Shown one piece after another: positions 1 to 64,000 of a DNA stretch of 64,000 nt. A program made the position numbers and the translations under genes. Location of the stretch: the NCBI GenBank assembly GCA_009838525.1, contig VXRJ01000022.1, forward strand, positions 1-64,000, written 5' to 3'. The notes below the pieces were generated by a model. It did no database searches. It saw nothing but the letters and a program-made list of their open reading frames with translations, and had not been told where the DNA came from. The DNA comes from Acidobacteriota bacterium (lineage in GTDB: Bacteria; Acidobacteriota; Vicinamibacteria; Vicinamibacterales; UBA8438). Position 1 is the stretch's first letter. Every line of letters begins with the position of its first letter.

Positions 1-1960
1 CCGGCGAGAGGGCGCGAAGCGTCCACGCGATCGACAGGAGCGCGGCCAGGATCCCGCCCGCCGCCCCCGCCGCCAGCGTGGCCGGCGACGGGTCCAGGGC
101 GAGGCGCGTCGTGCCGACCGCGTCGATCCAGAGGGTCCGGAACCCAAGCATGATCAGCCAGGCGTAGGCAACCGCCCCGGCGACGCCGATGGCGCTGCCG
201 GCCGCCGACAGCACGAGCGCTTCGCTCAGAAAGAGGCCCCGGATGGCGCGCGGCGTCCAGCCGGTGGCGCGCAGCAGGCCGAGCTCGCGAAGGCGCTGCT
301 CGACCCCGAGGCGGAAGAAGAGGCTGGCGAGCAGCAGGGCCGACACCACCAGGAAGAAGCTGAAGTAGATGAAGTAGAGGCCGAAGTCGGTCGCCCCGGC
401 GGAAGCCTCGAGGGCCAGCGTCCGCGCCGGGTAGACGACGAGGCCAAGCGCAAGCGGGTCGAGTCCGGCCCGGAGCGCGTCCTCCACCTCCGAGGCGGCG
501 GCGTCGAGACCCGCCGCGCCGCCGTCCGCCGGCGTCAGGCGGACCGACGTGACCTGGCCCCAGCGCGATGCCCACAACTGCTGCCCCGCCGACAGCGGGA
601 TGAACGCCTTCGGCGTGGTGCGGTAGTCGTCCCAGTAGGTCTCGTCGGCGGGGCGGATCAATCCGAGATCGACCGGAAAAGGGGGATCCCAGTCGATGAC
701 GTCGGTCGCCTCCGTGATGCCGGGGTAGTCGGGCGTCAGGTCGGGATCCGCGGCGGCGCCCTCGATGGGGACGACGCCGGCGACACGCAGCTCGGCTTCG
801 TGCGTTGTGAGAGCGCCCTCGTCCTCCCAGACGTAGTACTCGATGGAAAGGCTGTCACCGGGGCCTGCGTCGAGATCGTCCGCCGCCCACTGATTGAGGA
901 TCACCGGCGGCGGTTCCGTCGCAGCGCCGTCGGCGGGGGCCGGGGCGTCGAGACGGGCGAGGTCGCGGGCCGTGACTACGGAGTACGGGGTGATGCGGTC
1001 GCCGACCCGCAGCTCGTTCGCGAGGTACGACAGGATCGGCTCCGCCGCGAGACCCCGTGCGGCGGCAACGCTCTCGACCGCCTCGACGGTCGCGTCGGTC
1101 AGCAGGCCGGCGTCCGATTCGACGGCAACCGTTCCCTGTTCCGGGAGGGCGCGGACCCGCAGGCCCAGATCGGCGAGGGTCGCGGTGGCCCGGACCGCGG
1201 CCTCGGCGATCTCCTGGCGCACGGCGTCGCCGCCATCGTCAGCCGCCGCCGTGGCCGAAACGCCTCCCAGGAGCAGGGTATTGACCCGCCCCTCCGTCTC
1301 CAGCTCCTCCTGCAGCCGCGAAAGCGGCACGAATACCGAGCGGGCCAAGCCCTGCGCGGGACGGAACGAGAACTCCCCGAGGTCGGCCGCGGCGAGAACG
1401 CGCGTGACGCCGAGGCGGAGGGTCCGGCCCACGTCGTCGCGGCGGCCGTGGAGCGAACTGATCGGCACCGCCGAGGGCTTCTCGACACGGACGAGGAGCG
1501 CGTCCTCGAGCGCGACCCCCAGCTCGCCGGCGAGCCCGTCGCTGACGAACGCTCCGTTGCGGTCGAGGGCCAGGCCGCCGGGGTCGCGGTCATGGAACGT
1601 CCAGAAGCGGTCGTCTACCCCGTATACCTGGACGCCCGACGCGCGGCGGCCGCTCGCCTGGTGGGTGACGAAGCCCTCGACGGCAACCATCGGAACGACC
1701 GACGGGAAGTGGGCGGCCACGCCGTCCGCCGCAAGCAGCGCGCCGGCGGTCTCTTCACTGACGAAGCGGCCGGTGGTTACGACGCGGTCGATGGCGCCGA
1801 GCCGTTCCAGGGCCAGGGCCCGCAGGCTGGATCGGACCGACGTGCCGACCAGCAGCGCGCCGGCGAGGACGGCGACGGCGACGGCGACGCCGCCCACGAC
1901 GGCCAGATTGGTGCGCCAGTAGTGGCCGAGATTGCGTCGAACGAGCGCGCGGACCACCAT
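1..1960 (-). CDS. MacB/FtsX-type ABC transporter permease (3' end outside window)
   Basis: Inner-membrane permease subunit of an ABC system of the MacB/LolCE type, which moves lipoproteins, peptides or envelope components instead of importing solutes. The ATG at 1960 has a GGAG six bases upstream and opens on a short cytoplasmic stretch, then a hydrophobic first helix rich in Val and Ala. A large periplasmic region of over 400 residues follows. Near the window edge comes the FtsX core, with several membrane helices and the signature RELGLLRATGWTPRAI, the coupling region that contacts the ATPase. The frame is open to base 1, so the C-terminal part (possibly a second FtsX domain) is missing. 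It starts 20 bases after its ATPase gene, so the two are co-transcribed. The family is clear; the substrate is unknown. Confidence 0.85.
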   Translation of the reverse strand, partial: MVVRALVRRNLGHYWRTNLAVVGGVAVAVAVLAGALLVGTSVRSSLRALALERLGAIDRVVTTGRFVSEETAGALLAADGVAAHFPSVVPMVAVEGFVTHQASGRRASGVQVYGVDDRFWTFHDRDPGGLALDRNGAFVSDGLAGELGVALEDALLVRVEKPSAVPISSLHGRRDDVGRTLRLGVTRVLAAADLGEFSFRPAQGLARSVFVPLSRLQEELETEGRVNTLLLGGVSATAAADDGGDAVRQEIAEAAVRATATLADLGLRVRALPEQGTVAVESDAGLLTDATVEAVESVAAARGLAAEPILSYLANELRVGDRITPYSVVTARDLARLDAPAPADGAATEPPPVILNQWAADDLDAGPGDSLSIEYYVWEDEGALTTHEAELRVAGVVPIEGAAADPDLTPDYPGITEATDVIDWDPPFPVDLGLIRPADETYWDDYRTTPKAFIPLSAGQQLWASRWGQVTSVRLTPADGGAAGLDAAASEVEDALRAGLDPLALGLVVYPARTLALEASAGATDFGLYFIYFSFFLVVSALLLASLFFRLGVEQRLRELGLLRATGWTPRAIRGLFLSEALVLSAAGSAIGVAGAVAYAWLIMLGFRTLWIDAVGTTRLALDPSPATLAAGAAGGILAALLSIAWTLRALSP

Positions 1961-1980
1961 GGAATGCTCCGTTAGCGGCG

Positions 1981-2652
1981 CTATCCGCCCGCGGGCGTCA
2001 GCCGCTGACTGTCCAGGCGGTAGCGGATCGCGCACCGCGCCGCCAGATCCGGGTTGTGGGTCACGATCAGCAGCACACTGTCCTGCTGTCGGTGCAACTC
2101 GAACAGCAGGTCGGCGACCGTTGCGGCCGAATCACGGTCGAGATTGCCGGTCGGCTCGTCGCACAGAACGAGCGGAGGCTCCTGAATCAGCGCCCGCGCC
2201 AGCGCCACGCGCTGCCGTTCGCCGCCCGACAGCTCGGCCGGGCGGTGATCCATGCGGTCGGCCAGGCCGACCTCCTTCAGCAGCCCTTCCGCCCGCTCGA
2301 GCACCGCCGCGTCCGGCTCGCTCACCAGCGTCGGCACCAGAACGTTCTCCAGCACCGTGCACTGCGGCAACAGCAGGTGATCCTGGAAGACGAAACCCAC
2401 CTTCGAGTTTCGGAACGCGGAGAGCTCGACGTCGTTCAGCGTGAACGGGTCGGTGTCTTCGAGCGTCACGTTGCCGCTCGACGGCGGCTCCAGCGCTCCG
2501 ACGATGTAGAGAAGCGTGCTCTTCCCGCTTCCCGACGGCCCGACGATGGACGCGGCGTCACCGCGCCCGAGCGAGAACGAAACGTCGGTCAGGATCGGCA
2601 GCGGACCGCGGGCGGTAGGGTACGCTTTGGAAACGTTCCGGACGTCCAGCAC
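1981..2652 (-). CDS. ABC transporter ATP-binding protein, LolD/MacB family
   Basis: ATPase that drives the permease encoded just downstream. It has 223 residues, the usual LolD size. Walker A GPSGSGKST lies at residues 38-46, the ABC signature LSGGERQRVALARAL near 142, Walker B LVLCDEPTGNLD directly after, and a switch histidine in IVTHNPDLA. The start is GTG, preceded by a G-rich stretch. It begins 25 bases after the aldehyde dehydrogenase-like gene on the same strand, so transporter and enzymes may form one operon. The substrate cannot be told from sequence. Confidence 0.92.
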   Translation of the reverse strand: MLDVRNVSKAYPTARGPLPILTDVSFSLGRGDAASIVGPSGSGKSTLLYIVGALEPPSSGNVTLEDTDPFTLNDVELSAFRNSKVGFVFQDHLLLPQCTVLENVLVPTLVSEPDAAVLERAEGLLKEVGLADRMDHRPAELSGGERQRVALARALIQEPPLVLCDEPTGNLDRDSAATVADLLFELHRQQDSVLLIVTHNPDLAARCAIRYRLDSQRLTPAGG

Positions 2653-2677
2653 GCGCGCCCCCCGCCCTTAGTAGGCC

Positions 2678-4099
2678 CTATGACGCCTTCTGCAGCGCAC
2701 GCGGACGGAAGAGGAAGTCGACGATGTTGCCTTCGTGCGGCTGCAGCCAGTTCAGCCTGATGGTCGGAATCGGCCCCAGGTTCAGCCGGTCGATGTTCCG
2801 CGCGTCCAGCAGATCCTGCTCGAACGCGGTATCCGCGGTGAGGGCGGTCGCCACCAGCGTCGGGCCGATCGACCGGATCATCTTCGCCTGCGGGCACTCG
2901 ACCACCGTGACGAACGGGAACATGTATTCCTTCTTCGCCATCGCCACATCGGGCGACGCGCAGTAGACGACGGTCGGGCGTAGGTAGTCGCACCGCTCGC
3001 GCTGCACGAGCCGGCCGTCCGGGTGGTGGGCCGCGGTCGTCTCCTCGACCCCCTCCTCGTTCAGCGCGTTGTCGATGTCGGCCGTAATCGCCGGCCCCTG
3101 GCCCGGCACCGTGAATGCGGCAAGGGCCGCGTCCGGATCCTCCGGAGGCAGGGGCGCGATGGGCCCCAGCCGCTCCGCCAGAGCCTGCGCGATGGCCCGC
3201 CCGTGCCGCGGCGTCCAGATTCCCGAACAGTTGATGCAGCTCCGGCCGCTGTTGATCAGCACGCTGTCGACCATCAGGTCGAGATGCTGCTCCCAGTTGT
3301 CCGCCTCGTCGTCGCCGAGCAGGATCTTCGAGAAGCCGGGACCATGCACCTGGACGCCGGGATTCCCGGCGTACTGCTCCACCGTCGCCGTGCCGCCGAA
3401 GATGAGACTGCGCGAGCAGTTGTTCAGCACCGCCGCCCCGACGTCGCCCAGCCCCGGATAGAGCGCGACCGACTCCTTCGGCACGCCCGCCTCGAAGAAC
3501 GCCTGCGTCATCCGCCACGGCGTCCAGGGCTCCTGCGGCCCCGGCTTCAGCACCAGCCCGATCTGCAGCGGGATGATCGGCAGCCAGAGGCTGTGCACGC
3601 CGGGCGAGTTCGACGGCAGAACCATGCCGAGCACCGGCGTGGTCGCCTGGTAGCTCCGCATCACGCCATCCTCCTCGCCGAAGCCGCGGGCGAGGATGCC
3701 CGGGTCGAGCCGCCGCGTGAGCGACGCCAGGATGTCGTCGATGTGGTCGAGCACGTACCGCAGCTTCTCCATGTTCATGCGGCACATGTGCTCGGGGAGG
3801 CCGGTCGTCGCCGACTGTTGCCGCACGAAGTCGTCGGGCGTCTGCGTCCCGTCGCCAAGCGGCAGCTCGGCCGACGAGAAGAGCTCGGCGCCCTTCTTGA
3901 CCATGGCGACCAGCTCGTCCGGCGGCACGTCGCGGAGGGCGGCGCGCGCACGCTCCGCCTTGCGCAGATCGCGCGCGACGATGCCCGGGTTGGCCTGACT
4001 CACCTCCGCCACCGGCTCGCCGGTGTCGAAGTGAACGACCTTGTCGACCTCAAGGCTCCGGTAGGGCTCGCCCCACCGGAGCGCGGGGAAATGAATCAC
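2678..4099 (-). CDS. Aldehyde dehydrogenase-superfamily protein, possible acyl reductase
   Basis: A 473-residue NAD(P)-dependent ALDH-fold enzyme. The nucleotide-binding half contains TTPVLGMVLPSNSPGVHSLW (about 153-172), and the catalytic region contains SGRSCINCSG with candidate nucleophiles Cys288 and Cys291. The sequence diverges from classical ALDHs (no PWNFP-type motif) and resembles the LuxC/acyl-reductase side of the superfamily in length and in its partner. It lies in a minus-strand group with an adenylate-forming ligase and a lipoprotein, separated by 25 bases from each immediate neighbour. Such a pair could activate a carboxylate and reduce it to an aldehyde, but that is inference. 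A conventional aldehyde oxidation role cannot be excluded. Confidence 0.65.
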   Translation of the reverse strand: MIHFPALRWGEPYRSLEVDKVVHFDTGEPVAEVSQANPGIVARDLRKAERARAALRDVPPDELVAMVKKGAELFSSAELPLGDGTQTPDDFVRQQSATTGLPEHMCRMNMEKLRYVLDHIDDILASLTRRLDPGILARGFGEEDGVMRSYQATTPVLGMVLPSNSPGVHSLWLPIIPLQIGLVLKPGPQEPWTPWRMTQAFFEAGVPKESVALYPGLGDVGAAVLNNCSRSLIFGGTATVEQYAGNPGVQVHGPGFSKILLGDDEADNWEQHLDLMVDSVLINSGRSCINCSGIWTPRHGRAIAQALAERLGPIAPLPPEDPDAALAAFTVPGQGPAITADIDNALNEEGVEETTAAHHPDGRLVQRERCDYLRPTVVYCASPDVAMAKKEYMFPFVTVVECPQAKMIRSIGPTLVATALTADTAFEQDLLDARNIDRLNLGPIPTIRLNWLQPHEGNIVDFLFRPRALQKAS

Positions 4100-4124
4100 G
4101 GCGTGTTTCGACGGCTGCGGACGG

Positions 4125-4646
4125 CTAGATGCCGTCGGCCACCTCGATGCTGATGGTTTCGCAGAGCCCTTCCTGGGTCACGTGGAGGTCGTCGCCGATC
4201 TGGACCGTCAGTTCGTAGGTCCCCGGCTCCACCTGCAGTGTGTAGGCGTTGGAGCCATCCCCGAAGTGCTGCCAGCCCTGGCCCTGCGGGATCACCTCGC
4301 CGACCGGCAGGCAGCCGGTGTTCAGACCGACGTGGTAGTGGCCCATACCGGGGCGCGGCGTGTCGTTCTCCGGGTCGAAGCCCTCCGGAATGGCCGAGAT
4401 GGGATAGTTCTCCGCGCCCATCTCGATCTCGACGTCGTGGTCGCTGGACATCGCCTCGCCGTCGAGCGGGGCCACGAAGAAGACGCGCGGCGGTCCGCTG
4501 GGAGCGGCGTCCGCGGCGGGCTCTTCGGCCTCCATCTCCATTGGCTCTTCGGGAGCCATCTCACCACCGCCGCCGCACCCGGCCGCGGCCAGGGCGAAGA
4601 TCGCCAGCGTGATCAGCAGGTTCCGGTTCAGCAGTTCAGTTCGCAT
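4125..4646 (-). CDS. DUF4399-domain lipoprotein
   Basis: Secreted lipoprotein: a hydrophobic signal sequence ends in the lipobox FALAAAGC, followed by an acidic linker of Glu, Met, Pro and Ala. The rest matches the DUF4399 pattern: a Val-Phe-Phe strand with 'PLDGEAMSSDHDVEIEMG', then PGMGHYHVGLN, GEVIPQGQGWQHFGDG and a final PGTYELTVQIGDDLH strand. The His-rich turns might bind metal. The start at 4646 is preferred over an upstream ATG at 4667 because AAGGAG lies 11 bases before it. The domain's function is unknown; here it lies between the ligase and the ALDH-like gene. Confidence 0.8.
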   Translation of the reverse strand: MRTELLNRNLLITLAIFALAAAGCGGGGEMAPEEPMEMEAEEPAADAAPSGPPRVFFVAPLDGEAMSSDHDVEIEMGAENYPISAIPEGFDPENDTPRPGMGHYHVGLNTGCLPVGEVIPQGQGWQHFGDGSNAYTLQVEPGTYELTVQIGDDLHVTQEGLCETISIEVADGI

Positions 4647-4757
4647 TCTGGGTCTCGCTCCTTGCAATGGACGGCGTTGGTCCGTCCGTCGTTACGCTCG
4701 ATCGCTGATTGCCCGCCAGGGCCGCGCGGGGCGGCCCCCTCATGATACCTGACCCCG

Positions 4758-5861
4758 TCAGTAGACGCCGACCGTGGTCGACGACGCGAGGGCGCTGAAC
4801 GGGCGCACGCCGCTCACGCCGTCCCACGGATACTGATCGCAGGGCGGCTCGCGTTCTCCTTCGTCCCGCTCGAGGAAACGGGGGACGAAGAACTCCTTCG
4901 TCAACGTCGTCAACATCACCCGGCCGGTCTCGCCGTAGCCCACCACACGGTCGGCGTCGTCCGGATCCACCACCTGCAGGACGGCGCGCGGCTGTGGCGC
5001 GTAGTACGTGATCTTGTAACCCTCTTCCGCTCCGCTCGGCGGCGAGCCGGCAAGCCCCATCAGCGTGTTGCCGTACGTGGGAGTCATGTAGACCCCGTCG
5101 AGCAGTTCCTCGTGCGCGAAACGGTTCCACTGCGGCGTGAACTCCGTCCCGCCCGCAAAGATGCCCGTAATGCCGGTCTCCCGGATGCTCGATCCCTCGT
5201 CCTCGAGGCGGGTGGCAAGGGCCTCGATGAGCTTCGGGGTGGAGAAGAGGCACTTGATGTCGTGGCCGGCGGACAGCACCGTCAGGGCCTGATCGATGAC
5301 GTGCGCCTGGTACGCCTTCAGGTGGTCCATCCATCCCTTCTTGATCAGCTTGATCACCCAGCGGGGATCGAGATCGACGCAGAAGCAGATGCCGCCGCGG
5401 TACTGCGCAAGATGCTCGACGGCGAGGCGGAGCCGGCGCGGGCCGCTCGGCCCCAGCATCAGCCAATTGGACCCCTTCGGGAAGCACTCGTCGGGGAGCG
5501 TCTCCGAGAAGAGCTCGTAGTCGGTCCGGAAATCGTCGATGGCGATCCGGCTCTTCGGAATGCCGGTCGTGCCGCCGGTCTCGAACACGTAGATCGGGCG
5601 GTCGGCGAACGCCTTCGGCACCCAGCGGCGTACGGGGCCGCCGCGGAGCCATTCGTCCTCGAAGTGGCCGAACTTCTTCAGGTCGTCGAAACCGTGCACT
5701 TCGCCGCGCGGATCCCATCCCGCCCGGCCGGCCCAGTCGAGCCAGAAGGGGCTCCCCGTCGCGGGGTCGAAATGCCACTCGACGACTTCGCGCACCCAGG
5801 CGTCGAGCGCCTCGCGCGGTGTGGCGGAACGCGTGTCGCTATCGATAATCGGTGCACTCAT
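4758..5861 (-). CDS. Adenylate-forming enzyme, LuxE/phenylacetate-CoA-ligase-like
   Basis: A 367-residue member of the acyl-adenylate-forming superfamily in the short LuxE/PaaK-like branch. The AMP-binding P-loop is FETGGTTGIPKSR at residues 93-105. A second conserved block, TPTYGNTLMG, and a C-terminal GYGETGRVMLTTLTKEFF region match the ATP/AMP-binding motifs. It lacks the large C-terminal lid of full acyl-CoA synthetases. It probably activates a carboxylic acid as acyl-AMP for transfer to a thiol. The first gene of a minus-strand set with the ALDH-like enzyme, it suggests a two-step carboxylate reduction; the substrate is unknown. Confidence 0.65.
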   Translation of the reverse strand: MSAPIIDSDTRSATPREALDAWVREVVEWHFDPATGSPFWLDWAGRAGWDPRGEVHGFDDLKKFGHFEDEWLRGGPVRRWVPKAFADRPIYVFETGGTTGIPKSRIAIDDFRTDYELFSETLPDECFPKGSNWLMLGPSGPRRLRLAVEHLAQYRGGICFCVDLDPRWVIKLIKKGWMDHLKAYQAHVIDQALTVLSAGHDIKCLFSTPKLIEALATRLEDEGSSIRETGITGIFAGGTEFTPQWNRFAHEELLDGVYMTPTYGNTLMGLAGSPPSGAEEGYKITYYAPQPRAVLQVVDPDDADRVVGYGETGRVMLTTLTKEFFVPRFLERDEGEREPPCDQYPWDGVSGVRPFSALASSTTVGVY

Positions 5862-5924
5862 CGAGCGGGGATCTTACACTAGCGACAGGGGGCGAAACCC
5901 GCGCCGGAGGCAGCGCGGAGACGG

Positions 5925-6398
5925 ATGAAGATGGCAGAAACGAAGGCGGCGGCCGGAACGGACGCGGGGCGGCTCGAACAGGTCTGGATCAAGCGGTTCC
6001 GGCGCGGGCCGATGGACCCGGTGCGGCAGGCTGAGCTGCGCGCGGGGCAGGGGCTCGTCGGGAATGCGGATCAGGGCGGCAAGCGGCAGGTGACGCTCAT
6101 CTCGCGCGGTGAGTGGGATCGGGTGAGCGAGGGGATGGCGGATGACGTCGATCCCGCCGTCCGCCGCGCCAACCTCCTCGTCTCCGGCATCCGGCTCGAA
6201 GGCGCCCGTGGCCGCATCCTGCGCATCGGGTCGTGCCGCCTGCGCATCAACGGCGAAACCCGCCCGTGCGAGCGGATGGACGAAGCCGCCCCCGGGTTGC
6301 GGTCGGTCATGCGCCCGGCCTGGGCCGGCGGCGCTTACGCCGAGAGCCTGGACGACGGCACGATCACGCTGGGCGATCCCGTCTCGTGGGACGACTGA
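5925..6398 (+). CDS. MOSC domain-containing protein
   Basis: A 157-residue stand-alone MOSC domain, the sulfur-carrier fold of molybdenum-cofactor sulfurases and YiiM-type proteins. Visible elements are an N-terminal IKRFRRGPMDPV strand, the central SGIRLEGARGRILRIG and the conserved GETRPCERMD segment with its cysteine. GGAG lies 4 bases before the first ATG and 10 before a second ATG at 5931; the latter spacing is more usual. It diverges from the ligase gene across about 60 bases that must hold both promoters. The sulfur-acceptor substrate is unknown. Confidence 0.82.
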   Translation: MKMAETKAAAGTDAGRLEQVWIKRFRRGPMDPVRQAELRAGQGLVGNADQGGKRQVTLISRGEWDRVSEGMADDVDPAVRRANLLVSGIRLEGARGRILRIGSCRLRINGETRPCERMDEAAPGLRSVMRPAWAGGAYAESLDDGTITLGDPVSWDD

Positions 6399-6404
6399 CC
6401 GGGA

Positions 6405-6511
6405 CGCCGGTCGGTGCGCCGGTCGGTACGCCGGTCGGTGCGCCGGCCTCCAGGCCGGCATCTATTGCCGGCGAGGACGCCGGCGCACCAATGCGTGGAC
6501 GCCGGCGCACC
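6405..6511. repeat. GC-rich palindromic repeat, complete copy
   Basis: Four tandem units related to GCCGGTCGGTGC lead into the near-palindrome GCCGGCCTCCAGGCCGGC (6442-6459). A spacer follows, then two units of the form GCCGGCG-GGACGCCGGCGCACC. The outer arms GGTGCGCCGGC and GCCGGCGCACC are exact reverse complements, so the whole forms nested hairpins. Related copies occur at six other places in the window. This one abuts the stop codon of the pterin dehydratase gene and may also end transcription there. Confidence 0.85.
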
Positions 6512-6841
6512 CTAGAGCAGCGCGTCCGCCTTCGCGGCGAAGACGAAGTCGCTCTCCGTCAACCCGTCGATCTTGTGCGTCCAGATGATGACCTTCACCC
6601 GTCCCCACGCCAGATAGATGTCGGGATGATGGTCCTGCTGCTCGGCCATCTCCCCTACCTTCACGGTGAAATCGAGCGCCTGCCGGAAGTCGTCGAACTT
6701 GTACACCTTCTCCAAGTGGTGCCCCTCGACGACGTTCCAGTCGCCGCCCAGCCGCTCCTGAAATCCCGCCAGCTCCGCGCCGGCCAGCGGCGGCACGCCG
6801 CCCTTGCACGGAATGCACTCCTGCTTCGCCAGATCACTCAT
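6512..6841 (-). CDS. phhB: Pterin-4a-carbinolamine dehydratase
   Basis: Dehydrates 4a-hydroxytetrahydropterin to quinonoid dihydropterin, recycling the cofactor of aromatic amino acid hydroxylases; homologues also act as transcriptional co-regulators. The 109 residues match the usual size, and the active-site pattern is intact: EKVYKFDDFRQALDF, then QDHHPDI, then VIIWTHKIDGLTESDF. No aromatic amino acid hydroxylase gene is seen in the window, so the pterin substrate source is unknown. The gene lies tail-first against the palindromic repeat and 22 bases downstream of the SDR gene. Confidence 0.92.
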   Translation of the reverse strand: MSDLAKQECIPCKGGVPPLAGAELAGFQERLGGDWNVVEGHHLEKVYKFDDFRQALDFTVKVGEMAEQQDHHPDIYLAWGRVKVIIWTHKIDGLTESDFVFAAKADALL

Positions 6842-6863
6842 CAGTTCACTCCCCGGCCGTCCG

Positions 6864-7685
6864 CTAGGACGATGCCCGTTCCGCCGCCGCCAGCGAAGCG
6901 TCCCACGCCTCGCTCATCCGGCTCGACGCCAGCCACAATCCCCCATCCACCACCAGCGTCACCCCCGTCACGAACGACGCCAGATCCGAGCAGAGATACA
7001 ACGCCGCGTGCGATACGTCATCGATAGCGCCCAGCCGCCGCAAGGGCGTCGTGCCGACGGTCCGCGTCTTGGCCTCGCCGACCAGCAGGCGCTTCACGCC
7101 CTCGGTGTCGGCAATGGGCCCCGGCGCGATCCCGTTCACGCGGATTCCGTAGGGGCCCCACTCCACCGCCAGCACGCGGGTCAACGCATCGACTCCCGCC
7201 TTCGCCGCTGAGACGTGCAACTGCGCCGCCGTGCCGAGATAGTGCAGCGTCGCGCTGATGTTCAGCACGCTGCCCCGCTGCGCCTTCAGGTGCGGCAGGG
7301 CGGCCCGGCACATGTGAAACGTCCCCTTCAGGTCGATGTCCACCACCGCGCCGAACCCGTTCGGCGAGAGGTTCTCCGCGAGGCAGAGGAAGTTGCCGGC
7401 CGCCCCGTTCACGAGGATGTCGAGGCGTCCGAACGCCTCGACGGTGGACGTCACCGCCGCCTCGGCCGCGGCGGGGTCCCGCACGTCGCCCGCCGCCGCG
7501 AATCCGCGCGCGCCGAGCGCTTCGATCTCGCCCCGCGCCGCCTCCAGCGGTTCCGCGCGCCGCCCGGTCACCGCCACGTCGCAACCATGCGCGGCCAGCG
7601 CCAGCGCCATGCCGCGGCAGATGCCGGACCCGCCGCCGGTCACCAGCGCCGCCTTCCCGTTCAACAGGTCTGCCTGAAACCCCAT
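6864..7685 (-). CDS. SDR oxidoreductase, 2,4-dienoyl-CoA reductase-like
   Basis: A Rossmann-fold short-chain dehydrogenase with cofactor motif TGGGSGICRG and the NGAAGNFLCLAENLSPNGF block characteristic of 2,4-dienoyl-CoA reductases (auxiliary enzymes of unsaturated fatty acid beta-oxidation). The usual catalytic Tyr of YxxxK is replaced: the region reads HVSAAKAGVDALTR, keeping Lys. This substitution is itself a mark of the dienoyl-CoA reductase branch. The C-terminal GGLWLASSRMSEA is also family-like. The ATG at 7685 is preferred; a GTG lies one codon upstream. It is transcribed with the pterin dehydratase. Confidence 0.8.
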   Translation of the reverse strand: MGFQADLLNGKAALVTGGGSGICRGMALALAAHGCDVAVTGRRAEPLEAARGEIEALGARGFAAAGDVRDPAAAEAAVTSTVEAFGRLDILVNGAAGNFLCLAENLSPNGFGAVVDIDLKGTFHMCRAALPHLKAQRGSVLNISATLHYLGTAAQLHVSAAKAGVDALTRVLAVEWGPYGIRVNGIAPGPIADTEGVKRLLVGEAKTRTVGTTPLRRLGAIDDVSHAALYLCSDLASFVTGVTLVVDGGLWLASSRMSEAWDASLAAAERASS

Positions 7686-7746
7686 CACCCGTTCACCGCC
7701 TCCCCGCGCTTACCGCGCGTGCGCCGCGCACATACAATCCCCGGCA

Positions 7747-8670
7747 TTGGGCCTGCTCGCGACCGCCACCAACGCCTTCCCTCTCTGGCTCATCCTCGCC
7801 AGCGCGCTCGCCCTCTGGCGTCCCGCGTCGTTCACCTGGTTCAGCGGCCCGCTGATCCCTCTGGGACTCGGCCTGATCATGCTGAGCATGGGGATGACCG
7901 TCGGCTTCGAGGATTTCCGCCGCATCGTGCGCGAACGCGCGAACGTCCTGCCGGGCGTCGCGCTCCAATATACGCTCATGCCGCTCCTCGGCCTGACCCT
8001 CGGCCTGGTCTTCGGACTTCCGGCGCCCTTCGCGGTCGGCCTGATCCTGGTGAGCTGCTGCCCGGGCGGCACCGCGTCGAACGTCATCGCGTTCATCGCC
8101 CGGGCCGACGTCGCCCTCTCCGTCACGATGACCACCGCCTCGACGCTGCTGGCCGCGCTCGCCACCCCGGCCCTCACCGCGCTGCTTGCCGGCAACCGGA
8201 TCGACGTGCCCGTCATCGGCCTGCTGACCGACACCGTGCAGGTGGTGATCCTCCCCGTCGCGGCCGGCGCGCTGCTGAAGGCCCGCTTCCCGCGCGCCTG
8301 CGATCGCGTCCTGCCGGTCGCCCCGCTCGTCGCCGTCCTCGCGATCATCCTGATCGCCGGCTCAGTGATCGCCGGCAACCGCGAGCAGGTGATCGATGCC
8401 GGCCTGCGCCTGCTCCTGGCCGTCCTCGCGCTGCATGCCGGCGGCTTCGTCCTCGGCTACGTCGCGGGCCGCCTCTGGCTGAGGAAGGAACAGGCGGCCC
8501 GGACGGCCGCCATCGAAGTCGGGATGCAGAATTCGGGACTCGGCGTCGTGCTGGCGCAACAGAACTTCGCCAACCCCCTTACCGCCGTCCCCAGCGCCAT
8601 CTCCGCGGTCCTTCACTCCCTGGTCGGGAGCGTGGCCGCCGCCCTCTGGCGCGCGCGGCCGCGGCGCTAG
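7747..8670 (+). CDS. Bile acid:sodium symporter (BASS) family transporter
   Basis: Inner-membrane transporter with about ten hydrophobic helices in 307 residues. Family marks include LSMGMTVGFEDFRRI, the SCCPGGTASNVIAFIARADVA crossover helix and IEVGMQNSGLGVVLAQQNF near the C-terminus. BASS proteins move bile acids, pantothenate, pyruvate or other organic anions with Na+; the substrate here is unknown. It starts with TTG, the first start in the frame just before the first helix. Its TAG stop is the beginning of CTAGCAGCCCGT, a sequence that also begins the MITE-like element near 47.5 kb. Confidence 0.88.
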   Translation: MGLLATATNAFPLWLILASALALWRPASFTWFSGPLIPLGLGLIMLSMGMTVGFEDFRRIVRERANVLPGVALQYTLMPLLGLTLGLVFGLPAPFAVGLILVSCCPGGTASNVIAFIARADVALSVTMTTASTLLAALATPALTALLAGNRIDVPVIGLLTDTVQVVILPVAAGALLKARFPRACDRVLPVAPLVAVLAIILIAGSVIAGNREQVIDAGLRLLLAVLALHAGGFVLGYVAGRLWLRKEQAARTAAIEVGMQNSGLGVVLAQQNFANPLTAVPSAISAVLHSLVGSVAAALWRARPRR

Positions 8671-8690
8671 CAGCCCGTTGCCGGTCCTTC

Positions 8691-9695
8691 CTACTGGCCG
8701 CCCCCGGCGGCCTCCCGCTCCTCGAGCCGCGCGCCGGCCAGGATGCCCGGCATCGAGTAGTTCCCCTCGTGGCAGGCGTACTCGAAGATCGGATCCATGG
8801 TCGATTCATGCAGCAACTCGACCGTCCAGGGCTGGGTCCAGGTGTCAGGATCGTTCAGGGTGACCTCCTGGCGCAGGATGCTGGGGCTGATCCGCGTGAA
8901 GCGCTCCACCAGGTGGAGGTTCTCCGACGCGCCGCTGAAGCCGGTCTTCGGTGAGTAGTTCCGCGTCTCGACCACTAGCGTGTCGCCCTCCCAGCGGCCG
9001 CGTGCGTCGCCCGCCCAGAGCCGAACGTCCTCGTCGACATGGGGCCGGTCTTCGATCGGGATCAGCCGGCTGAAATGCCCCATTTCCTGGAAGATCGCCA
9101 CGTGGGTCGGCGTCTGAAGCAACTGGAAGTAGCTGTTGTAGCCCGAACCCATGTTCGGCGCCTGGAAGTGGAGGCAGCGGTCGCCCAGCGTGCGATCTTC
9201 CGGGCCGTCGGACGGATGTTCCGCCCGGTAGGCGCTGCGCTCCGCGGCGCGGGCCTGGGCCGCGTCGGTCATCGCCGGAATGCGGCCGTTCGGCGGATCG
9301 ATGACAAGTGAGGTGCGATTGTCGAGCTGGCGCTCCACCAGCCAGAAGGCGTTGTAGTTCCCGGTGATGACATCGAAGTCCTGGAACTCGGAGTTGCCGA
9401 GGGCCTGCTGAATGAGCCGGTCGCCCAACAGGTCGCCGGCCTGCTCGGCGTCGCGGAACTCGTCGATCCGCTGGGTCAGCTCGGCCAGCTCCTCGTCGGT
9501 CAGCGTCGCCTTCTCACCCAACTGCTCCGGGCGCTCCATGGGCGTCGCGCTGTTGTTCGCCCAGATGCCCGACAGGTCCGGCTGCCCCAATGCGTTGCGA
9601 GGCGCCGTGTAGTTGTCCTGCCCGAACGCCGCCGGCGCCAGCCCCGCCACGACCGCAGCCGACGCCACCCACACGACCAGATTACGGACACTCAT
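8691..9695 (-). CDS. Exported protein of unknown function (acidobacterial family)
   Basis: I recognise the type, not the function. A signal peptide (SVRNLVVWVASAAVVAGLA, cleaved near AFGQ) is followed by NALGQPDLSGIWANNSATPM, an opening found in a large family of secreted proteins expanded in Acidobacteria. Later parts include PPNGRIPAMTDAAQ, RWEGDTLVVETRNYSPKTGF and a C-terminal EYACHEGNYSMPGILAGAR. Those are the usual conserved blocks of this family. The start at 9695 has GGGAGG five bases upstream; the frame remains open upstream to 9737 without a ribosome site. Confidence 0.75.
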   Translation of the reverse strand: MSVRNLVVWVASAAVVAGLAPAAFGQDNYTAPRNALGQPDLSGIWANNSATPMERPEQLGEKATLTDEELAELTQRIDEFRDAEQAGDLLGDRLIQQALGNSEFQDFDVITGNYNAFWLVERQLDNRTSLVIDPPNGRIPAMTDAAQARAAERSAYRAEHPSDGPEDRTLGDRCLHFQAPNMGSGYNSYFQLLQTPTHVAIFQEMGHFSRLIPIEDRPHVDEDVRLWAGDARGRWEGDTLVVETRNYSPKTGFSGASENLHLVERFTRISPSILRQEVTLNDPDTWTQPWTVELLHESTMDPIFEYACHEGNYSMPGILAGARLEEREAAGGGQ

Positions 9696-9887
9696 GAGAT
9701 CCTCCCAAGCCTTGGCGTCACACGCGCGACGCGCCAACGAACCGCCGCCCGAGGCGGCGAACGATCAACGATAGACCCTCCACCGCGCGAGCGCAATCGC
9801 ACGCCCTTTCCGGGACTGCGTCCTTCCGCATGCTAGAGTTTCCGGTTCGAGACGACCCCGACCGCCAGACAAGGAGCAACCACGATC

Positions 9888-11612
9888 GTGCAGGACCACC
9901 TGATTACCCCTCATGGAGGGAAACTCGTCGATCTCTTCGCCACCGATGCCGACGGTGCCGGCCTGAAGGAAGCCTCCCGCGACTGGCCTTCGCACGACCT
10001 CACGGAACGCCAGCTCTGCGACCTCGAGCTGCTGGGCACCGGCGCTTTCTCTCCGTTGACGGGCTTCATGACGCAGCCGGACTACGACCGCGTCTGCGCG
10101 GAGATGCGCCTCGCCGACGGCACGCTCTGGCCGATTCCGATCACGCTCGACGTGTCGGAGGACCTCGCCGGCTCGCTCACGCCCGGGTCCAGGCTCGCCC
10201 TCCGCGATCCGGAAGGGGTGATGCTCGCCGTGGTCGACGTCGAGGACATCTGGCAGCCGGACCGCGCCGCCGAGGCGGTGGCGGTCTTCGGCACCGACAA
10301 CCCCGAGCACCCGGGGGTCGCCCACCTGCTCGACCGGACCCATCCCTGCTACGTCGGCGGGCGCGTCACCGTGGTGCAGCCGGTAACCCACTACGACTAC
10401 CGGCAGATCCGTCACACGCCGGCCGAGCTCCGGGCGCAGTTCGCAAAGCTGGGCTGGACGAAGGTAGTCGCCTTCCAGACACGCAACCCGATGCACCGGG
10501 CGCACCAGGAGCTGACCCTGCGCGCCGCGAAGGAGGTGGGCGCCGACCTGCTGATTCACCCGGTGGTAGGCATGACCAAGCCGGGCGACGTGGATCACTA
10601 CACGCGCGTGCGCTGCTACCAGGCGCTGCTGCACCGCTATCCGTCGAACACGGCGCAGTTGTCCCTGCTGCCCCTCGCGATGCGGATGGGCGGGCCCCGC
10701 GAGGCGGTGTGGCACGCCATCATCCGGAAGAACCACGGCTGCACCCACCTGATCGTCGGCCGCGACCATGCCGGTCCGGGCAGCGATTCCGCCGGCAACC
10801 CGTTCTACGGGCCGTACGACGCGCAGGAGCTGCTCCGTACGCACGAGGCGGAACTGGGCGTCACGATGGTGCCGTTCAAGCTGATGGTCTACGTTCAGGA
10901 CGCCGACACCTACCTCCCGATCGACGAAGTGGAGGAGGGACGGCGCACGCTCAACATTTCCGGCACCGAACTGCGCGAGCGACTCGCCGAGGGACGCGAC
11001 ATCCCGAGCTGGTTCACCTTCCCGGACGTCGCGGAAGAGTTGCGCCGGAGCCATCCGCCGCGCGGCCGGCAGGGCTTCACCGTCTTCTTCACGGGACTAT
11101 CGGGTTCCGGCAAGTCGACCATCGCGAACGCACTCCTGGTGAAGTTCCTGGAGTTCGGCGGGCGGCCGGTAACGCTGCTCGACGGCGACCTGGTCCGGAA
11201 GAACCTGTCGAGCGAGCTGGGCTTCTCGAAGGAGCACCGCGACATCAACATCCGGCGCATCGGCTACGTCGCCTCCGAGATCACGAAGAACGGGGGCATC
11301 GCCGTCTGCGCCCCGATCGCCCCCTACGATGCGGTGCGGAAGGACGTCCGGCGGATGATCGAACCGCTTGGGGGCTTCGCCCTCGTCCATGTCGACACGC
11401 CGCTCGAGGTGTGCGAGCAGCGCGACCGCAAGGGCCTCTACGCCAAGGCGCGGGCCGGCATCATCAAGGAGTTCACCGGGATCTCCGATCCCTACGAGGC
11501 GCCCGCGGACGCCGAGGTGACCATCGACACGACCAGGCTGACCCCGGACGAGGCGGCCCAGCGCATCATCCTGCACTTGGAACGTCAGGGCTATATCAGC
11601 GCCGAGGAGTAG
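9888..11612 (+). CDS. sat-cysC: Bifunctional ATP sulfurylase / APS kinase
   Basis: Two enzymes of sulfate activation in one 574-residue chain. Residues about 1-385 are the homomeric (Sat-type) ATP sulfurylase with QTRNPMHRAH and GRDHAGPGSD nucleotide-binding motifs, making APS from sulfate and ATP. Residues about 395-574 are APS kinase with P-loop GLSGSGKST and the DGDLVRKNLSSELGFSKEHR block, making PAPS. Both active sites look intact. The start is GTG with AAGGAG 12 bases upstream. It heads the sulfur region but is separated from the rest by the AAA/RloB insertion. No CysDN-type sulfurylase is present. Confidence 0.95.
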   Translation: MQDHLITPHGGKLVDLFATDADGAGLKEASRDWPSHDLTERQLCDLELLGTGAFSPLTGFMTQPDYDRVCAEMRLADGTLWPIPITLDVSEDLAGSLTPGSRLALRDPEGVMLAVVDVEDIWQPDRAAEAVAVFGTDNPEHPGVAHLLDRTHPCYVGGRVTVVQPVTHYDYRQIRHTPAELRAQFAKLGWTKVVAFQTRNPMHRAHQELTLRAAKEVGADLLIHPVVGMTKPGDVDHYTRVRCYQALLHRYPSNTAQLSLLPLAMRMGGPREAVWHAIIRKNHGCTHLIVGRDHAGPGSDSAGNPFYGPYDAQELLRTHEAELGVTMVPFKLMVYVQDADTYLPIDEVEEGRRTLNISGTELRERLAEGRDIPSWFTFPDVAEELRRSHPPRGRQGFTVFFTGLSGSGKSTIANALLVKFLEFGGRPVTLLDGDLVRKNLSSELGFSKEHRDINIRRIGYVASEITKNGGIAVCAPIAPYDAVRKDVRRMIEPLGGFALVHVDTPLEVCEQRDRKGLYAKARAGIIKEFTGISDPYEAPADAEVTIDTTRLTPDEAAQRIILHLERQGYISAEE

Positions 11613-11647
11613 CGCGGACTCGTCGCGCGCTGGCCAGTGCCCTCGGG

Positions 11648-11712
11648 CGGTGCGCGGGCCGGTGCGCCAGCCTCCAGGCCGGCAGTGGTCTTCTCGGCGA
11701 CTATGGCGCTCT
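11648..11712 (+). repeat. Left direct repeat flanking the AAA/RloB cassette
   Basis: About 65 bases that match 13918-13982 at nearly nine positions in ten in the same orientation. The copy includes the genome-wide palindrome core (CCTCCAGGCCGGCA) and then a unique tail, TTCTCGGCGACTATGG, which at the right copy contains the start codon of the DUF4202 gene. The left copy therefore looks like a duplicated piece of the DUF4202 upstream region, left when the cassette arrived. Confidence 0.75.
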
Positions 11713-11797
11713 CGCGAGGTGGAGAACCGCACGGCGTTCGACGGGGAGCTTGCCAACTCCGGCGAGTGTGGAGCAGTTACTACGGTGTGGGGAAACG

Positions 11798-12430
11798 TCA
11801 CGGGACGGGCGCGGTGTCGAGTCCGTACCGGAGTCGATCTACCAGCCGCCACACGTCCGTGCTGGGGTTTGTTCGACGCGGAGAACCGTTGCCTTCGTGA
11901 CGCGCGTCGAGTTCCCGTGCACGGTGCTTCGCCGTTTCGAAGTCGTCGATGAGGGTCATCCACGCGGTTTCGGGAATCCTCTTGCCACTCGTCAGGCCCA
12001 GCTCATGAGAACGTTGCTGGATATCACGACGGCTGATCCAGGCGGTCTGGTGACGAGCGTGCAGCACGAGCCAGAGTTCAATGCACGGGTTGGAGACTGC
12101 GACTTCGATACCGCTTTGCCCGGCATTGTGCACTGCCTGCGGAACGTTCGGGTGCTGGTCGACGTCGAACACGCACCAGATCTCGTCGAAGGCGGGGTCT
12201 CTTCGTCTTGGGCGTCCAGCTCGCGCGTGCTCTTGCGCCCGCCGGACGAGCGCATCGGGAGTCATGCCGCGGTCTGTAATCTCAACGAAGACCTTGTGTC
12301 GGTTGAGACGAGCCCACTCGGTGAGATAGCGGGGCTCCGTTACCTCACCCTCGGTGAGGATACGAAAGACGCGACGCGTTTCGCGCTTCACGTGGCGCCG
12401 ACGCGGGTACCGGCCGGAAGGTCTTGTCAT
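11798..12430 (-). CDS. RloB/AbiLii-like TOPRIM-type protein
   Basis: A 210-residue protein of the RloB family, paired with an AAA ATPase in AbiL-type abortive infection modules. TOPRIM-like acidic motifs are visible: RILTEGEVTEPRYL near residue 25 and WCVFDVDQHPN near 85, consistent with a metal-dependent nuclease core. NPCIELWLVLH is the third conserved block. Its ATG overlaps the stop of the ATPase gene (ATGA), indicating translational coupling. An open frame continues upstream to 12682, but that part is antisense to the ATPase. Its predicted role is as nuclease effector of the defence pair. Confidence 0.8.
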   Translation of the reverse strand: MTRPSGRYPRRRHVKRETRRVFRILTEGEVTEPRYLTEWARLNRHKVFVEITDRGMTPDALVRRAQEHARAGRPRRRDPAFDEIWCVFDVDQHPNVPQAVHNAGQSGIEVAVSNPCIELWLVLHARHQTAWISRRDIQQRSHELGLTSGKRIPETAWMTLIDDFETAKHRARELDARHEGNGSPRRTNPSTDVWRLVDRLRYGLDTAPVP

Positions 12431-13803
12431 GAACCGTCCGCGTCGGCAAGCAGTTGGAACTCTGCCGGGTCCAGGACGGGAACGGCTCCGTAGCGCCCCT
12501 GAAGGTAGCGTTTTCCGAGCGCTTCGTCTCGCTTCGGCTGAAACTCCGCCAGCGAATAGAGCGTCGTTCCGCCGTCGACGTTCTTCTCGGTGAGCCATAT
12601 CTGGTCTCGGCCCAGGGTGCGCTGGCTGCTGTCGCCGAGGATTGTCGGATCGTGGGCGTTGAAGACAAGTTGCGCGCACCACGGGTTGGTCTTGGGGTCG
12701 TGGAAGAGCCGGATGAACCGTCGTACGAGATGGGGGTGCAAGCTCGAGTCGAGCTCGTCTAACAGAAGCACGGATCCTCTACGTATTGTCTCTAGCAGCG
12801 GTCCGAGCAGGCTAACCCATGCCAGTGTTCCTTGAGATTCGTGCTCCGGATCAACGGAAACAGCGCCCTCCGTTCCCGCGTGGCTCAGACGCAGGAGGTT
12901 GCTGCGCAAGAAGTACTCATCCTGCGCACCAGCCGGCTCTTCTTCGAGTCCATCGAGACCGCGAAGCGCTCGCTGCCACTTTTCGGCGGCTTCCGCGTCG
13001 ATAACGATTCGCTCGATGTCCTTGATGCCCAGGTCGGCGGCTTGCAGCAGGGGGACAATCGCTCCGCGCGCCTTAGGATGCGGGAGGAGCTCGGCTGTCT
13101 TGGCTATGCCCGCGCCCCGATTGTCGGGCGCCATTAGCCGAAGATTGTCGCGAAACCAGTCGAATAGGGGGCCGATCAGGGTGGTGACGCTTGAACGGGC
13201 GTTTACCGGGCCATCCGCGACAGCGCCGACGACTGACAATAGCAGCGCGTTCCTGCGCACGAGGCGTGCAAGCACGCGGCCGGACGAGCGAAAGGCGGGA
13301 CCGAAGCTCGGCGTCCGATCATCGCGTTCTCTACGAAAGACCAGCGCCTGGCGCCCTTTCGGATAGTAGTAGGCGTACTCGTCGCGAACAGACTGGTCGT
13401 CGATTTCGAAGCCGTACTGCCAGCGCACTCCGTGGAGAATCAGGTCGATCTCGAACCGGGATGGCTGTTCGGCGCCGTGGTCGTGAAGGAGAAACGGCTG
13501 GCGAGGGAGCTTGGTTTCCTGATCCCCTTTGCGGAACGAACTCAGCACGACCGCGCGCATGTCCGCCATCGCCCGCAGGAACGCCGACTTTCCCGATGCG
13601 TTCGCTCCGAAGAGGCCTGCCGTGGGCAGCACGTTTGCTGGCCCCTGGATGCCGGCGACCTGCAAGCCCCTGACAACTTCCGCATCCGACAGCCTGGTGC
13701 CGATCAGCGACAGTGTTGCCTCTTCCCAGTAGGAACGTACATTCCGAATGGAGAAGGACAGCAGTGCGTTCGTTGGCGGAGGCGTGCCTACAAGGGTGTA
13801 CAC
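12427..13803 (-). CDS. AAA family ATPase, RloA/AbiLi-like
   Basis: A 458-residue ABC/SMC-type ATPase of the kind that accompanies RloB. It opens with NALLSFSIRNVRSYWEEATL, then Walker A GANASGKS near residue 52. Walker B is SVLLLDELDSSLHP with the D-loop, followed by VFNAHDPTIL, and the C-terminal KNVDGGTTLYSLAEF and LQGRYGAVPVLDP blocks are typical of the family. The start is inferred as the GTG at 13803; the frame is open far upstream but that part runs antisense to DUF4202. A perfect palindrome lies directly in front. Base composition is less GC-extreme than its neighbours, fitting transfer. Likely the sensor and regulator of an antiphage pair. Confidence 0.82.
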   Translation of the reverse strand: MYTLVGTPPPTNALLSFSIRNVRSYWEEATLSLIGTRLSDAEVVRGLQVAGIQGPANVLPTAGLFGANASGKSAFLRAMADMRAVVLSSFRKGDQETKLPRQPFLLHDHGAEQPSRFEIDLILHGVRWQYGFEIDDQSVRDEYAYYYPKGRQALVFRRERDDRTPSFGPAFRSSGRVLARLVRRNALLLSVVGAVADGPVNARSSVTTLIGPLFDWFRDNLRLMAPDNRGAGIAKTAELLPHPKARGAIVPLLQAADLGIKDIERIVIDAEAAEKWQRALRGLDGLEEEPAGAQDEYFLRSNLLRLSHAGTEGAVSVDPEHESQGTLAWVSLLGPLLETIRRGSVLLLDELDSSLHPHLVRRFIRLFHDPKTNPWCAQLVFNAHDPTILGDSSQRTLGRDQIWLTEKNVDGGTTLYSLAEFQPKRDEALGKRYLQGRYGAVPVLDPAEFQLLADADGS

Positions 13804-13809
13804 AGGCCC

Positions 13810-13834
13810 ATTATCGCGGAAAATCCGCGATAAT
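13810..13834. promoter_or_regulatory. Perfect 10-bp inverted repeat before the AAA ATPase
   Basis: ATTATCGCGG and CCGCGATAAT separated by AAAAT, centred 19 bases upstream of the GTG start. On the minus strand a TATACT -10-like hexamer (13842-13847) lies just upstream of it. The palindrome would therefore fall at or after the transcription start, either as an operator or as a leader hairpin covering the ribosome-binding region. No other copy was noticed in the window. Confidence 0.6.
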
Positions 13835-13917
13835 TGCAAAGTATAGCGCCGTTCTAGCTGGACATGGTGCGTTGAGGAATGACCTGTGAGTGACCGCCGG
13901 CCTCCAGCGCCCCGGCC

Positions 13918-13982
13918 GGTGCGCAAGCTGGTGCGCCGGCCTCCAGGTCGGCACTGGTATTCTCGGCGACTATGGTGCTTCT
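13918..13982 (+). repeat. Right direct repeat flanking the AAA/RloB cassette
   Basis: Partner of the copy at 11648. It carries the palindromic core CCTCCAGGTCGGCA and the tail TTCTCGGCGACTATGG, which includes the ATG of the DUF4202 gene. A further degenerate palindrome unit lies just before it (13897-13917). It is the original junction if the ATPase/RloB segment was inserted in front of DUF4202. Confidence 0.75.
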
Positions 13983-14577
13983 CTCCGACACCTCCACCCG
14001 CTTCCGGGACGCGATTCTCGGCTTCGACGCCGCCAACGCGGAAGATCCCAACACGGAGGTGGACGGCGGCGTTCCGCAGCCCAAGGAGCTCGTCTACGCC
14101 AATCGCATGACGGCCGCGCTCCACCGGTTCGCCCCCGATGCTCCCGAGACCGTCCGGCTCGCCGCCCGTTGCCAGCACATCCGGCGCTGGACCATCCCCC
14201 GCGGCGACTACCCGGAGGGCCGCGCCGGCTACCGGCAGTGGCGCACCGACCTGGCCGCCTTTCACGCTGATACGGCGGCCGAGATCCTCCGTGGCGTCGG
14301 CTACGACGAGCGGACGATCGCGCGGGTCCAGGCCCTCGTCCGTAAGGACCGCCTCAAGGCCGACCCCGACGTCCAGCTTCTCGAGGACATCATCTGCCAC
14401 GTCTTCCTCACCCACTACCTCGCGGACTTCGCCGCGAAGCACGACGACGACAAGGTGGCCGACATCCTGAAGAAGACCTGGCGCAAGATGTCGGACGACG
14501 GACGCGCCGCGGTCACGTCCCTCGAACTGCCGGAGGCTGTCCGTTCCCTCGTGGCCCGGATCGCCGAGGTCAGCTGA
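13972..14577 (+). CDS. DUF4202 domain-containing protein
   Basis: A 201-residue alpha-helical protein of the DUF4202 family. Diagnostic blocks are FDAANAEDPNTE at the N-terminus, QPKELVYANRM, the AARCQHIRRWTIPRGDYP motif, RVQALVRKDRLKADPDVQ and EDIICHVFLTHYLADFA. The conserved His and Asp residues give it an HD-like look, but no activity is established. Such genes often sit with assimilatory sulfate reduction genes, as here. It ends 14 bases before the promoter of the Cys leader and so belongs to the upstream unit, originally probably with sat-cysC. Confidence 0.88.
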   Translation: MVLLSDTSTRFRDAILGFDAANAEDPNTEVDGGVPQPKELVYANRMTAALHRFAPDAPETVRLAARCQHIRRWTIPRGDYPEGRAGYRQWRTDLAAFHADTAAEILRGVGYDERTIARVQALVRKDRLKADPDVQLLEDIICHVFLTHYLADFAAKHDDDKVADILKKTWRKMSDDGRAAVTSLELPEAVRSLVARIAEVS

Positions 14578-14591
14578 CGTTCCGCCGCCAC

Positions 14592-14622
14592 TTGACTCCC
14601 GAGGTGCAGATGGGGCTACAAT
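14592..14622 (+). promoter_or_regulatory. Promoter of the cysteine-controlled operon
   Basis: A -35 element TTGACT (14592-14597) and a -10 element TACAAT (14617-14622) are spaced by 19 bases. The expected transcription start near 14629 leaves only about seven bases before the leader ATG at 14636, with no Shine-Dalgarno sequence. The leader would be translated as an almost leaderless message. Confidence 0.65.
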
Positions 14623-14635
14623 TCCCCTCACGCGC

Positions 14636-14749
14636 ATGAACGTTCCGATCATCACCCCCGGCTGCGCCTGTTGTTGCTGCTGTTGTATGGGGCCCCACGG
14701 GGCTCCCCTGGGCGATGGTCGTACGCGTTCGGATGCATCGATGGCGTAA
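14636..14749 (+). CDS. Poly-cysteine leader peptide of the sulfur operon
   Basis: A 37-codon ORF. Codons 10-17 read Cys-Ala-Cys-Cys-Cys-Cys-Cys-Cys (14663-14686), using both TGC and TGT: seven cysteines in eight codons in a genome region where Cys is rare. It ends with TAA at 14747. It lies between a promoter and a rho-independent terminator and upstream of cysteine-biosynthesis genes, the classic arrangement of an attenuation leader such as TrpL or HisL. The peptide itself probably has no function; the rate of translation of its Cys codons is the signal. Leaderless poly-Cys ORFs that attenuate sulfur operons are known from mycobacteria. Confidence 0.85.
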   Translation: MNVPIITPGCACCCCCCMGPHGAPLGDGRTRSDASMA

Positions 14750-14820
14750 GCGAAAAGCAGACATCAGACGACGCGCGACAGACTGAAAGCCCGGGGGGCA
14801 ACGCCCTTCGGGCTTTTTTT
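14689..14820 (+). promoter_or_regulatory. Cysteine-responsive transcription attenuator
   Basis: Four pairing segments can be read directly. Segment 1 (689-696) pairs with segment 2 (699-708) as a GC-only hairpin right after the Cys codons. Segment 2, as 702-713, can instead pair with segment 3 (789-799): all of segment 3 pairs, with one G-U pair and one bulged base. Segment 3 is also the 5' arm of the terminator hairpin with segment 4 (803-816). A ribosome stalled on Cys codons would cover segment 1, freeing segment 2 to take segment 3 and prevent termination. Normal translation restores 1:2 and so the terminator. (Numbers are last three digits, after 14000.). Confidence 0.8.
14786..14820 (+). 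terminator. Rho-independent terminator of the attenuator
   Basis: Outer stem AAAGCCCG (14786-14793) with CGGGCTTT (14809-14816), inner stem GGGC/GCCC around AAC, and a seven-T run (14814-14820). It lies after the leader ORF and about 100 bases before the permease start, so it ends transcription early unless the antiterminator forms. Confidence 0.88.
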
Positions 14821-14922
14821 GTGGCCGCGTCGAACGATAGAACGGATGAACGGAACGCAGATGGTGAACGGGACGGCCAGGGCGACAAACGGCAGCGCGC
14901 CTCGCGGTGCGAGGGTTTCCGC

Positions 14923-15717
14923 GTGACCGAGATCGCGCCCGCCCTGATCGGCTTCGTGGTCGGCCTGCTGGTCGGAGCCACGTCCACCGGCGGCGGCGCG
15001 CTGCTGACGCCGGCGCTGATCCTGATCGCGCGCGTGCCGGCGCCGATCGCGATCGGCTCCGACGTGCTCATCGCGAGTGTCATGAAGCTCTTCGGGGGCG
15101 GCTTCTACGCGCTGCGCCGCGAGGTGCACTGGCCGACGGTGGGACGCCTGGCCCTCGGATCGATTCCGGGCGCCGTCGTGGGGCTCGCCATTCTCGGTGC
15201 GCTGCCGGTGGCGCAAATCGACTACTGGCTGACGCGCGCCCTCGGCGTCGTGCTGGTGCTCGCGGGCGGTGCGCTCTGGCTGCGCGTCCATTTCACCGGA
15301 AAGTTGCGGTCCGCGACACAGCCGGCGACGCGCGTGACGGTCGCGATCGGCTTCGTTGTCGGCGTGCTGGTCGCGACCACGAGCGTCGGGAGCGGTTCGC
15401 TTCTGCTCTGTGCGCTCGTCCTCGCTTATCCCCTCGGCGCGCGGACGACGGTCGGGACCGACCTGGTCCATGCGCTCTTTCTGTCGGCGGCGGCGACGGT
15501 CGGTCATGCCGCGGCGGGACGCGTCGATCTGGCGCTGGCGGGGCTGGTGCTTGCGGGCGCCATCCCCGGCGTCCTGCTTGGGGCGCGGATGTCGGTCGCG
15601 GTTCCGGAGCGCGTCCTGCGCGCCGGTCTCGCAACCGTGCTGCTGTTGCTCGGCATTCATCTGGCGACGTTCGGTGGAACGAACGACCTTTGGCTGGCGT
15701 ACGGAGGCATTTGGTGA
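14923..15717 (+). CDS. TauE/SafE-family membrane permease, probable sulfur-anion transporter
   Basis: A 264-residue polytopic membrane protein with about eight helices and the two-fold repeat of the TauE/SafE family: GLLVGATSTGGGALLTPALI in the first half and GVLVATTSVGSGSLLLCALV in the second. Family members move sulfite, sulfonates or sulfate; TauE-like CysZ of corynebacteria serves sulfate uptake within a cys cluster. As first gene behind the Cys attenuator it is most likely the sulfate importer, since no CysTWA or SulP is present. The GTG start has GAGGG seven bases upstream; the frame extends back over the terminator but that part is not coding. Confidence 0.85.
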   Translation: MTEIAPALIGFVVGLLVGATSTGGGALLTPALILIARVPAPIAIGSDVLIASVMKLFGGGFYALRREVHWPTVGRLALGSIPGAVVGLAILGALPVAQIDYWLTRALGVVLVLAGGALWLRVHFTGKLRSATQPATRVTVAIGFVVGVLVATTSVGSGSLLLCALVLAYPLGARTTVGTDLVHALFLSAAATVGHAAAGRVDLALAGLVLAGAIPGVLLGARMSVAVPERVLRAGLATVLLLLGIHLATFGGTNDLWLAYGGIW

Positions 15718-16478
15718 GCACGACGGTTCTGGAACGGGCGGAACGGCTTGACAACGGGTACGCGGAAGAAAACGACCTGGCGACGGTCGCCGCGATGCTG
15801 GAGGGAGTGGCCCCGGAGGACGTGCTGCGCTGGGCGGTGGACGAGTATGCCGACCGCCTGACGTTCGCCACCGGGTTCGGTCCGGAGGGTTGCGTGCTGA
15901 TCGATCTGATCGGACGCCATGCGCTGCCGATCGACATCTTCACGCTGGACACCGGCCTGATCTTCGACGAGACGCGTGATCTGTGGCAACGACTCGAGGC
16001 GCGCTACGGGCTGACGATCCGCGGCGTGAAGCCGGCGCTGGCGGTGGACGAACAGAACGCCGTGTACGGCGATCGGCTCTGGGAACGCTCGCCCGACCGC
16101 TGCTGCGCCATGCGGAAGGTGATCCCGCTCCGCGAGGAACTGGCGAACGTCGATGCCTGGATCGCCGCCATCCGCCGCGATCAGACGCCGCAGCGCGCAA
16201 GCGCGCGGACGGTCGAGTGGGACGGCAAGTTCGAGATCGCGAAGGTGAATCCGCTCGTCACGTGGACGTCGAAGGATGTCTGGCGTTACCTCGTGAAGCA
16301 CGACGTGCCCTACAACCCGCTGCACGACCGGGGCTTCCCCAGCATCGGCTGCTGGCCGTGCACGACCTGGGTCGCGCCGGGCGAGGACGAACGGTCGGGA
16401 CGTTGGCGGGGCACCGCGAAGACCGAGTGCGGCCTGCACGCGGCACCGGAACCGACCACCCCGCCGGCGGGCCCGTGA
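15714..16478 (+). CDS. cysH: Assimilatory APS reductase with [4Fe-4S] cluster
   Basis: A 254-residue thioredoxin-dependent reductase of adenylyl sulfate to sulfite. Substrate-binding motifs are FATGFGPEGCVLIDLI and FTLDTGLIFDETRDL. It has both Cys pairs of the iron-sulfur type, RCCAMRK and GCWPC, plus the C-terminal catalytic TECGLH. This identifies an APS-reducing enzyme instead of the cluster-free PAPS reductase, although some cluster-bearing enzymes take both. The GTG start overlaps the TGA of the permease gene, with GGAGG six bases upstream. It is translationally coupled. Confidence 0.93.
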   Translation: MSTTVLERAERLDNGYAEENDLATVAAMLEGVAPEDVLRWAVDEYADRLTFATGFGPEGCVLIDLIGRHALPIDIFTLDTGLIFDETRDLWQRLEARYGLTIRGVKPALAVDEQNAVYGDRLWERSPDRCCAMRKVIPLREELANVDAWIAAIRRDQTPQRASARTVEWDGKFEIAKVNPLVTWTSKDVWRYLVKHDVPYNPLHDRGFPSIGCWPCTTWVAPGEDERSGRWRGTAKTECGLHAAPEPTTPPAGP

Positions 16479-16497
16479 CGCAGGATTCGAACAACCG

Positions 16498-17982
16498 ATG
16501 CAGCTCTTTCCCGCGTTCCTGAAGCTGAACGGCCGGCGCGTGCTGGTCGTCGGCGGCGGCGGCGTTGCCGCCTCCAAGCTTCGGGGGCTGCTCGACGCGG
16601 GAGCCAGGGTGACGGTGGTCGCACCGGCCATCGTCGATGCGATCGCCTCGATCCCCGACATCGCGGTGATCCGTCGCCGGTTCGAGCCGTCGGACCTCGA
16701 CGGCGTCTGGCTGGTGGTCGCCGCCGCGACATCCGAAGTGAACCGCGAAGTGGCGCGCGCCGCCGGCGACCGCCGGCTCTTCGTCAACGCGGTCGACGAT
16801 CCGCCGAACGCCAGTCTCTATCTCGGCGGCGTCGTGCGCCGCGCCGGCGCGACGATGGCAATTTCGACCGACGGAAGGGCGCCGGCGATCGCGGGGCTGC
16901 TCCGCGAAGGACTCGACGCGGTCCTCCCCGAGACGGATCTCGAGCGCTGGCTCGCCGAGTCGGATCGACTGCGCGCCCGGTGGCGGCGGGACGGCACGCC
17001 GATGGAGGCGCGGCGGCCCGAGCTTCTGGAAGCGCTCATCGCGCTGTACGGACGGGACGGCCAGGACGGGCGACCGGAGGCCGGCATGGATGCCGGCGGA
17101 CCCGGGAGCGCCCCGCCGGCGCGGACGCCGGCGCACCCTGGCGGCGGCTTCGTCTCGCTGATCGGCGCCGGACCGGGCGATCCCGATCTCCTCACGGTAC
17201 GCGGGGCGCAGTGTCTCGCGGAAGCGGATCTCGTGCTGTACGACGGGCTGGTACCCGAATCGACGGTCGGTCTCGCCACCCGCGCTCAGCACTTCAGCGT
17301 CGCCAAGCGCGCCGGGCGGCCGGCGGTGACGCAGGAGACCATCCACCGTCTGATGATTCGGGGCGCGCGGCGCGGCAAGCGGGTAGTCCGGCTGAAGAAC
17401 GGCGACCCGTTCCTGCTGGGGCGCGGCGGCGAAGAAGCGCTGGCCCTGGCGTCGGCGGGCGTGCCTTTCGAGGTGATCCCGGGCGTGACGTCGGCCGTGG
17501 CGGCGCCGGGCCTTGCCGGGATTCCGGTCACGCATCGCGGCATGACGACGGGATTCACCGTCGTGTCCGGACATGCGCCGGAGGCCTATGAGCCGATCCT
17601 GCGCGGCGTGGCGCCGGAATCGATGACCCTCGTGGTGTTGATGGGACTGCGGAACCGCGAGCGGATTGCGCGGACGCTTCTCGATGTCGGGTGGCGGCCC
17701 GACACGCCGGCTGCCGTCGTCCTGGGGGCGGCAACCCCCGGCATGGCGACCTGGCGCGGTCGGTTGGACGCGCTGGCCGACGAGCGGTTCGAACCGGCGG
17801 GCGAGGCAGGCGGGGCGAGCCCGGAACGCGGTAGCGAAACGCCGGCGCCGGGGACGATTGTGGTCGGCGAGGTGGCGCGGCTGCGGCTCCTGATCGGAGC
17901 GGACGCGGAGCGTCGCGGCGACGGGGAATTGGATGCCGAAGGGGCGGCCGGAAGACGCCGCGCCGGGGGGCAGGTGCGATGA
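16498..17982 (+). CDS. cysG: Multifunctional siroheme synthase
   Basis: Makes siroheme for the sulfite reductase encoded next. Residues 1-190 are the precorrin-2 dehydrogenase/ferrochelatase part with RRVLVVGGGGVAASKLRGLL and FVNAVDDPPNASLY. Residues about 220-470 are uroporphyrinogen-III methyltransferase with VSLIGAGPGDPDLLTVRG, YDGLV and RLKNGDPFLLGRGGEE. The two domains are joined by a Gly/Pro/Ala-rich linker (about 195-219) that is encoded by a copy of the GC-rich palindromic repeat. A further low-complexity stretch lies near the C-terminus. It overlaps the sulfite reductase start by four bases (ATGA). Confidence 0.93.
   Translation: MQLFPAFLKLNGRRVLVVGGGGVAASKLRGLLDAGARVTVVAPAIVDAIASIPDIAVIRRRFEPSDLDGVWLVVAAATSEVNREVARAAGDRRLFVNAVDDPPNASLYLGGVVRRAGATMAISTDGRAPAIAGLLREGLDAVLPETDLERWLAESDRLRARWRRDGTPMEARRPELLEALIALYGRDGQDGRPEAGMDAGGPGSAPPARTPAHPGGGFVSLIGAGPGDPDLLTVRGAQCLAEADLVLYDGLVPESTVGLATRAQHFSVAKRAGRPAVTQETIHRLMIRGARRGKRVVRLKNGDPFLLGRGGEEALALASAGVPFEVIPGVTSAVAAPGLAGIPVTHRGMTTGFTVVSGHAPEAYEPILRGVAPESMTLVVLMGLRNRERIARTLLDVGWRPDTPAAVVLGAATPGMATWRGRLDALADERFEPAGEAGGASPERGSETPAPGTIVVGEVARLRLLIGADAERRGDGELDAEGAAGRRRAGGQVR
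17079..17142 (+). repeat. Palindromic repeat inserted in frame within cysG
   Basis: The DNA carries GGAGGCCGGCATGGATGCCGG and GCGGACGCCGGCGCACC, the same units as the intergenic repeat. It is read through in frame and encodes the interdomain linker of CysG (roughly EAGMDAGG, then ARTPAHPGG). This is the only copy seen inside a gene in the window. Confidence 0.75.
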
Positions 17983-20330
17983 ACTGGAAGACAGAACTGG
18001 CGGAACGGATTCCGGCGGATCTCGGCGCGGAGATCGATCTGTTCGAGAGTCAGATCGAGCTTCGGCGCCAGGGAAAGATCGACGAGAAGGTCTTCGCCGA
18101 GACGCGGCTGCGCCGGGGCGTTTACGGGCAACGCTACGACAACGGACAGCGGAACGACGGAACCGGCCCGAAGCCGCTGCAGTATCCGGCGGACAAGCTG
18201 ACCAAGGGCCCCGACACCGTCTGGGACGCGCCCGGCATGCAGCGGATCAAGATCCCGATGGGACTGCTCGACCCCGAGCAGATGCGTACGCTCGCCGAGC
18301 TTGCGGACGAGTACAGCGACGGAGTCTGCCATGTGACGACACGGCAGGACATCCAGCTCCACTTCGTCCATATCGACGACACCCCCGACATGATGCGCCG
18401 CCTCGCGGCGGTCGGCATCACGACCCGCGAGGCATGCGGGAACACCGTCCGCAACGTCACCGCCTGCCCGCTCGCCGGTGTGTGCCACGGCGAGACGTTC
18501 GACGTCACGCCCTACGCGGTGGCGTGCATGCAATTCCTGCTCGGCCACCCCGACACGCAGGACTTCGGCCGGAAGTTCAAGGTGGCTTTCTCCGGATGCC
18601 GCGACGAGGCGTGCGGCCTGGTGGCGATGCACGACCTGGGGCTGATCGCGGTCACGAAGACGGAGAACGGCGTCGAGCGTCGCGGCTTCGAGACTTACGT
18701 CGGCGGCGGGCTCGGCGCGGTGCCGTACCAGGCGAAGCTGTTCGATCCGTTCCTGCCGGTCGAGGAGTTGCTGCCGACGGCGCAGGCGATCGCGCGCGTC
18801 TTCGCCCGCATGGGCGAGAAGAAGAACCGCGCCCGGGCGCGGATCAAGTTCCTCGTCGCCCAGCTTGGAATCGAGGAGTTCCGGCGGCTCGTGCTGGAAG
18901 AACGGGCGGGGCTGCCGGAGGATCCGCGCTGGACGGCGTACGTCGCGGACGCGGCGGCCGGCACTCCGGACGCGGCGGCCAGCACTCCCGATGCGGCGGG
19001 ACCGTCCGCCGACGCGACTCGGGGCCCATCCGGCGTCCCGGTGTCGCTGCGCAACGGAAACGGCAGCGCCGACGCCGCCCGGCAGCGACTGGACGGATGG
19101 GCGCGGACCAACGTCTACCGCCAGCGCCAGGCGGGCTACGCCGTCGTCACCGTCACGCTGCCCCTGGGCGATCTCACGTCCGCCCAGATGCGTGGCCTGG
19201 CCACCCTCGTCGAGCGCTACGCGAACGGCGAGGCGCGGGCGACGGCCGAGCAGAACATCGTCCTGCGGTGGGTGCGGGAAGCGGATCTCGGAGGGCTGTA
19301 CGACGGGCTGCGGGCAATCCGGCTGGACAGCCCGGGCGCGGGGACGATCACCGACATTACCGCGTGCCCCGGAACCGACACGTGCAAGCTGGGCATAGCC
19401 TCTTCACGCGGCCTGGCGGCGGAGCTGGCCAATCACCTCGGGGGGCAGGACGAGACGACCGACCCGGCCGTCCGCGGTCTCCGGATCAAGACCAGCGGCT
19501 GCTTCAACTCGTGCGGCCAGCATCACATCGCCGACCTCGGCTTCTACGGCGTAAGCCGGAACGTCCGCGGCTACGCCGTCCCGCACTTCCAGGTGGTGCT
19601 GGGCGGGCAGTGGACGGAGAACGCCGGGTCCTACGGACTGGCCTCGGGCGCGATTCCGTCGAAGCGCATCCCGGAGGTGATCGACAGAATCACCAGCCGG
19701 TTCGTCGCCGAGCGGCGGGAGAACGAGACGTTCCAGGACTACACGCGGCGGATCGGCAAACGTGAGCTGCGCGAGATGTTCGCCGACCTCGCAACCGTCC
19801 CGCCGCACGACGACGACCCGTCCTTCTATTCCGACTGGGGCGATCCGCGCGAGTTCACGTTGGGTGACATGGGTGTCGGCGAATGCGCCGGCGAAGTGGT
19901 CACGCTCACCGAGTTCGACCTCGCGGCGGCCGAGGCGCAGATCTTCGAAGCGCAGTTGAAGCTGGAGGAGGGCTCGCCGGCCGAGGCCGACGCACTCGCC
20001 TATCGGGCCATGCTGCTGGGCGCCCGCGGGCTGATCAAGACCGAGTTCATCGACATCGGGGACGACGCCGACACGGTGGTGCGCGAGTTCAGGACCCGCT
20101 TCTTCGACACCCAGGTCTTCTTCGACAAGTACGCCGGGGGGAAGTTCGCGATGTACCTCTTCCGCCGGCATGGCTCCGGCCCCCGCGAGACCGGAGAAAC
20201 CGTGCACCACCTGATTGAAGAGGCGCAGCTCTTTCTCGAAGCGTGCCATGCCTGCGCCGCCCGACTGGCCGCACGGCCGGCCGGCGGCGTCGGCGCGGCG
20301 CCCGCCGCCGCGGGGTCGCCGACCGCCTGA
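17979..20330 (+). CDS. sir: Ferredoxin-type sulfite (or nitrite) reductase, siroheme/[4Fe-4S]
   Basis: A 783-residue reductase taking sulfite to sulfide with six electrons. The C-terminal half holds the cofactor site TACPGTDTCKLG and KTSGCFNSCGQHH (Cys-x5-Cys, Cys-x3-Cys). The N-terminal half repeats the fold and carries its own cysteines in TACPLAGVCHGE and FSGCRDEACG. A low-complexity linker with GTPDAA and STPDAA repeats separates the halves (about 325-355). The last 180 residues form a helical extension not found in short CysI proteins. Neighbours (cysH, cysG) favour sulfite over nitrite as substrate. Confidence 0.88.
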   Translation: MNWKTELAERIPADLGAEIDLFESQIELRRQGKIDEKVFAETRLRRGVYGQRYDNGQRNDGTGPKPLQYPADKLTKGPDTVWDAPGMQRIKIPMGLLDPEQMRTLAELADEYSDGVCHVTTRQDIQLHFVHIDDTPDMMRRLAAVGITTREACGNTVRNVTACPLAGVCHGETFDVTPYAVACMQFLLGHPDTQDFGRKFKVAFSGCRDEACGLVAMHDLGLIAVTKTENGVERRGFETYVGGGLGAVPYQAKLFDPFLPVEELLPTAQAIARVFARMGEKKNRARARIKFLVAQLGIEEFRRLVLEERAGLPEDPRWTAYVADAAAGTPDAAASTPDAAGPSADATRGPSGVPVSLRNGNGSADAARQRLDGWARTNVYRQRQAGYAVVTVTLPLGDLTSAQMRGLATLVERYANGEARATAEQNIVLRWVREADLGGLYDGLRAIRLDSPGAGTITDITACPGTDTCKLGIASSRGLAAELANHLGGQDETTDPAVRGLRIKTSGCFNSCGQHHIADLGFYGVSRNVRGYAVPHFQVVLGGQWTENAGSYGLASGAIPSKRIPEVIDRITSRFVAERRENETFQDYTRRIGKRELREMFADLATVPPHDDDPSFYSDWGDPREFTLGDMGVGECAGEVVTLTEFDLAAAEAQIFEAQLKLEEGSPAEADALAYRAMLLGARGLIKTEFIDIGDDADTVVREFRTRFFDTQVFFDKYAGGKFAMYLFRRHGSGPRETGETVHHLIEEAQLFLEACHACAARLAARPAGGVGAAPAAAGSPTA

Positions 20331-20344
20331 GGGCGGCAAGTCCC

Positions 20345-20947
20345 ATGGCGCAGGCCGCCCACGTGGCTCACGCAATCGACGTCGACGCCATCGAGCGCTT
20401 CAGCCTCAAGCTCTTCATCGCGGAGGGCCGTGCGGTCCGTCCGCGTGAGATCATCGATATCTTCCACGAGTGGATCCGCGAACGGGCGGTCCCCGGCCTG
20501 CTGATCGATGTCGCCGACTACGGACACCTGCCCGAGTCGCCGAACGTCCTGCTCGTAGCCCACGAGGCGAACTACATCTTCGACTGCCACCGGCGCGCCG
20601 GCTTCGCCTACACGATCAAGCGGAAGACTCCCGGCTCGTTTGCCGACCGCATCGCCGACGCCGCGAGCACGCTCTTCTTCGCCGCCCGGCGCCTGCAGCA
20701 GGACACGGCGGACGACCCGGACGGAGCAATACCGTTCCAGGTCGATCGAATCGAGCTTGTCGTCAACGACCAGTTGCACGCGCCGAAGACCGCCGGCGTG
20801 GAGCGGGCCCTGCAAGGAGCCGTCGAACAGGCGGCACGGCTCATCTTCGGCGAGACGCGTGTGGAATCGGCCCCCCTCGCGGACGGCGGCCGCACCGGCG
20901 TCACGCTTCGCATCCCGAACGCGCCGGCCCTCGAGACCCTCGTCTAG
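20345..20947 (+). CDS. Conserved protein of unknown function in the cys operon
   Basis: Not recognised. The 200 residues begin AIDVDAIERFSLKLFIAEGR, then IIDIFHEWIRERAVPGLLID and DYGHLPESPNVLLVAHEANY. A central IKRKTPGSFADRIADAASTL and a C-terminal part with an AAA-RLI helix and short strands follow. There is no signal peptide or membrane helix. It follows the sulfite reductase by 14 bases with a GAGGG-type ribosome site, so it is the last gene of the Cys-controlled operon and probably serves sulfite reduction or sulfide use. Confidence 0.7.
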   Translation: MAQAAHVAHAIDVDAIERFSLKLFIAEGRAVRPREIIDIFHEWIRERAVPGLLIDVADYGHLPESPNVLLVAHEANYIFDCHRRAGFAYTIKRKTPGSFADRIADAASTLFFAARRLQQDTADDPDGAIPFQVDRIELVVNDQLHAPKTAGVERALQGAVEQAARLIFGETRVESAPLADGGRTGVTLRIPNAPALETLV

Positions 20948-20956
20948 CTGGAACCG

Positions 20957-21022
20957 GGGTTCGCCGGCCTCCAGGCCGGCAAGAGAACAGTCAATGCCGG
21001 CGTGGACGCCGGCGCACCTGGC
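20957..21022. repeat. GC-rich palindromic repeat
   Basis: GCCGGCCTCCAGGCCGGC, a short spacer, then GCCGGCGTGGACGCCGGCGCACC: the same two-hairpin design as at 6405. It lies between the last gene of the sulfur operon and the LysR promoter, where it may act as a transcription boundary. Confidence 0.85.
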
Positions 21023-21044
21023 GCGAAAGGCGGCACAGCGCCTA

Positions 21045-21104
21045 TTAGCATTAAAATAACTAATGCTGATAGCGCTTGCTATTAGCCAATGCCGCGTCTA
21101 GAAT
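21045..21104 (+). promoter_or_regulatory. LysR-gene promoter with AT-rich inverted repeat
   Basis: TTAGCATTA (21045-21053) and TAATGCTGA (21061-21069) form an inverted repeat around seven bases with one mismatch, a LysR-type T-N11-A box. Downstream are a -35 TTGCTA (21076-21081) and a -10 TAGAAT (21099-21104) with a 17-base spacer. CTATTAGC occurs twice here. The arrangement suggests autoregulation of the LysR gene. Confidence 0.65.
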
Positions 21105-21117
21105 GGCCGTTCATCCC

Positions 21118-22029
21118 ATGCAGATCGAGGCCCTCAGTATCTATTGCGACGTCGTCCGGCACCAGAGCTTTTCGCGGGCCGCGCTCGCCAATTCGGTGTC
21201 GCAGTCGTCGGCCAGCCAGACCGTGCGGCAGATCGAGCGGCGGATCGGCGCGCAACTGATCGACCGGTCCCGGCGGCCCTGGCGGCTGACGCCCGAGGGC
21301 GAGCTCTTCTTCAAGGGATCCCAGGAGATCGTCGAGCGGTATCGGGAGCTCGAGGAGTCGGTACGGCGAAAGACGGACCGGGCCGGACACACCGTGCGCC
21401 TGGCGTCCATCTACTCGGTCGGCATGCATGACCTGAACCAGTACGTCGACCGGTTCCGCGCGGCGGAGCCGGGCGCGCACGTCGACATCGACTACATGCA
21501 CCCCGACGAGATCCCGACCTGCATCCAGAGCGATCAGTACGACCTGGGATTGCTGGCGTTCGCGGCGCCAGGACGCGACCTGACGGTGGTGCCGTGGCAG
21601 GAACAGACGATGATGGTCGCCTGTCCGCCGTCGCATCGCTTCGCGAGGCGGAATTCGGCCATCGGACCATGGGAGCTGGCCGGCGAGGCGTTCGTGACGT
21701 TCGACCGGGGACTCCCGGTGCGCCGCGAGCTCGACCGCTACCTCAGGCGGAACGAAGCGGACGTCCAGGTCGTGGCCGAGTTCGACAACATCGAGAACAT
21801 CAAGCAGGCGGTGGAGGACGGCGCAGGCGTCGCCATCCTGCCGGAACCGACCCTCCGCCGCGAGGTGGAACTGCACGCGCTGGTCGCCGTGCCGCTCGAT
21901 ACGCTCGACGGCGAGGCGCCGTTCGTCCGGCCGCTCAGCATCGTCCATCGTCGCGGACGCCGGCTCAGTCCGGCGGTGACCGAGTTCATCCGGGTGCTCC
22001 GACAGGCGAGCGCCGAACAGGCCGCCTGA
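21118..22029 (+). CDS. LysR-family transcriptional regulator
   Basis: A 303-residue LTTR. The N-terminal winged helix-turn-helix reads [20 protein letters not shown] and continues into a linker helix; the C-terminal periplasmic-binding-like effector domain includes [20 protein letters not shown]. The ATG at 21118 begins the conserved MQIEALSIY; an upstream GTG is in frame but overlaps the -10 region. It sits between the sulfur operon and gltB, 13 bases before the latter, so it may be a CysB-like sulfur regulator or a GltC-like regulator of glutamate synthase. The sequence alone does not settle which. Confidence 0.85.
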
Positions 22030-22042
22030 GAAGGGGACCAGC

Positions 22043-26644
<4,602 letters not shown>

Positions 26645-26676
26645 ACTCGGCGCGCGAACCAACCGAACGGAAAACG

Positions 26677-28122
26677 ATGGGCAAGCTGAAGGGATTCCTC
26701 GAGATCGACCGGCAGGCGGCGCCGAAGCGGCCCAAGGGCGAGCGGGTCAACGACTGGAACGAGGTGTACCTGCCCTACGCGGATGTCGACCTGCGGGCGC
26801 AGGGGGCGCGCTGCATGGACTGCGGCATTCCCTTCTGCCACCAGGGCTGCCCGCTCGGCAACCTGATCCCCGACTGGAACGATCTGATCTACCGCGACAA
26901 GTGGCGCGAGGCGATCGACCGGCTACACAAGACCAACAACTTCCCCGAGTGGACCGGGCGCCTCTGCCCCGCCCCGTGCGAAGGCTCGTGCGTCCTGGCC
27001 ATAGACGACGACGCGGTCACCATCAAGTCGATCGAGCTCGCCACGGTCGAGCATGCGTTCGAGCAGGGCTGGATTGCGCCGCAGCCGCCGGCGATCCGGA
27101 CCGGCAAGACGGTGGCGGTGGTCGGCTCCGGCCCCGCCGGCTTGGCCGCCGCGGATCAACTGAACCGGGCCGGCCACACCGTCACCGTCTTCGAGAAGTC
27201 GGACCGGATTGGCGGCCTGCTCCGCTACGGCATTCCGGAGTTCAAGATGGAGAAGCGCTTCCTGACGCGGAGGCTCGACATCATGGAATCCGAGGGAGTG
27301 CGATTCCGGACCGGTGTGAATGTCGGCGCGGACGTTTCCGCCGTCGAGCTGCGCGACGGGCACGACGCGATGCTGCTCGCCGGCGGGGCCGGATGGCCGC
27401 GCGACCTGAAGGTGCCGGGGCGGGAGCTCAAGGGCATCCACTTCGCCATGGATTACCTGACGCAGCAGAACCGCCGCAACGAAGGCGAGACGATACCGGA
27501 CGCGGAGGCAATCACCGCGACCGGCAGGCACGTCGTGATCATCGGCGGCGGAGACACCGGGGCGGACTGCCTGGGCACCGCCCACCGTCAGGGCGCCGCC
27601 TCCGTCTCGCAGTTCGAGTTGCTCCCGCGGCCGCCGGACGAACGGGCCGCCGACAATCCCTGGCCGACCTGGCCGAACATCTTCCGGGTGTCAGCGGCGC
27701 ACGAGGAGGGTGGCGACCGCGTCTATTCGGTGTCGACCGAGCGGTTCACCGGAACCGAAGACGGACGCGTCGCCAGGCTGCATGGCCGGCAGGTGGAGAT
27801 GGTGCGGGCTGACGGCCGGCTGTCGTTCGAACCCGTGCCGGACACCGAGTTCGAGCAGGAAGTCGACCTGGTCCTGCTCGCAATGGGGTTCCTGGGGCCG
27901 GAGCGGCCGGGGATGCTCGAGGAACTCGATGTCCGCCTGACCGAACGCGGCAACGTCTGGCGCGACCGGAACTGGATGACCTCCGTGCCGTCCGTCTTCA
28001 CCGCGGGGGACATGCAGAGGGGCCAGTCGCTCATCGTCTGGGCGATCGCGGAAGGACGGAGCGCGGCACGCGGGATCGACGCCTGGCTGATGGGCGTCTC
28101 GAGCCTTCCGGAGCCGGTCTGA
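26677..28122 (+). CDS. gltD: Glutamate synthase, small (beta) subunit
   Basis: A 481-residue NADPH-dependent flavoprotein that passes electrons to GltB. The N-terminal iron-sulfur region has [17 protein letters not shown] and [12 protein letters not shown]. The FAD site is [16 protein letters not shown] and the NADPH site [16 protein letters not shown]. The C-terminal [20 protein letters not shown] closes the FAD domain. It follows gltB by 32 bases and is co-transcribed. Confidence 0.96.
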
Positions 28123-28158
28123 AGGACTGGCAAGGAATTTGCATGCGCCTTCGGGCGT

Positions 28159-29784
28159 ATGGCTTCGACGCGCCGCGCGCGCACGACGACACCCCGGCGC
28201 AGGACAACAGCCCTGCCCGCCGGACAGCCGGTATTCATGCCAAAGATCAGGCTGAAGTCACTCCCTGAGGAAGTCAGGCCGCTGGCGATGCTGGCGGAGA
28301 TCAATCAGGCGCTTACCGTGGCGCAGTCGCCCCGCGCCGGGTTGCAACGGGCGCTGGAGATCCTCGACAACGACTACGGCGTCATCCGGAGCGCCGTCGT
28401 CCTTTCGGACCCGGATACGGGACGTCTCCGCGTATGGGCGTCGGCGGGCGTACTTGGCGAGGGGCGGCACGCCGAGTGGGAGATGGGTGAAGGAATCACC
28501 GGCCGCGTGGTCGCTTCCGGTCAACCCGTCGTGGTGCCGCAGATCAGCCAGGAGCCGGAATTCCTCCATCGGACCGGCCGCCGGCCGAAGGGCGCGCGCT
28601 CCGAGATCACCTTCCTGTGCGTGCCGATTCCGGGCGCCACGAACGCGATTGGAGCGCTCAATATCGACTTCCGCTTCGAGGCGAAACGGCACTACGACCG
28701 CGATCTGCATGTCTGCCGCGTCGTCGCCAGCATGTTCGGCCAGGCGATCCGTCTGAAGGAGGCGGCCGAAGCGGAGCGGCAGCGCCTGCTGGACGAGAAC
28801 ATCCACCTCAAGGCGGAACTCAAGGAACGGTACGACTTCGCGCAGATCATCGGGACGAGCGGCCCGATGCGGCAGGTGTACGAACAGATTACGCAGGTGG
28901 CGGCGACCAATACGACGGTCCTGATCCGGGGCGAGTCCGGCACCGGCAAGGAACTGATCGCCCACGCCATCCACTACAACTCGCCGCGGGCAAAAAGGCC
29001 GTTTATCAAGGTGAGCTGCGCCGCATTGCCTGATTCACTCATCGAGGCGGAACTGTTCGGCCATGAGAAGGGCGCGTTCACCGGCGCCGCGGCGCGAAAG
29101 AAAGGCCGTTTCGAACTCGCCGAGGGCGGCACCCTGTTCCTGGACGAGATCGGCGACATCAACCTGTCAACACAGATCAAGCTGCTCCGCGTGCTCCAGG
29201 AGAAAGAGTTCGAGCGCCTGGGCGGCGTCGAGCCGATCCGTGCGAACGTGCGGCTGATCGCGGCCACCAACGCCGACCTCGAGAAGGCTATCGCCAGCGG
29301 CACGTTCCGCGAGGATCTCCACTACCGGCTCGACGTCTTCACGATATTCGTGCCCCCGCTGCGCGAGCGGAAGACCGACATCCAGCTCCTCGCCGACAGC
29401 TTCATCGAGAAGTACTCCGTGGAACACCGCAAGGACGTGAAGCGGATCTCCACGCCGGCCATCGACATGCTGATGGCGTACCACTGGCCCGGCAACGTGC
29501 GTGAGCTGGAGAACACCATCGAGCGGGCAACCCTGGTTTGCGACGGCAGCGTGATCCACGCACACCATCTGCCTCCCAGCCTCCAGACGGCGGAAGCATC
29601 CGGCACGGTCACACGCGTCCCGCTAGGCGATGCGGTGGCCGCCTACGAGAAGGACCTTCTGCAGGACGCCCTCAAGACGACCCGCGGGAACCGCGTGAAG
29701 GCGGCCAGGCTGCTCGATTCCACCGAGCGGATCGTCAACTACAAGGTCAAGAAGTACGGGATTGACTGCCGACGTTTTCGGTAG
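28159..29784 (+). CDS. NifA-type sigma54-dependent transcriptional activator
   Basis: An enhancer-binding protein with three parts: an N-terminal GAF sensor (about 45-210), an AAA+ domain with Walker A GESGTGKE, the sigma54-contacting GAFTGA loop and Walker [12 protein letters not shown], and a C-terminal Fis-type helix-turn-helix in [20 protein letters not shown]. The domain order is that of NifA, but no nitrogenase genes are near. With gltBD before and glnK-amt after, it most likely controls ammonium assimilation. Start choice is uncertain: an Arg-rich 26-residue leader precedes a second ATG at 28237, where conserved sequence begins. It has no receiver domain, so it is not NtrC. Confidence 0.9.
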
Positions 29785-29795
29785 CAAAACTGAGA

Positions 29796-29838
29796 CTACA
29801 TTTTTGTAGCCTCTGGTCCAGATTCAACACAATTGTGT
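29796..29838. promoter_or_regulatory. First palindrome pair, possible activator-binding sites
   Basis: CTACATTTTTGTAG (29796-29809) and ACACAATTGTGT (29827-29838), both perfect palindromes, with centres exactly 30 bases apart. They lie just after the stop codon of the NifA-type gene in a 490-base non-coding, AT-rich gap. The second palindrome differs in arm sequence from the other three. Confidence 0.5.
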
Positions 29839-29986
29839 AGATCTTGCTCCTCTCTCCGCGGTGCCGCCGGATGCCCTCCGGACTCCGGCAGCCCCTGCTG
29901 GCACGCAAGAAACAGCCAGATCGCACGTTCTTCGGGGTTCCAGGCGCCTCGGAGACCCGTCCTACACAAGGCAGACGACATAAACC

Positions 29987-30029
29987 TACATTTATGTATA
30001 TTCCATGACTAAAATATACATAAATGTAT
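29987..30029. promoter_or_regulatory. Second palindrome pair, probable sigma54 enhancer
   Basis: TACATTTATGTA (29987-29998) and ATACATAAATGTAT (30016-30029) share TACA-N4-TGTA with the first site at 29797, and their centres are again 30 bases apart, about three helical turns. They lie about 150-190 bases before the expected glnK transcription start, the usual distance for upstream activating sequences of a sigma54 activator. The gap 29785-30150 shows nothing else convincing. Confidence 0.6.
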
Positions 30030-30150
30030 TTCTTCCTTGGGGGCGCCCTGCCGGGGATTCACCGTGCGGCGCGTCGTCGCGGGCGTTTTGACCCCGGCAG
30101 CCCACGGCTGATTGGCTCCGGGGCTCCAAAGAACCAGTGCTTGGCGAGAG

Positions 30151-30169
30151 TTGGCACGGATATTGCTTT
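30151..30169 (+). promoter_or_regulatory. Sigma54 (-24/-12) promoter of glnK-amt
   Basis: TTGGCACGGATATTGCTTT matches the sigma54 consensus TGGCACG-N4-TTGC essentially exactly, with GG at 30153-30154 and GC at 30165-30166, ten bases between. The expected start of transcription near 30178 leaves a leader of about 97 bases before glnK. Confidence 0.9.
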
Positions 30170-30187
30170 AGTGCACTGGCAACGTAG

Positions 30188-30613
<426 letters not shown>

Positions 30614-30648
30614 GCAACCACCCCACGACCAGGAGCAGGGAACCACTC

Positions 30649-31986
30649 ATGACACACGCAGTTCGTCACTCACTCGCCCGTTTCGGCCGCGTCGCCTTGC
30701 CGGCGCTCCTCCTCGTGGCGCTGGCGCCTGCCGCCGCGTTCGCGCAGGACGACGTGACGGCCGAGATGTTCGCCGTCAACAACACCTGGATGCTGGTGGC
30801 CACGTTCCTGGTGTTCATCATGCACCTCGGCTTCGCGTGCCTGGAGTCGGGAATGACGCAGGCCAAGAACACGGTCAACATCCTGTTCAAGAACACCGGC
30901 GTCATCTCGATCGGGTTGCTCACCTACGCGTTCGTAGGTTTCAACCTGATGTATCCCGGTGACTTTTCGATCGGCCAGTTCTTCGGCTTTGCCGGGTTCG
31001 GCATCGACGCCGGCGCCGAAGGCATCACCAGTGCCTATAACCCGGGATACACCTACTGGACCGACTTCATCTTCCAGGCGATGTTCGCCGCCACCGCCGC
31101 CACCATCGTCTCCGGCGCCGTGGCGGAACGAATCAAGCTCGGCTCCTTCCTGGTCTTCACGACCATCTATGTCGCAATCATTTATCCGATTGCGGGCTCC
31201 TGGAAATGGGGCGGCGGCTGGCTCGATCAGATGGGCTTCTACGATTTCGCCGGATCGACGCTGGTCCACTCCGTGGGCGGCTGGGGCGCGCTGGCCGGTG
31301 TAATCGTGCTCGGACCGCGGCTCGGGAAGTATGTCGCCGGCAAGGTGCGGCCCATCGCGGGCCACAGCATGCCCCTTGCCACCATCGGCGTTTTCCTGCT
31401 CTGGCTCGGCTGGTTCGGGTTCAACGGCGGTTCGGTGCTGAGCGCCGATCCGGGACTCGTTTCGCTGGTGTTCGTCACCACCGCGCTCGCAGCGGCGGCC
31501 GGCGTCGTCGGCGCGATGATCGGCTCGTGGTCGGTCCAGCACAAGCCGGACCTGTCGATGGTGCTGAACGGATCGCTCGCCGGCCTGGTCGGCATCACGG
31601 CGGGCGCCGACACGGTCAGCGTCAACGCGGCGATGGTCATCGGCCTGATCGCCGGATTCATCGTCGTCGCTGCGGTCATCCTGATCGACCGGGCGCAACT
31701 CGACGATCCGGTGGGCGCGATATCGGTCCACCTCGTCTGCGGCGTCTGGGGGACCCTCGCGGTCGGGATCTTCAGCGTCAACCCGGACCACTCGTTCGTC
31801 ACGCAGCTTATCGGCGTCCTTGCCTACGGCGCCATCTCCCTGCCGGCAGCCCTGGTGATCTTCTACGCGCTGAAGGCAACCATGGGGCTCCGCGTCAGCG
31901 AGAACGAGGAACGGATGGGCCTCGACGTCGGCGAGCACGGAATGGAGGCCTACGGGGGCTTCCAGATTCAGCACCTGCATCAGTAA
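30649..31986 (+). CDS. amtB: Ammonium transporter
   Basis: A 445-residue Amt channel. A cleaved signal peptide (ending near AAAFAQ) precedes eleven hydrophobic helices. Family marks are the ACLESGMTQAKNTVNILFKN and DFAGSTLVHSVGGWGALAG segments, the second holding the first pore His, and HLVCGVWGTLAVGIF, with the second. The C-terminal tail that interacts with GlnK is present. It is the second gene of the sigma54-driven operon, 35 bases after glnK. Confidence 0.96.
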   Translation: MTHAVRHSLARFGRVALPALLLVALAPAAAFAQDDVTAEMFAVNNTWMLVATFLVFIMHLGFACLESGMTQAKNTVNILFKNTGVISIGLLTYAFVGFNLMYPGDFSIGQFFGFAGFGIDAGAEGITSAYNPGYTYWTDFIFQAMFAATAATIVSGAVAERIKLGSFLVFTTIYVAIIYPIAGSWKWGGGWLDQMGFYDFAGSTLVHSVGGWGALAGVIVLGPRLGKYVAGKVRPIAGHSMPLATIGVFLLWLGWFGFNGGSVLSADPGLVSLVFVTTALAAAAGVVGAMIGSWSVQHKPDLSMVLNGSLAGLVGITAGADTVSVNAAMVIGLIAGFIVVAAVILIDRAQLDDPVGAISVHLVCGVWGTLAVGIFSVNPDHSFVTQLIGVLAYGAISLPAALVIFYALKATMGLRVSENEERMGLDVGEHGMEAYGGFQIQHLHQ

Positions 31987-32012
31987 TTCACGCTTCAGGG
32001 AGGAACAGACAG

Positions 32013-32834
32013 ATGAGCACTACTCTTCGCAACACAACCATCGCCCTCGCGGTCTTCGCCGCGGCCGGCCTCTTCGCGAGTCCCGCCGCGGCACAGAACG
32101 GCGGCAACATCAGCCTGAGCAGCGGCGTCGATGTCGTCAGCGACTACTACTTCCGCGGCATCGTGCAGGAAACGGGCGGCTTCATCGCCCAGCCGACCCT
32201 CGAGGGAAGCATGAGCTTCGGAAACGCGTCGATCACGGCCGGCACCTGGAGCAGTCTCCACTCGGTCGGCGACGAGGGTTTCACGGGAGCGCCTCAGAGC
32301 TTCTACGAAACCGACTTCTACGCCGGGATCGGAGCGTCCGCCGGAATGGTCGGCTTCGATGTCACTTACACCGCCTACATGAGCCCGCGCGGAAGCTGGG
32401 GCACGACCAAGGAGCTGGCCCTCGGGCTGAGCGTGGATGACGGCTACATCAGCCCCTATCTGACGGTCGCGGCGGAGCTCTCGGGCGGCGCCGACGGCTA
32501 CGACACCGGGAACTACCTGGAGTTCGGCATCGAACCGGCGGCGCCTCTCGCCGACGCGCCCGTCAGCCTGTCCTTCCCGGTCGCCATCGGCATGAGCCTG
32601 AGCGACTACTACCAGTACGAGAGCGCGCCGGGCGTCATCTCCGACAGCGGGTTCGGCTTCCTGTCAGCCGGTGCGGCGCTCGGCATCCCGCTCGCCGTCC
32701 CGGAGCAGTACGGCTCGTGGGAATTGGGAATCGGCCTGACCGCCCTGGTGCTGGGTGAGGGCGCCCATGCCATCGACGGCGGTGACAGCAGCACGAAGCT
32801 GCTGGCGACGTTCGGCCTGAGTCTCGGCTACTAG
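32013..32834 (+). CDS. TorF-type putative outer-membrane porin, copy 1
   Basis: A 273-residue predicted beta-barrel with a signal peptide (cleavage near PAAAQNGG). The opening LSSGVDVVSDYYFRGI, alternating strands with aromatic girdles and the C-terminal LLATFGLSLGY with a final Tyr are typical. This family (TIGR02001/TorF) is often found beside glnK-amt, suggesting passage of ammonium or small nitrogen compounds, not proved. AGGGAGG lies nine bases before ATG. Two hairpins follow it. The paralogue starts 193 bases downstream. Confidence 0.82.
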   Translation: MSTTLRNTTIALAVFAAAGLFASPAAAQNGGNISLSSGVDVVSDYYFRGIVQETGGFIAQPTLEGSMSFGNASITAGTWSSLHSVGDEGFTGAPQSFYETDFYAGIGASAGMVGFDVTYTAYMSPRGSWGTTKELALGLSVDDGYISPYLTVAAELSGGADGYDTGNYLEFGIEPAAPLADAPVSLSFPVAIGMSLSDYYQYESAPGVISDSGFGFLSAGAALGIPLAVPEQYGSWELGIGLTALVLGEGAHAIDGGDSSTKLLATFGLSLGY

Positions 32835-32849
32835 CAGGCCCTGTAGCAC

Positions 32850-32925
32850 GACTCTGCTGTCCTCCTCTGCAGAGTCCGACCGGGGGACCGAAGGCTTGAC
32901 CCACCTTCGGTCCCCTTCTTTCTGT
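32850..32925 (+). terminator. Tandem hairpins ending the glnK-amt-porin unit
   Basis: First hairpin: GACTCTGC (32850-32857) with GCAGAGTC (32869-32876). Second: a perfect 12-bp stem GGGGACCGAAGG (32883-32894) with CCTTCGGTCCCC (32904-32915), followed by a T-rich tail. The second is a strong rho-independent terminator candidate separating the sigma54 operon from the second porin and glnD. Confidence 0.85.
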
Positions 32926-33027
32926 TTCCTGCTTGTGGGCCGCTTGGTAAGATACGCTGGTTTGTCGTCATCGCAGCAGCCTGGCTTGTGCAGGGCCCGG
33001 ACAAATCCCGCGAGGAGGCTATTCGAA

Positions 33028-33897
33028 ATGAACTGGCGAGGGGGCGGTGCAGCCCGAATGTGCGCGACAGTGGTGGTGGCGGGCATTGGAATCGGCGCGC
33101 TGGCGCCGCAATCGGCGCTGGCGCAGGGAGGCGACAGCCGCGCCTCCGCCACCATCGGCATGGACTTCAGCCACGCGTACCTCTTCCGTGGCATCAAGCA
33201 GGAGACCGGAGGCCTGATTGCCCAGCCCTACGCCGACGCTTCGTTCTCGCTGCTGCAGCGCGACGAAGGATTGACCGGGGTCACGTTCACGATCGGTACC
33301 TGGAACAGCCTGCACACCGGCGAGACGGGCGCCGACGGCCCGGCCCTCAACGTGAAGCCGTGGTACGAGTCGGACTTCTTCACCGGCTTCGGGTTCGGAT
33401 TCGACAACTGGAGCGCCGGCCTCACCTACACGTCGTACCTCAGTCCGAACGACAGCTTCTCCACCGTGCACGAACTGGCGCTGACGCTCGCGATGGACGA
33501 CAGCGACCTGCTGCGGTTTCCCATGTCGCCTCACGTCGGCCTGGCGATTGAAATGGATGGCCAGGCGGACGGCGGGGCAAGCGAGGGCGTATACGTCGAA
33601 CTCGGGGTCGAGCCGGCCATGGAAATCCTGGACGGAAGAGTCACGCTCGCGCTGCCCGCCACCCTGGGTCTCAGCCTGACGAACTACTACGAGGATGGCG
33701 CCGGCGCCGACGACCGGTTCGGCTTCTTCGACCTCGGCCTCGTGGCCAGCATGCCGCTTTCGGTGCCGGAGGGCTACGGCGCCTGGGAACTGACGGGCGG
33801 CGTGCACGCACTGCTGCTCGGCGGCTATCTCGAAACGCTGAACGACGGCAACGAAGTGCAGGTCGTCGGCTCCATCGGCTTCAGCGTCGGCTACTGA
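33028..33897 (+). CDS. TorF-type putative outer-membrane porin, copy 2
   Basis: A 289-residue paralogue of the porin just upstream. It shares the FRGI-QETGG-IAQP opening (here YLFRGIKQETGGLIAQP), the TIGTWNSLHTGE segment against TAGTWSSLHSVG, and a C-terminal GSIGFSVGY. A signal peptide ends near SALAQ. The start has GAGGAGG nine bases upstream. It lies after a strong terminator, so it has its own promoter, and it may be expressed with glnD, whose first start is 29 bases away. Confidence 0.82.
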   Translation: MNWRGGGAARMCATVVVAGIGIGALAPQSALAQGGDSRASATIGMDFSHAYLFRGIKQETGGLIAQPYADASFSLLQRDEGLTGVTFTIGTWNSLHTGETGADGPALNVKPWYESDFFTGFGFGFDNWSAGLTYTSYLSPNDSFSTVHELALTLAMDDSDLLRFPMSPHVGLAIEMDGQADGGASEGVYVELGVEPAMEILDGRVTLALPATLGLSLTNYYEDGAGADDRFGFFDLGLVASMPLSVPEGYGAWELTGGVHALLLGGYLETLNDGNEVQVVGSIGFSVGY

Positions 33898-33925
33898 TGG
33901 CGCGCTAACAGGCGACCACCTTGCG

Positions 33926-36526
33926 TTGATCGACTCCGCGATGCTCCCCACGAACCACGCCGCGCCGATCGACGCCGGCGGAATTGCCCTTGGGCCGACC
34001 TGGCGGTCGCAACTCGACGCGGCCCGGGAGGAGTTGAAGGAAAACACCCGGGATGCGCGCGGCGGCATCCGCTGGCTCGGACGCTACACATCACGGATCG
34101 ACGACATCCTCCGCGGCATCTATCGTGCCGCCGACGCCGTCACCGACACGCCGTGCGCCCTGATTCCCATCGGCGGGTACGGCCGGCGTCACCTCTGCCT
34201 CCACTCCGACATCGACTTGCTGATAGTCCTCGATGGTGAGATCGGGGCGACGGAAGAGAAGTTCATCAGCGCGATCCTGCACCCGCTCTGGGACCTCGGG
34301 TTTGAAGTAGGCCACCAGATCCGACGCTTCGACGAACTCGCACAGCCCGAGGTGGACAACCCGGAGTACCTGACGGCGCTCATGGAGGCGCGCTTCCTGG
34401 AAGGGGACCGCGCCCTGTTCGGGCGGGTGGCCGACACCTGCCTGGCGAACGGCTCGGTCTGGCGCCCGGCCATGCGCAAGGCCCTGGTCGATCTGATCAA
34501 GCAGCGTCTGTCGCGATTCAACCACACCGTGTTTCACCTGGAGCCAGACGTCAAGGATTCGCCGGGCGGGCTGCGCGACGCGACCGCGATCCGACTGCTC
34601 CAGGGGATGGAGCAAGACCGGCCGTACGACACCTACGTGGATCCCGGACGCCTCGCCGAAGCCGAGGACTTCATGCTGCGGGTCCGCTCCGTCCTGCACA
34701 TGGAGCGCAAGCGCAACGCCAACGTGCTGGAGCACGGGTTGCAGGAAGCGGTGGCCCAGGCGTTCGGTTCGCCCGGCGAGCAGCCGGGACGGCAGGTCGA
34801 GCGGCTGATGAGCACTTACTACCATCACGCCCGGCGCATCAACCGATCCCTGCAGACGCTGCTCAAGGCCGCCACCGCGCCCGAAGACGCCGACACTGCG
34901 GTGGAGCCGATCGACGACGACCTCGTGCAGGCATGGGACGGCATCCGCTTCGCCGACGGAACTCGCGCGTCGCTGCAACCACGCATCTGGCTGCGCCCGT
35001 TCGAGGAAGCGCTCGCGCGGGACTCGACCGTGTCGGAACAGGTGCTCACCTGCGTCGAACGGCATGGCGAGCGCTACATGCCGGAGGCCTTCTTTCCGAC
35101 AGACCGGGAGCGCGATCAGTTGCTGGACCTGCTCCGCCCGCGCCCCGGGCTCTATGACCGGCTGGAAGAGATGCACAGCCGCGGCCTGCTGGGCCGGATG
35201 TTTCCGGAGTTCCAGAAGATCTACTGCCACGTGACGCGCGACTTCTACCATCGGTACACGGTCGACGAGCACACCCTCCGCGCGATCCGCAACGTGGAGC
35301 ATCTCTGCACGCCGATGACGCACAGCCGGAAACGGTTCGCCGGGCTGCTCCGGGAACTGGATGAGCCGGAGCTGCTGGTGCTCGCGCTGATGTTCCACGA
35401 CGTCGGCAAGTGGACGAACCGGAACCACGCCGAAGAAGGCGTCCGGATGGCGAACGACGCGATGCGGCGCCTTCGCCTGCCGGAACGGTCGCGGCAGATG
35501 GTCGAGTTCCTGATACGCCACCATCTGCAAATGTCCGTCGTTGCGTTCCGGCGCGACGCCGAGGATCCCGACACGGTGATCGGCTTCACACGGCTCGTCG
35601 GAACCGAGGAGCGGCTGAAGCTGCTGACGCTCCTGACCCTGGCCGATGTCGACGCGGTGAGCCCCGGCGTGCTGACCCCGTGGAAGGAAGAAATGCTCTG
35701 GCGGCTCTACGTCGAGAGCTACAACCAGTTGACGCTCGGCTATGGCGACGACTCGATCGACCACGACGAAGTCGCGCGGATCGCGCTGAACGTGCAGCGT
35801 CCGGACGACATAACGGAGGCGGAGCTCACGTCGTACCTCGAGGGGTTTCCGCAGCGCTACCTCCGGCTCGTGGACGGCCCGGTGGTCTACGACCACCTTC
35901 GCCTGGCCAGGGACCTGAAGCCCGGCATCGTAAGACCGATCCTCAAGACGCATGAGACGTCGTGGGAATTGAGCGCCATCGCGCTCGATCAGCCGCGCCT
36001 CTTCTCGAACATCTGCGGGGTGCTGTCGTTCTTCGGAATGGACATCATGCGAGGCCACGTGATGAGCAATCAGCATGGCGTGGCGCTCGATATCTTCGAG
36101 TTCGAGGACCGCGAGAAGTTCCTCACCCTGAACCCGTCCGCGCGCGACGAGCTGGAGGCCCTGCTCGACGACGTCATCGGCGGACGGGTGGTGATCGATG
36201 AGAAGCTGAAGGGCCGTTGGCGGGCCGGCCGGAAGAAGCTGCCGGTCGAGCAGATAACGCCCCACGTGCACTACAACAACCACTACTCGAAGCGCTTTAC
36301 GGTGGTGGAAATGGTCGCGCCGAACGGATGGGGGCTTCTCTACCGGGTAAGCCGCGCGATCGCGGACAGCGGTTGTTCGATCGATCTGGTGCTGATCAAC
36401 ACCGAGGGAACGAAGGCGCTGGACGTCTTCCACCTGACGGAGCAGGGCGGCAAACTGACCGAGGAGACACAGGAGCGTTTGAAGGCGGACCTGGAGGAAA
36501 CGCTCGGGGCGGCGGCGAATCACTGA
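33926..36526 (+). CDS. glnD: Bifunctional PII uridylyltransferase / uridylyl-removing enzyme
   Basis: An 866-residue glutamine sensor that uridylylates PII when glutamine is low and removes the groups when it is high. The nucleotidyltransferase motif is GGYGRRHLCLHSDIDLLIV (about 75-93); the HD hydrolase part has RAIRNVEHL and LMFHDVGKWTNRNHAEEG. Two ACT domains occupy the C-terminal 190 residues, beginning near ELSAIALDQPRLF and FTVVEMVAPNGWGLL. The start is TTG at 33926 or ATG at 33941. Both GlnB and GlnK carry its target Tyr51. Confidence 0.95.
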   Translation: MIDSAMLPTNHAAPIDAGGIALGPTWRSQLDAAREELKENTRDARGGIRWLGRYTSRIDDILRGIYRAADAVTDTPCALIPIGGYGRRHLCLHSDIDLLIVLDGEIGATEEKFISAILHPLWDLGFEVGHQIRRFDELAQPEVDNPEYLTALMEARFLEGDRALFGRVADTCLANGSVWRPAMRKALVDLIKQRLSRFNHTVFHLEPDVKDSPGGLRDATAIRLLQGMEQDRPYDTYVDPGRLAEAEDFMLRVRSVLHMERKRNANVLEHGLQEAVAQAFGSPGEQPGRQVERLMSTYYHHARRINRSLQTLLKAATAPEDADTAVEPIDDDLVQAWDGIRFADGTRASLQPRIWLRPFEEALARDSTVSEQVLTCVERHGERYMPEAFFPTDRERDQLLDLLRPRPGLYDRLEEMHSRGLLGRMFPEFQKIYCHVTRDFYHRYTVDEHTLRAIRNVEHLCTPMTHSRKRFAGLLRELDEPELLVLALMFHDVGKWTNRNHAEEGVRMANDAMRRLRLPERSRQMVEFLIRHHLQMSVVAFRRDAEDPDTVIGFTRLVGTEERLKLLTLLTLADVDAVSPGVLTPWKEEMLWRLYVESYNQLTLGYGDDSIDHDEVARIALNVQRPDDITEAELTSYLEGFPQRYLRLVDGPVVYDHLRLARDLKPGIVRPILKTHETSWELSAIALDQPRLFSNICGVLSFFGMDIMRGHVMSNQHGVALDIFEFEDREKFLTLNPSARDELEALLDDVIGGRVVIDEKLKGRWRAGRKKLPVEQITPHVHYNNHYSKRFTVVEMVAPNGWGLLYRVSRAIADSGCSIDLVLINTEGTKALDVFHLTEQGGKLTEETQERLKADLEETLGAAANH

Positions 36527-36564
36527 GCGGCGCTCTACCGAGGGCCTTCTGGACGAACGACGGC

Positions 36565-36897
36565 ATGAAACTGATCAAGGCGATTGTGAGACCGAACAAG
36601 GTCGACGAAATAAAGGACGCCCTCAACGAGGCGAACCTGTCGGGAATCACCGTGAGCGAGGTGCGGGGACACGGCCGGCAACGGGGTCACTCCTCCATCT
36701 ACCGTGGCCGGGAGTACGAGATCAGCCTGTTGCCCAAGGTGAAGATCGAAGTGGTCGTCGCGGACGACCAGGTCGAGACGGCGATCGACGCGATCATGGA
36801 TGTGGCGCGGACCGGCGAGATTGGCGACGGACGGATTTTCGTCCTGCCGGTCGAGCAGAGTTGCGTCATTCGGACGGGAGAGCGCGACGTCGTGTAG
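36565..36897 (+). CDS. glnB: PII nitrogen regulatory protein GlnB
   Basis: A 110-residue PII protein. The T-loop ends IYRGREY with Tyr51, the B-loop is [13 protein letters not shown], the C-loop VIRTGERD. It lies 38 bases after glnD and about 105 before glnA, the classical GlnB position, so it is likely the regulator of GlnE and GlnA. It shares the fold and all ligand loops with GlnK at 30275 but is clearly a different paralogue. Confidence 0.94.
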   Translation: MKLIKAIVRPNKVDEIKDALNEANLSGITVSEVRGHGRQRGHSSIYRGREYEISLLPKVKIEVVVADDQVETAIDAIMDVARTGEIGDGRIFVLPVEQSCVIRTGERDVV

Positions 36898-37004
36898 GCG
36901 TTGCGCCGCAGACGGCGGACAGGGTGTGCGCGCGGATGGTCGAACGTCGCGCGAGGAGGAACACCACGGAGTAGCGACCACCAACATGATGGAGAGGTAG
37001 CGGA

Positions 37005-38441
37005 ATGACAGCGAATGACGTGATGGCGAAGATCGAGGGGGAGGGGATCCGCGTTATCGATCTCCGGTTCATCGATCTGCCGGGACTGTGGCAGCACTTC
37101 ACGGTGTCCGCCAAGGAGTTTGCGGAAGACGTGTTCGAGGAGGGAATCGGCTTCGACGGATCGAGCATCCGCGGGTTCCAGGAGATCCAGGAGAGCGACA
37201 TGCTGCTCGTCCCGGATGCATCCTCCGCGTTCATGGATCCGTTCTCGGCCGAGCCGACGCTCTGCCTGATCTGCAACGTGAAGGACCCGGTGACCGGCGA
37301 GGACTACTCCCGCGACCCGCGCCACATCGCGCAAAAGGCGGAGAACTACCTGAAGTCGACCGGCATCGGCGACACTGCCTACTTCGGGCCGGAGCCGGAG
37401 TTCTTCATCTTTGATGACGTCCGGTTCGGGCAGGGCTACAACGAGGGCTACTACCACATCGACGCCGGCGAGGGTTTCTGGAACGCCGGACGTGTGGAGA
37501 ATCCGGACGGCGCCGGGAACTCCCGGAACCTCGGCTACAAGATCCGCTACAAGCAGGGGTACTTCCCGGTGCCCCCGATGGACAGCCACCAGGACCTGCG
37601 GACCGAGATGCTGCTCGCCCTCGAAGCGCTGGGCGTCGACATCGAGGTGCACCACCACGAGGTGGGAACCGCCGGCCAGGCAGAAATCGACATGCGGTTC
37701 GACTCGCTCGTCAACATGGGCGACAAGCTGCTGAAGTACAAGTACGCCGTCAAGAACGTCGCGCGGAAGCACGGCAAGACGGTTACGCTGATGCCGAAGC
37801 CGGTGTTCCAGGACAACGGCTCCGGCATGCACGTGCACCAGAGCATCTGGAAGAACGGCCGGAACCAGTTCTTCGCGGCCGGCACCTACGGCGACCTGAG
37901 CGAGACCGCCGTCCACTACATCGGCGGCATCCTCAAGCATGCGCCGGCGCTGCTCGCGCTGACCAATCCGACGACCAACTCGTACCGGCGCCTGGTGCCC
38001 GGCTACGAGGCTCCGATCAACCTCATCTACTCGATGCGGAACCGGAGCGCGGCCGTCCGGATCCCGGTCTACTCGAAGAGCGAGAAGGCGAAGCGGGTCG
38101 AGTGCCGGTTCCCGGATCCGACCTGCAACGGCTACCTTGCGTTCAGCGCCATGCTGATGGCGGGCCTCGACGGGGTCCAGAACAAGATCATGCCGCCGGA
38201 GCCGATGGACAAGGACCTGTACGACCTGCCGCCGGAGGAGCTGGGCAAGATCGAGAGTACGCCGGGCGACCTGTCGCAGGTGCTCGACGCGCTTGAGGCG
38301 GACCACGAGTTCCTGCTGAAGGGAGACGTTTTCACGCCCGACGTCATCGAGAACTGGATCTCCTACAAGCGCGAGAACGAAGTCGACGCGATCCGGTTGC
38401 GGCCCCACCCGTGGGAGTTCGCGCTCTACTTCGACATCTAG
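37005..38441 (+). CDS. glnA: Glutamine synthetase, type I
   Basis: A 478-residue GSI subunit. Active-site blocks are [60 protein letters not shown] and NRSAAVRIP. The adenylylation site [10 protein letters not shown], with its Tyr near residue 406, is present, so the enzyme belongs to the GSI-beta class regulated by GlnE, whose gene follows. It condenses ammonium with glutamate. GGAGAGG precedes the start. Confidence 0.97.
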
Positions 38442-38518
38442 GAGTTTGCTCCCGCGCGACCCAAGGGCGCGCTGGCGCGAACGACGTCGGCCGCAAGTTC
38501 GTCACCACCCGGTAGCCC

Positions 38519-38690
38519 GAGGCGTCATTGCCGGCGCCTCGGGCTACTGCCTTCCTGGCCCACCGGCCTTCCTGGTGCGCCGGCCTCCCGGGTGCGCCAG
38601 CCTCCTTGGTGCGCCGGCCTCCAGGCCGGCAACCATTCGTGCGCCCGCCAGCGCGCCGGCCTCCACGCCGAGGTTTGCACCAGCCCGCCC
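38519..38690. repeat. Tandem cluster of palindromic-repeat units
   Basis: Fills most of the 273-base gap between glnA and glnE. Several consecutive units of about 18 bases with GGTGCGCCGGCCTCC plus two to four variable bases are followed by the complete palindrome GCCGGCCTCCAGGCCGGC and further partial units. It also opens with CCTCGGGCTACTGCC, matching GTAGCCCGAGG just before it (a hairpin that may terminate glnA transcription). Confidence 0.8.
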
Positions 38691-38714
38691 GCTCCCTGAT
38701 ACTCCCCCTCAGGG

Positions 38715-41700
38715 ATGCCTCCCACCGAGCCGGCAGTCGTCACTCCCCGCGATATCTTCCTCGCGGCGCAGCTCGCGCCTGAACGTGCGGCGGCCTTCCT
38801 CGAGACGTGCGGGCTGCGCGACGGGGCCGCGGCGGATGCGCACCTGCAGCAACTGGCCGCCGATCTGCCGAGCCGGCTGGCCCTGGGCGAAATGGCGGAA
38901 ACGCTCTTCGACGCGTTTGCCACCACACCCGACCCCGACGCCGCCCTGGTCGGGTTCTGCCGCTTCGCGTCGGAACACACGCCGAAGATCACCTTCATCA
39001 ACAACCTGCGTGCGGACCCACGCATGCTGGAGATCCTGACGCAGATTCTCGGCACGTCCCCGTTCCTGAGCGAGATCCTGATTCGCAACCCCGAGTACCT
39101 CCACTGGTTGCACCACGAGCTTGAGCAGCGGCCACCCGACCGGGACGACTACGCGAGCGAGGTCAACCGGCTGCTTAACGAGATGGCGGCCACCGAACAC
39201 CAGGTGGACGCGCTCAAGCGGTTTCAGCGACGCGAGTTCCTGCGCATCGCGGCGCGCGACCTGTTCGGCATGCTGGACGCCACCACGCTCACGACAACGA
39301 CCGCGCAACTGTCGAATCTGGCCGACGCGCTGGTGGACGGCATGCTGGGGATTGCGTCGCGGGAGATGGCGGCCCGCAAGGCGGGACCGCTGCCGGGCCG
39401 CTTCGCCGTCATCGCCATGGGCAAGCTGGGGGGCGGCGACCTGAACTACAGCTCCGACATCGACCTGATCTACGTCTATGAGCTGCCGGGCGGGGACGAC
39501 GACCCCGCCGCGCTCGACGCCCACGAGCGGTATCAGAAGCTGGGGCGCCGATTGACCGCTCTGCTGAGCGAGCATACCGCCGAGGGTTACCTCTACCGCG
39601 TCGACATGCGCTTGCGTCCTCTCGGCCAGCGGGGCGCCCTGGTCTATTCGCTGCAGCAGTCGGTGCACTACTACGAGACCACGGGAGAGACGTTCGAGCG
39701 TTTCGCCCTGCTGAAGGCCCGGCCGATCGCCGGCGACCGGGAGCTCGGCCTCCGGTTCGTCGAGCGGGTGGCGCCGTTCGTTTTCCGGAAATACCTGGAC
39801 CATGCCGCCATCGAAGAACTGGCTCGCTACAAGAAGCGGGCGGATCGGGCACATGCGAAGCACGGCGATCTGGACGCCAACATCAAGGAAGGCCGCGGCG
39901 GCATCCGCGAGGTGGAACTCTTCGCACAGGTTTTTCAGCTGATCTACGGCGGCGAGCATGCATCGCTCCGCACCGGCCACACCCTGACCGCGCTGCGCGA
40001 GCTCGGGGCGCTCGGTTTCATCGAGCCGAACGATCAACAGGTTCTTCAGGCCGCGTACATCTTCCTCCGCAACATCGAACACGGGCTGCAGGCGGCCCAG
40101 GGCCAGCAAACGCACAGCCTGTCCGGAACCGAGCGCGGCCTGCGCGCGCTGGCCCGGCGGCTCGGCTTCGACGCGATGGAGACGCTGACCCAGGTGCTCG
40201 ACACGCACCGGGACAGGGTCCATGCGATCTACGCCAACCTGTTCTACGAAGAGACCGAGGCCGAGGCGCTGGCCGGCCGCACGATCTTTCGCCTGCTCGC
40301 CGGCGAAATGGAGGACGGCGAGGCACGCCAGCGGCTCAAGCGGGCCGGCTTCGACGATCCGGACAGTGGGCTCGCCGCCCTCCGTGCGCTCGACGCGGCG
40401 CCTACCACGGGGCGAGCGTCGGCGCGCAACCTGCTCTCGAATCTCCTGGCGACCATCATGTCGGACGATCCGCCACTGACCGCGCCGAACCGCGTCCTCA
40501 TCCGCTTCGAGCGCGTCGTCTCGAAAGCCCTCGGCGCGACCGGGCTCTTCCGGACGCTGCTCGAGAACGCCGGTCTACGGCGCCGGTTGATGGCAGGCCT
40601 CGACGCCGGCGATCTGTTCGCCGCACGACTGGCCGCGTATCCCGAACTCCTCGATTTCATGGCGTCGGCCGTCCTCGACATCGAGGCCTTCCGGCCAGCC
40701 GTCGAAGAGGCGTTCGCCGACGTGCTGGCGGACAACGGCGGCGGCCTGGAGTCACAGTTCGATCCGTTCCGGCGCGTCAAGGCGATGCAGGAGTTCAAGG
40801 TGCTCGTCGAGTGGCTCGCTCTGCGCGAGCTCACCCCCCTGAACGAGAAGCTCTCCCTGGTGGCCGACTGCGCCCTGCGGGCCGCGGCGCGCGCGGCGAG
40901 CACCGCTCCCGCGGTCACCGCCCGGGCATCCGCCGATGCGTCTGACTTCGACACCGGCTGGGCCGTTCTCGCCCTCGGCAAGCTCGGCAGCTCCGAGTTG
41001 ACAGTGCACTCCGACCTCGACCTGGTGTTCCTCTACGACGGCGACCCCTCCGACGCGGAGCGATTCCAGCTTCACCAGAAGTTCGTCCGCGCCATCTTCG
41101 ACCTGCTGTCCAAACGAACCGCGGCCGGCGCGGCCTACGAGATCGACACCCGGCTCCGTCCCGAAGGCAAGATGGGCGCCCTGGCGATTCCGCTGGTCGC
41201 CTTCGAGCGCTACCTCCAGGGCCGGGCCGAGATCTGGGAACGGATGGCGTGGACGCGGGCGCGTTTCGCGGGGGGCGACCCGGCGCTAGGCGAAGAGGTC
41301 CAGGCAGTCGTCAATCGGTTCGTCTACGGCGAATGGTCGCCGCGCATCCCGGCCTACGCCATGCATGTCCGCGGCCGGATCGAATCCGAGTTGGCCCGGG
41401 AGGCGACCGGCGACCGTTTCGACCTGAAGCGGGGCAAGGGAGGCCTGGCCGACATCGACTTCCTGCTGCAGGTGCTCCAGCTCCGCGCGGGTCGGGACGA
41501 CGAACGTTTTCGGGTCCCGGGCTCGCGCCGCCTCCTCGCGTCGCTGCCCGACAGCGTCTACCTGCCCTCGGACGAAGCCGATGTCCTGCGCGACGCCTAC
41601 GCCTTCCTTCGGCAACTGGAAACCGTCCTGCGGATTGAATCCGACAGCGGCACCAACGCCATCTCCACGGACCCGGGGGCGCTGGAACCGCTCGCGAGAC

Positions 41701-41807
41701 GCCTGCGCACGTCCGTCTCGGGCAGTCAGTTGCTGGAGCAGTACACGGCTACGACGGACCAGGTGCGGCGGATCTACTCGGACGGGATGGCGCGCCTGTC
41801 GGCGTGA
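38715..41807 (+). CDS. glnE: Bifunctional glutamine synthetase adenylyltransferase/deadenylylase
   Basis: A 1030-residue enzyme that adds AMP to, and removes it from, the Tyr of GlnA under control of PII. Two nucleotidyltransferase domains are visible: VIAMGKLGGGDLNYSSDIDL (about 232-251) and VLALGKLGSSELTVHSDLDL (about 752-771). Each is followed by a helical domain; NIKEGRGGIREVELFAQVFQ and KRGKGGLADIDFLLQVLQLR are the paired linker motifs. It is slightly longer than the E. coli enzyme. It lies behind the repeat cluster, so it may have its own promoter. Confidence 0.95.
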   Translation: MPPTEPAVVTPRDIFLAAQLAPERAAAFLETCGLRDGAAADAHLQQLAADLPSRLALGEMAETLFDAFATTPDPDAALVGFCRFASEHTPKITFINNLRADPRMLEILTQILGTSPFLSEILIRNPEYLHWLHHELEQRPPDRDDYASEVNRLLNEMAATEHQVDALKRFQRREFLRIAARDLFGMLDATTLTTTTAQLSNLADALVDGMLGIASREMAARKAGPLPGRFAVIAMGKLGGGDLNYSSDIDLIYVYELPGGDDDPAALDAHERYQKLGRRLTALLSEHTAEGYLYRVDMRLRPLGQRGALVYSLQQSVHYYETTGETFERFALLKARPIAGDRELGLRFVERVAPFVFRKYLDHAAIEELARYKKRADRAHAKHGDLDANIKEGRGGIREVELFAQVFQLIYGGEHASLRTGHTLTALRELGALGFIEPNDQQVLQAAYIFLRNIEHGLQAAQGQQTHSLSGTERGLRALARRLGFDAMETLTQVLDTHRDRVHAIYANLFYEETEAEALAGRTIFRLLAGEMEDGEARQRLKRAGFDDPDSGLAALRALDAAPTTGRASARNLLSNLLATIMSDDPPLTAPNRVLIRFERVVSKALGATGLFRTLLENAGLRRRLMAGLDAGDLFAARLAAYPELLDFMASAVLDIEAFRPAVEEAFADVLADNGGGLESQFDPFRRVKAMQEFKVLVEWLALRELTPLNEKLSLVADCALRAAARAASTAPAVTARASADASDFDTGWAVLALGKLGSSELTVHSDLDLVFLYDGDPSDAERFQLHQKFVRAIFDLLSKRTAAGAAYEIDTRLRPEGKMGALAIPLVAFERYLQGRAEIWERMAWTRARFAGGDPALGEEVQAVVNRFVYGEWSPRIPAYAMHVRGRIESELAREATGDRFDLKRGKGGLADIDFLLQVLQLRAGRDDERFRVPGSRRLLASLPDSVYLPSDEADVLRDAYAFLRQLETVLRIESDSGTNAISTDPGALEPLARRLRTSVSGSQLLEQYTATTDQVRRIYSDGMARLSA

Positions 41808-41822
41808 TCGGTGCGGCCCGTC

Positions 41823-41856
41823 AGGTGCGCCGGTCTCCAGACCGGCGATCCCGGCA
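41823..41856. repeat. Short palindromic repeat, variant copy
   Basis: GGTGCGCCGGTCTCCAGACCGGCGATCC: the standard core with a compensated pair of changes (T and A replace C and G in opposite arms), so the hairpin is preserved. It lies between the converging glnE and SEC-C genes. Confidence 0.75.
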
Positions 41857-41874
41857 GGTTGACCAGAGCTGCGT

Positions 41875-42105
41875 CTACGGAACCGTGTGGTAGTGCCCGT
41901 GGGCGGGGTCCCACACCTGCCGAGGGCCGGTGCCTTCGGTGGTGAAGGTATAGACGATGACGCCGGCGATAGCGACGAGGACGGCGACAACCGCGTAGAG
42001 CCCAATCTTCGAGCGCGACTCGGCCTTGTTGGCGCAGCACGCCTTGTACTTGCGGCCGCTTCCGCAGGGGCATGGATCGTTACGCCCAACCTTGCTGGCT
42101 GCCAT
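41875..42105 (-). CDS. SEC-C motif small membrane protein
   Basis: A 76-residue protein. The N-terminus is a SEC-C zinc motif, GRNDPCPCGSGRKYKACC, the same as at the end of SecA. One hydrophobic helix follows (about residues 36-53) and a short tail ending HGHYHTVP with three His. GGGGAGG lies four bases before the ATG. The role is unknown; zinc binding is likely, and membrane anchoring of a SEC-C module is unusual but seen in other bacteria. Confidence 0.8.
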   Translation of the reverse strand: MAASKVGRNDPCPCGSGRKYKACCANKAESRSKIGLYAVVAVLVAIAGVIVYTFTTEGTGPRQVWDPAHGHYHTVP

Positions 42106-42191
42106 GAGGCCTCCCCAACTGACTCGTGCTGCAGAAGTATATCGCGAGGCCGGTCTGGGGACGGACGCGCCGGCCCGCGCCATGACAAGCG

Positions 42192-43199
42192 TTACGGGAT
42201 CATTAGGAGCTTCCCGATGTGGCGGCTGGACTGCATGACGCGGTGTGCCTCGGAGGCATCGGCCAGCGGATAGGTCGCATGAACCATCGGCCGGAGCTCG
42301 CCGCTGGCGAGGTGGGGCCAGACCTCCTGACGCACGGCGCGGGCAACCGTCGCCTTCTGGTCCACGCGCCGCGCGCGGAGGGTGGAGCCGGTAACGGTGA
42401 GACGCTTCGACATGACCGCCGCCAGGTTCAGCTCGGACTCGGCGCCTTCCATCAGCGCAATGATCACGAGCCGGCCCTCGAGGGCGAGACTGTCGATGTT
42501 GCGCTGAAGGTAGGCGCCGCCGACCATGTCGAGGATGACGTCGGCGCCGCGGCCATCGGTCGCCTCGCGCACCACCTCGAGGAAGTCCTGCTCGCGATAG
42601 TTGATCGCCAGGTCCGCTCCGAGGGCGGCGCAGGCCGTGCACTTCTCCTCCGAGCCGGCCGTCGTGAAGACGCGCGCGCCGCGCAACTTCGCCAGCGGGA
42701 TCGCGGCGGTCCCGATGCCGCTCGATCCGCCGTGCACCAGGAAGGTCTCCCCCCTCGCGAGACGGCCCCGCTCGAAAACGTTCGTCCAGACCGTCATGTA
42801 CGCCTCGGGGAGGGCGGCCGCATCCCGGAGACTGACCGACGGCGGAATCGGCAGGCACTGTGGCGCCGGCACGACGCAGTACTCGGCGTAGCCGCCCCCG
42901 CTGACGATGGCGCACACCTCGTCGCCCACCGCAACGTCCACGACATCTCCGCCGACCTCCGCGATGGTGCCCGCAACCTCGAGTCCCGGGATGTCGGATG
43001 CACCCGGAGGCGGCGGATAGCGTCCCTCGCGTTGCATGACGTCGGCCCGGTTGACGCCCGCTGCCGCCACGTGCACCAGCACCTCACCGGAGCCGGGCCG
43101 CGGCGTCGGCCGCACGGCCGGCCGCAGCGCCTCGGGCGGGCCGGGTTCGCTGATCTCGATGGCGGTCATCGTCTCGGGCAGGGCCGCGGGTGTCGGCAT
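42192..43199 (-). CDS. NAD(P)H quinone oxidoreductase, PIG3 family
   Basis: A zinc-less medium-chain dehydrogenase of 335 residues. The N-terminal catalytic domain includes AAAGVNRADVMQREGRYPPP, and the NADPH-binding domain has VHGGSSGIGTAAIPLAKLRG. The block YMTVWTNVFERGRL and the C-terminal HIGKLLMIP are typical of the quinone_pig3 family. An ATG ten codons in (43169) is an alternative start. It diverges from dapB, sharing a gap of 55 bases. Confidence 0.88.
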   Translation of the reverse strand: MPTPAALPETMTAIEISEPGPPEALRPAVRPTPRPGSGEVLVHVAAAGVNRADVMQREGRYPPPPGASDIPGLEVAGTIAEVGGDVVDVAVGDEVCAIVSGGGYAEYCVVPAPQCLPIPPSVSLRDAAALPEAYMTVWTNVFERGRLARGETFLVHGGSSGIGTAAIPLAKLRGARVFTTAGSEEKCTACAALGADLAINYREQDFLEVVREATDGRGADVILDMVGGAYLQRNIDSLALEGRLVIIALMEGAESELNLAAVMSKRLTVTGSTLRARRVDQKATVARAVRQEVWPHLASGELRPMVHATYPLADASEAHRVMQSSRHIGKLLMIP

Positions 43200-43209
43200 A
43201 ACGCGCGAG

Positions 43210-43247
43210 TATAATCGTCCGGCACGCGGCTCCGTGAACCGCCGGAC
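43210..43247 (+). promoter_or_regulatory. dapB -10 element and leader hairpin
   Basis: A consensus -10 TATAAT at 43210-43215 is followed by GTCCGG (43217-43222), which can pair with CCGGAC (43242-43247), with inner CGG/CCG pairs. No convincing -35 was found. The hairpin is short and does not resemble a lysine riboswitch. Confidence 0.5.
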
Positions 43248-43254
43248 CCGACCG

Positions 43255-43977
43255 ATGGCCTCCCAATCGTCCCATCACGCTCCGGTTCGCCTTGTGCTGG
43301 TCGGCTACGGCAGGATGGGCCGGGCGGTCGACGCGATCGCCGAATCGCACGGCTGTGCGGTGGCCGAGCGGCTCGACATCCACAACAACCGGGACGGCTG
43401 CGGGATCGACTCGCCGGCCCTCGACGGCGTGCAGGTGGCCATCGAGTTCTCACTCGCCGACGCGATCGTGCCGAATGTCGCGAAGCTGGCGGCGCGCGGC
43501 ATCAACGTCGTCATCGGCACGACCGGCTGGAACGACCGCGAAACCGAAGTGCGGCGGCTGGCCGACGATGCCGGGATCGGCGTCGTGCATGCGGCCAACT
43601 TCTCGCTTGGCGTCAATCTCTTCCAGGCGATCGTGGAACGCGGCGCCGCGCTGATCGCGCCGCACGCCGACTTCGGCGCGTTCATTCACGAGCACCACCA
43701 CGCGGCCAAGCGGGATGCGCCATCCGGGACCGCCCTCGCCCTCCAGGCGGCGATGCGCGGCGCCGGCTACACGCGCGAGATCGACATGGCCTCGACGCGA
43801 GCCGGCAAGATGCCCGGAATGCACACGGTCGGCTACGACGGACCCTTCGAGACGATTGCGCTGACCCACACCGCGCGTGACCGGGCGACGTTTGCGCGCG
43901 GCGCGATCGAGGCGGCCAGGTGGGTGGTGGGCCGGCAGGGATGGTTCACGATGCGCGACGTGCTGGGACTCGACTGA
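43255..43977 (+). CDS. dapB: 4-hydroxy-tetrahydrodipicolinate reductase
   Basis: A 240-residue reductase of the lysine/meso-diaminopimelate pathway. The NAD(P)H site is VLVGYGRMGRAV, and the catalytic region contains HEHHHAAKRDAPSGTAL, with the conserved His and Lys. The nucleotide specificity loop is ERLDIHNNRD. It is shorter than E. coli DapB, like other compact forms. The stop is followed after one base by the dapA start. Confidence 0.93.
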   Translation: MASQSSHHAPVRLVLVGYGRMGRAVDAIAESHGCAVAERLDIHNNRDGCGIDSPALDGVQVAIEFSLADAIVPNVAKLAARGINVVIGTTGWNDRETEVRRLADDAGIGVVHAANFSLGVNLFQAIVERGAALIAPHADFGAFIHEHHHAAKRDAPSGTALALQAAMRGAGYTREIDMASTRAGKMPGMHTVGYDGPFETIALTHTARDRATFARGAIEAARWVVGRQGWFTMRDVLGLD

Positions 43978-43978
43978 G

Positions 43979-44869
43979 ATGGCAACCAACTGGGCGGGCT
44001 GCGGACCGGCGCTCGTAACGCCGTTCACCGAGACTGGCGATCTGGACGAAGCGGCCGTCACTCGCCTGGCGCGGCGCCAGGTCGACGGCGGCGTGCACTT
44101 CCTCGTGCCGTGCGGCACGACGGGCGAGAGCCCGACGCTGGCGCACGCCGAGAAGATCCGCGTCGTCGAGCTGGTCGCGCGGGCGGCAGACGGCCGCGTC
44201 CCCGTGCTCGCCGGCGCGGGCGGCTACGACACCCGCGCATCCGCCGAGTTGGCCGCCGACATGGCCCGCGCGGGCGCCAACGGCATCCTGTCGGTGACGC
44301 CGTACTACAACAAGCCGACGCCCGACGGGCTATTCCTGCACTACGCGACGATTGCCGAAGCGACCGAGCTGCCGATCATCGTCTACAACGTCCCGAGCCG
44401 GACCGGCTGCAACGTGACGCCCGCGACGCTGCGCCGACTGGCCGAGATTCCAAACGTCGTCGGCGTGAAGGAAGCCTCCGGCGACTTGGGCCAGATGTGC
44501 GAGATCTGCCAGACGATGGCGGACGATTTCTCCGTCCTCTCGGGCGACGACGCCTTCACCCTCGCGCTGATGGCGCTCGGCGGCCGCGGCGTCATCTCCG
44601 TCGTCTCCAACGAGACGCCGGAGGAGATGGCCGCGCTGGTCGACCGTGCCGCGGCGGGCGATTACGCCGAGGCTCGCGCCATCCACAACCGCCTCCTGCC
44701 CCTGATGCAGGTGAACTTCGTCGAGTCGAATCCGATCCCGGTCAAGGCGGCGCTGGCGGAAATGGGCCTGATCGACACCGCTACCTACCGCTCGCCCATG
44801 GCGCCTCCCCGCCCGGAGAGCCACGAACGGATCATCGGCGTTTTGAAGGGTCTAGGCCTCGTCCAATAG
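43979..44869 (+). CDS. dapA: 4-hydroxy-tetrahydrodipicolinate synthase
   Basis: A 296-residue (beta/alpha)8 aldolase condensing pyruvate with aspartate semialdehyde. GTTGESPTL is the carboxylate-binding turn, YYNKPTPDGLFLHY holds the catalytic Tyr, YNVPSRTGCN the next conserved turn, and the Schiff-base Lys is in VVGVKEASGDL. Its 3' end overlaps the converging dapE gene by 18 bases. Confidence 0.95.
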   Translation: MATNWAGCGPALVTPFTETGDLDEAAVTRLARRQVDGGVHFLVPCGTTGESPTLAHAEKIRVVELVARAADGRVPVLAGAGGYDTRASAELAADMARAGANGILSVTPYYNKPTPDGLFLHYATIAEATELPIIVYNVPSRTGCNVTPATLRRLAEIPNVVGVKEASGDLGQMCEICQTMADDFSVLSGDDAFTLALMALGGRGVISVVSNETPEEMAALVDRAAAGDYAEARAIHNRLLPLMQVNFVESNPIPVKAALAEMGLIDTATYRSPMAPPRPESHERIIGVLKGLGLVQ

Positions 44870-45868
44870 CTGCTTCGCCAGCGACTCGTAGAGGTCGATG
44901 GCGCCGACCAGCTCCGGGATGGCCACCTGCTCCTGGTCCGTGTGCGCCACATGGATGGAACCTGGGCCGAGCAGCAGCGGCTGGCCCCACGAGGTGAGGA
45001 AGGGAATGTCGGTAGCGAACGAGACGACCTGGGTGTCGAAACCGGGCCGCGTCGTCAGCCGCACCGCGGGGACGTCCAGGATCTCCTCGACGGTGACATC
45101 CCGGAGTCGCGCGTCGAGCAGTGCGCGGATCGCGCTCGACGGACCGACGGTGCGGAAGTTGACGTCCGCCTCCGCCTCCGGAGGGATCACGTTGGGCGCG
45201 ACGCCTCCCCCGATGAGCCCCACGGTGCAGGTCGCCTGGCCCAGGACGGGATCCGACGGGAGCTCGAGATCGCGCAGTGTGATCAGTGCGTCGAGCAGCT
45301 TGTCGATGGCGGACTCCCCCAGCTCCGGGTAGGCTGAATGGGCCGCCCGTCCCGTGGCGGAAATACGCACGCGGAACGCGCCCTTCGTCCCCAGGGCCAG
45401 CCGGTTGTCGGTCGGCTCCCCGTTGATCAGATAGCGGGAACGCGTCGCGAGCCGGTTCGCGGCACGCGCGCCGTGGCTGCCTCGCTCCTCACCCACCACC
45501 ACGAGTAGGCCGACACGCTCCTCCCCGGCCACCCGGAAACGTTCGAGGGCCATGATCTCGGCCGCCAGGATCCCCTTCGCATCGCATGCGCCCCGGCCAT
45601 GGAGAACGTCCCCCTCCACACGGCTCGGAAAGAACGGCGGCACGCAATCGATGTGGGTCGAGAAGACAATCTCCGGATCGCCGGCGCCTACGGTGGCGAT
45701 GATGTTGACGCGGTCGTCCACCACCGGCTGCTCGGTGACGTCGTAGCCCTGGCGCCGCAGCCAGGCGGCGAGCCAGTCGGTAGCCTGGGCTTCGTGGCCG
45801 CTGGTCGACTCGATGTCGATGAGCGAGCGGGCGAGATCGACGACGTCGGTCGCGGCAGGTTCCATCAT
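44852..45868 (-). CDS. dapE: M20 peptidase-family deacylase, probable succinyl-DAP desuccinylase
   Basis: A 338-residue di-zinc hydrolase. Metal ligands are in STHIDCVPPF, HGRGACDAKG, GEERGSHGA and, near the end, HVAHTDQEQV. The dimerisation domain begins near RVRISATGRAAHSAYPELG. ArgE and DapE cannot be told apart with certainty by sequence, but dapD four bases upstream on the same strand and dapBA opposite favour DapE. Two adjacent ATGs (45868, 45865) are possible starts. Confidence 0.85.
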   Translation of the reverse strand: MMEPAATDVVDLARSLIDIESTSGHEAQATDWLAAWLRRQGYDVTEQPVVDDRVNIIATVGAGDPEIVFSTHIDCVPPFFPSRVEGDVLHGRGACDAKGILAAEIMALERFRVAGEERVGLLVVVGEERGSHGARAANRLATRSRYLINGEPTDNRLALGTKGAFRVRISATGRAAHSAYPELGESAIDKLLDALITLRDLELPSDPVLGQATCTVGLIGGGVAPNVIPPEAEADVNFRTVGPSSAIRALLDARLRDVTVEEILDVPAVRLTTRPGFDTQVVSFATDIPFLTSWGQPLLLGPGSIHVAHTDQEQVAIPELVGAIDLYESLAKQLLDEA

Positions 45869-45872
45869 TGAA

Positions 45873-46715
45873 TCACCGAAGCCAGTCTTCCAGCGCGGTG
45901 CGGGTGTCGGTCTTGGCGTCGCGGTACTTCACGATAACCGGCGTGGCGAGGGACAGGCCCCACTCCCGGCCCGGCTCCGCCGTGACGGCGCGGGCGCCCG
46001 GAACGACGACCGCCCCTTCGGGCACCACCGTCGGCTCGCCCGCGACCGGCTTGATCACGCACCGGTTCGGCAGATCGTAGATCGGCGTCGAGCCGGTCAG
46101 GACCGTGCCGGCCGCGATGACCGCCCGGCGCTTGACCACTGCCCCTTCATATAGCCCGGTGTTACCGCCTACGAGAACGTCATCCTCCACGATGACCGGC
46201 AGCGCGCCGACCGGCTCGAGCACGCCGCCGATCTGTGCGGCGGCGCTGACGTGAACGCCGCTGCCGACCTGGGCGCAGGAGCCCACCAGCGCGTGCGAAT
46301 CGATCAGGCTGCCGTCGCTTACATACGCGCCGATGTTGATGTACATCGGCGGCATGCAGATGACGCCGGCGCCGAGGTAGGCGCCGTCACGCACCGACGA
46401 TCCCCCCGGCACCAGGCGCACGCGCGATTCCGCCGACAGCGGCCGGAGCGGCAGCGTGTCCTTGTCGAGCCAGGGGGACGTCTCGTCGGGCGACGCAAAC
46501 GGCACGATGTCGCCGCAGCGGAAGCCGACCAGGATGCCCTGCTTCACCCAGGCGTTAACGCGCCAGCCGGTCGGGGCGTCAGCGTCCGGTTCTGCCGCGC
46601 GGACGCGGCCGGCGGAGAGTTCCGTCCGCAACTCGGCGAACGCGGCGCGGGCTTCGGTGCGGTCGGCGTCGGCGCCCTGGGAGAACAAAGTCGAAATGCG
46701 TGCTTCGAGATCCAT
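45873..46715 (-). CDS. dapD: Tetrahydrodipicolinate N-succinyltransferase
   Basis: A 280-residue left-handed beta-helix acyltransferase that succinylates tetrahydrodipicolinate with succinyl-CoA. Hexapeptide repeats run through VRDGAYLGAGVICMPPMYIN, IGAYVSDGSLIDSHALVGSC and VGSGVHVSAAAQIGGVLEP. The N-terminal helical domain is also present. The ATG at 46715 begins the conserved DLEARISTLF; an open frame upstream is not supported. It forms an operon with dapE, giving the succinylase branch of lysine and DAP synthesis. Confidence 0.93.
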   Translation of the reverse strand: MDLEARISTLFSQGADADRTEARAAFAELRTELSAGRVRAAEPDADAPTGWRVNAWVKQGILVGFRCGDIVPFASPDETSPWLDKDTLPLRPLSAESRVRLVPGGSSVRDGAYLGAGVICMPPMYINIGAYVSDGSLIDSHALVGSCAQVGSGVHVSAAAQIGGVLEPVGALPVIVEDDVLVGGNTGLYEGAVVKRRAVIAAGTVLTGSTPIYDLPNRCVIKPVAGEPTVVPEGAVVVPGARAVTAEPGREWGLSLATPVIVKYRDAKTDTRTALEDWLR

Positions 46716-46794
46716 CGGTGGCGCAGATTGTATCCGCCACGCGCCGCGGACACCGCAACGGACACGCTGGAAGCGCACGCCGGCTCACCGGCAA

Positions 46795-47193
46795 TCAACT
46801 GAGCGTACTGGCCAGGCCCGCCTCGACAATGCGCCGGTCCTGCGTCAACAGCGTGGCGCCGAGGACACGGGCTGTCGCCACGAGAATCCGATCGGCCGGA
46901 TCGCGGTGGAATGAATCGGGCAATGCGCCAAGCTCCGCCGCAATGGCTGGGGAAATGCCGTGGACCCGCACGAGCGGCGGCGCAACCGCCGCTTCCAGCC
47001 AGTCCCGAAGCGGAACCGCCAGCCGGACACGTCCCAGGCTATGGAGCGTCGCCACTTCCCAAAGCGAGATGTCGGACACGAGCAGCGGCGACGTCGCGCT
47101 GGCGGAGGCAACGGCATCCCGCTGCGCCGGCGAGAGTCGCGTGCTATCCGTGAGCCACCAGATCAGGACGTGCGTATCGAGCAGCGCGATCAC
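46795..47193 (-). CDS. vapC: PIN-domain toxin, VapC-type (intact copy)
   Basis: A 132-residue PIN ribonuclease. Acidic metal-binding residues are in LLDTHVLIWWL, ISLWEVATL, FHRDPADRILVATA and LLTQDRRI, the complete set expected for activity. The GTG start overlaps the antitoxin stop (GTGA), the usual coupling of toxin-antitoxin pairs. A second, truncated copy of the operon lies inverted at 50.6 kb. Confidence 0.9.
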   Translation of the reverse strand: MIALLDTHVLIWWLTDSTRLSPAQRDAVASASATSPLLVSDISLWEVATLHSLGRVRLAVPLRDWLEAAVAPPLVRVHGISPAIAAELGALPDSFHRDPADRILVATARVLGATLLTQDRRIVEAGLASTLS

Positions 47194-47429
47194 CGTCGAA
47201 GGCTCTCCCAATGTTCTTCGGGGACGGCCGGTCCGACGATATCGCCCAACACGGTAACGGTGCCCTCGAGGGCCATCTGGGGATACGCGGCGCCGGTGCG
47301 GTTGGCCGGCCCCAACTCGGCGACCGGCCGGCCGCGCTTCAGAATGACCACACGCTCGCCGGTTTCCGCGACGCGATCGAGGATGCCCAGGCAGCGTGCC
47401 TTGAAGTCGGATGCGTTGATGGTCTCCAC
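47190..47429 (-). CDS. vapB: Antitoxin, Phd/YefM-type (intact module)
   Basis: A 79-residue antitoxin whose N-terminal DNA-binding part, INASDFKARCLGILDRVAE followed by RVVILKRGRPVAELGP, is of the Phd/YefM type; the C-terminal tail would wrap the PIN toxin. The start is GTG, with no ribosome site visible and operator-like palindromes immediately upstream. It is nearly identical to the copy at 50579 (about three residues differ). Confidence 0.88.
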   Translation of the reverse strand: METINASDFKARCLGILDRVAETGERVVILKRGRPVAELGPANRTGAAYPQMALEGTVTVLGDIVGPAVPEEHWESLRR

Positions 47430-47465
47430 ATGACTAGTGTCAATGACCAGTCATATGCGTGTCAA
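47430..47465 (-). promoter_or_regulatory. vapBC operator/promoter region
   Basis: On the minus strand TTGACA (47460-47465) is followed by the imperfect palindrome ATGACTGGTCAT (47443-47454) and TGAC-N4-GTCA elements reaching the antitoxin start. The same layout with a perfect palindrome precedes the second copy, supporting autoregulation by the antitoxin. Confidence 0.55.
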
Positions 47466-47476
47466 GCGAAAGACGA

Positions 47477-47642
47477 CTAGCAGCCCGTGGTGAAACCCCG
47501 CGTCACACCGAGAGCGGCGAGACGCCCGGCTGACAAGGCGCGACGAGGGAGCATATTGGCCATATGCGACCGAGGAGCAACGCAGTTCAGCCGGGATGTA
47601 TCGCCGCTCGAATGTAGCGGGGGTTTCACCACGGGCTGCTAG
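47477..47642. mobile_element. MITE-like long-hairpin element
   Basis: A 166-base element bounded by 23-base perfect inverted repeats (47477-47499 and 47620-47642) beginning CTAGCAGCCCGTGG. Inside, a second pair of arms, GAGCGGCGA-N4-CCCGGCTGA and its complement with a five-base gap, and a central GCATAT-TGGCC-ATATGC tip make the whole one imperfect hairpin. It encodes no protein. TA at each edge could be the target duplication of an IS630/mariner-type element. Its right end contains the TAG stop of the cyclophilin gene. Confidence 0.75.
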
Positions 47643-48778
47643 CGGCGGACGACTTCGGCGTCGACGATTTCCACCCGGTCGACCGGGGTTTCCCCGTCGA
47701 CGGGAACCGCTTCGATAGACGCTACGACATCGAGCCCTTCGGTGACGACGCCGAAGGCGGTGTAGACGCCGTCGAGCTCCGGCGACGTGTCGGTGACGAT
47801 GAAGAAGCTGGTGGATGCGCTCGATGGATCGTCGAGTCTCGCCATGGAGACGACGCCGCGCACGTGCGGCGTATCGTTGAACTCCGGATCGAGGTTCTCG
47901 ATGAAGCGCTGCTGGCGGTCGGTCAGCATTTCGCGGCGCGTCGGGAGATGGCCGCTCTGGATGACGAAGCCGGGGACGATGCGGTGGAAGGCGATGCCGT
48001 CGTAGACGCCGGCGTCGGCGAGGCGAAGGAAGTTGCGGACATGGCTGGGCGCGCGGTCGGGGTAGAGATCGATCGCGATCCGGCCATGCGTCGTGTTGAG
48101 AACGACCCGATAGGCTGCCAGTTCGGCGTCGGTCTCGGTCGTGTACGGCGGCGCCTCCGGCGGCGGCTTGTCGCGGATCGTGGCGGTCCGGACCACGACG
48201 CGCTCGGTGGCGCGTCCCTCCGCGTCGATCGGGGTCTCGGAGATGCGCGTGACGACATCCATGCCGTCGGCGACCTGGCCCCAGACGGTGTATTGCCCAT
48301 TGAGGCCCGGCTGATCCACGACGCAGATCAGGAACTGCGCGCCGCCGCTGTTCGGGTCGCCCGGCGCAACCACGGCGGACACCGTTCCTCGGAGATGAGG
48401 CGCATCGCTCATCTCTCCGTCCACCAGGCCGAGCCCACCGCGGCCGTAGTCGGTCGCTCGATCCGGATCGGCCGTAAGCGGATCGCCTCCCTGAACGATG
48501 CCGTTCGCCACCATCCGGTGGAACGTCGTCCCGTCGTAGGCCCCCTGCTCGACGAGTTGCAGGAGCAGCCCGACATGATTCGGGGCGATATCGGGCCGGA
48601 GGTCGATCGCGATCATCCCGAGAGCCGTGTCAAGGACGAGTTGCTTGCCGGACATCTCCTCGACGGTGAGCGTCGCGACGAACGGCTCCCGCTCGGCCTG
48701 CTGCGCAAGTGCGGGCGGGACTGCCGCGAGGACAATGGCGGCGACCGCGAACCGAGCGGCCAGACAACGGCTGCGCAT
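47639..48778 (-). CDS. Periplasmic double-domain cyclophilin-type peptidyl-prolyl isomerase
   Basis: A 379-residue exported protein with a signal peptide (cleavage near PALAQQ) and two cyclophilin domains (about 42-205 and 220-378). Each keeps core residues: YDGTTFHRMVANGIVQGGDP in the first, YDGIAFHRIVPGFVIQSGHL in the second, plus SGGAQFLI and SASTSFFIV. Tandem secreted cyclophilins are uncommon. The last codons and stop lie at the edge of the MITE-like element, so the natural C-terminus may have been altered. Confidence 0.88.
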   Translation of the reverse strand: MRSRCLAARFAVAAIVLAAVPPALAQQAEREPFVATLTVEEMSGKQLVLDTALGMIAIDLRPDIAPNHVGLLLQLVEQGAYDGTTFHRMVANGIVQGGDPLTADPDRATDYGRGGLGLVDGEMSDAPHLRGTVSAVVAPGDPNSGGAQFLICVVDQPGLNGQYTVWGQVADGMDVVTRISETPIDAEGRATERVVVRTATIRDKPPPEAPPYTTETDAELAAYRVVLNTTHGRIAIDLYPDRAPSHVRNFLRLADAGVYDGIAFHRIVPGFVIQSGHLPTRREMLTDRQQRFIENLDPEFNDTPHVRGVVSMARLDDPSSASTSFFIVTDTSPELDGVYTAFGVVTEGLDVVASIEAVPVDGETPVDRVEIVDAEVVRR

Positions 48779-48803
48779 CGGTTACGGACAGTATCATGCC
48801 CCC

Positions 48804-49406
48804 GTGACCGCACCGGGCGACGATCGCGTGCGCTGCCCGTGGGGCGCGTCCCACCCGCTCTACCTGCCGTACCACGACGAGGAATGGGGCGTCCCGCTCC
48901 ATGACGATCAGAAGATCTTCGAGATGCTCGTCCTTGAGGGCGCGCAGGCGGGATTGAGCTGGCTGACCATCCTGAAGCGGCGGCCGGCCTACCGCCGGGC
49001 GTTCAACCTGTTCGATCCGAGGAAGGTGGCGCGATTCGACGCGCGCAAGGTGGAACGGCTGCTGAACGACGCCGGCATCATCCGGAACCGGCTGAAGATT
49101 GAATCCGCCATCAGGAATGCGCGGGCGTTTCTCGCGGTGCAGGAGGACTTCGGCACTTTCGACGCCTACATCTGGCGTTTCGTCGACGGTCGGCCCAGAC
49201 AGAACCGATGGGGATCGTGGTCGGAGGTACCGGCTCGGACCAAGGAGTCCGACGCGCTGAGCAAGGACCTGAAGTCGCGCGGCTTCTCGTTCGTCGGCTC
49301 CACCATCTGCTACGCGCACATGCAGGCTACCGGCATGGTGAACGATCACCAGGTCGACTGCTTCCGCTACGGCGAGGTGCAGGAACTGGGGCGCCTGACC
49401 GCGTGA
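48804..49406 (+). CDS. tag: DNA-3-methyladenine glycosylase I
   Basis: A 200-residue base-excision enzyme removing 3-methyladenine from alkylated DNA. The N-terminal RCPWGASHPLYLPYHDEEWG and the C-terminal MVNDHQVDCFRY contain the Cys and His zinc ligands; the lesion pocket region includes EMLVLEGAQAGLSW. The GTG start precedes the conserved sequence; no ATG is in frame nearby. It diverges from the cyclophilin gene with only 25 bases between starts. Confidence 0.93.
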   Translation: MTAPGDDRVRCPWGASHPLYLPYHDEEWGVPLHDDQKIFEMLVLEGAQAGLSWLTILKRRPAYRRAFNLFDPRKVARFDARKVERLLNDAGIIRNRLKIESAIRNARAFLAVQEDFGTFDAYIWRFVDGRPRQNRWGSWSEVPARTKESDALSKDLKSRGFSFVGSTICYAHMQATGMVNDHQVDCFRYGEVQELGRLTA

Positions 49407-49483
49407 CGTCGCACCCCGACCGTGAGAGTGCAAATGCTGACTACAATGACCGCCTGACCGGTCGGCACCGAAGGAGAACCACC

Positions 49484-50476
49484 ATGACACGGAAGTGGAC
49501 GACGGCGTCAGCAGTAGCGGCGGCGGCCATTGCGGTGATCATCGCCGCCTGCTCGGGGGCTGACACCCAGGAGGATCGGAACTTCCCGCGCAACGCGGAG
49601 GAGTTCGATGCGCTCTTTCAGGAGGTGTCGAACGCGGGCCGCTGGGGCGCGGACGACGAGCTCGGTACCGCCAACCTGATCACACCGGACAAGGTGCGGG
49701 AGGCGGCGGGGCTGGTCCAGAGCGGCATTACCGTATCGCTTGCGCACAGCCCCATGCCCGACGAGGCGGTCGACAACCCCGACAGCGCTTTCAACCACAC
49801 GATGTCGGAGAGCCTGACGAGCGACACGATCGAGTTCACCTACCACGGCTACGGCGTCAGCCACATCGACTCGCTGTGTCACTTCGCTTACAACGGCCTG
49901 CTCTACAACAACGTCCCGACCTCGGCGAGCTCGGCCGAAGAGGGATGCACGAAGAACGACATCTCCAACTTGCAGCAGGGGATCGTCACGCGCGGCGTCC
50001 TGCTCGACATCCCCCGGCTGAAGGGCGTGCCGTACCTGGAGCCGAGCGAAGCGATCTACGTCGAGGACATCGAGGCGTGGTTGGAGCAGGCCGGCACGAC
50101 GGTCGGATCCGGCGACGTCATCTTCATCCGGACCGGGCGCTGGGCGCGACGCGCGGCGGAAGGGCCGTGGCAACTCTCCGGTAATTCCGCGGGTATCCAT
50201 GCGTCGGTCGTCCGCTGGATCCGCGAGCGGGACGTCTCGTTCGTCGGGAGCGACGCCGCGACCGACGTGCAGCCGTCCCTGGTGGAGGATGTGAACCTGC
50301 CGGTCCATACGCTGTTGATTGCCGCGATGGGGACCGACATCTTCGACAACATGGACCTCGAGGCGCTGGCCGAGACCGCGGCGGCGGAGAACCGTTGGGA
50401 GTTCATGTTGACGGCGGCGCCGATCCCGGTCATCGGCGGGACGGGGTCACCGTTGAATCCGATCGCGATCTTCTAA
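49484..50476 (+). CDS. Cyclase-family lipoprotein (kynurenine formamidase-like fold)
   Basis: A 330-residue putative metal-dependent hydrolase of the cyclase family. A lipoprotein signal ends VIIAACSG. The metal motif HxDxxxH is in YGVSHIDSLCHF, and further marks are GDVIFIRTGRW and DVNLPVHTLLIAAMG. Family members include kynurenine formamidase and isatin hydrolase; being a predicted lipoprotein, this one should act outside the inner membrane. AAGGAG lies seven bases before ATG, and TACAAT (49442-49447) may be its -10. Confidence 0.82.
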   Translation: MTRKWTTASAVAAAAIAVIIAACSGADTQEDRNFPRNAEEFDALFQEVSNAGRWGADDELGTANLITPDKVREAAGLVQSGITVSLAHSPMPDEAVDNPDSAFNHTMSESLTSDTIEFTYHGYGVSHIDSLCHFAYNGLLYNNVPTSASSAEEGCTKNDISNLQQGIVTRGVLLDIPRLKGVPYLEPSEAIYVEDIEAWLEQAGTTVGSGDVIFIRTGRWARRAAEGPWQLSGNSAGIHASVVRWIRERDVSFVGSDAATDVQPSLVEDVNLPVHTLLIAAMGTDIFDNMDLEALAETAAAENRWEFMLTAAPIPVIGGTGSPLNPIAIF

Positions 50477-50542
50477 GTTACATCATCACCGACACGCCTC
50501 CCGGCTCGATGCCGAAGTCGTCCGCCGGTGTTCGTCTCGCGC

Positions 50543-50578
50543 TTGACACGAATATGACTAGTCATTGACGCTAGTCAT
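50543..50578 (+). promoter_or_regulatory. Operator/promoter of the second vapBC copy
   Basis: TTGACA at 50543-50548, the perfect 12-base palindrome ATGACTAGTCAT at 50554-50565 and TGAC-N4-GTCA at 50566-50577 directly before the GTG start. The last two are likely antitoxin binding sites. The region matches the intact module's control region with a few changes that improve the palindrome. Confidence 0.6.
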
Positions 50579-50818
50579 GTGGAGACCATCAACGCATCCG
50601 ATCTCAAGGCACGCTGCCTGGGCATCCTCGATCGCGTCGCGGAAACCGGCGAGCGTGTGGTCATCCTGAAGCGCGGCCGGCCGGTCGCGGAGTTGGGGCC
50701 GGCCAACCGCACCGGCGCCGCGTATCCCCAGATGGCCCTCAAGGGCACCGTTGCCGTGTTGGGCGATATCGTCGGACCGGCTGTCCCCGAAGAACATTGG
50801 GAGAGCCTTCGACGGTGA
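50579..50818 (+). CDS. vapB: Antitoxin, Phd/YefM-type (second copy)
   Basis: A 79-residue near-duplicate of the antitoxin at 47190, in the opposite orientation; differences are Leu for Phe at residue 8, Lys for Glu and Ala for Thr further on. The frame and control region are intact, so it should still be made. Its own toxin gene is truncated; it may now act as a solitary antidote for the toxin at 46.8 kb. Confidence 0.88.
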   Translation: METINASDLKARCLGILDRVAETGERVVILKRGRPVAELGPANRTGAAYPQMALKGTVAVLGDIVGPAVPEEHWESLRR

Positions 50819-50992
50819 TCGCGTTGCTCGATACACACGTCCTGATCTGGTGGCTCACAGATAGCGCACGACTCTCGCCGGCACAGCGGAACGCGGTTGC
50901 ATCCGCCAGCCCGTCGTCGCCGCTGCTCGTGTCCGGCATCTCGCTTTGGGAAGTGGCGACGCTCCACAGCCTGGGGCGTGTCCGGCTGGCGG
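50815..50992 (+). pseudogene. vapC: Truncated VapC-type toxin
   Basis: About the first 59 codons of the PIN toxin, from the GTG overlapping the antitoxin stop to CGTGTCCGGCTGGCGG, match the intact copy closely (for example LLDTHVLIWWLTDSARLSP). At about 50992 the match stops abruptly and the sequence becomes the reverse strand of the adjacent TOPRIM-like gene. The second half with its two catalytic Asp regions is lost, so the product should be inactive. Confidence 0.85.
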
Positions 50993-51416
50993 GCCACACT
51001 CGTCGCAGCTCCAGGAGCGATTCCCTTGCAGTCGGCCTTCGTTGCTCGCAACCCGGATGCAGCCGGAGGAGCAACCCCTCCAGATTCGGTTCCTGAAAGA
51101 CGACTTCCAGCCGCCACTTGGCCGCCGTGATACGTGCGTCGCGACCGTTCTTCCGGTCTCGATCAAGGCGGTCCCGATCCAGCAGCACGACCTGCCCAGT
51201 GAAAAACCGCCTGCCGGGATGTCTGGCGATCCGACGACCGGCCTCTTCGACGACTGAGACGGTGTCGCCACCAGTCGCAGGCTTGACGTCTAGGTGCAAG
51301 TGAAGACCCGCGTCCTCACAGCAACGTTGGAGAAGCTGAGCGAAAGCGCGATCACTCTTGCCCTCGACACCGACGAAGATCACCTGGCGGGGTTCGACGA
51401 CGCGCCGACGCCGCAT
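50993..51416 (-). pseudogene. TOPRIM-like nuclease gene truncated at its 3' end
   Basis: About 141 codons remain. The N-terminus carries a TOPRIM-type motif VIFVGVEGKSDRAFAQLL, then QVVLLDRDRLD (DxD) and a conserved FQEPNLEGLLLRLHPG. At 50993 the native sequence ends and the frame runs on as antisense of the vapC copy to 50739, so any product would have about 84 foreign residues. It starts six bases after the AAA ATPase stop. By analogy with RloB-type pairs it was the nuclease partner of that ATPase; the missing tail may inactivate it. Confidence 0.72.
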
Positions 51417-51422
51417 CCTGTC

Positions 51423-52664
51423 TCAACCGACTTTCGGAATGCCGCCGAGAACGCCGGCGCGGTACTTGGGGTAGAGCCGAGTATCGCGCCGAAGGCCTCG
51501 GACGTCCTGAGCGCCGTGTACCTTGGTTTCGCCTCGTCGTGTCTTCTCCACGACAAAGAGCTCTTCCTTCTCCATGTCGTCCAGCAACCCCACATTGTGT
51601 GAGGTGACAAGGAGTTGCGCATTGCGCGGATTGGTCTCTCGAGACCTGAACCACCCCAGCATGTCGCCGACGATGTCGACGTGAAGGTCGGCATCGATCT
51701 CGTCCAGGGCGGCAGGAAGGCCCTTCTCAAGGGCGACATAGAGCTGAGGCAAGAGATGAAAGAGCCGCTGGGTACCCCCGGATTGCACCATGAGGGGCAG
51801 AGCGGCGACCGGTTCGCGATGGTTGAACCAGACTGTCAGCCAGTCCTCCGGATCCGTGACGGTTCGCTCCCGAACCTCGACGCCCTGAATCCCGAGGTCG
51901 CTGGACTCCAGATGCTTGGACGCCCATGCACGTAGTTCGGAGTTGCTCGCGAGAATGTCGACCACGTTCTTGGTGGGTAGTGCCAGCGTCTTGACAATGG
52001 AGACGTTGGAGACCACCGCAAGACTCTGCAGCCAGTCGGCAATCCGCGTTGCGAGGGGGACCTTGAGCATCGCGAGGGTGCCGATGACTGGTGCGTCGTC
52101 CCGGATCGCGCCGATCCGGCCAGCCCTGGAGTCGAACCCGAGAGCGCCGGAAATCTCTCTGGAAACGCGGACCGGCGCCTCTGCACTCTCACGTTCGAAG
52201 AGGCGGCGTGACCGCCCCCGGGGGAAGTGAGACAGAGCCTCGTAACTGAAAACGGGACTATTCTGGTCGCGGCGGTCCCGCCGCAGAGCCAGCTCGTAGC
52301 GAAAGAGCTGCGGAGTTTCGTCCAAGGCCAACCAATCTGCTTCGACGTCCAGACAGAAGCGCGTGGCATCTCCGATTGTCGACTCCGAGGCGAAGGGCAC
52401 TACCGCGTCGATGAAGGCGTTAGCATCGTCGGACCGCGAGGGTAGAGAAGCGACGTTCGCCATCGTGGTCAACGCCCGCAGCAGCGTCGTCTTCCCAGAC
52501 CCGTTGGGCCCCATCAAGACTGCGATGGTCGGGAGGCGGATGTCGGGCTTCACCCGGCTGGGACGAAAGCGCGGAAGGTCAGGAGCGGTGCCGGGAATGC
52601 GCAGATCGAGGACTACTTCGTCGCGTATGGATCGGTAGTTCGATACGGCGAATCGGTGAATCAC
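51423..52664 (-). CDS. AAA family ATPase, partner of the TOPRIM-like protein
   Basis: A 413-residue ABC/SMC-type ATPase, start FAVSNYRSIRDEVVLDLRI, Walker A MGPNGSGKTTLLRAL near residue 52, signature-like LMVQSGGTQRLFHLLP, Walker B LPAALDEIDADLH and switch TSHNVGLL. The end has ELFVVEKTRRGETKVH. Overall layout is the same as the ATPase at 12427, but sequence similarity is low. Its upstream region (52665-52727) is AT-rich, unlike the surroundings, a sign of transfer. It probably belongs to an OLD/RloAB-like antiphage pair, now damaged. Confidence 0.8.
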   Translation of the reverse strand: MIHRFAVSNYRSIRDEVVLDLRIPGTAPDLPRFRPSRVKPDIRLPTIAVLMGPNGSGKTTLLRALTTMANVASLPSRSDDANAFIDAVVPFASESTIGDATRFCLDVEADWLALDETPQLFRYELALRRDRRDQNSPVFSYEALSHFPRGRSRRLFERESAEAPVRVSREISGALGFDSRAGRIGAIRDDAPVIGTLAMLKVPLATRIADWLQSLAVVSNVSIVKTLALPTKNVVDILASNSELRAWASKHLESSDLGIQGVEVRERTVTDPEDWLTVWFNHREPVAALPLMVQSGGTQRLFHLLPQLYVALEKGLPAALDEIDADLHVDIVGDMLGWFRSRETNPRNAQLLVTSHNVGLLDDMEKEELFVVEKTRRGETKVHGAQDVRGLRRDTRLYPKYRAGVLGGIPKVG

Positions 52665-52727
52665 ATTGCGATTATAACGTTTTTTCGTCTAGATTACCCT
52701 GTAGGCACTTGAAAAAGGCTCTTCGGT

Positions 52728-53645
52728 CTACCCTGGCAACGTATCTTGGTGGCCGGTCGCCTCGTGGAACCGCTGGAGGACAATGGCAACCGCGGTCGCA
52801 ACGTTGAGTGAATCCACCGCAGGATCGAGCGGGATCCGGACCGTCGCATCGCACCGTTCGAGAACGGCCTGACTGACACCGTCGCCTTCGTTGCCTGCTA
52901 TCAGAACGAGCGGGCCGCCGGACGACGACCGGGTAACGGACCCCAGGTCGGCCGCGCCCGGCGCCGGAGTGAGAGCAATCAGGCGGGCGCGGTCGTCACG
53001 CAGCCGCTCCAGCGGCCCAGGCCAGTCGTCCGTTGCAGCAACCTGGAACGGCAGCGAGAGCGTGGTCGCCATCGACGTGCGTATCGCCTTCCGGTAGAGC
53101 GGATCGGCGCACCGGGGCGACAGCAGGACCCCCGCGGCGCCGAAGGCCGCCGCGTTGCGGAAGATGGCTCCGACGTTGTCGGGGTCCGCAACCGCGTCGA
53201 GAGTCACGACCGGAGCCCCCGCGCGGGGCGGCGGCAGGCCGCCCGGCGTCGAACCGTCTGGGGGCCGTTCCCCGAGGGCGAGACATCCGCGGTGGAACCG
53301 GAATCCGGTGATGCGCCGAAGCTCCGCCGACCCGGTGACGTAGAGGTCAGGCGCCGGCGCGCTAACGACGGACGGCGCAGCGGCATCGGACGGCGCAGCG
53401 GCATCGGAAGGCGCGCCAGCAAGGGACGACTCGACGGACGCGTCGATGGCTGGCTTCAGCCGGGCAAGCGCGCTCTCGGTAACCAGCAGCGCGCGCGTTC
53501 GGAAGCGGGAGGCGAGCAGGCGCTCGACGGCGAGCGAGCCCTCGGCAACGAACAGCCCTCGCTCGCGCATGAGGGCCGGGTCGGAGACGACGCGGAAGTC
53601 GCCGATGCGCGGATCGTCGATCGCGTCAATGGTGACGGGGTTCAC
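52728..53645 (-). CDS. SpoU/TrmH-family RNA 2'-O-methyltransferase
   Basis: A 305-residue SPOUT methyltransferase. The N-terminal substrate-binding domain is followed by an Ala/Pro/Ser-rich insert with repeated PSDAAA units (about 79-94). Motif 1 is DAVADPDNVGAIFRNAAAFG, motif 2 LIAGNEGDGV and motif 3 IPLDPAVDSLNVATAVAI, together forming the trefoil-knot SAM site. The RNA target (tRNA or 23S rRNA) cannot be read. The GTG start overlaps the stop of the GNAT gene (GTGA). Confidence 0.9.
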   Translation of the reverse strand: MNPVTIDAIDDPRIGDFRVVSDPALMRERGLFVAEGSLAVERLLASRFRTRALLVTESALARLKPAIDASVESSLAGAPSDAAAPSDAAAPSVVSAPAPDLYVTGSAELRRITGFRFHRGCLALGERPPDGSTPGGLPPPRAGAPVVTLDAVADPDNVGAIFRNAAAFGAAGVLLSPRCADPLYRKAIRTSMATTLSLPFQVAATDDWPGPLERLRDDRARLIALTPAPGAADLGSVTRSSSGGPLVLIAGNEGDGVSQAVLERCDATVRIPLDPAVDSLNVATAVAIVLQRFHEATGHQDTLPG

Positions 53646-54235
53646 ACCGATCGGACAACGGACCGCTGGCTGCGGTGGCCGTCGAGCACTTCGAGACCGA
53701 GCTGCTTGCTCAGGTACACCTTCGATTCGCGGTTGTCCGCCTCGTTCGGCTCGAACTTGATCACGTTGAACTGCAGGTGGTCGAGCGTGCCGCGCATGCC
53801 GTAGAGGCGGTTCTTGGTCTTGACGACGATCTCGGCGAAGCCGTTGTCGTGCGCCCAGGCCTCCTGCTCCTCCGTCAGCGCCCGAAAGAACCCGCGGCCG
53901 CGCCAGTCGCGCCGCGTGCCCCCGATCCAGCTATAGAGGACCTTGCGCCCGTCGAAGTCGATGTACGACCGGAGCCGCGCTACGAGATCCGCCAGTTTCG
54001 GTATGGTCTCCTCGGTCCGGAGTTCGTGCGACACCTTGTAGGAAACCGGGACGACGGTGGACGGGTCGTCCGGAAGGGGCGCCTCCGCCATCAGGATCTG
54101 GTGGTCACGGTCCCCCAGCCGGGCAATTACCTCGTCGGCGCTCTTGCGGCGCCGGAACTCGCCGAAGTACTCCTCGATGTATTCGATTTCAAGAGCGCCC
54201 TGCTGCAGGCCGTACTGCCGGATCTGATACTCCAT
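53642..54235 (-). CDS. GNAT-family N-acetyltransferase
   Basis: A 197-residue GNAT fold. The acetyl-CoA-binding motif is GGTRRDWRGRGFFRALTEEQ (R/Q-x-x-G-x-G/A type), preceded by the strand KVLYSWIG. The end contains KTKNRLYGMRGTLDHLQFNV. The N-terminus lies in helices with many Tyr and Glu. The substrate is unknown. It is translationally coupled with the RNA methyltransferase downstream, so a role in RNA or ribosomal protein modification is conceivable. Confidence 0.82.
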   Translation of the reverse strand: MEYQIRQYGLQQGALEIEYIEEYFGEFRRRKSADEVIARLGDRDHQILMAEAPLPDDPSTVVPVSYKVSHELRTEETIPKLADLVARLRSYIDFDGRKVLYSWIGGTRRDWRGRGFFRALTEEQEAWAHDNGFAEIVVKTKNRLYGMRGTLDHLQFNVIKFEPNEADNRESKVYLSKQLGLEVLDGHRSQRSVVRSV

Positions 54236-54283
54236 GGAGGTGCGCGGGGAGTCCGTATCTGCTGACTCCTGGCTCGATGATAC

Positions 54284-56290
54284 CTACAACGTTGCGGGAG
54301 GATCCGCGCGAAACAACGCGGCGGCGCGTTCCAGGGCTTCCGGGTCGCCTACGATGACGGCCGTATCTCCCGGCTGATACCGGAACGCGTCGTCCCGGCG
54401 GTAGATCGGCACGCCGCCCCGCACGACGGCAATCTGGATGGCGCCGGTCTGCCGCCGAAGGTCCAGCGTTCGGGCGTTCTCGCCCTCCGCCTTCGATCCC
54501 ACTTCCACTTCCACCAGCTCGAGCGCGTCGTGGATGCCGAGATGCTGCAGCGCATCAAGGGCCATGTCCGGGGCCGCCGTGCCCCGCAGCAGCCCGTAGT
54601 GCTCGTCGCGCACCGCGCTCAGCTCATGCGCGATGCGGCGCGGCGGGATCTCGTAGCTCCTGAGGGCACGGGCGAACAGTTCGAGCGACGCCTCGAACTC
54701 CTCCACCACCACCTCGTTCGCGCCGAGCCGCATCAGGTCTTCTATAGCTCGAACGTAACGGGTTCGCACGACAATCGTCGCCCCGGGCGCCAACTCGCGC
54801 GCGGCCGCTACGCCGCGGCGTTCTTCTACCGGCGAGGAGATGGCGTAGACCACGAGGCGCGCCCGCTCGCATCCCACTTCCTCGAGCATGCTCGGATGCG
54901 CACCGTCGCCGTAGACGGCCAGCAGTCCGTCGTCGGCCGCCTGCCGAACCAGCGCACCGTTCTGATCGATCACCACGCACCGGATCCCGGCCGCCTGCAG
55001 CATGCGGGCCAGGTAACGGCCGGCGACACCGTAGCCCACCACCACCGCGTGGTCGCGCAGTGCGCTCAGCTCGTCACCTCCGCGGGCTTCGGCATCCGCT
55101 TCGCGTCCAAGGTGGAGAGTGCCCCGCACCATCTGGCCAATCGCTTCCGACACGCGGTATGCCGACCCGATCAGGAACGGCGTCGCCATCATGGAGAGCG
55201 CCGCGGCGGTGAGGAACAACTGGTAGTCGTCGCCGGCGAATAGCCCCAGGTCCAGGCCGACCGCCGCCAGGACGAACGAGAACTCCCCCACCTGCGCCAG
55301 GCTGATTCCGCTGCGCAAGCCCGTCTCGAGGCGCACCCCGCGCAGGACGACGGCGCCCGTCGCAATTACCCCTTTCACGATCATCAACACGAGCGTCATG
55401 CCAAAGACGGCGACCGGCGCGTCCATCACGACGCCGAGGTCGAGCAGCATGCCGATCGACGTGAAGAAGACGCCGCTGAACAGCGAGCGGAACGGAATGA
55501 CGTCGGAGAGCGCCTGCAGACCGTACTCCGATTCCGAAATGACGAGACCCGCGATGAACGCTCCTATTGCGAGCGAGAATCCCGCTTCCGCGGCGACCAG
55601 CGCCGTGCCGAGAGCGACGAAGCCGACACAGAGCGTGAACAGCTCGCGGTTGCGCAGCAGGACGATGCGATCGAGCGTCGCGCGTACTATCGCGCGGCCG
55701 CCGAAGATGAGCACGGTCATGGCGGCAAGACCCACCAGGACGTCCATCATCGCCGCGCCGCTGTCCGCCGACGCGCCAGCCGCGAGAGGCAGCAGCAGCA
55801 TGATCGGGACGATGCACAGATCCTGGAAGAGGAGGATGGAGATCACTTCGCGGCCGTGGGCTGTATCCAGTTCGCCCCGGTCGGCATACGTCTTGGTTAC
55901 GACGGCCGTAGAGGACATCGCGGCCAGCGTGCCGTAGAAGACGGCGCGCCCCGGCGGGAGACCCGCCGCCAGACCGACGCCGAGCGCCAGGGCGACGGTT
56001 CCGGACACCTGCAGGCCGCCGGCGACGACTACGGAGCGTCCCCACCGAAGGACGTCGGAGAGCGACAGCTCCAGGCCGATTGCAAAGAGCAGCAGGACGA
56101 CGCCGATCTCCGACAGTGCCGACACCTCGTCCGGATCCGGAATCAGCGCAAACCCGGACGGGCCGATCAGCAAGCCGACCGCCAGGAAGCCGACCAGGGG
56201 CGGCAGGCGCAGGCGCTGCGCCAGCGCGACGACCGGGATGGAGAGCCCGGCGATGATCGCCAGGTCACGGAGGATGCCGAGGTCGTGCAC
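54284..56290 (-). CDS. KefB/CPA2-family cation:proton antiporter with TrkA domains
   Basis: A 668-residue protein: about twelve membrane helices of the CPA2 type (1-390; FAIGLELSLSDVLRWG, GTLAAMSSTAVVTKTYADRG, QDLCIVPIMLL), a TrkA-N Rossmann domain with HAVVVGYGVAGRYLARML (about 412-530), and a TrkA-C domain at the end. It should exchange K+ or Na+ for H+ under nucleotide control. The GTG start lies six bases after the metH stop. K+ efflux in response to electrophiles is known for KefB, but the glutathione-gating residues cannot be judged here. Confidence 0.88.
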   Translation of the reverse strand: MHDLGILRDLAIIAGLSIPVVALAQRLRLPPLVGFLAVGLLIGPSGFALIPDPDEVSALSEIGVVLLLFAIGLELSLSDVLRWGRSVVVAGGLQVSGTVALALGVGLAAGLPPGRAVFYGTLAAMSSTAVVTKTYADRGELDTAHGREVISILLFQDLCIVPIMLLLPLAAGASADSGAAMMDVLVGLAAMTVLIFGGRAIVRATLDRIVLLRNRELFTLCVGFVALGTALVAAEAGFSLAIGAFIAGLVISESEYGLQALSDVIPFRSLFSGVFFTSIGMLLDLGVVMDAPVAVFGMTLVLMIVKGVIATGAVVLRGVRLETGLRSGISLAQVGEFSFVLAAVGLDLGLFAGDDYQLFLTAAALSMMATPFLIGSAYRVSEAIGQMVRGTLHLGREADAEARGGDELSALRDHAVVVGYGVAGRYLARMLQAAGIRCVVIDQNGALVRQAADDGLLAVYGDGAHPSMLEEVGCERARLVVYAISSPVEERRGVAAARELAPGATIVVRTRYVRAIEDLMRLGANEVVVEEFEASLELFARALRSYEIPPRRIAHELSAVRDEHYGLLRGTAAPDMALDALQHLGIHDALELVEVEVGSKAEGENARTLDLRRQTGAIQIAVVRGGVPIYRRDDAFRYQPGDTAVIVGDPEALERAAALFRADPPATL

Positions 56291-56296
56291 CGTCCG

Positions 56297-59200
56297 TCAG
56301 CGTCCGGACGCGGCGAGTGGAGGGGCTTCAGCCGGCGATGCCGCGAGGTTCGGCGAGAGCCAGCGCTCCATCGCGGCGATCGGAACGTCCTTGCGCGCCG
56401 CGTAGTCGGCCGCCTGGTCCGGACCGATACGGCCAACCGTGAAGTAGCGCGCCTCCGGATGCGCGAAGTACAGGCCGCTGACGCTCGCGGCGGGCGTCAT
56501 GGCGCCGTTTTCCGTCAGATCCAGGCCGGCCGCACGCGCGTCGAGCAGGTCGAACAGCTTGAACTTCTCGCTGTGGTCCGGGCAGGCGGGATAACCGAAC
56601 GCGGGGCGGATGCCGCGGTAGCGTTCGGCGATCAGGTCGTCGTTGGAAAACTGCTCGCCGGCGCCATAGCCCCACTCGCGCCGAACCCGCGCATGCAGAT
56701 ACTCCGCGAACGCCTCCGCCAGGCGGTCGGCGAGCGCCTTCACCATGATGGCGTGATAGTCGTCGTGATCCGCCTCGTAGCGGCGGACCAGATCGTCGAC
56801 GCCGAGACCGGCGGTGACGGCGAAGGCCCCGACGTGGTCGCGCCGGCCGGAGTCGCCGGGCGCAATGTAGTCGGCGAGCGAGCGGTGCGGCCGGCCATCG
56901 CCGGACTGCTCCTGCTGGCGCAGCATGTGGAATCGGACGAGCTCCGGGCCCGGCTCGCCGCCGGCAGCGGATGACGGCGCATGGAGGACGATGTCGTCCC
57001 CTTCCGACGCGGCCGGCCAGAAGCCGTAGGCGCCGCGCGCCGTCAGGCTGCCGTCGCGGATAATCTCACCCAGCAGGGCGGTCGCCCGTTCATGCAGCTC
57101 GCGCGCCGCGGCGCCCCGCACCGGGTGGTCGAGGATGTCGGGGAAACGTCCCTTCAACTCCCATGCCGCGAAGAAAAACGTCCAGTCGATGAACGGGACT
57201 AGCTCGTCCAGCCCCACCTCGACGCACCGCCGCCCGCTGAAGGACGGAACCGGCAGGTCGACGCCGTCCCAGTCGGTCCGGAACCGATTGGCGCACGCAT
57301 CCGCATACGGCACGAGCGTCCGCTCCGCCCGCCCCGCGTGCTGAGCCCGCAGCCGATCCTGATCGGCGCGGTTCGCGGCATCGAACGCGGCGCGGCGGTC
57401 CGGATTGAGCAGGCCCGATACCACATCGACCACGCGTGAGGCGTCCGCGACGTGCACCGTGCTGCCCCCGTAGGCCGGCGCGATTTTCACCGCCGTGTGC
57501 TGCCGGGACGTCGTCGCGCCGCCGATGAGCAGCGGCGTCCGCAGGGTGCGCCGCTCCATCTCGCCGGCCACGAACACCATCTCGTCGAGCGACGGCGTGA
57601 TCAGGCCGCTCAGCCCAATCAGGTCGGCCTGCTCCTCCGCTGCGCGGCGGAGGATGGCGTCGCACGGCGCCATCACCCCGAGATCAACCACGTGGTAGTT
57701 GTTGCAGCGAAGCACGACGGCAACGATGTTCTTGCCGATGTCGTGGACGTCCCCCTTGACCGTGGCCAGCACCATGGTCCCCTGCGCCGAGCTGGCGCTC
57801 TGCTCGGCCTCCATGAACGGCTGCAGGTAGGCCACCGCCTTCTTCATGACGCGTGCGCTCTTCACCACCTGCGGCAGGAACATTTTCCCGGCGCCGAAGA
57901 GATCACCCACGACCTTCATCCCGTCCATCAGCGGGCCTTCGATAACGTCGAGCGGACGCGCCGCCTGCTGCCGGGCTTCCTCGACATCGGCTTCTATGAA
58001 GTCGACGATGCCTTGCACCAGGGCGTGCGCGAGACGCTCGCCGACCGTCGCTTCGCGCCACGAGAGGTCTTCTCTCCGTTCGCGGGCGCTTCCCTTCACC
58101 CCTTCGGCGAAGCTCACGAGCCGCTCGGTCGCGTCGGCGCGCCGGTTGAAGATGACGTCCTCGACATGCTCCAGCAGGTCGGCCGGAATGTCCTCGTAGA
58201 CGGCGAGCTGGCCCGCGTTGACGATTCCCATGTCGAGGCCGGCGCGAACCGCGTGGTAGAGGAACGCGGCGTGCATTGCCTCGCGGACCGTGTCGTTCCC
58301 CCGGAACGAGAACGAAAGGTTCGAGATTCCGCCGCTCACCTTCGCTCCAGGGCAACGCTGCTTGATCTGCCGTGTCGCCTCGATGAAGTTGACCGCGTAG
58401 TCGGCGTGCTCTTCGAGACCCGTGGCAACCGCCAGGACGTTCGGGTCGAAGATGATGTCTTCCGGGGCCACGCCCGCCTCTTCGGTCAGCAACCGGTAGG
58501 CCCGGGAGCAGATCTCGACCTTCCGCTCGACCGTGTCGGCCTGACCCGTCTCGTCGAATGCCATCACCACCATCGCGGCGCCGTTGCGCCGGATGCGGCG
58601 CGCCTGCTCCAGGAACGGCCCCTCCCCCTCCTTCAGGCTGATCGAGTTGACGATGCCCTTGCCCTGCACGCATTTGAGCCCCGCCTCGAGGACCGACCAC
58701 TTCGAGCTGTCGACCATGATCGGGACGCGCGCTATCTCCGGCTCGGTGGCGATGAGCCGGAGGAAATAGCTCATGGACGCTTCCGAATCGAGCATCCCCT
58801 CGTCCATGTTGACGTCGATGATGTTGGCGCCGCCCCGCACCTGGTCGAGCGCCACGTCGGCCGCCGTGGCGTAGTCCGACTCCTTGATGAGCCGTGCGAA
58901 GCGCCGCGAGCCGGTGACGTTGGTCCGCTCGCCGATCATCTGGAAGTTGCTGTCGGGATGGACCGTGAGCCGCTCGAGGCCGCTGTACTCGGTTACCCGC
59001 CCGGCGGCGGCAGGCGCCTGCCGCTGGCGTGGCGCGACATCCGCCACCGCCTCGGCCAGCTTGCTGATGTGCTCCGGCGTCGTCCCGCAGCAGCCGCCCA
59101 GAAGGTTGACGAAGCCGCTCTCCGCGAACTCGCGCAGCAGCCCCGCGGTCTCTTCCGGATGTTCGTCGTACTCGCCGAACGCATTCGGGAGGCCCGCGTT

Positions 59201-60028
59201 CGGGTAGCAACTGATCCAGGTGCCGGTCGCCACCCGGGCGAGCTCCGCCAGGTACGGCCGCATCTCGCGGGCGCCGAGGGCGCAGTTCAGGCCGACCGCG
59301 AACGGGTCGGCGTGGGCCACCGAGACCCAGAACGCGTCGATGGTCTGGCCGGAGAGCGTTCGCCCGCTCCGGTCGGTGATCGTCACCGACAGCATGATCG
59401 GCAGCTCCACCCCCAGCTCGTCGAACAGGTCGCGCACGGCGACGATTGCCGCCTTCGCGTTCAGCGTGTCGAAAATCGTCTCGATCAGCAGGAGGTCGAC
59501 ACCGCCCTCGATAAGCGCGCGCGCCTGCTCCACGTAGGCATCGCGCATGGCGTCGAACGTCGAGGCCCGAAACGTCTGATCGTTGACGTCAGGCGAAATC
59601 GACAGCGTCCGGTTGGTGGGGCCGATGGCGCCGGCAACATAGCGCGGCCGGTCGGGCGTGCGCTCGGTCCAGCGGTCGGCCGCGGCGCGCGCGAGACGCG
59701 CCGCCTCACAGTTCAGTTCCGGGATGATCGCTTCGAGGCCGTAGTCCGACTGCGCGATCGCCGTGCCGCTGAACGTGTTGGTCTCGATGATGTCGGCGCC
59801 CGCCTCCAGGTAGGCGTCATGGATTGCGCCGACGACATCAGGGCGCGTCAGCGCCAGAAGGTCGTTGTTGCCCTTGAGGTCGTGCGGATGGTCCGCGAAC
59901 CGGTCGCCGCGAAAGTCCGCCTCGCCCAGCCTGTAGCGCTGGACCGCAGTCCCCATCGCGCCGTCGAGGATCAGGATCCGATCCTCAAGCGCGGCGTCGA
60001 GCTGGAGCCGCACGCCGGTGCCGGTCAC
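56297..60028 (-). CDS. metH: Cobalamin-dependent methionine synthase
   Basis: A 1243-residue full-length enzyme that methylates homocysteine with methyltetrahydrofolate. In order: homocysteine/zinc domain ([20 protein letters not shown]), pterin domain ([20 protein letters not shown]), cap and B12 domain with [12 protein letters not shown] (DxHxxG base-off motif), and the AdoMet activation domain with [18 protein letters not shown]. The GTG at 60028 is chosen because an upstream gene ends 11 bases before; the open frame to 60157 is antisense-like. No cobalamin or SAM riboswitch is visible upstream. Confidence 0.95.
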
Positions 60029-60038
60029 ACCGGCGCCG

Positions 60039-60509
60039 TCACCGGCTGCCCACCTCCACGAAGGAGCCGCAAGTGAGCATCTGGGACCCGTAGAAGGGGT
60101 TGCGAAGCTCGGACCCCGCCTGCACCCACGACTTGTCCACCATCGGGCAGTAGGCAATCCGCAGCTCGCCGAAACCTACCTCCTCGCCGTAGGCAATCAG
60201 CGCGTCGCTCAACGGACCGAAGGCCGCGCGGGCAGTCTCGATGTCGCTCGCGCCAGCCAGCGCCCGCGCGGTGGCGGCAATCATCCTGGCGGGTGCGCCC
60301 ATGCCCTCCGCCTCGGCCGCCATCGTGCTGGCGGCATCGTTGACACCGTCCATCGAATCGTTGGCGAGGGCCAACTGGATGTGCAGGTACGGCGCCGCCA
60401 GTCCCTCCGCAACGGCAGCCGACGCGGGCTGCGCCGCGAACAGAACCAATACCACGGCAGAAACCGCGAACGCCGCTCCCCGACGAGAGATTCTCACGTG
60501 CCTTGCCAT
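60039..60509 (-). CDS. DUF3347-family exported protein
   Basis: A 156-residue protein with a signal peptide ([20 protein letters not shown]) and a helical-bundle domain. Its C-terminal part, [20 protein letters not shown] then [13 protein letters not shown], matches the end of DUF3347 domains found attached to or beside metal-efflux proteins of the CusB type; the two Cys and the Met residues may bind copper. GGGAGG is nine bases before the ATG at 60509 and directly abuts another ATG at 60518. It lies 11 bases before metH; whether the two are functionally linked is unclear. Confidence 0.75.
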
Positions 60510-60631
60510 TGTCTTCATCCTCCCGGGGCGCCCCCGCCGACCCTGCCAGTTCCCTAACCGTACTACCGACCGGCCGTCATTGACAATCAGCCACACCTGC
60601 CACATTGCCCTCTGGGAATGGCGGAGTTAGA

Positions 60632-61555
60632 GTGTCTTACATGAACGGTCGACAGCGCCTCGTGCCGTCGCTCGCCCTCCTGCTTCTCGCCTCCGTGGCG
60701 ATTGTCGCCGCCCAGCAGCAGCCGATGTTCCGGAGCGGCACCCAACTGGTCGACCTTTACGTCACGGTCACCGACCGGGACGGGCGGCTGGTTCCCAATC
60801 TGACGCGCGAGGACTTCGCGATCTTCGACGACGAGGAACCCACCGAGATCGTGCTGTTCGAAAACTCTGTCCGGCCGATCACAGTGGTGGTAATGCTCGA
60901 CACGAGCGCCAGCATGGACCTGAACCGCGACCGGTTGATGGCCGGCGCCGAGCAGTTCCTGCTGCGTCTGCTGCCGGCCGACCGCGCGCGGGTCGGCGCG
61001 TTCAACGACAAGCTGGAGATCAACCCGCCCCAGTTCATTGGCGACCGTGACGCGCTGATTGCCGAGCTTCCCGACCTGGGCTTCGGCAATTCCACGAGGG
61101 TGTACGACGCGGCCTATGTTTCACTGGACGCGCTGACCGGCGTGGACGGCCGCCGCGTCATCCTTCTCTTCAGTGACGGCGACGACACCGACAGCGACGT
61201 GGGCGCCGGCAACGTGGTCGACCGGGCAGTGGCCGAGGAAGTGATGATTTACTCGATCGGCTTCGAGAGCAACTACTTCAACGGCATCCGCTACGTCACG
61301 ACACGGCCGGACCGCAACCTGCGCCGGTTCGCCGAGGAAACCGGCGGCGGCTACTTCGAGCTCACCGAGGCGGCCGACCTGGGCCCCACCTTCACGCGCG
61401 TGGCGCGCGAGCTGCACAGCCAGTACGTCCTGGGTTTCACGCCCCGCACCGACGGACAGCTTCACGATATCAGGGTGCTGCTGACGCAACGGGGCCTGAC
61501 GGCGCGGGCGCGGCGCAGCTACCTCGCTCCCAGCAGCAACGCGGTCGGCCAGTGA
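60632..61555 (+). CDS. Exported VWFA-domain protein, acidobacterial type
   Basis: A 307-residue secreted protein. After a signal peptide (SLALLLLASVAIVAAQ) comes an N-terminal strand domain LVDLYVTVTDRDGRLVPNLT, EDFAIFDDEEP, then a von Willebrand A domain with an intact MIDAS, VVMLDTSASMDL and LFSDGDDTDSD. The end, LHSQYVLGFTPRTDGQLHDI, is the mark of the VWFA-related family expanded in Acidobacteria. It should bind a divalent metal and a protein partner. The GTG at 60632 has GGAG five bases upstream; an ATG follows at 60641. Confidence 0.87.
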   Translation: MSYMNGRQRLVPSLALLLLASVAIVAAQQQPMFRSGTQLVDLYVTVTDRDGRLVPNLTREDFAIFDDEEPTEIVLFENSVRPITVVVMLDTSASMDLNRDRLMAGAEQFLLRLLPADRARVGAFNDKLEINPPQFIGDRDALIAELPDLGFGNSTRVYDAAYVSLDALTGVDGRRVILLFSDGDDTDSDVGAGNVVDRAVAEEVMIYSIGFESNYFNGIRYVTTRPDRNLRRFAEETGGGYFELTEAADLGPTFTRVARELHSQYVLGFTPRTDGQLHDIRVLLTQRGLTARARRSYLAPSSNAVGQ

Positions 61556-62124
61556 CCTGGTCCCCCCGCATCGAGCTGGCGATCAACACAGCGATCGAAG
61601 CCCACGGCCTGCGCCGGCGCAAGGCGAAGCGCGGTTACCAGACCGGGCACGTCCTGTCGGTCGCACTGATCACCGCCGACTTCGGCTTCGACGAGGACAC
61701 CGTCATCGCCGCGATGCTCCACGACACGCTGGAAGACACGGACCTCGATCCTGACGTCATCCGTTCGAACTTCGGACAGCTCGTCCTCGGGATGGTCCGT
61801 GACGTCTCGGAGCCGCAGAAGGCGGCCCCCTGGCAGGAGCGGAAGGAGACCTACATAGAGCAGCTCCGGTCGACGCCAAGGTTCGGCTCGCTCGCCGTCG
61901 CGTCGGCCGACAAGATCCACAACCTGACGACGATGACGATGGAACTCGAGCGGCAGGGACCGGTCTTCATCGAGGCCTTCAACACAAACCTGGAAGGGAT
62001 GCTCTGGTACCAGCACACCGTGCTGGCGACCGTGACGGCACGGTGGTCACATCCCATCCTGGACGCGCACCGCAACCGCCTCGACGCCTTCGTCAGTGCA
62101 GTGACCCGCGCACCGTCGGCGTGA
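61552..62124 (+). CDS. HD-domain protein, small alarmone hydrolase-like
   Basis: A 190-residue protein resembling the hydrolase part of RelA/SpoT. Conserved pieces are GYQTGHVLSVALI, EDTVIAAMLHDTLEDTDLDP with the HD pair, and ASADKIHNLTTMTMEL. It would cleave the pyrophosphate from (p)ppGpp with Mn2+. The usual HP of the first helix is altered (TGHVLSVA), so activity is not certain. The GTG start overlaps the TGA of the VWFA gene. Its 3' end overlaps the converging small Cys-rich gene by 32 bases. Confidence 0.75.
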   Translation: MTWSPRIELAINTAIEAHGLRRRKAKRGYQTGHVLSVALITADFGFDEDTVIAAMLHDTLEDTDLDPDVIRSNFGQLVLGMVRDVSEPQKAAPWQERKETYIEQLRSTPRFGSLAVASADKIHNLTTMTMELERQGPVFIEAFNTNLEGMLWYQHTVLATVTARWSHPILDAHRNRLDAFVSAVTRAPSA

Positions 62125-62368
62125 CGGGCGCGCCGCCGGGAGATGGCGTGTCGCTTCCCGGCCCGATCGCTGTCGCTACATTCGTAGCCGGATCCGGCTC
62201 CTCGCAGTCGCTGGCGCAGCCGTGGCACCCGGCAGCGGCGCCGCTACTGGGTCGGGCGGCGCCGAACATGCCGCGGAGGTGGCGGTAGAGCGACACGACG
62301 GCCGCGGCGACAATCACCGCCGCCACGCCTTCCTGCCAGCCCGCGGGCCCGCCGAACAGCCATTCCAT
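62093..62368 (-). CDS. FeoB-associated Cys-rich small membrane protein
   Basis: A 91-residue protein: one N-terminal membrane helix (GVAAVIVAAAVVSLYRHLRG) and then a short motif GCHGCASDCE with three Cys, as in proteins that follow FeoB in many bacteria. The remaining 35 residues are Pro/Gly/Thr-rich and lie partly over the end of the convergent HD gene. GGGAGG is ten bases before the ATG at 62368. It is 20 bases downstream of feoB and likely assists Fe(II) uptake. Confidence 0.82.
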   Translation of the reverse strand: MEWLFGGPAGWQEGVAAVIVAAAVVSLYRHLRGMFGAARPSSGAAAGCHGCASDCEEPDPATNVATAIGPGSDTPSPGGAPVTPTVRGSLH

Positions 62369-62388
62369 CGGCGCTTGCCTCCCTGGCG

Positions 62389-64000
62389 TCAGACACCCCA
62401 GCCTAACAGAGAACCCACCTGGTAGACGACGAGCGACGCGACGTAGGCCAGCACCGACATGTACGCGAACATGAAGATTGGCCAGCCCCAGGAACCGGAC
62501 TCGCGCCGCACGACGCCGATCGTGCTCATGCACTGGCACGCCAGGACGAAGAAGACCATCAGCGATATTCCGGCGAGCGGCGTCATCAGCGTACTGCCGT
62601 CGGGATGCCGCGCCTCCTGCAGCGACGTCCGGAGCGACACGCTTTCCTCATCCGCCTCGGCGATGCCGAAGACGATTCCGAGGGTGGAAACGAACACCTC
62701 GCGAGCGGCGAAGGCGCCCAGAATGCCCACTCCGATTCGCCAGTCGAAACCGAGCGGCTCAATGGTGGGCTCCATCAGGCGGCCTACCCGGCCAGCCACG
62801 CTGTAGCGGAGTTGCTCGCCCGCTTCCTGGCCGTCAAGTGCCGCCATCTGCTCGGCCTGCGCGTCCGCATCGGCCACCGACGCCGCCACCGCAACGCGTT
62901 CCGCCTCGTAACGCTGCGCGATCTCCGCGCTCCGGGGGTACGAGAGCAGCGCCCACAGGATGATCGTCATCGTCAGAATGATCGTGCCGGCATCGATCAG
63001 GAACTTGCGGAGCCCGCGCCATGTCGCCAGAAAGACATTGCGCCAGACCGGCATGCGATACGGGGGCAGTTCCAGCACCAGCGGCAGGCGTGGGCCGTGC
63101 AGGACCGTCCGGCGCAGCACGGCGGCGGCGCCGAGAGTCGCCACCACCGAGACCGCGTACATCGAAAACAGCACGACGGCGCCCGTGCTGAACAGTCCGA
63201 ACACCCGCCCGCTGCCCGCAAAGACCACCGCGGTCACCAGTGCGAAGACGGGCAGCCGCGCGCTGCACGAGATCATCGGCAAGGTCAGCATCGTGATCAA
63301 TCGGTCGCGCCGGCTCTCGATGGTGCGGGTCGCCATTACCCCCGGAATGGCGCAGGCAAAGCCCGACAGCATCGGAACGAACGCTTTCCCGTGCAGACCG
63401 ACCCGGCCCATCAGCCGGTCGATGAGAAAGGCGACGCGCGCGAGATAGCCGGCATCTTCGAGGACGGCGATAAATAACCCGATCATCGCGATCTGAGGGA
63501 CGAACACGACGACATTGCCAACGCCGGCAATCACGCCATTGACCATCAGGTCCTGCAGGGCGCCCGCCGGCAACACGCCGGTTACGCCGTTCTGCAGCCA
63601 GACGGTTACCGTCTCGATCACGCCGATGAACGGCTCGGACCACGTGAACAGCGCCTCGAAGAGCAACGCCATCACGACGGCGAACACGCCCAGGCCCCAA
63701 AGCCGGTGGGTGAGGACCGAATCAATCCGCTCGGTCCAGACAACGCTGGGCGCGGCAGCCGGCCGCACGCGCCGCACGTCCGCCACCACCTGCTCGATCC
63801 AGCCGTAGCGGGCGGCGATCAGGCCGCGGCCCAACTCCAGTTGCGCGTCCGCCGCCTGCTGACGCACCGTATCGACCGTCCGGCGTACCCCGTCCGGCAA
63901 ACCTTCGACGTCATCCTCGTCGGCCGAATGCGACAGGAGTGACCAGACGGCCCAGGAACGTCGCGCGGCGGGGGTCCGAACGAACCCCGAGCCATCGAGC
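62389..64000 (-). CDS. feoB: Ferrous iron transport protein B (5' end outside window)
   Basis: The membrane part of FeoB. The frame is open to the last base; the sequence there (RSWAVWSLLS) is the connector after the GTPase domain, which lies outside. Visible marks are the repeated Gate motifs, PMLSGFACAIPGVMATRTIE with its Cys and LVFFVLACQCMSTIG-like region near the C-terminus (here MVFFVLACQCMSTIGVVRRE), and FAAREVFVSTLGIVFG. About ten membrane helices are seen. It imports Fe2+ across the inner membrane. Confidence 0.93.
   Translation of the reverse strand, partial: LDGSGFVRTPAARRSWAVWSLLSHSADEDDVEGLPDGVRRTVDTVRQQAADAQLELGRGLIAARYGWIEQVVADVRRVRPAAAPSVVWTERIDSVLTHRLWGLGVFAVVMALLFEALFTWSEPFIGVIETVTVWLQNGVTGVLPAGALQDLMVNGVIAGVGNVVVFVPQIAMIGLFIAVLEDAGYLARVAFLIDRLMGRVGLHGKAFVPMLSGFACAIPGVMATRTIESRRDRLITMLTLPMISCSARLPVFALVTAVVFAGSGRVFGLFSTGAVVLFSMYAVSVVATLGAAAVLRRTVLHGPRLPLVLELPPYRMPVWRNVFLATWRGLRKFLIDAGTIILTMTIILWALLSYPRSAEIAQRYEAERVAVAASVADADAQAEQMAALDGQEAGEQLRYSVAGRVGRLMEPTIEPLGFDWRIGVGILGAFAAREVFVSTLGIVFGIAEADEESVSLRTSLQEARHPDGSTLMTPLAGISLMVFFVLACQCMSTIGVVRRESGSWGWPIFMFAYMSVLAYVASLVVYQVGSLLGWGV

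Follow-up and report, generated by a model that had tools for sequence, protein, structure and literature searches.

Leader ORF and sulfur genes at the locus

In the window (the whole analysed stretch of 64,000 nt), a short ORF with a run of cysteine (Cys) codons precedes an operon of sulfur genes, which comprises a permease gene, cysH, a cysG-like gene and a gene for a sulfite reductase-type hemoprotein (Table 1). The Pfam and NCBIfam assignments agree with the gene order given in an earlier annotation made from the DNA letters alone (the sequence-only reading). A LysR regulator (Pfam, NCBIfam) is encoded further downstream of the cys genes, and an ATP sulfurylase-APS kinase gene (sat-cysC) is located at 9888-11612. 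Between sat-cysC and the cys operon lies an AbiL-type defence pair (AbiLi-/AbiLii-like, PADLOC; 11798-13800, minus strand), and a DUF4202 gene (13972-14577, plus strand) ends just 5' of the leader promoter. The last ORF of the operon region (20243-20947, plus strand) matched no Pfam or NCBIfam family.

Table 1. Coordinates of the leader, putative attenuator elements and operon genes in the window
Feature	Position	Strand	Description and evidence
-35 box TTGACT	14592-14597	+	Sequence; most relatives have a conserved TTGAC in this position
-10 box TACAAT	14617-14622	+	19-bp spacer to -35 box; sequence and scoring script
Leader ORF	14636-14749	+	37 codons, ATG start, TAA stop, no Shine-Dalgarno; equivalent ORFs in relatives
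Regulatory Cys codons	14663-14686	+	TGC GCC, then six consecutive TGT/TGC
Segment 1	14679-14695	+	Last Cys codons and GGGGCCC; predicted to pair with segment 2 (folding; 1:2 pairing probability 0.69)
Segment 2, putative antiterminator 5' strand, GGCTCCCCTGGGCGATGGTC	14701-14720	+	Starts 14 nt past last Cys codon; duplex with segment 3 -23.7 kcal/mol, z -2.4
Segment 3, ACTGAAAGCCCGGGGGGC	14782-14799	+	Terminator 5' arm and putative antiterminator 3' strand; folding
Intrinsic terminator (segments 3:4), seven-T tract	~14785-14820	+	Terminator scan; -24.6 kcal/mol; segment 4 is the 3' arm with the T tract
TauE/SafE-family permease, first gene of the putatively controlled operon	14923-15717	+	Pfam PF01925, 1.8e-40
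cysH, PAPS/APS reductase	15717-16478	+	PF01507; NF002537 above its cut-off
cysG-like siroheme synthase/methylase	16498-17982	+	PF13241 and PF00590
Sulfite reductase-type hemoprotein (NirA/Sir family)	17979-20330	+	PF01077/PF03460; Pfam and NCBIfam

The leader peptide begins MNVPIITPGCACCCCCCMGPHG, and the full reading of the ORF is MNVPIITPGCACCCCCCMGPHGAPLGDGRTRSDASMA. Its seven Cys residues occupy codon 10 and codons 12-17, which confirms the coordinates and codons of the 37-codon ORF with seven Cys among codons 10-17 in the sequence-only reading. The promoter was recognised by eye and with a scoring script; its 19-bp spacer kept it out of the results of a generic promoter scan. From this spacer and the positions of the boxes, transcription is predicted to start at about 14629-14630, approximately 6 nt before the ATG, which itself lies 13 nt past the -10 box. 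Such a 5' UTR would leave no room for a ribosome site, in line with the near-leaderless start without ribosome site that had been proposed. The ORF had also been placed in a gap between a promoter and a terminator; both are present, with the terminator lying outside the interval 14592-14749 to which that description referred.

The Cys density had been judged too high for chance, and randomisation bears this out: 200 dinucleotide-preserving shuffles of the window contained no run of at least six Cys codons. The full motif (a Cys run of at least three codons, in-frame start, stop and terminator) occurred 0.005 times per window in 200 such shuffles. A search of the window's own genome with a TGYx4 pattern gave 39 matches, and among the 30 loci scanned only the window locus combined an in-frame start and stop with a terminator. 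It was likewise the only convincing match when the same genome was searched for the promoter plus Cys-run pattern with no criterion for the neighbouring gene. A search of positions 9000-21100 with Rfam covariance models (E up to 1) matched no known riboswitch or leader family.

Conservation of the leader across Acidobacteriota

A search for the TauE permease in 60 relatives revealed the same leader directly 5' of the permease gene in ten members of the same order (permease 60-71% identical) and in one relative from another family of the order (41% identical). These loci display TTGAC (in most), a -10 box and an ATG or GTG 6-19 nt later, followed by 3-5 consecutive Cys codons, where the window has six. 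The stop lies 54-78 nt past the beginning of the run, ahead of a G+C-rich terminator that has a T tract. Outside the Cys run, two alignments showed the leader peptides to be only partly alike, and beyond one family the leaders do not align well.

Searches for CysH covered the class (193 genomes), a sample of the phylum (396 genomes) and named GTDB genomes. The loci were scanned with a script that required three or more consecutive Cys codons in frame with a start codon, a stop no more than 150 nt away, and a terminator. Of 137 loci from all phyla sampled, 46 have the leader unit 5' of cysH, on the same strand and at a distance of up to 4 kb; the 91 negative loci take in actinobacteria, other phyla and truncated contigs, and many acidobacteriotal cysH loci had no such leader by the criteria of the script. 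Elsewhere the script detected four matches in 2.66 Mb of strand. Three of the four precede sulfite reductase genes, so the background is about one. CysH proteins of the relatives in the phylum sample are 55-82% identical to those of named Acidobacteriaceae, which assigns these relatives to the phylum Acidobacteriota. A looser scan added several cases and led to a working set of 61 acidobacteriotal leaders; 14 more were found later. The unit that recurs in these 61 + 14 loci consists of a promoter, an ATG or GTG usually 6-9 nt past the -10 box, 3-7 consecutive Cys codons, a stop and a terminator. The remaining leader sequence varies freely, and TGT and TGC replace each other synonymously.

No leader of this type was found in the 1.5 kb upstream of each of 60 Chloroflexota and Latescibacterota/Gemmatimonadota-like loci, and 20 actinobacterial loci revealed no Cys-run leader near cysH. 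A weak Anaerolineae match (L135) was not reproduced and was rejected as a leader.

The first gene after the leader differs by lineage (TauE, cysH, cysD, cysG/SUMT, sulfite reductase, YeiH-like), but almost always belongs to sulfur assimilation; the leader thus follows function and not one particular gene. The cysS gene was not among the genes identified downstream of the leaders. A search of 60 whole genomes of relatives for the promoter plus Cys-run pattern, independent of the neighbouring gene, detected ten further leaders. Six of them stand before cysG/SUMT and sulfite reductase genes, and one each before a gene for a YeiH-like putative sulfate exporter, a RimK-like ATP-grasp gene, a gene of unknown family and a tRNA-Cys gene. 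The check proposed with the sequence-only reading, conservation of start, Cys run and stop before sulfur genes within otherwise variable sequence, thus gave a positive result in dozens of relatives, with the terminator kept as well; loss of the Cys run or the frame in related genomes, named beforehand as the outcome that would speak against the idea, was not what we observed. At the level of sequence, these comparisons establish the promoter, start, Cys run, frame, stop and terminator, the pairings between segments described below, and the link to sulfur genes.

Some loci displayed further peculiarities. Poly-Cys leaders are also found before sulfite reductase genes that lie apart from the cysH of the same locus (L200, minus strand, ~2343; L171, minus strand, ~4041). 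At L013:1486-3084 a single ORF (533 aa) encodes a TauE permease fused to a second PAPS_reduct-domain protein, which looks like CysD, and at L096:6669-7724 (minus strand) a single ORF combines a DUF2061 membrane domain with CysH.

Probable translation of the leader and the putative attenuator

Leaderless genes can be recognised by a signal resembling a -10 box about 12 bp 5' of the start codon (PMC3160421). In 34 of 58 leaders, 6-9 nt separate the -10 box from the start codon, and since the transcript would begin at this position, a leaderless start is predicted. Even a four-base Shine-Dalgarno-like match was present in only 2 of 38 leaders. Most relatives therefore look truly leaderless, while the window copy, with its predicted UTR of approximately 6 nt, is near-leaderless, the term used in the sequence-only reading.

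The Cys run could in principle be a by-product of an untranslated RNA element, for example a repeated UGU/UGC-binding site. The Cys codons do pair with segment 2 in the predicted folds, so the run has a role in the RNA as well. However, where the promoter is clear (33 leaders), a start codon (ATG or GTG) 5-10 nt past the -10 box occurs in the Cys frame 27 times, versus 0 and 1 times in the other two frames. Interrupted runs keep the frame (e.g. CAC, CVC or CRC before the run), and an in-frame stop precedes the terminator in all modelled leaders. These observations argue for a translated ORF and make a purely structural origin of the run very improbable. The codon choice is distinctive: the 61 leaders contain 176 TGT and 58 TGC codons, versus 3 TGT and 33 TGC in the genes of the window. 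The leaders thus use a codon that is rare in the window genes, the reason being either slow decoding or the structure of the RNA.

Metal binding and redox sensing are possible functions of Cys-rich peptides, and the ORF might accordingly encode a small protein with a function of its own that lies by chance before the terminator of an upstream unit. A redox effect on the passage of ribosomes has been speculated for mycobacteria (PMC4633059). Against such a protein, the peptide is not conserved across clades outside the Cys run, the length of the run ranges from 3 to 7, and leaders with a terminator are found before tRNA-Cys genes too. We regard this explanation as having hardly any likelihood.

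The codons for the end product, the intrinsic terminator and a predicted alternative antiterminator that includes the terminator 5' arm are among the features by which ribosome-mediated attenuators of the trp/his leader type are recognised, and the leader contains these three. Modelling placed a terminator after the leader stop in 60 of 61 leaders, and its covariation among 12 relatives exceeded that of all 500 shuffles. In 54 leaders the terminator 5' arm pairs with a segment 2 (mean z -1.5 versus shuffles) that begins, in the median, 14 nt past the last Cys codon; this segment can instead pair with the Cys run and the bases adjoining it downstream (1:2). Across 25 sequence clusters, the 2:3 pairing of a leader's own segments was better than that with foreign segments (p 0.003; reverse test 3e-5). 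In the 12 closest relatives the putative antiterminator helix was 79.7% paired, versus 31-43% when it was slid, and no covariation beyond shuffles was found in this group. The sequence evidence for the antiterminator is thus stronger between clades than within close relatives.

The ORF could also act by translation alone, by delivery of ribosomes or by coupling to the next gene, with the hairpin being incidental. Leaderless poly-Cys ORFs of mycobacteria have been described as regulating the translation of the downstream gene (review PMC9031893), and a study from 2005 detected no conserved terminator in these bacteria (PMC1262725). In the window, however, the leader stop lies approximately 170 nt 5' of the permease start with the intrinsic terminator in between, and the near-universal terminator, its covariation in the group tested and the complementarity of segments 2 and 3 that is kept across clades all speak against translation alone. 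We consider this alternative quite unlikely, if somewhat less so than the two above.

The poly-Cys leader ORF, leaderless in general and near-leaderless here, very probably serves as a sensor of Cys-tRNA that regulates the sulfur operon through ribosome-mediated attenuation of transcription. From the arrangement of the elements we infer translation, stalling, antitermination, and the direction and size of regulation, as follows. A ribosome would load at the extreme 5' end of the message. With ample Cys-tRNA it would pass the Cys codons and reach the stop, upon which segments 1 and 2 would pair, the terminator (3:4) would form and transcription would end before the permease gene. With scarce Cys-tRNA it would stall on the Cys run and cover segment 1. 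Segment 2, with its start approximately 14 nt beyond the run, would lie just clear of the stalled ribosome and be free to pair with segment 3, no terminator would form, and the sulfate/sulfite assimilation genes would be transcribed. Because the stalled ribosome covers segment 1 and frees segment 2, read-through is predicted when Cys-tRNA is short. Two properties of the folds constrain this model. In most leaders the terminator fold has the greater stability at equilibrium, which means that antitermination has to be a kinetic effect. In many leaders the presence of a ribosome at the stop would not be enough to disrupt the 2:3 pairing, and the model therefore relies on 1:2 re-forming behind the ribosome.

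Known cysteine leaders and tRNA-Cys loci

It is established that mycobacteria have leaderless short poly-Cys ORFs with a response to cysteine (Canestrari et al. 2020, as relayed in PMC9031893, PMC9094748 and PMC13236596), with first hints in PMC1262725 and in Shell et al. 2015 (PMC4633059). As far as these accounts relay the work, the mycobacterial ORFs share with the leaders described here the leaderless start, the Cys run, the position before cysteine or sulfur genes and a proposed response to Cys-tRNA. They belong to another phylum, and a sequence relation is not apparent. By the criterion applied in mycobacteria, a start at or next to the predicted 5' end with no Shine-Dalgarno, the acidobacteriotal leaders are comparable, with the spacing from the -10 box given above; in contrast to the mycobacterial ORFs, for which no conserved terminator was found (PMC1262725), they display a complete intrinsic terminator and a putative antiterminator. 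Candidate cys leader peptides of Propionibacterium and Bifidobacterium (PMC1262725) are also short ORFs with Cys runs before cys or cbs genes, but these are Actinobacteria and parts of the attenuator are missing.

Cys attenuators have been described outside Actinobacteria before. uORFC-8-2, an attenuator of cysS in Rhodobacterales, has Cys codons in a short ORF, an intrinsic terminator and proposed ribosome-mediated attenuation; it differs in having two tandem Cys codons, in its position before cysS and in its occurrence in Alphaproteobacteria, and the available part of its description does not call it leaderless (PMC8632094). The leaderless trpL of Sinorhizobium meliloti (PMC10117765) likewise joins a leaderless leader ORF to a transcription attenuator, but with Trp codons, before the trp operon and in Alphaproteobacteria. 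As far as the literature searched shows, leaderless poly-Cys leaders appear to be new for the phylum Acidobacteriota, and so does the union of a leaderless start with a complete intrinsic-terminator attenuator for cysteine.

Among attenuators predicted in Acidobacteria, almost none has an assigned function (PMC2965389). The poly-Cys leader would give one of them a signal (Cys-tRNA), a mechanism and a regulon, in a phylum that is among the commonest in soil. The joining of leaderless translation and terminator attenuation for cysteine far from mycobacteria would also make it testable whether such sensors are convergent or of great age.

The leaders extend to tRNA genes. In one genome (G036; L323:744-1713, plus strand), a leader, a terminator, a tRNA-Cys(GCA) gene and a peroxiredoxin gene follow each other in this order. 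A search with this tRNA revealed the order leader, terminator, tRNA-Cys(GCA) again in two genomes of another family, G145 (L337) and G153 (L338), where the leader peptides differ and a RimK-like ATP-grasp gene comes next. In the former, on the minus strand, the leader lies at ~1332 and the tRNA at 1501-1576 (reverse-complement coordinates), and the ATP-grasp gene was recognised only from the sequence after the tRNA; in the latter the unit spans L338:1250-2618 (plus strand). A fourth similar tRNA-Cys (L339) had no leader. In the part of the literature that was searched, no leader-peptide attenuator before a tRNA gene was found.

On balance, we lean towards the view that the leaderless poly-Cys attenuators form a phylum-wide regulon of Acidobacteriota that includes, besides sulfate assimilation, the tRNA-Cys gene itself. 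If so, this gene would be induced by a lack of its own charged tRNA, along with the peroxiredoxin or the RimK-like ATP-grasp ligase. These cases suggest that a tRNA gene may be controlled by stalling on the codons which that tRNA reads. The RimK-like ATP-grasp ligase is encoded repeatedly after a Cys leader, with or without tRNA-Cys (L319:1140-2384, L338:1599-2618), and may use or make a cysteine compound.
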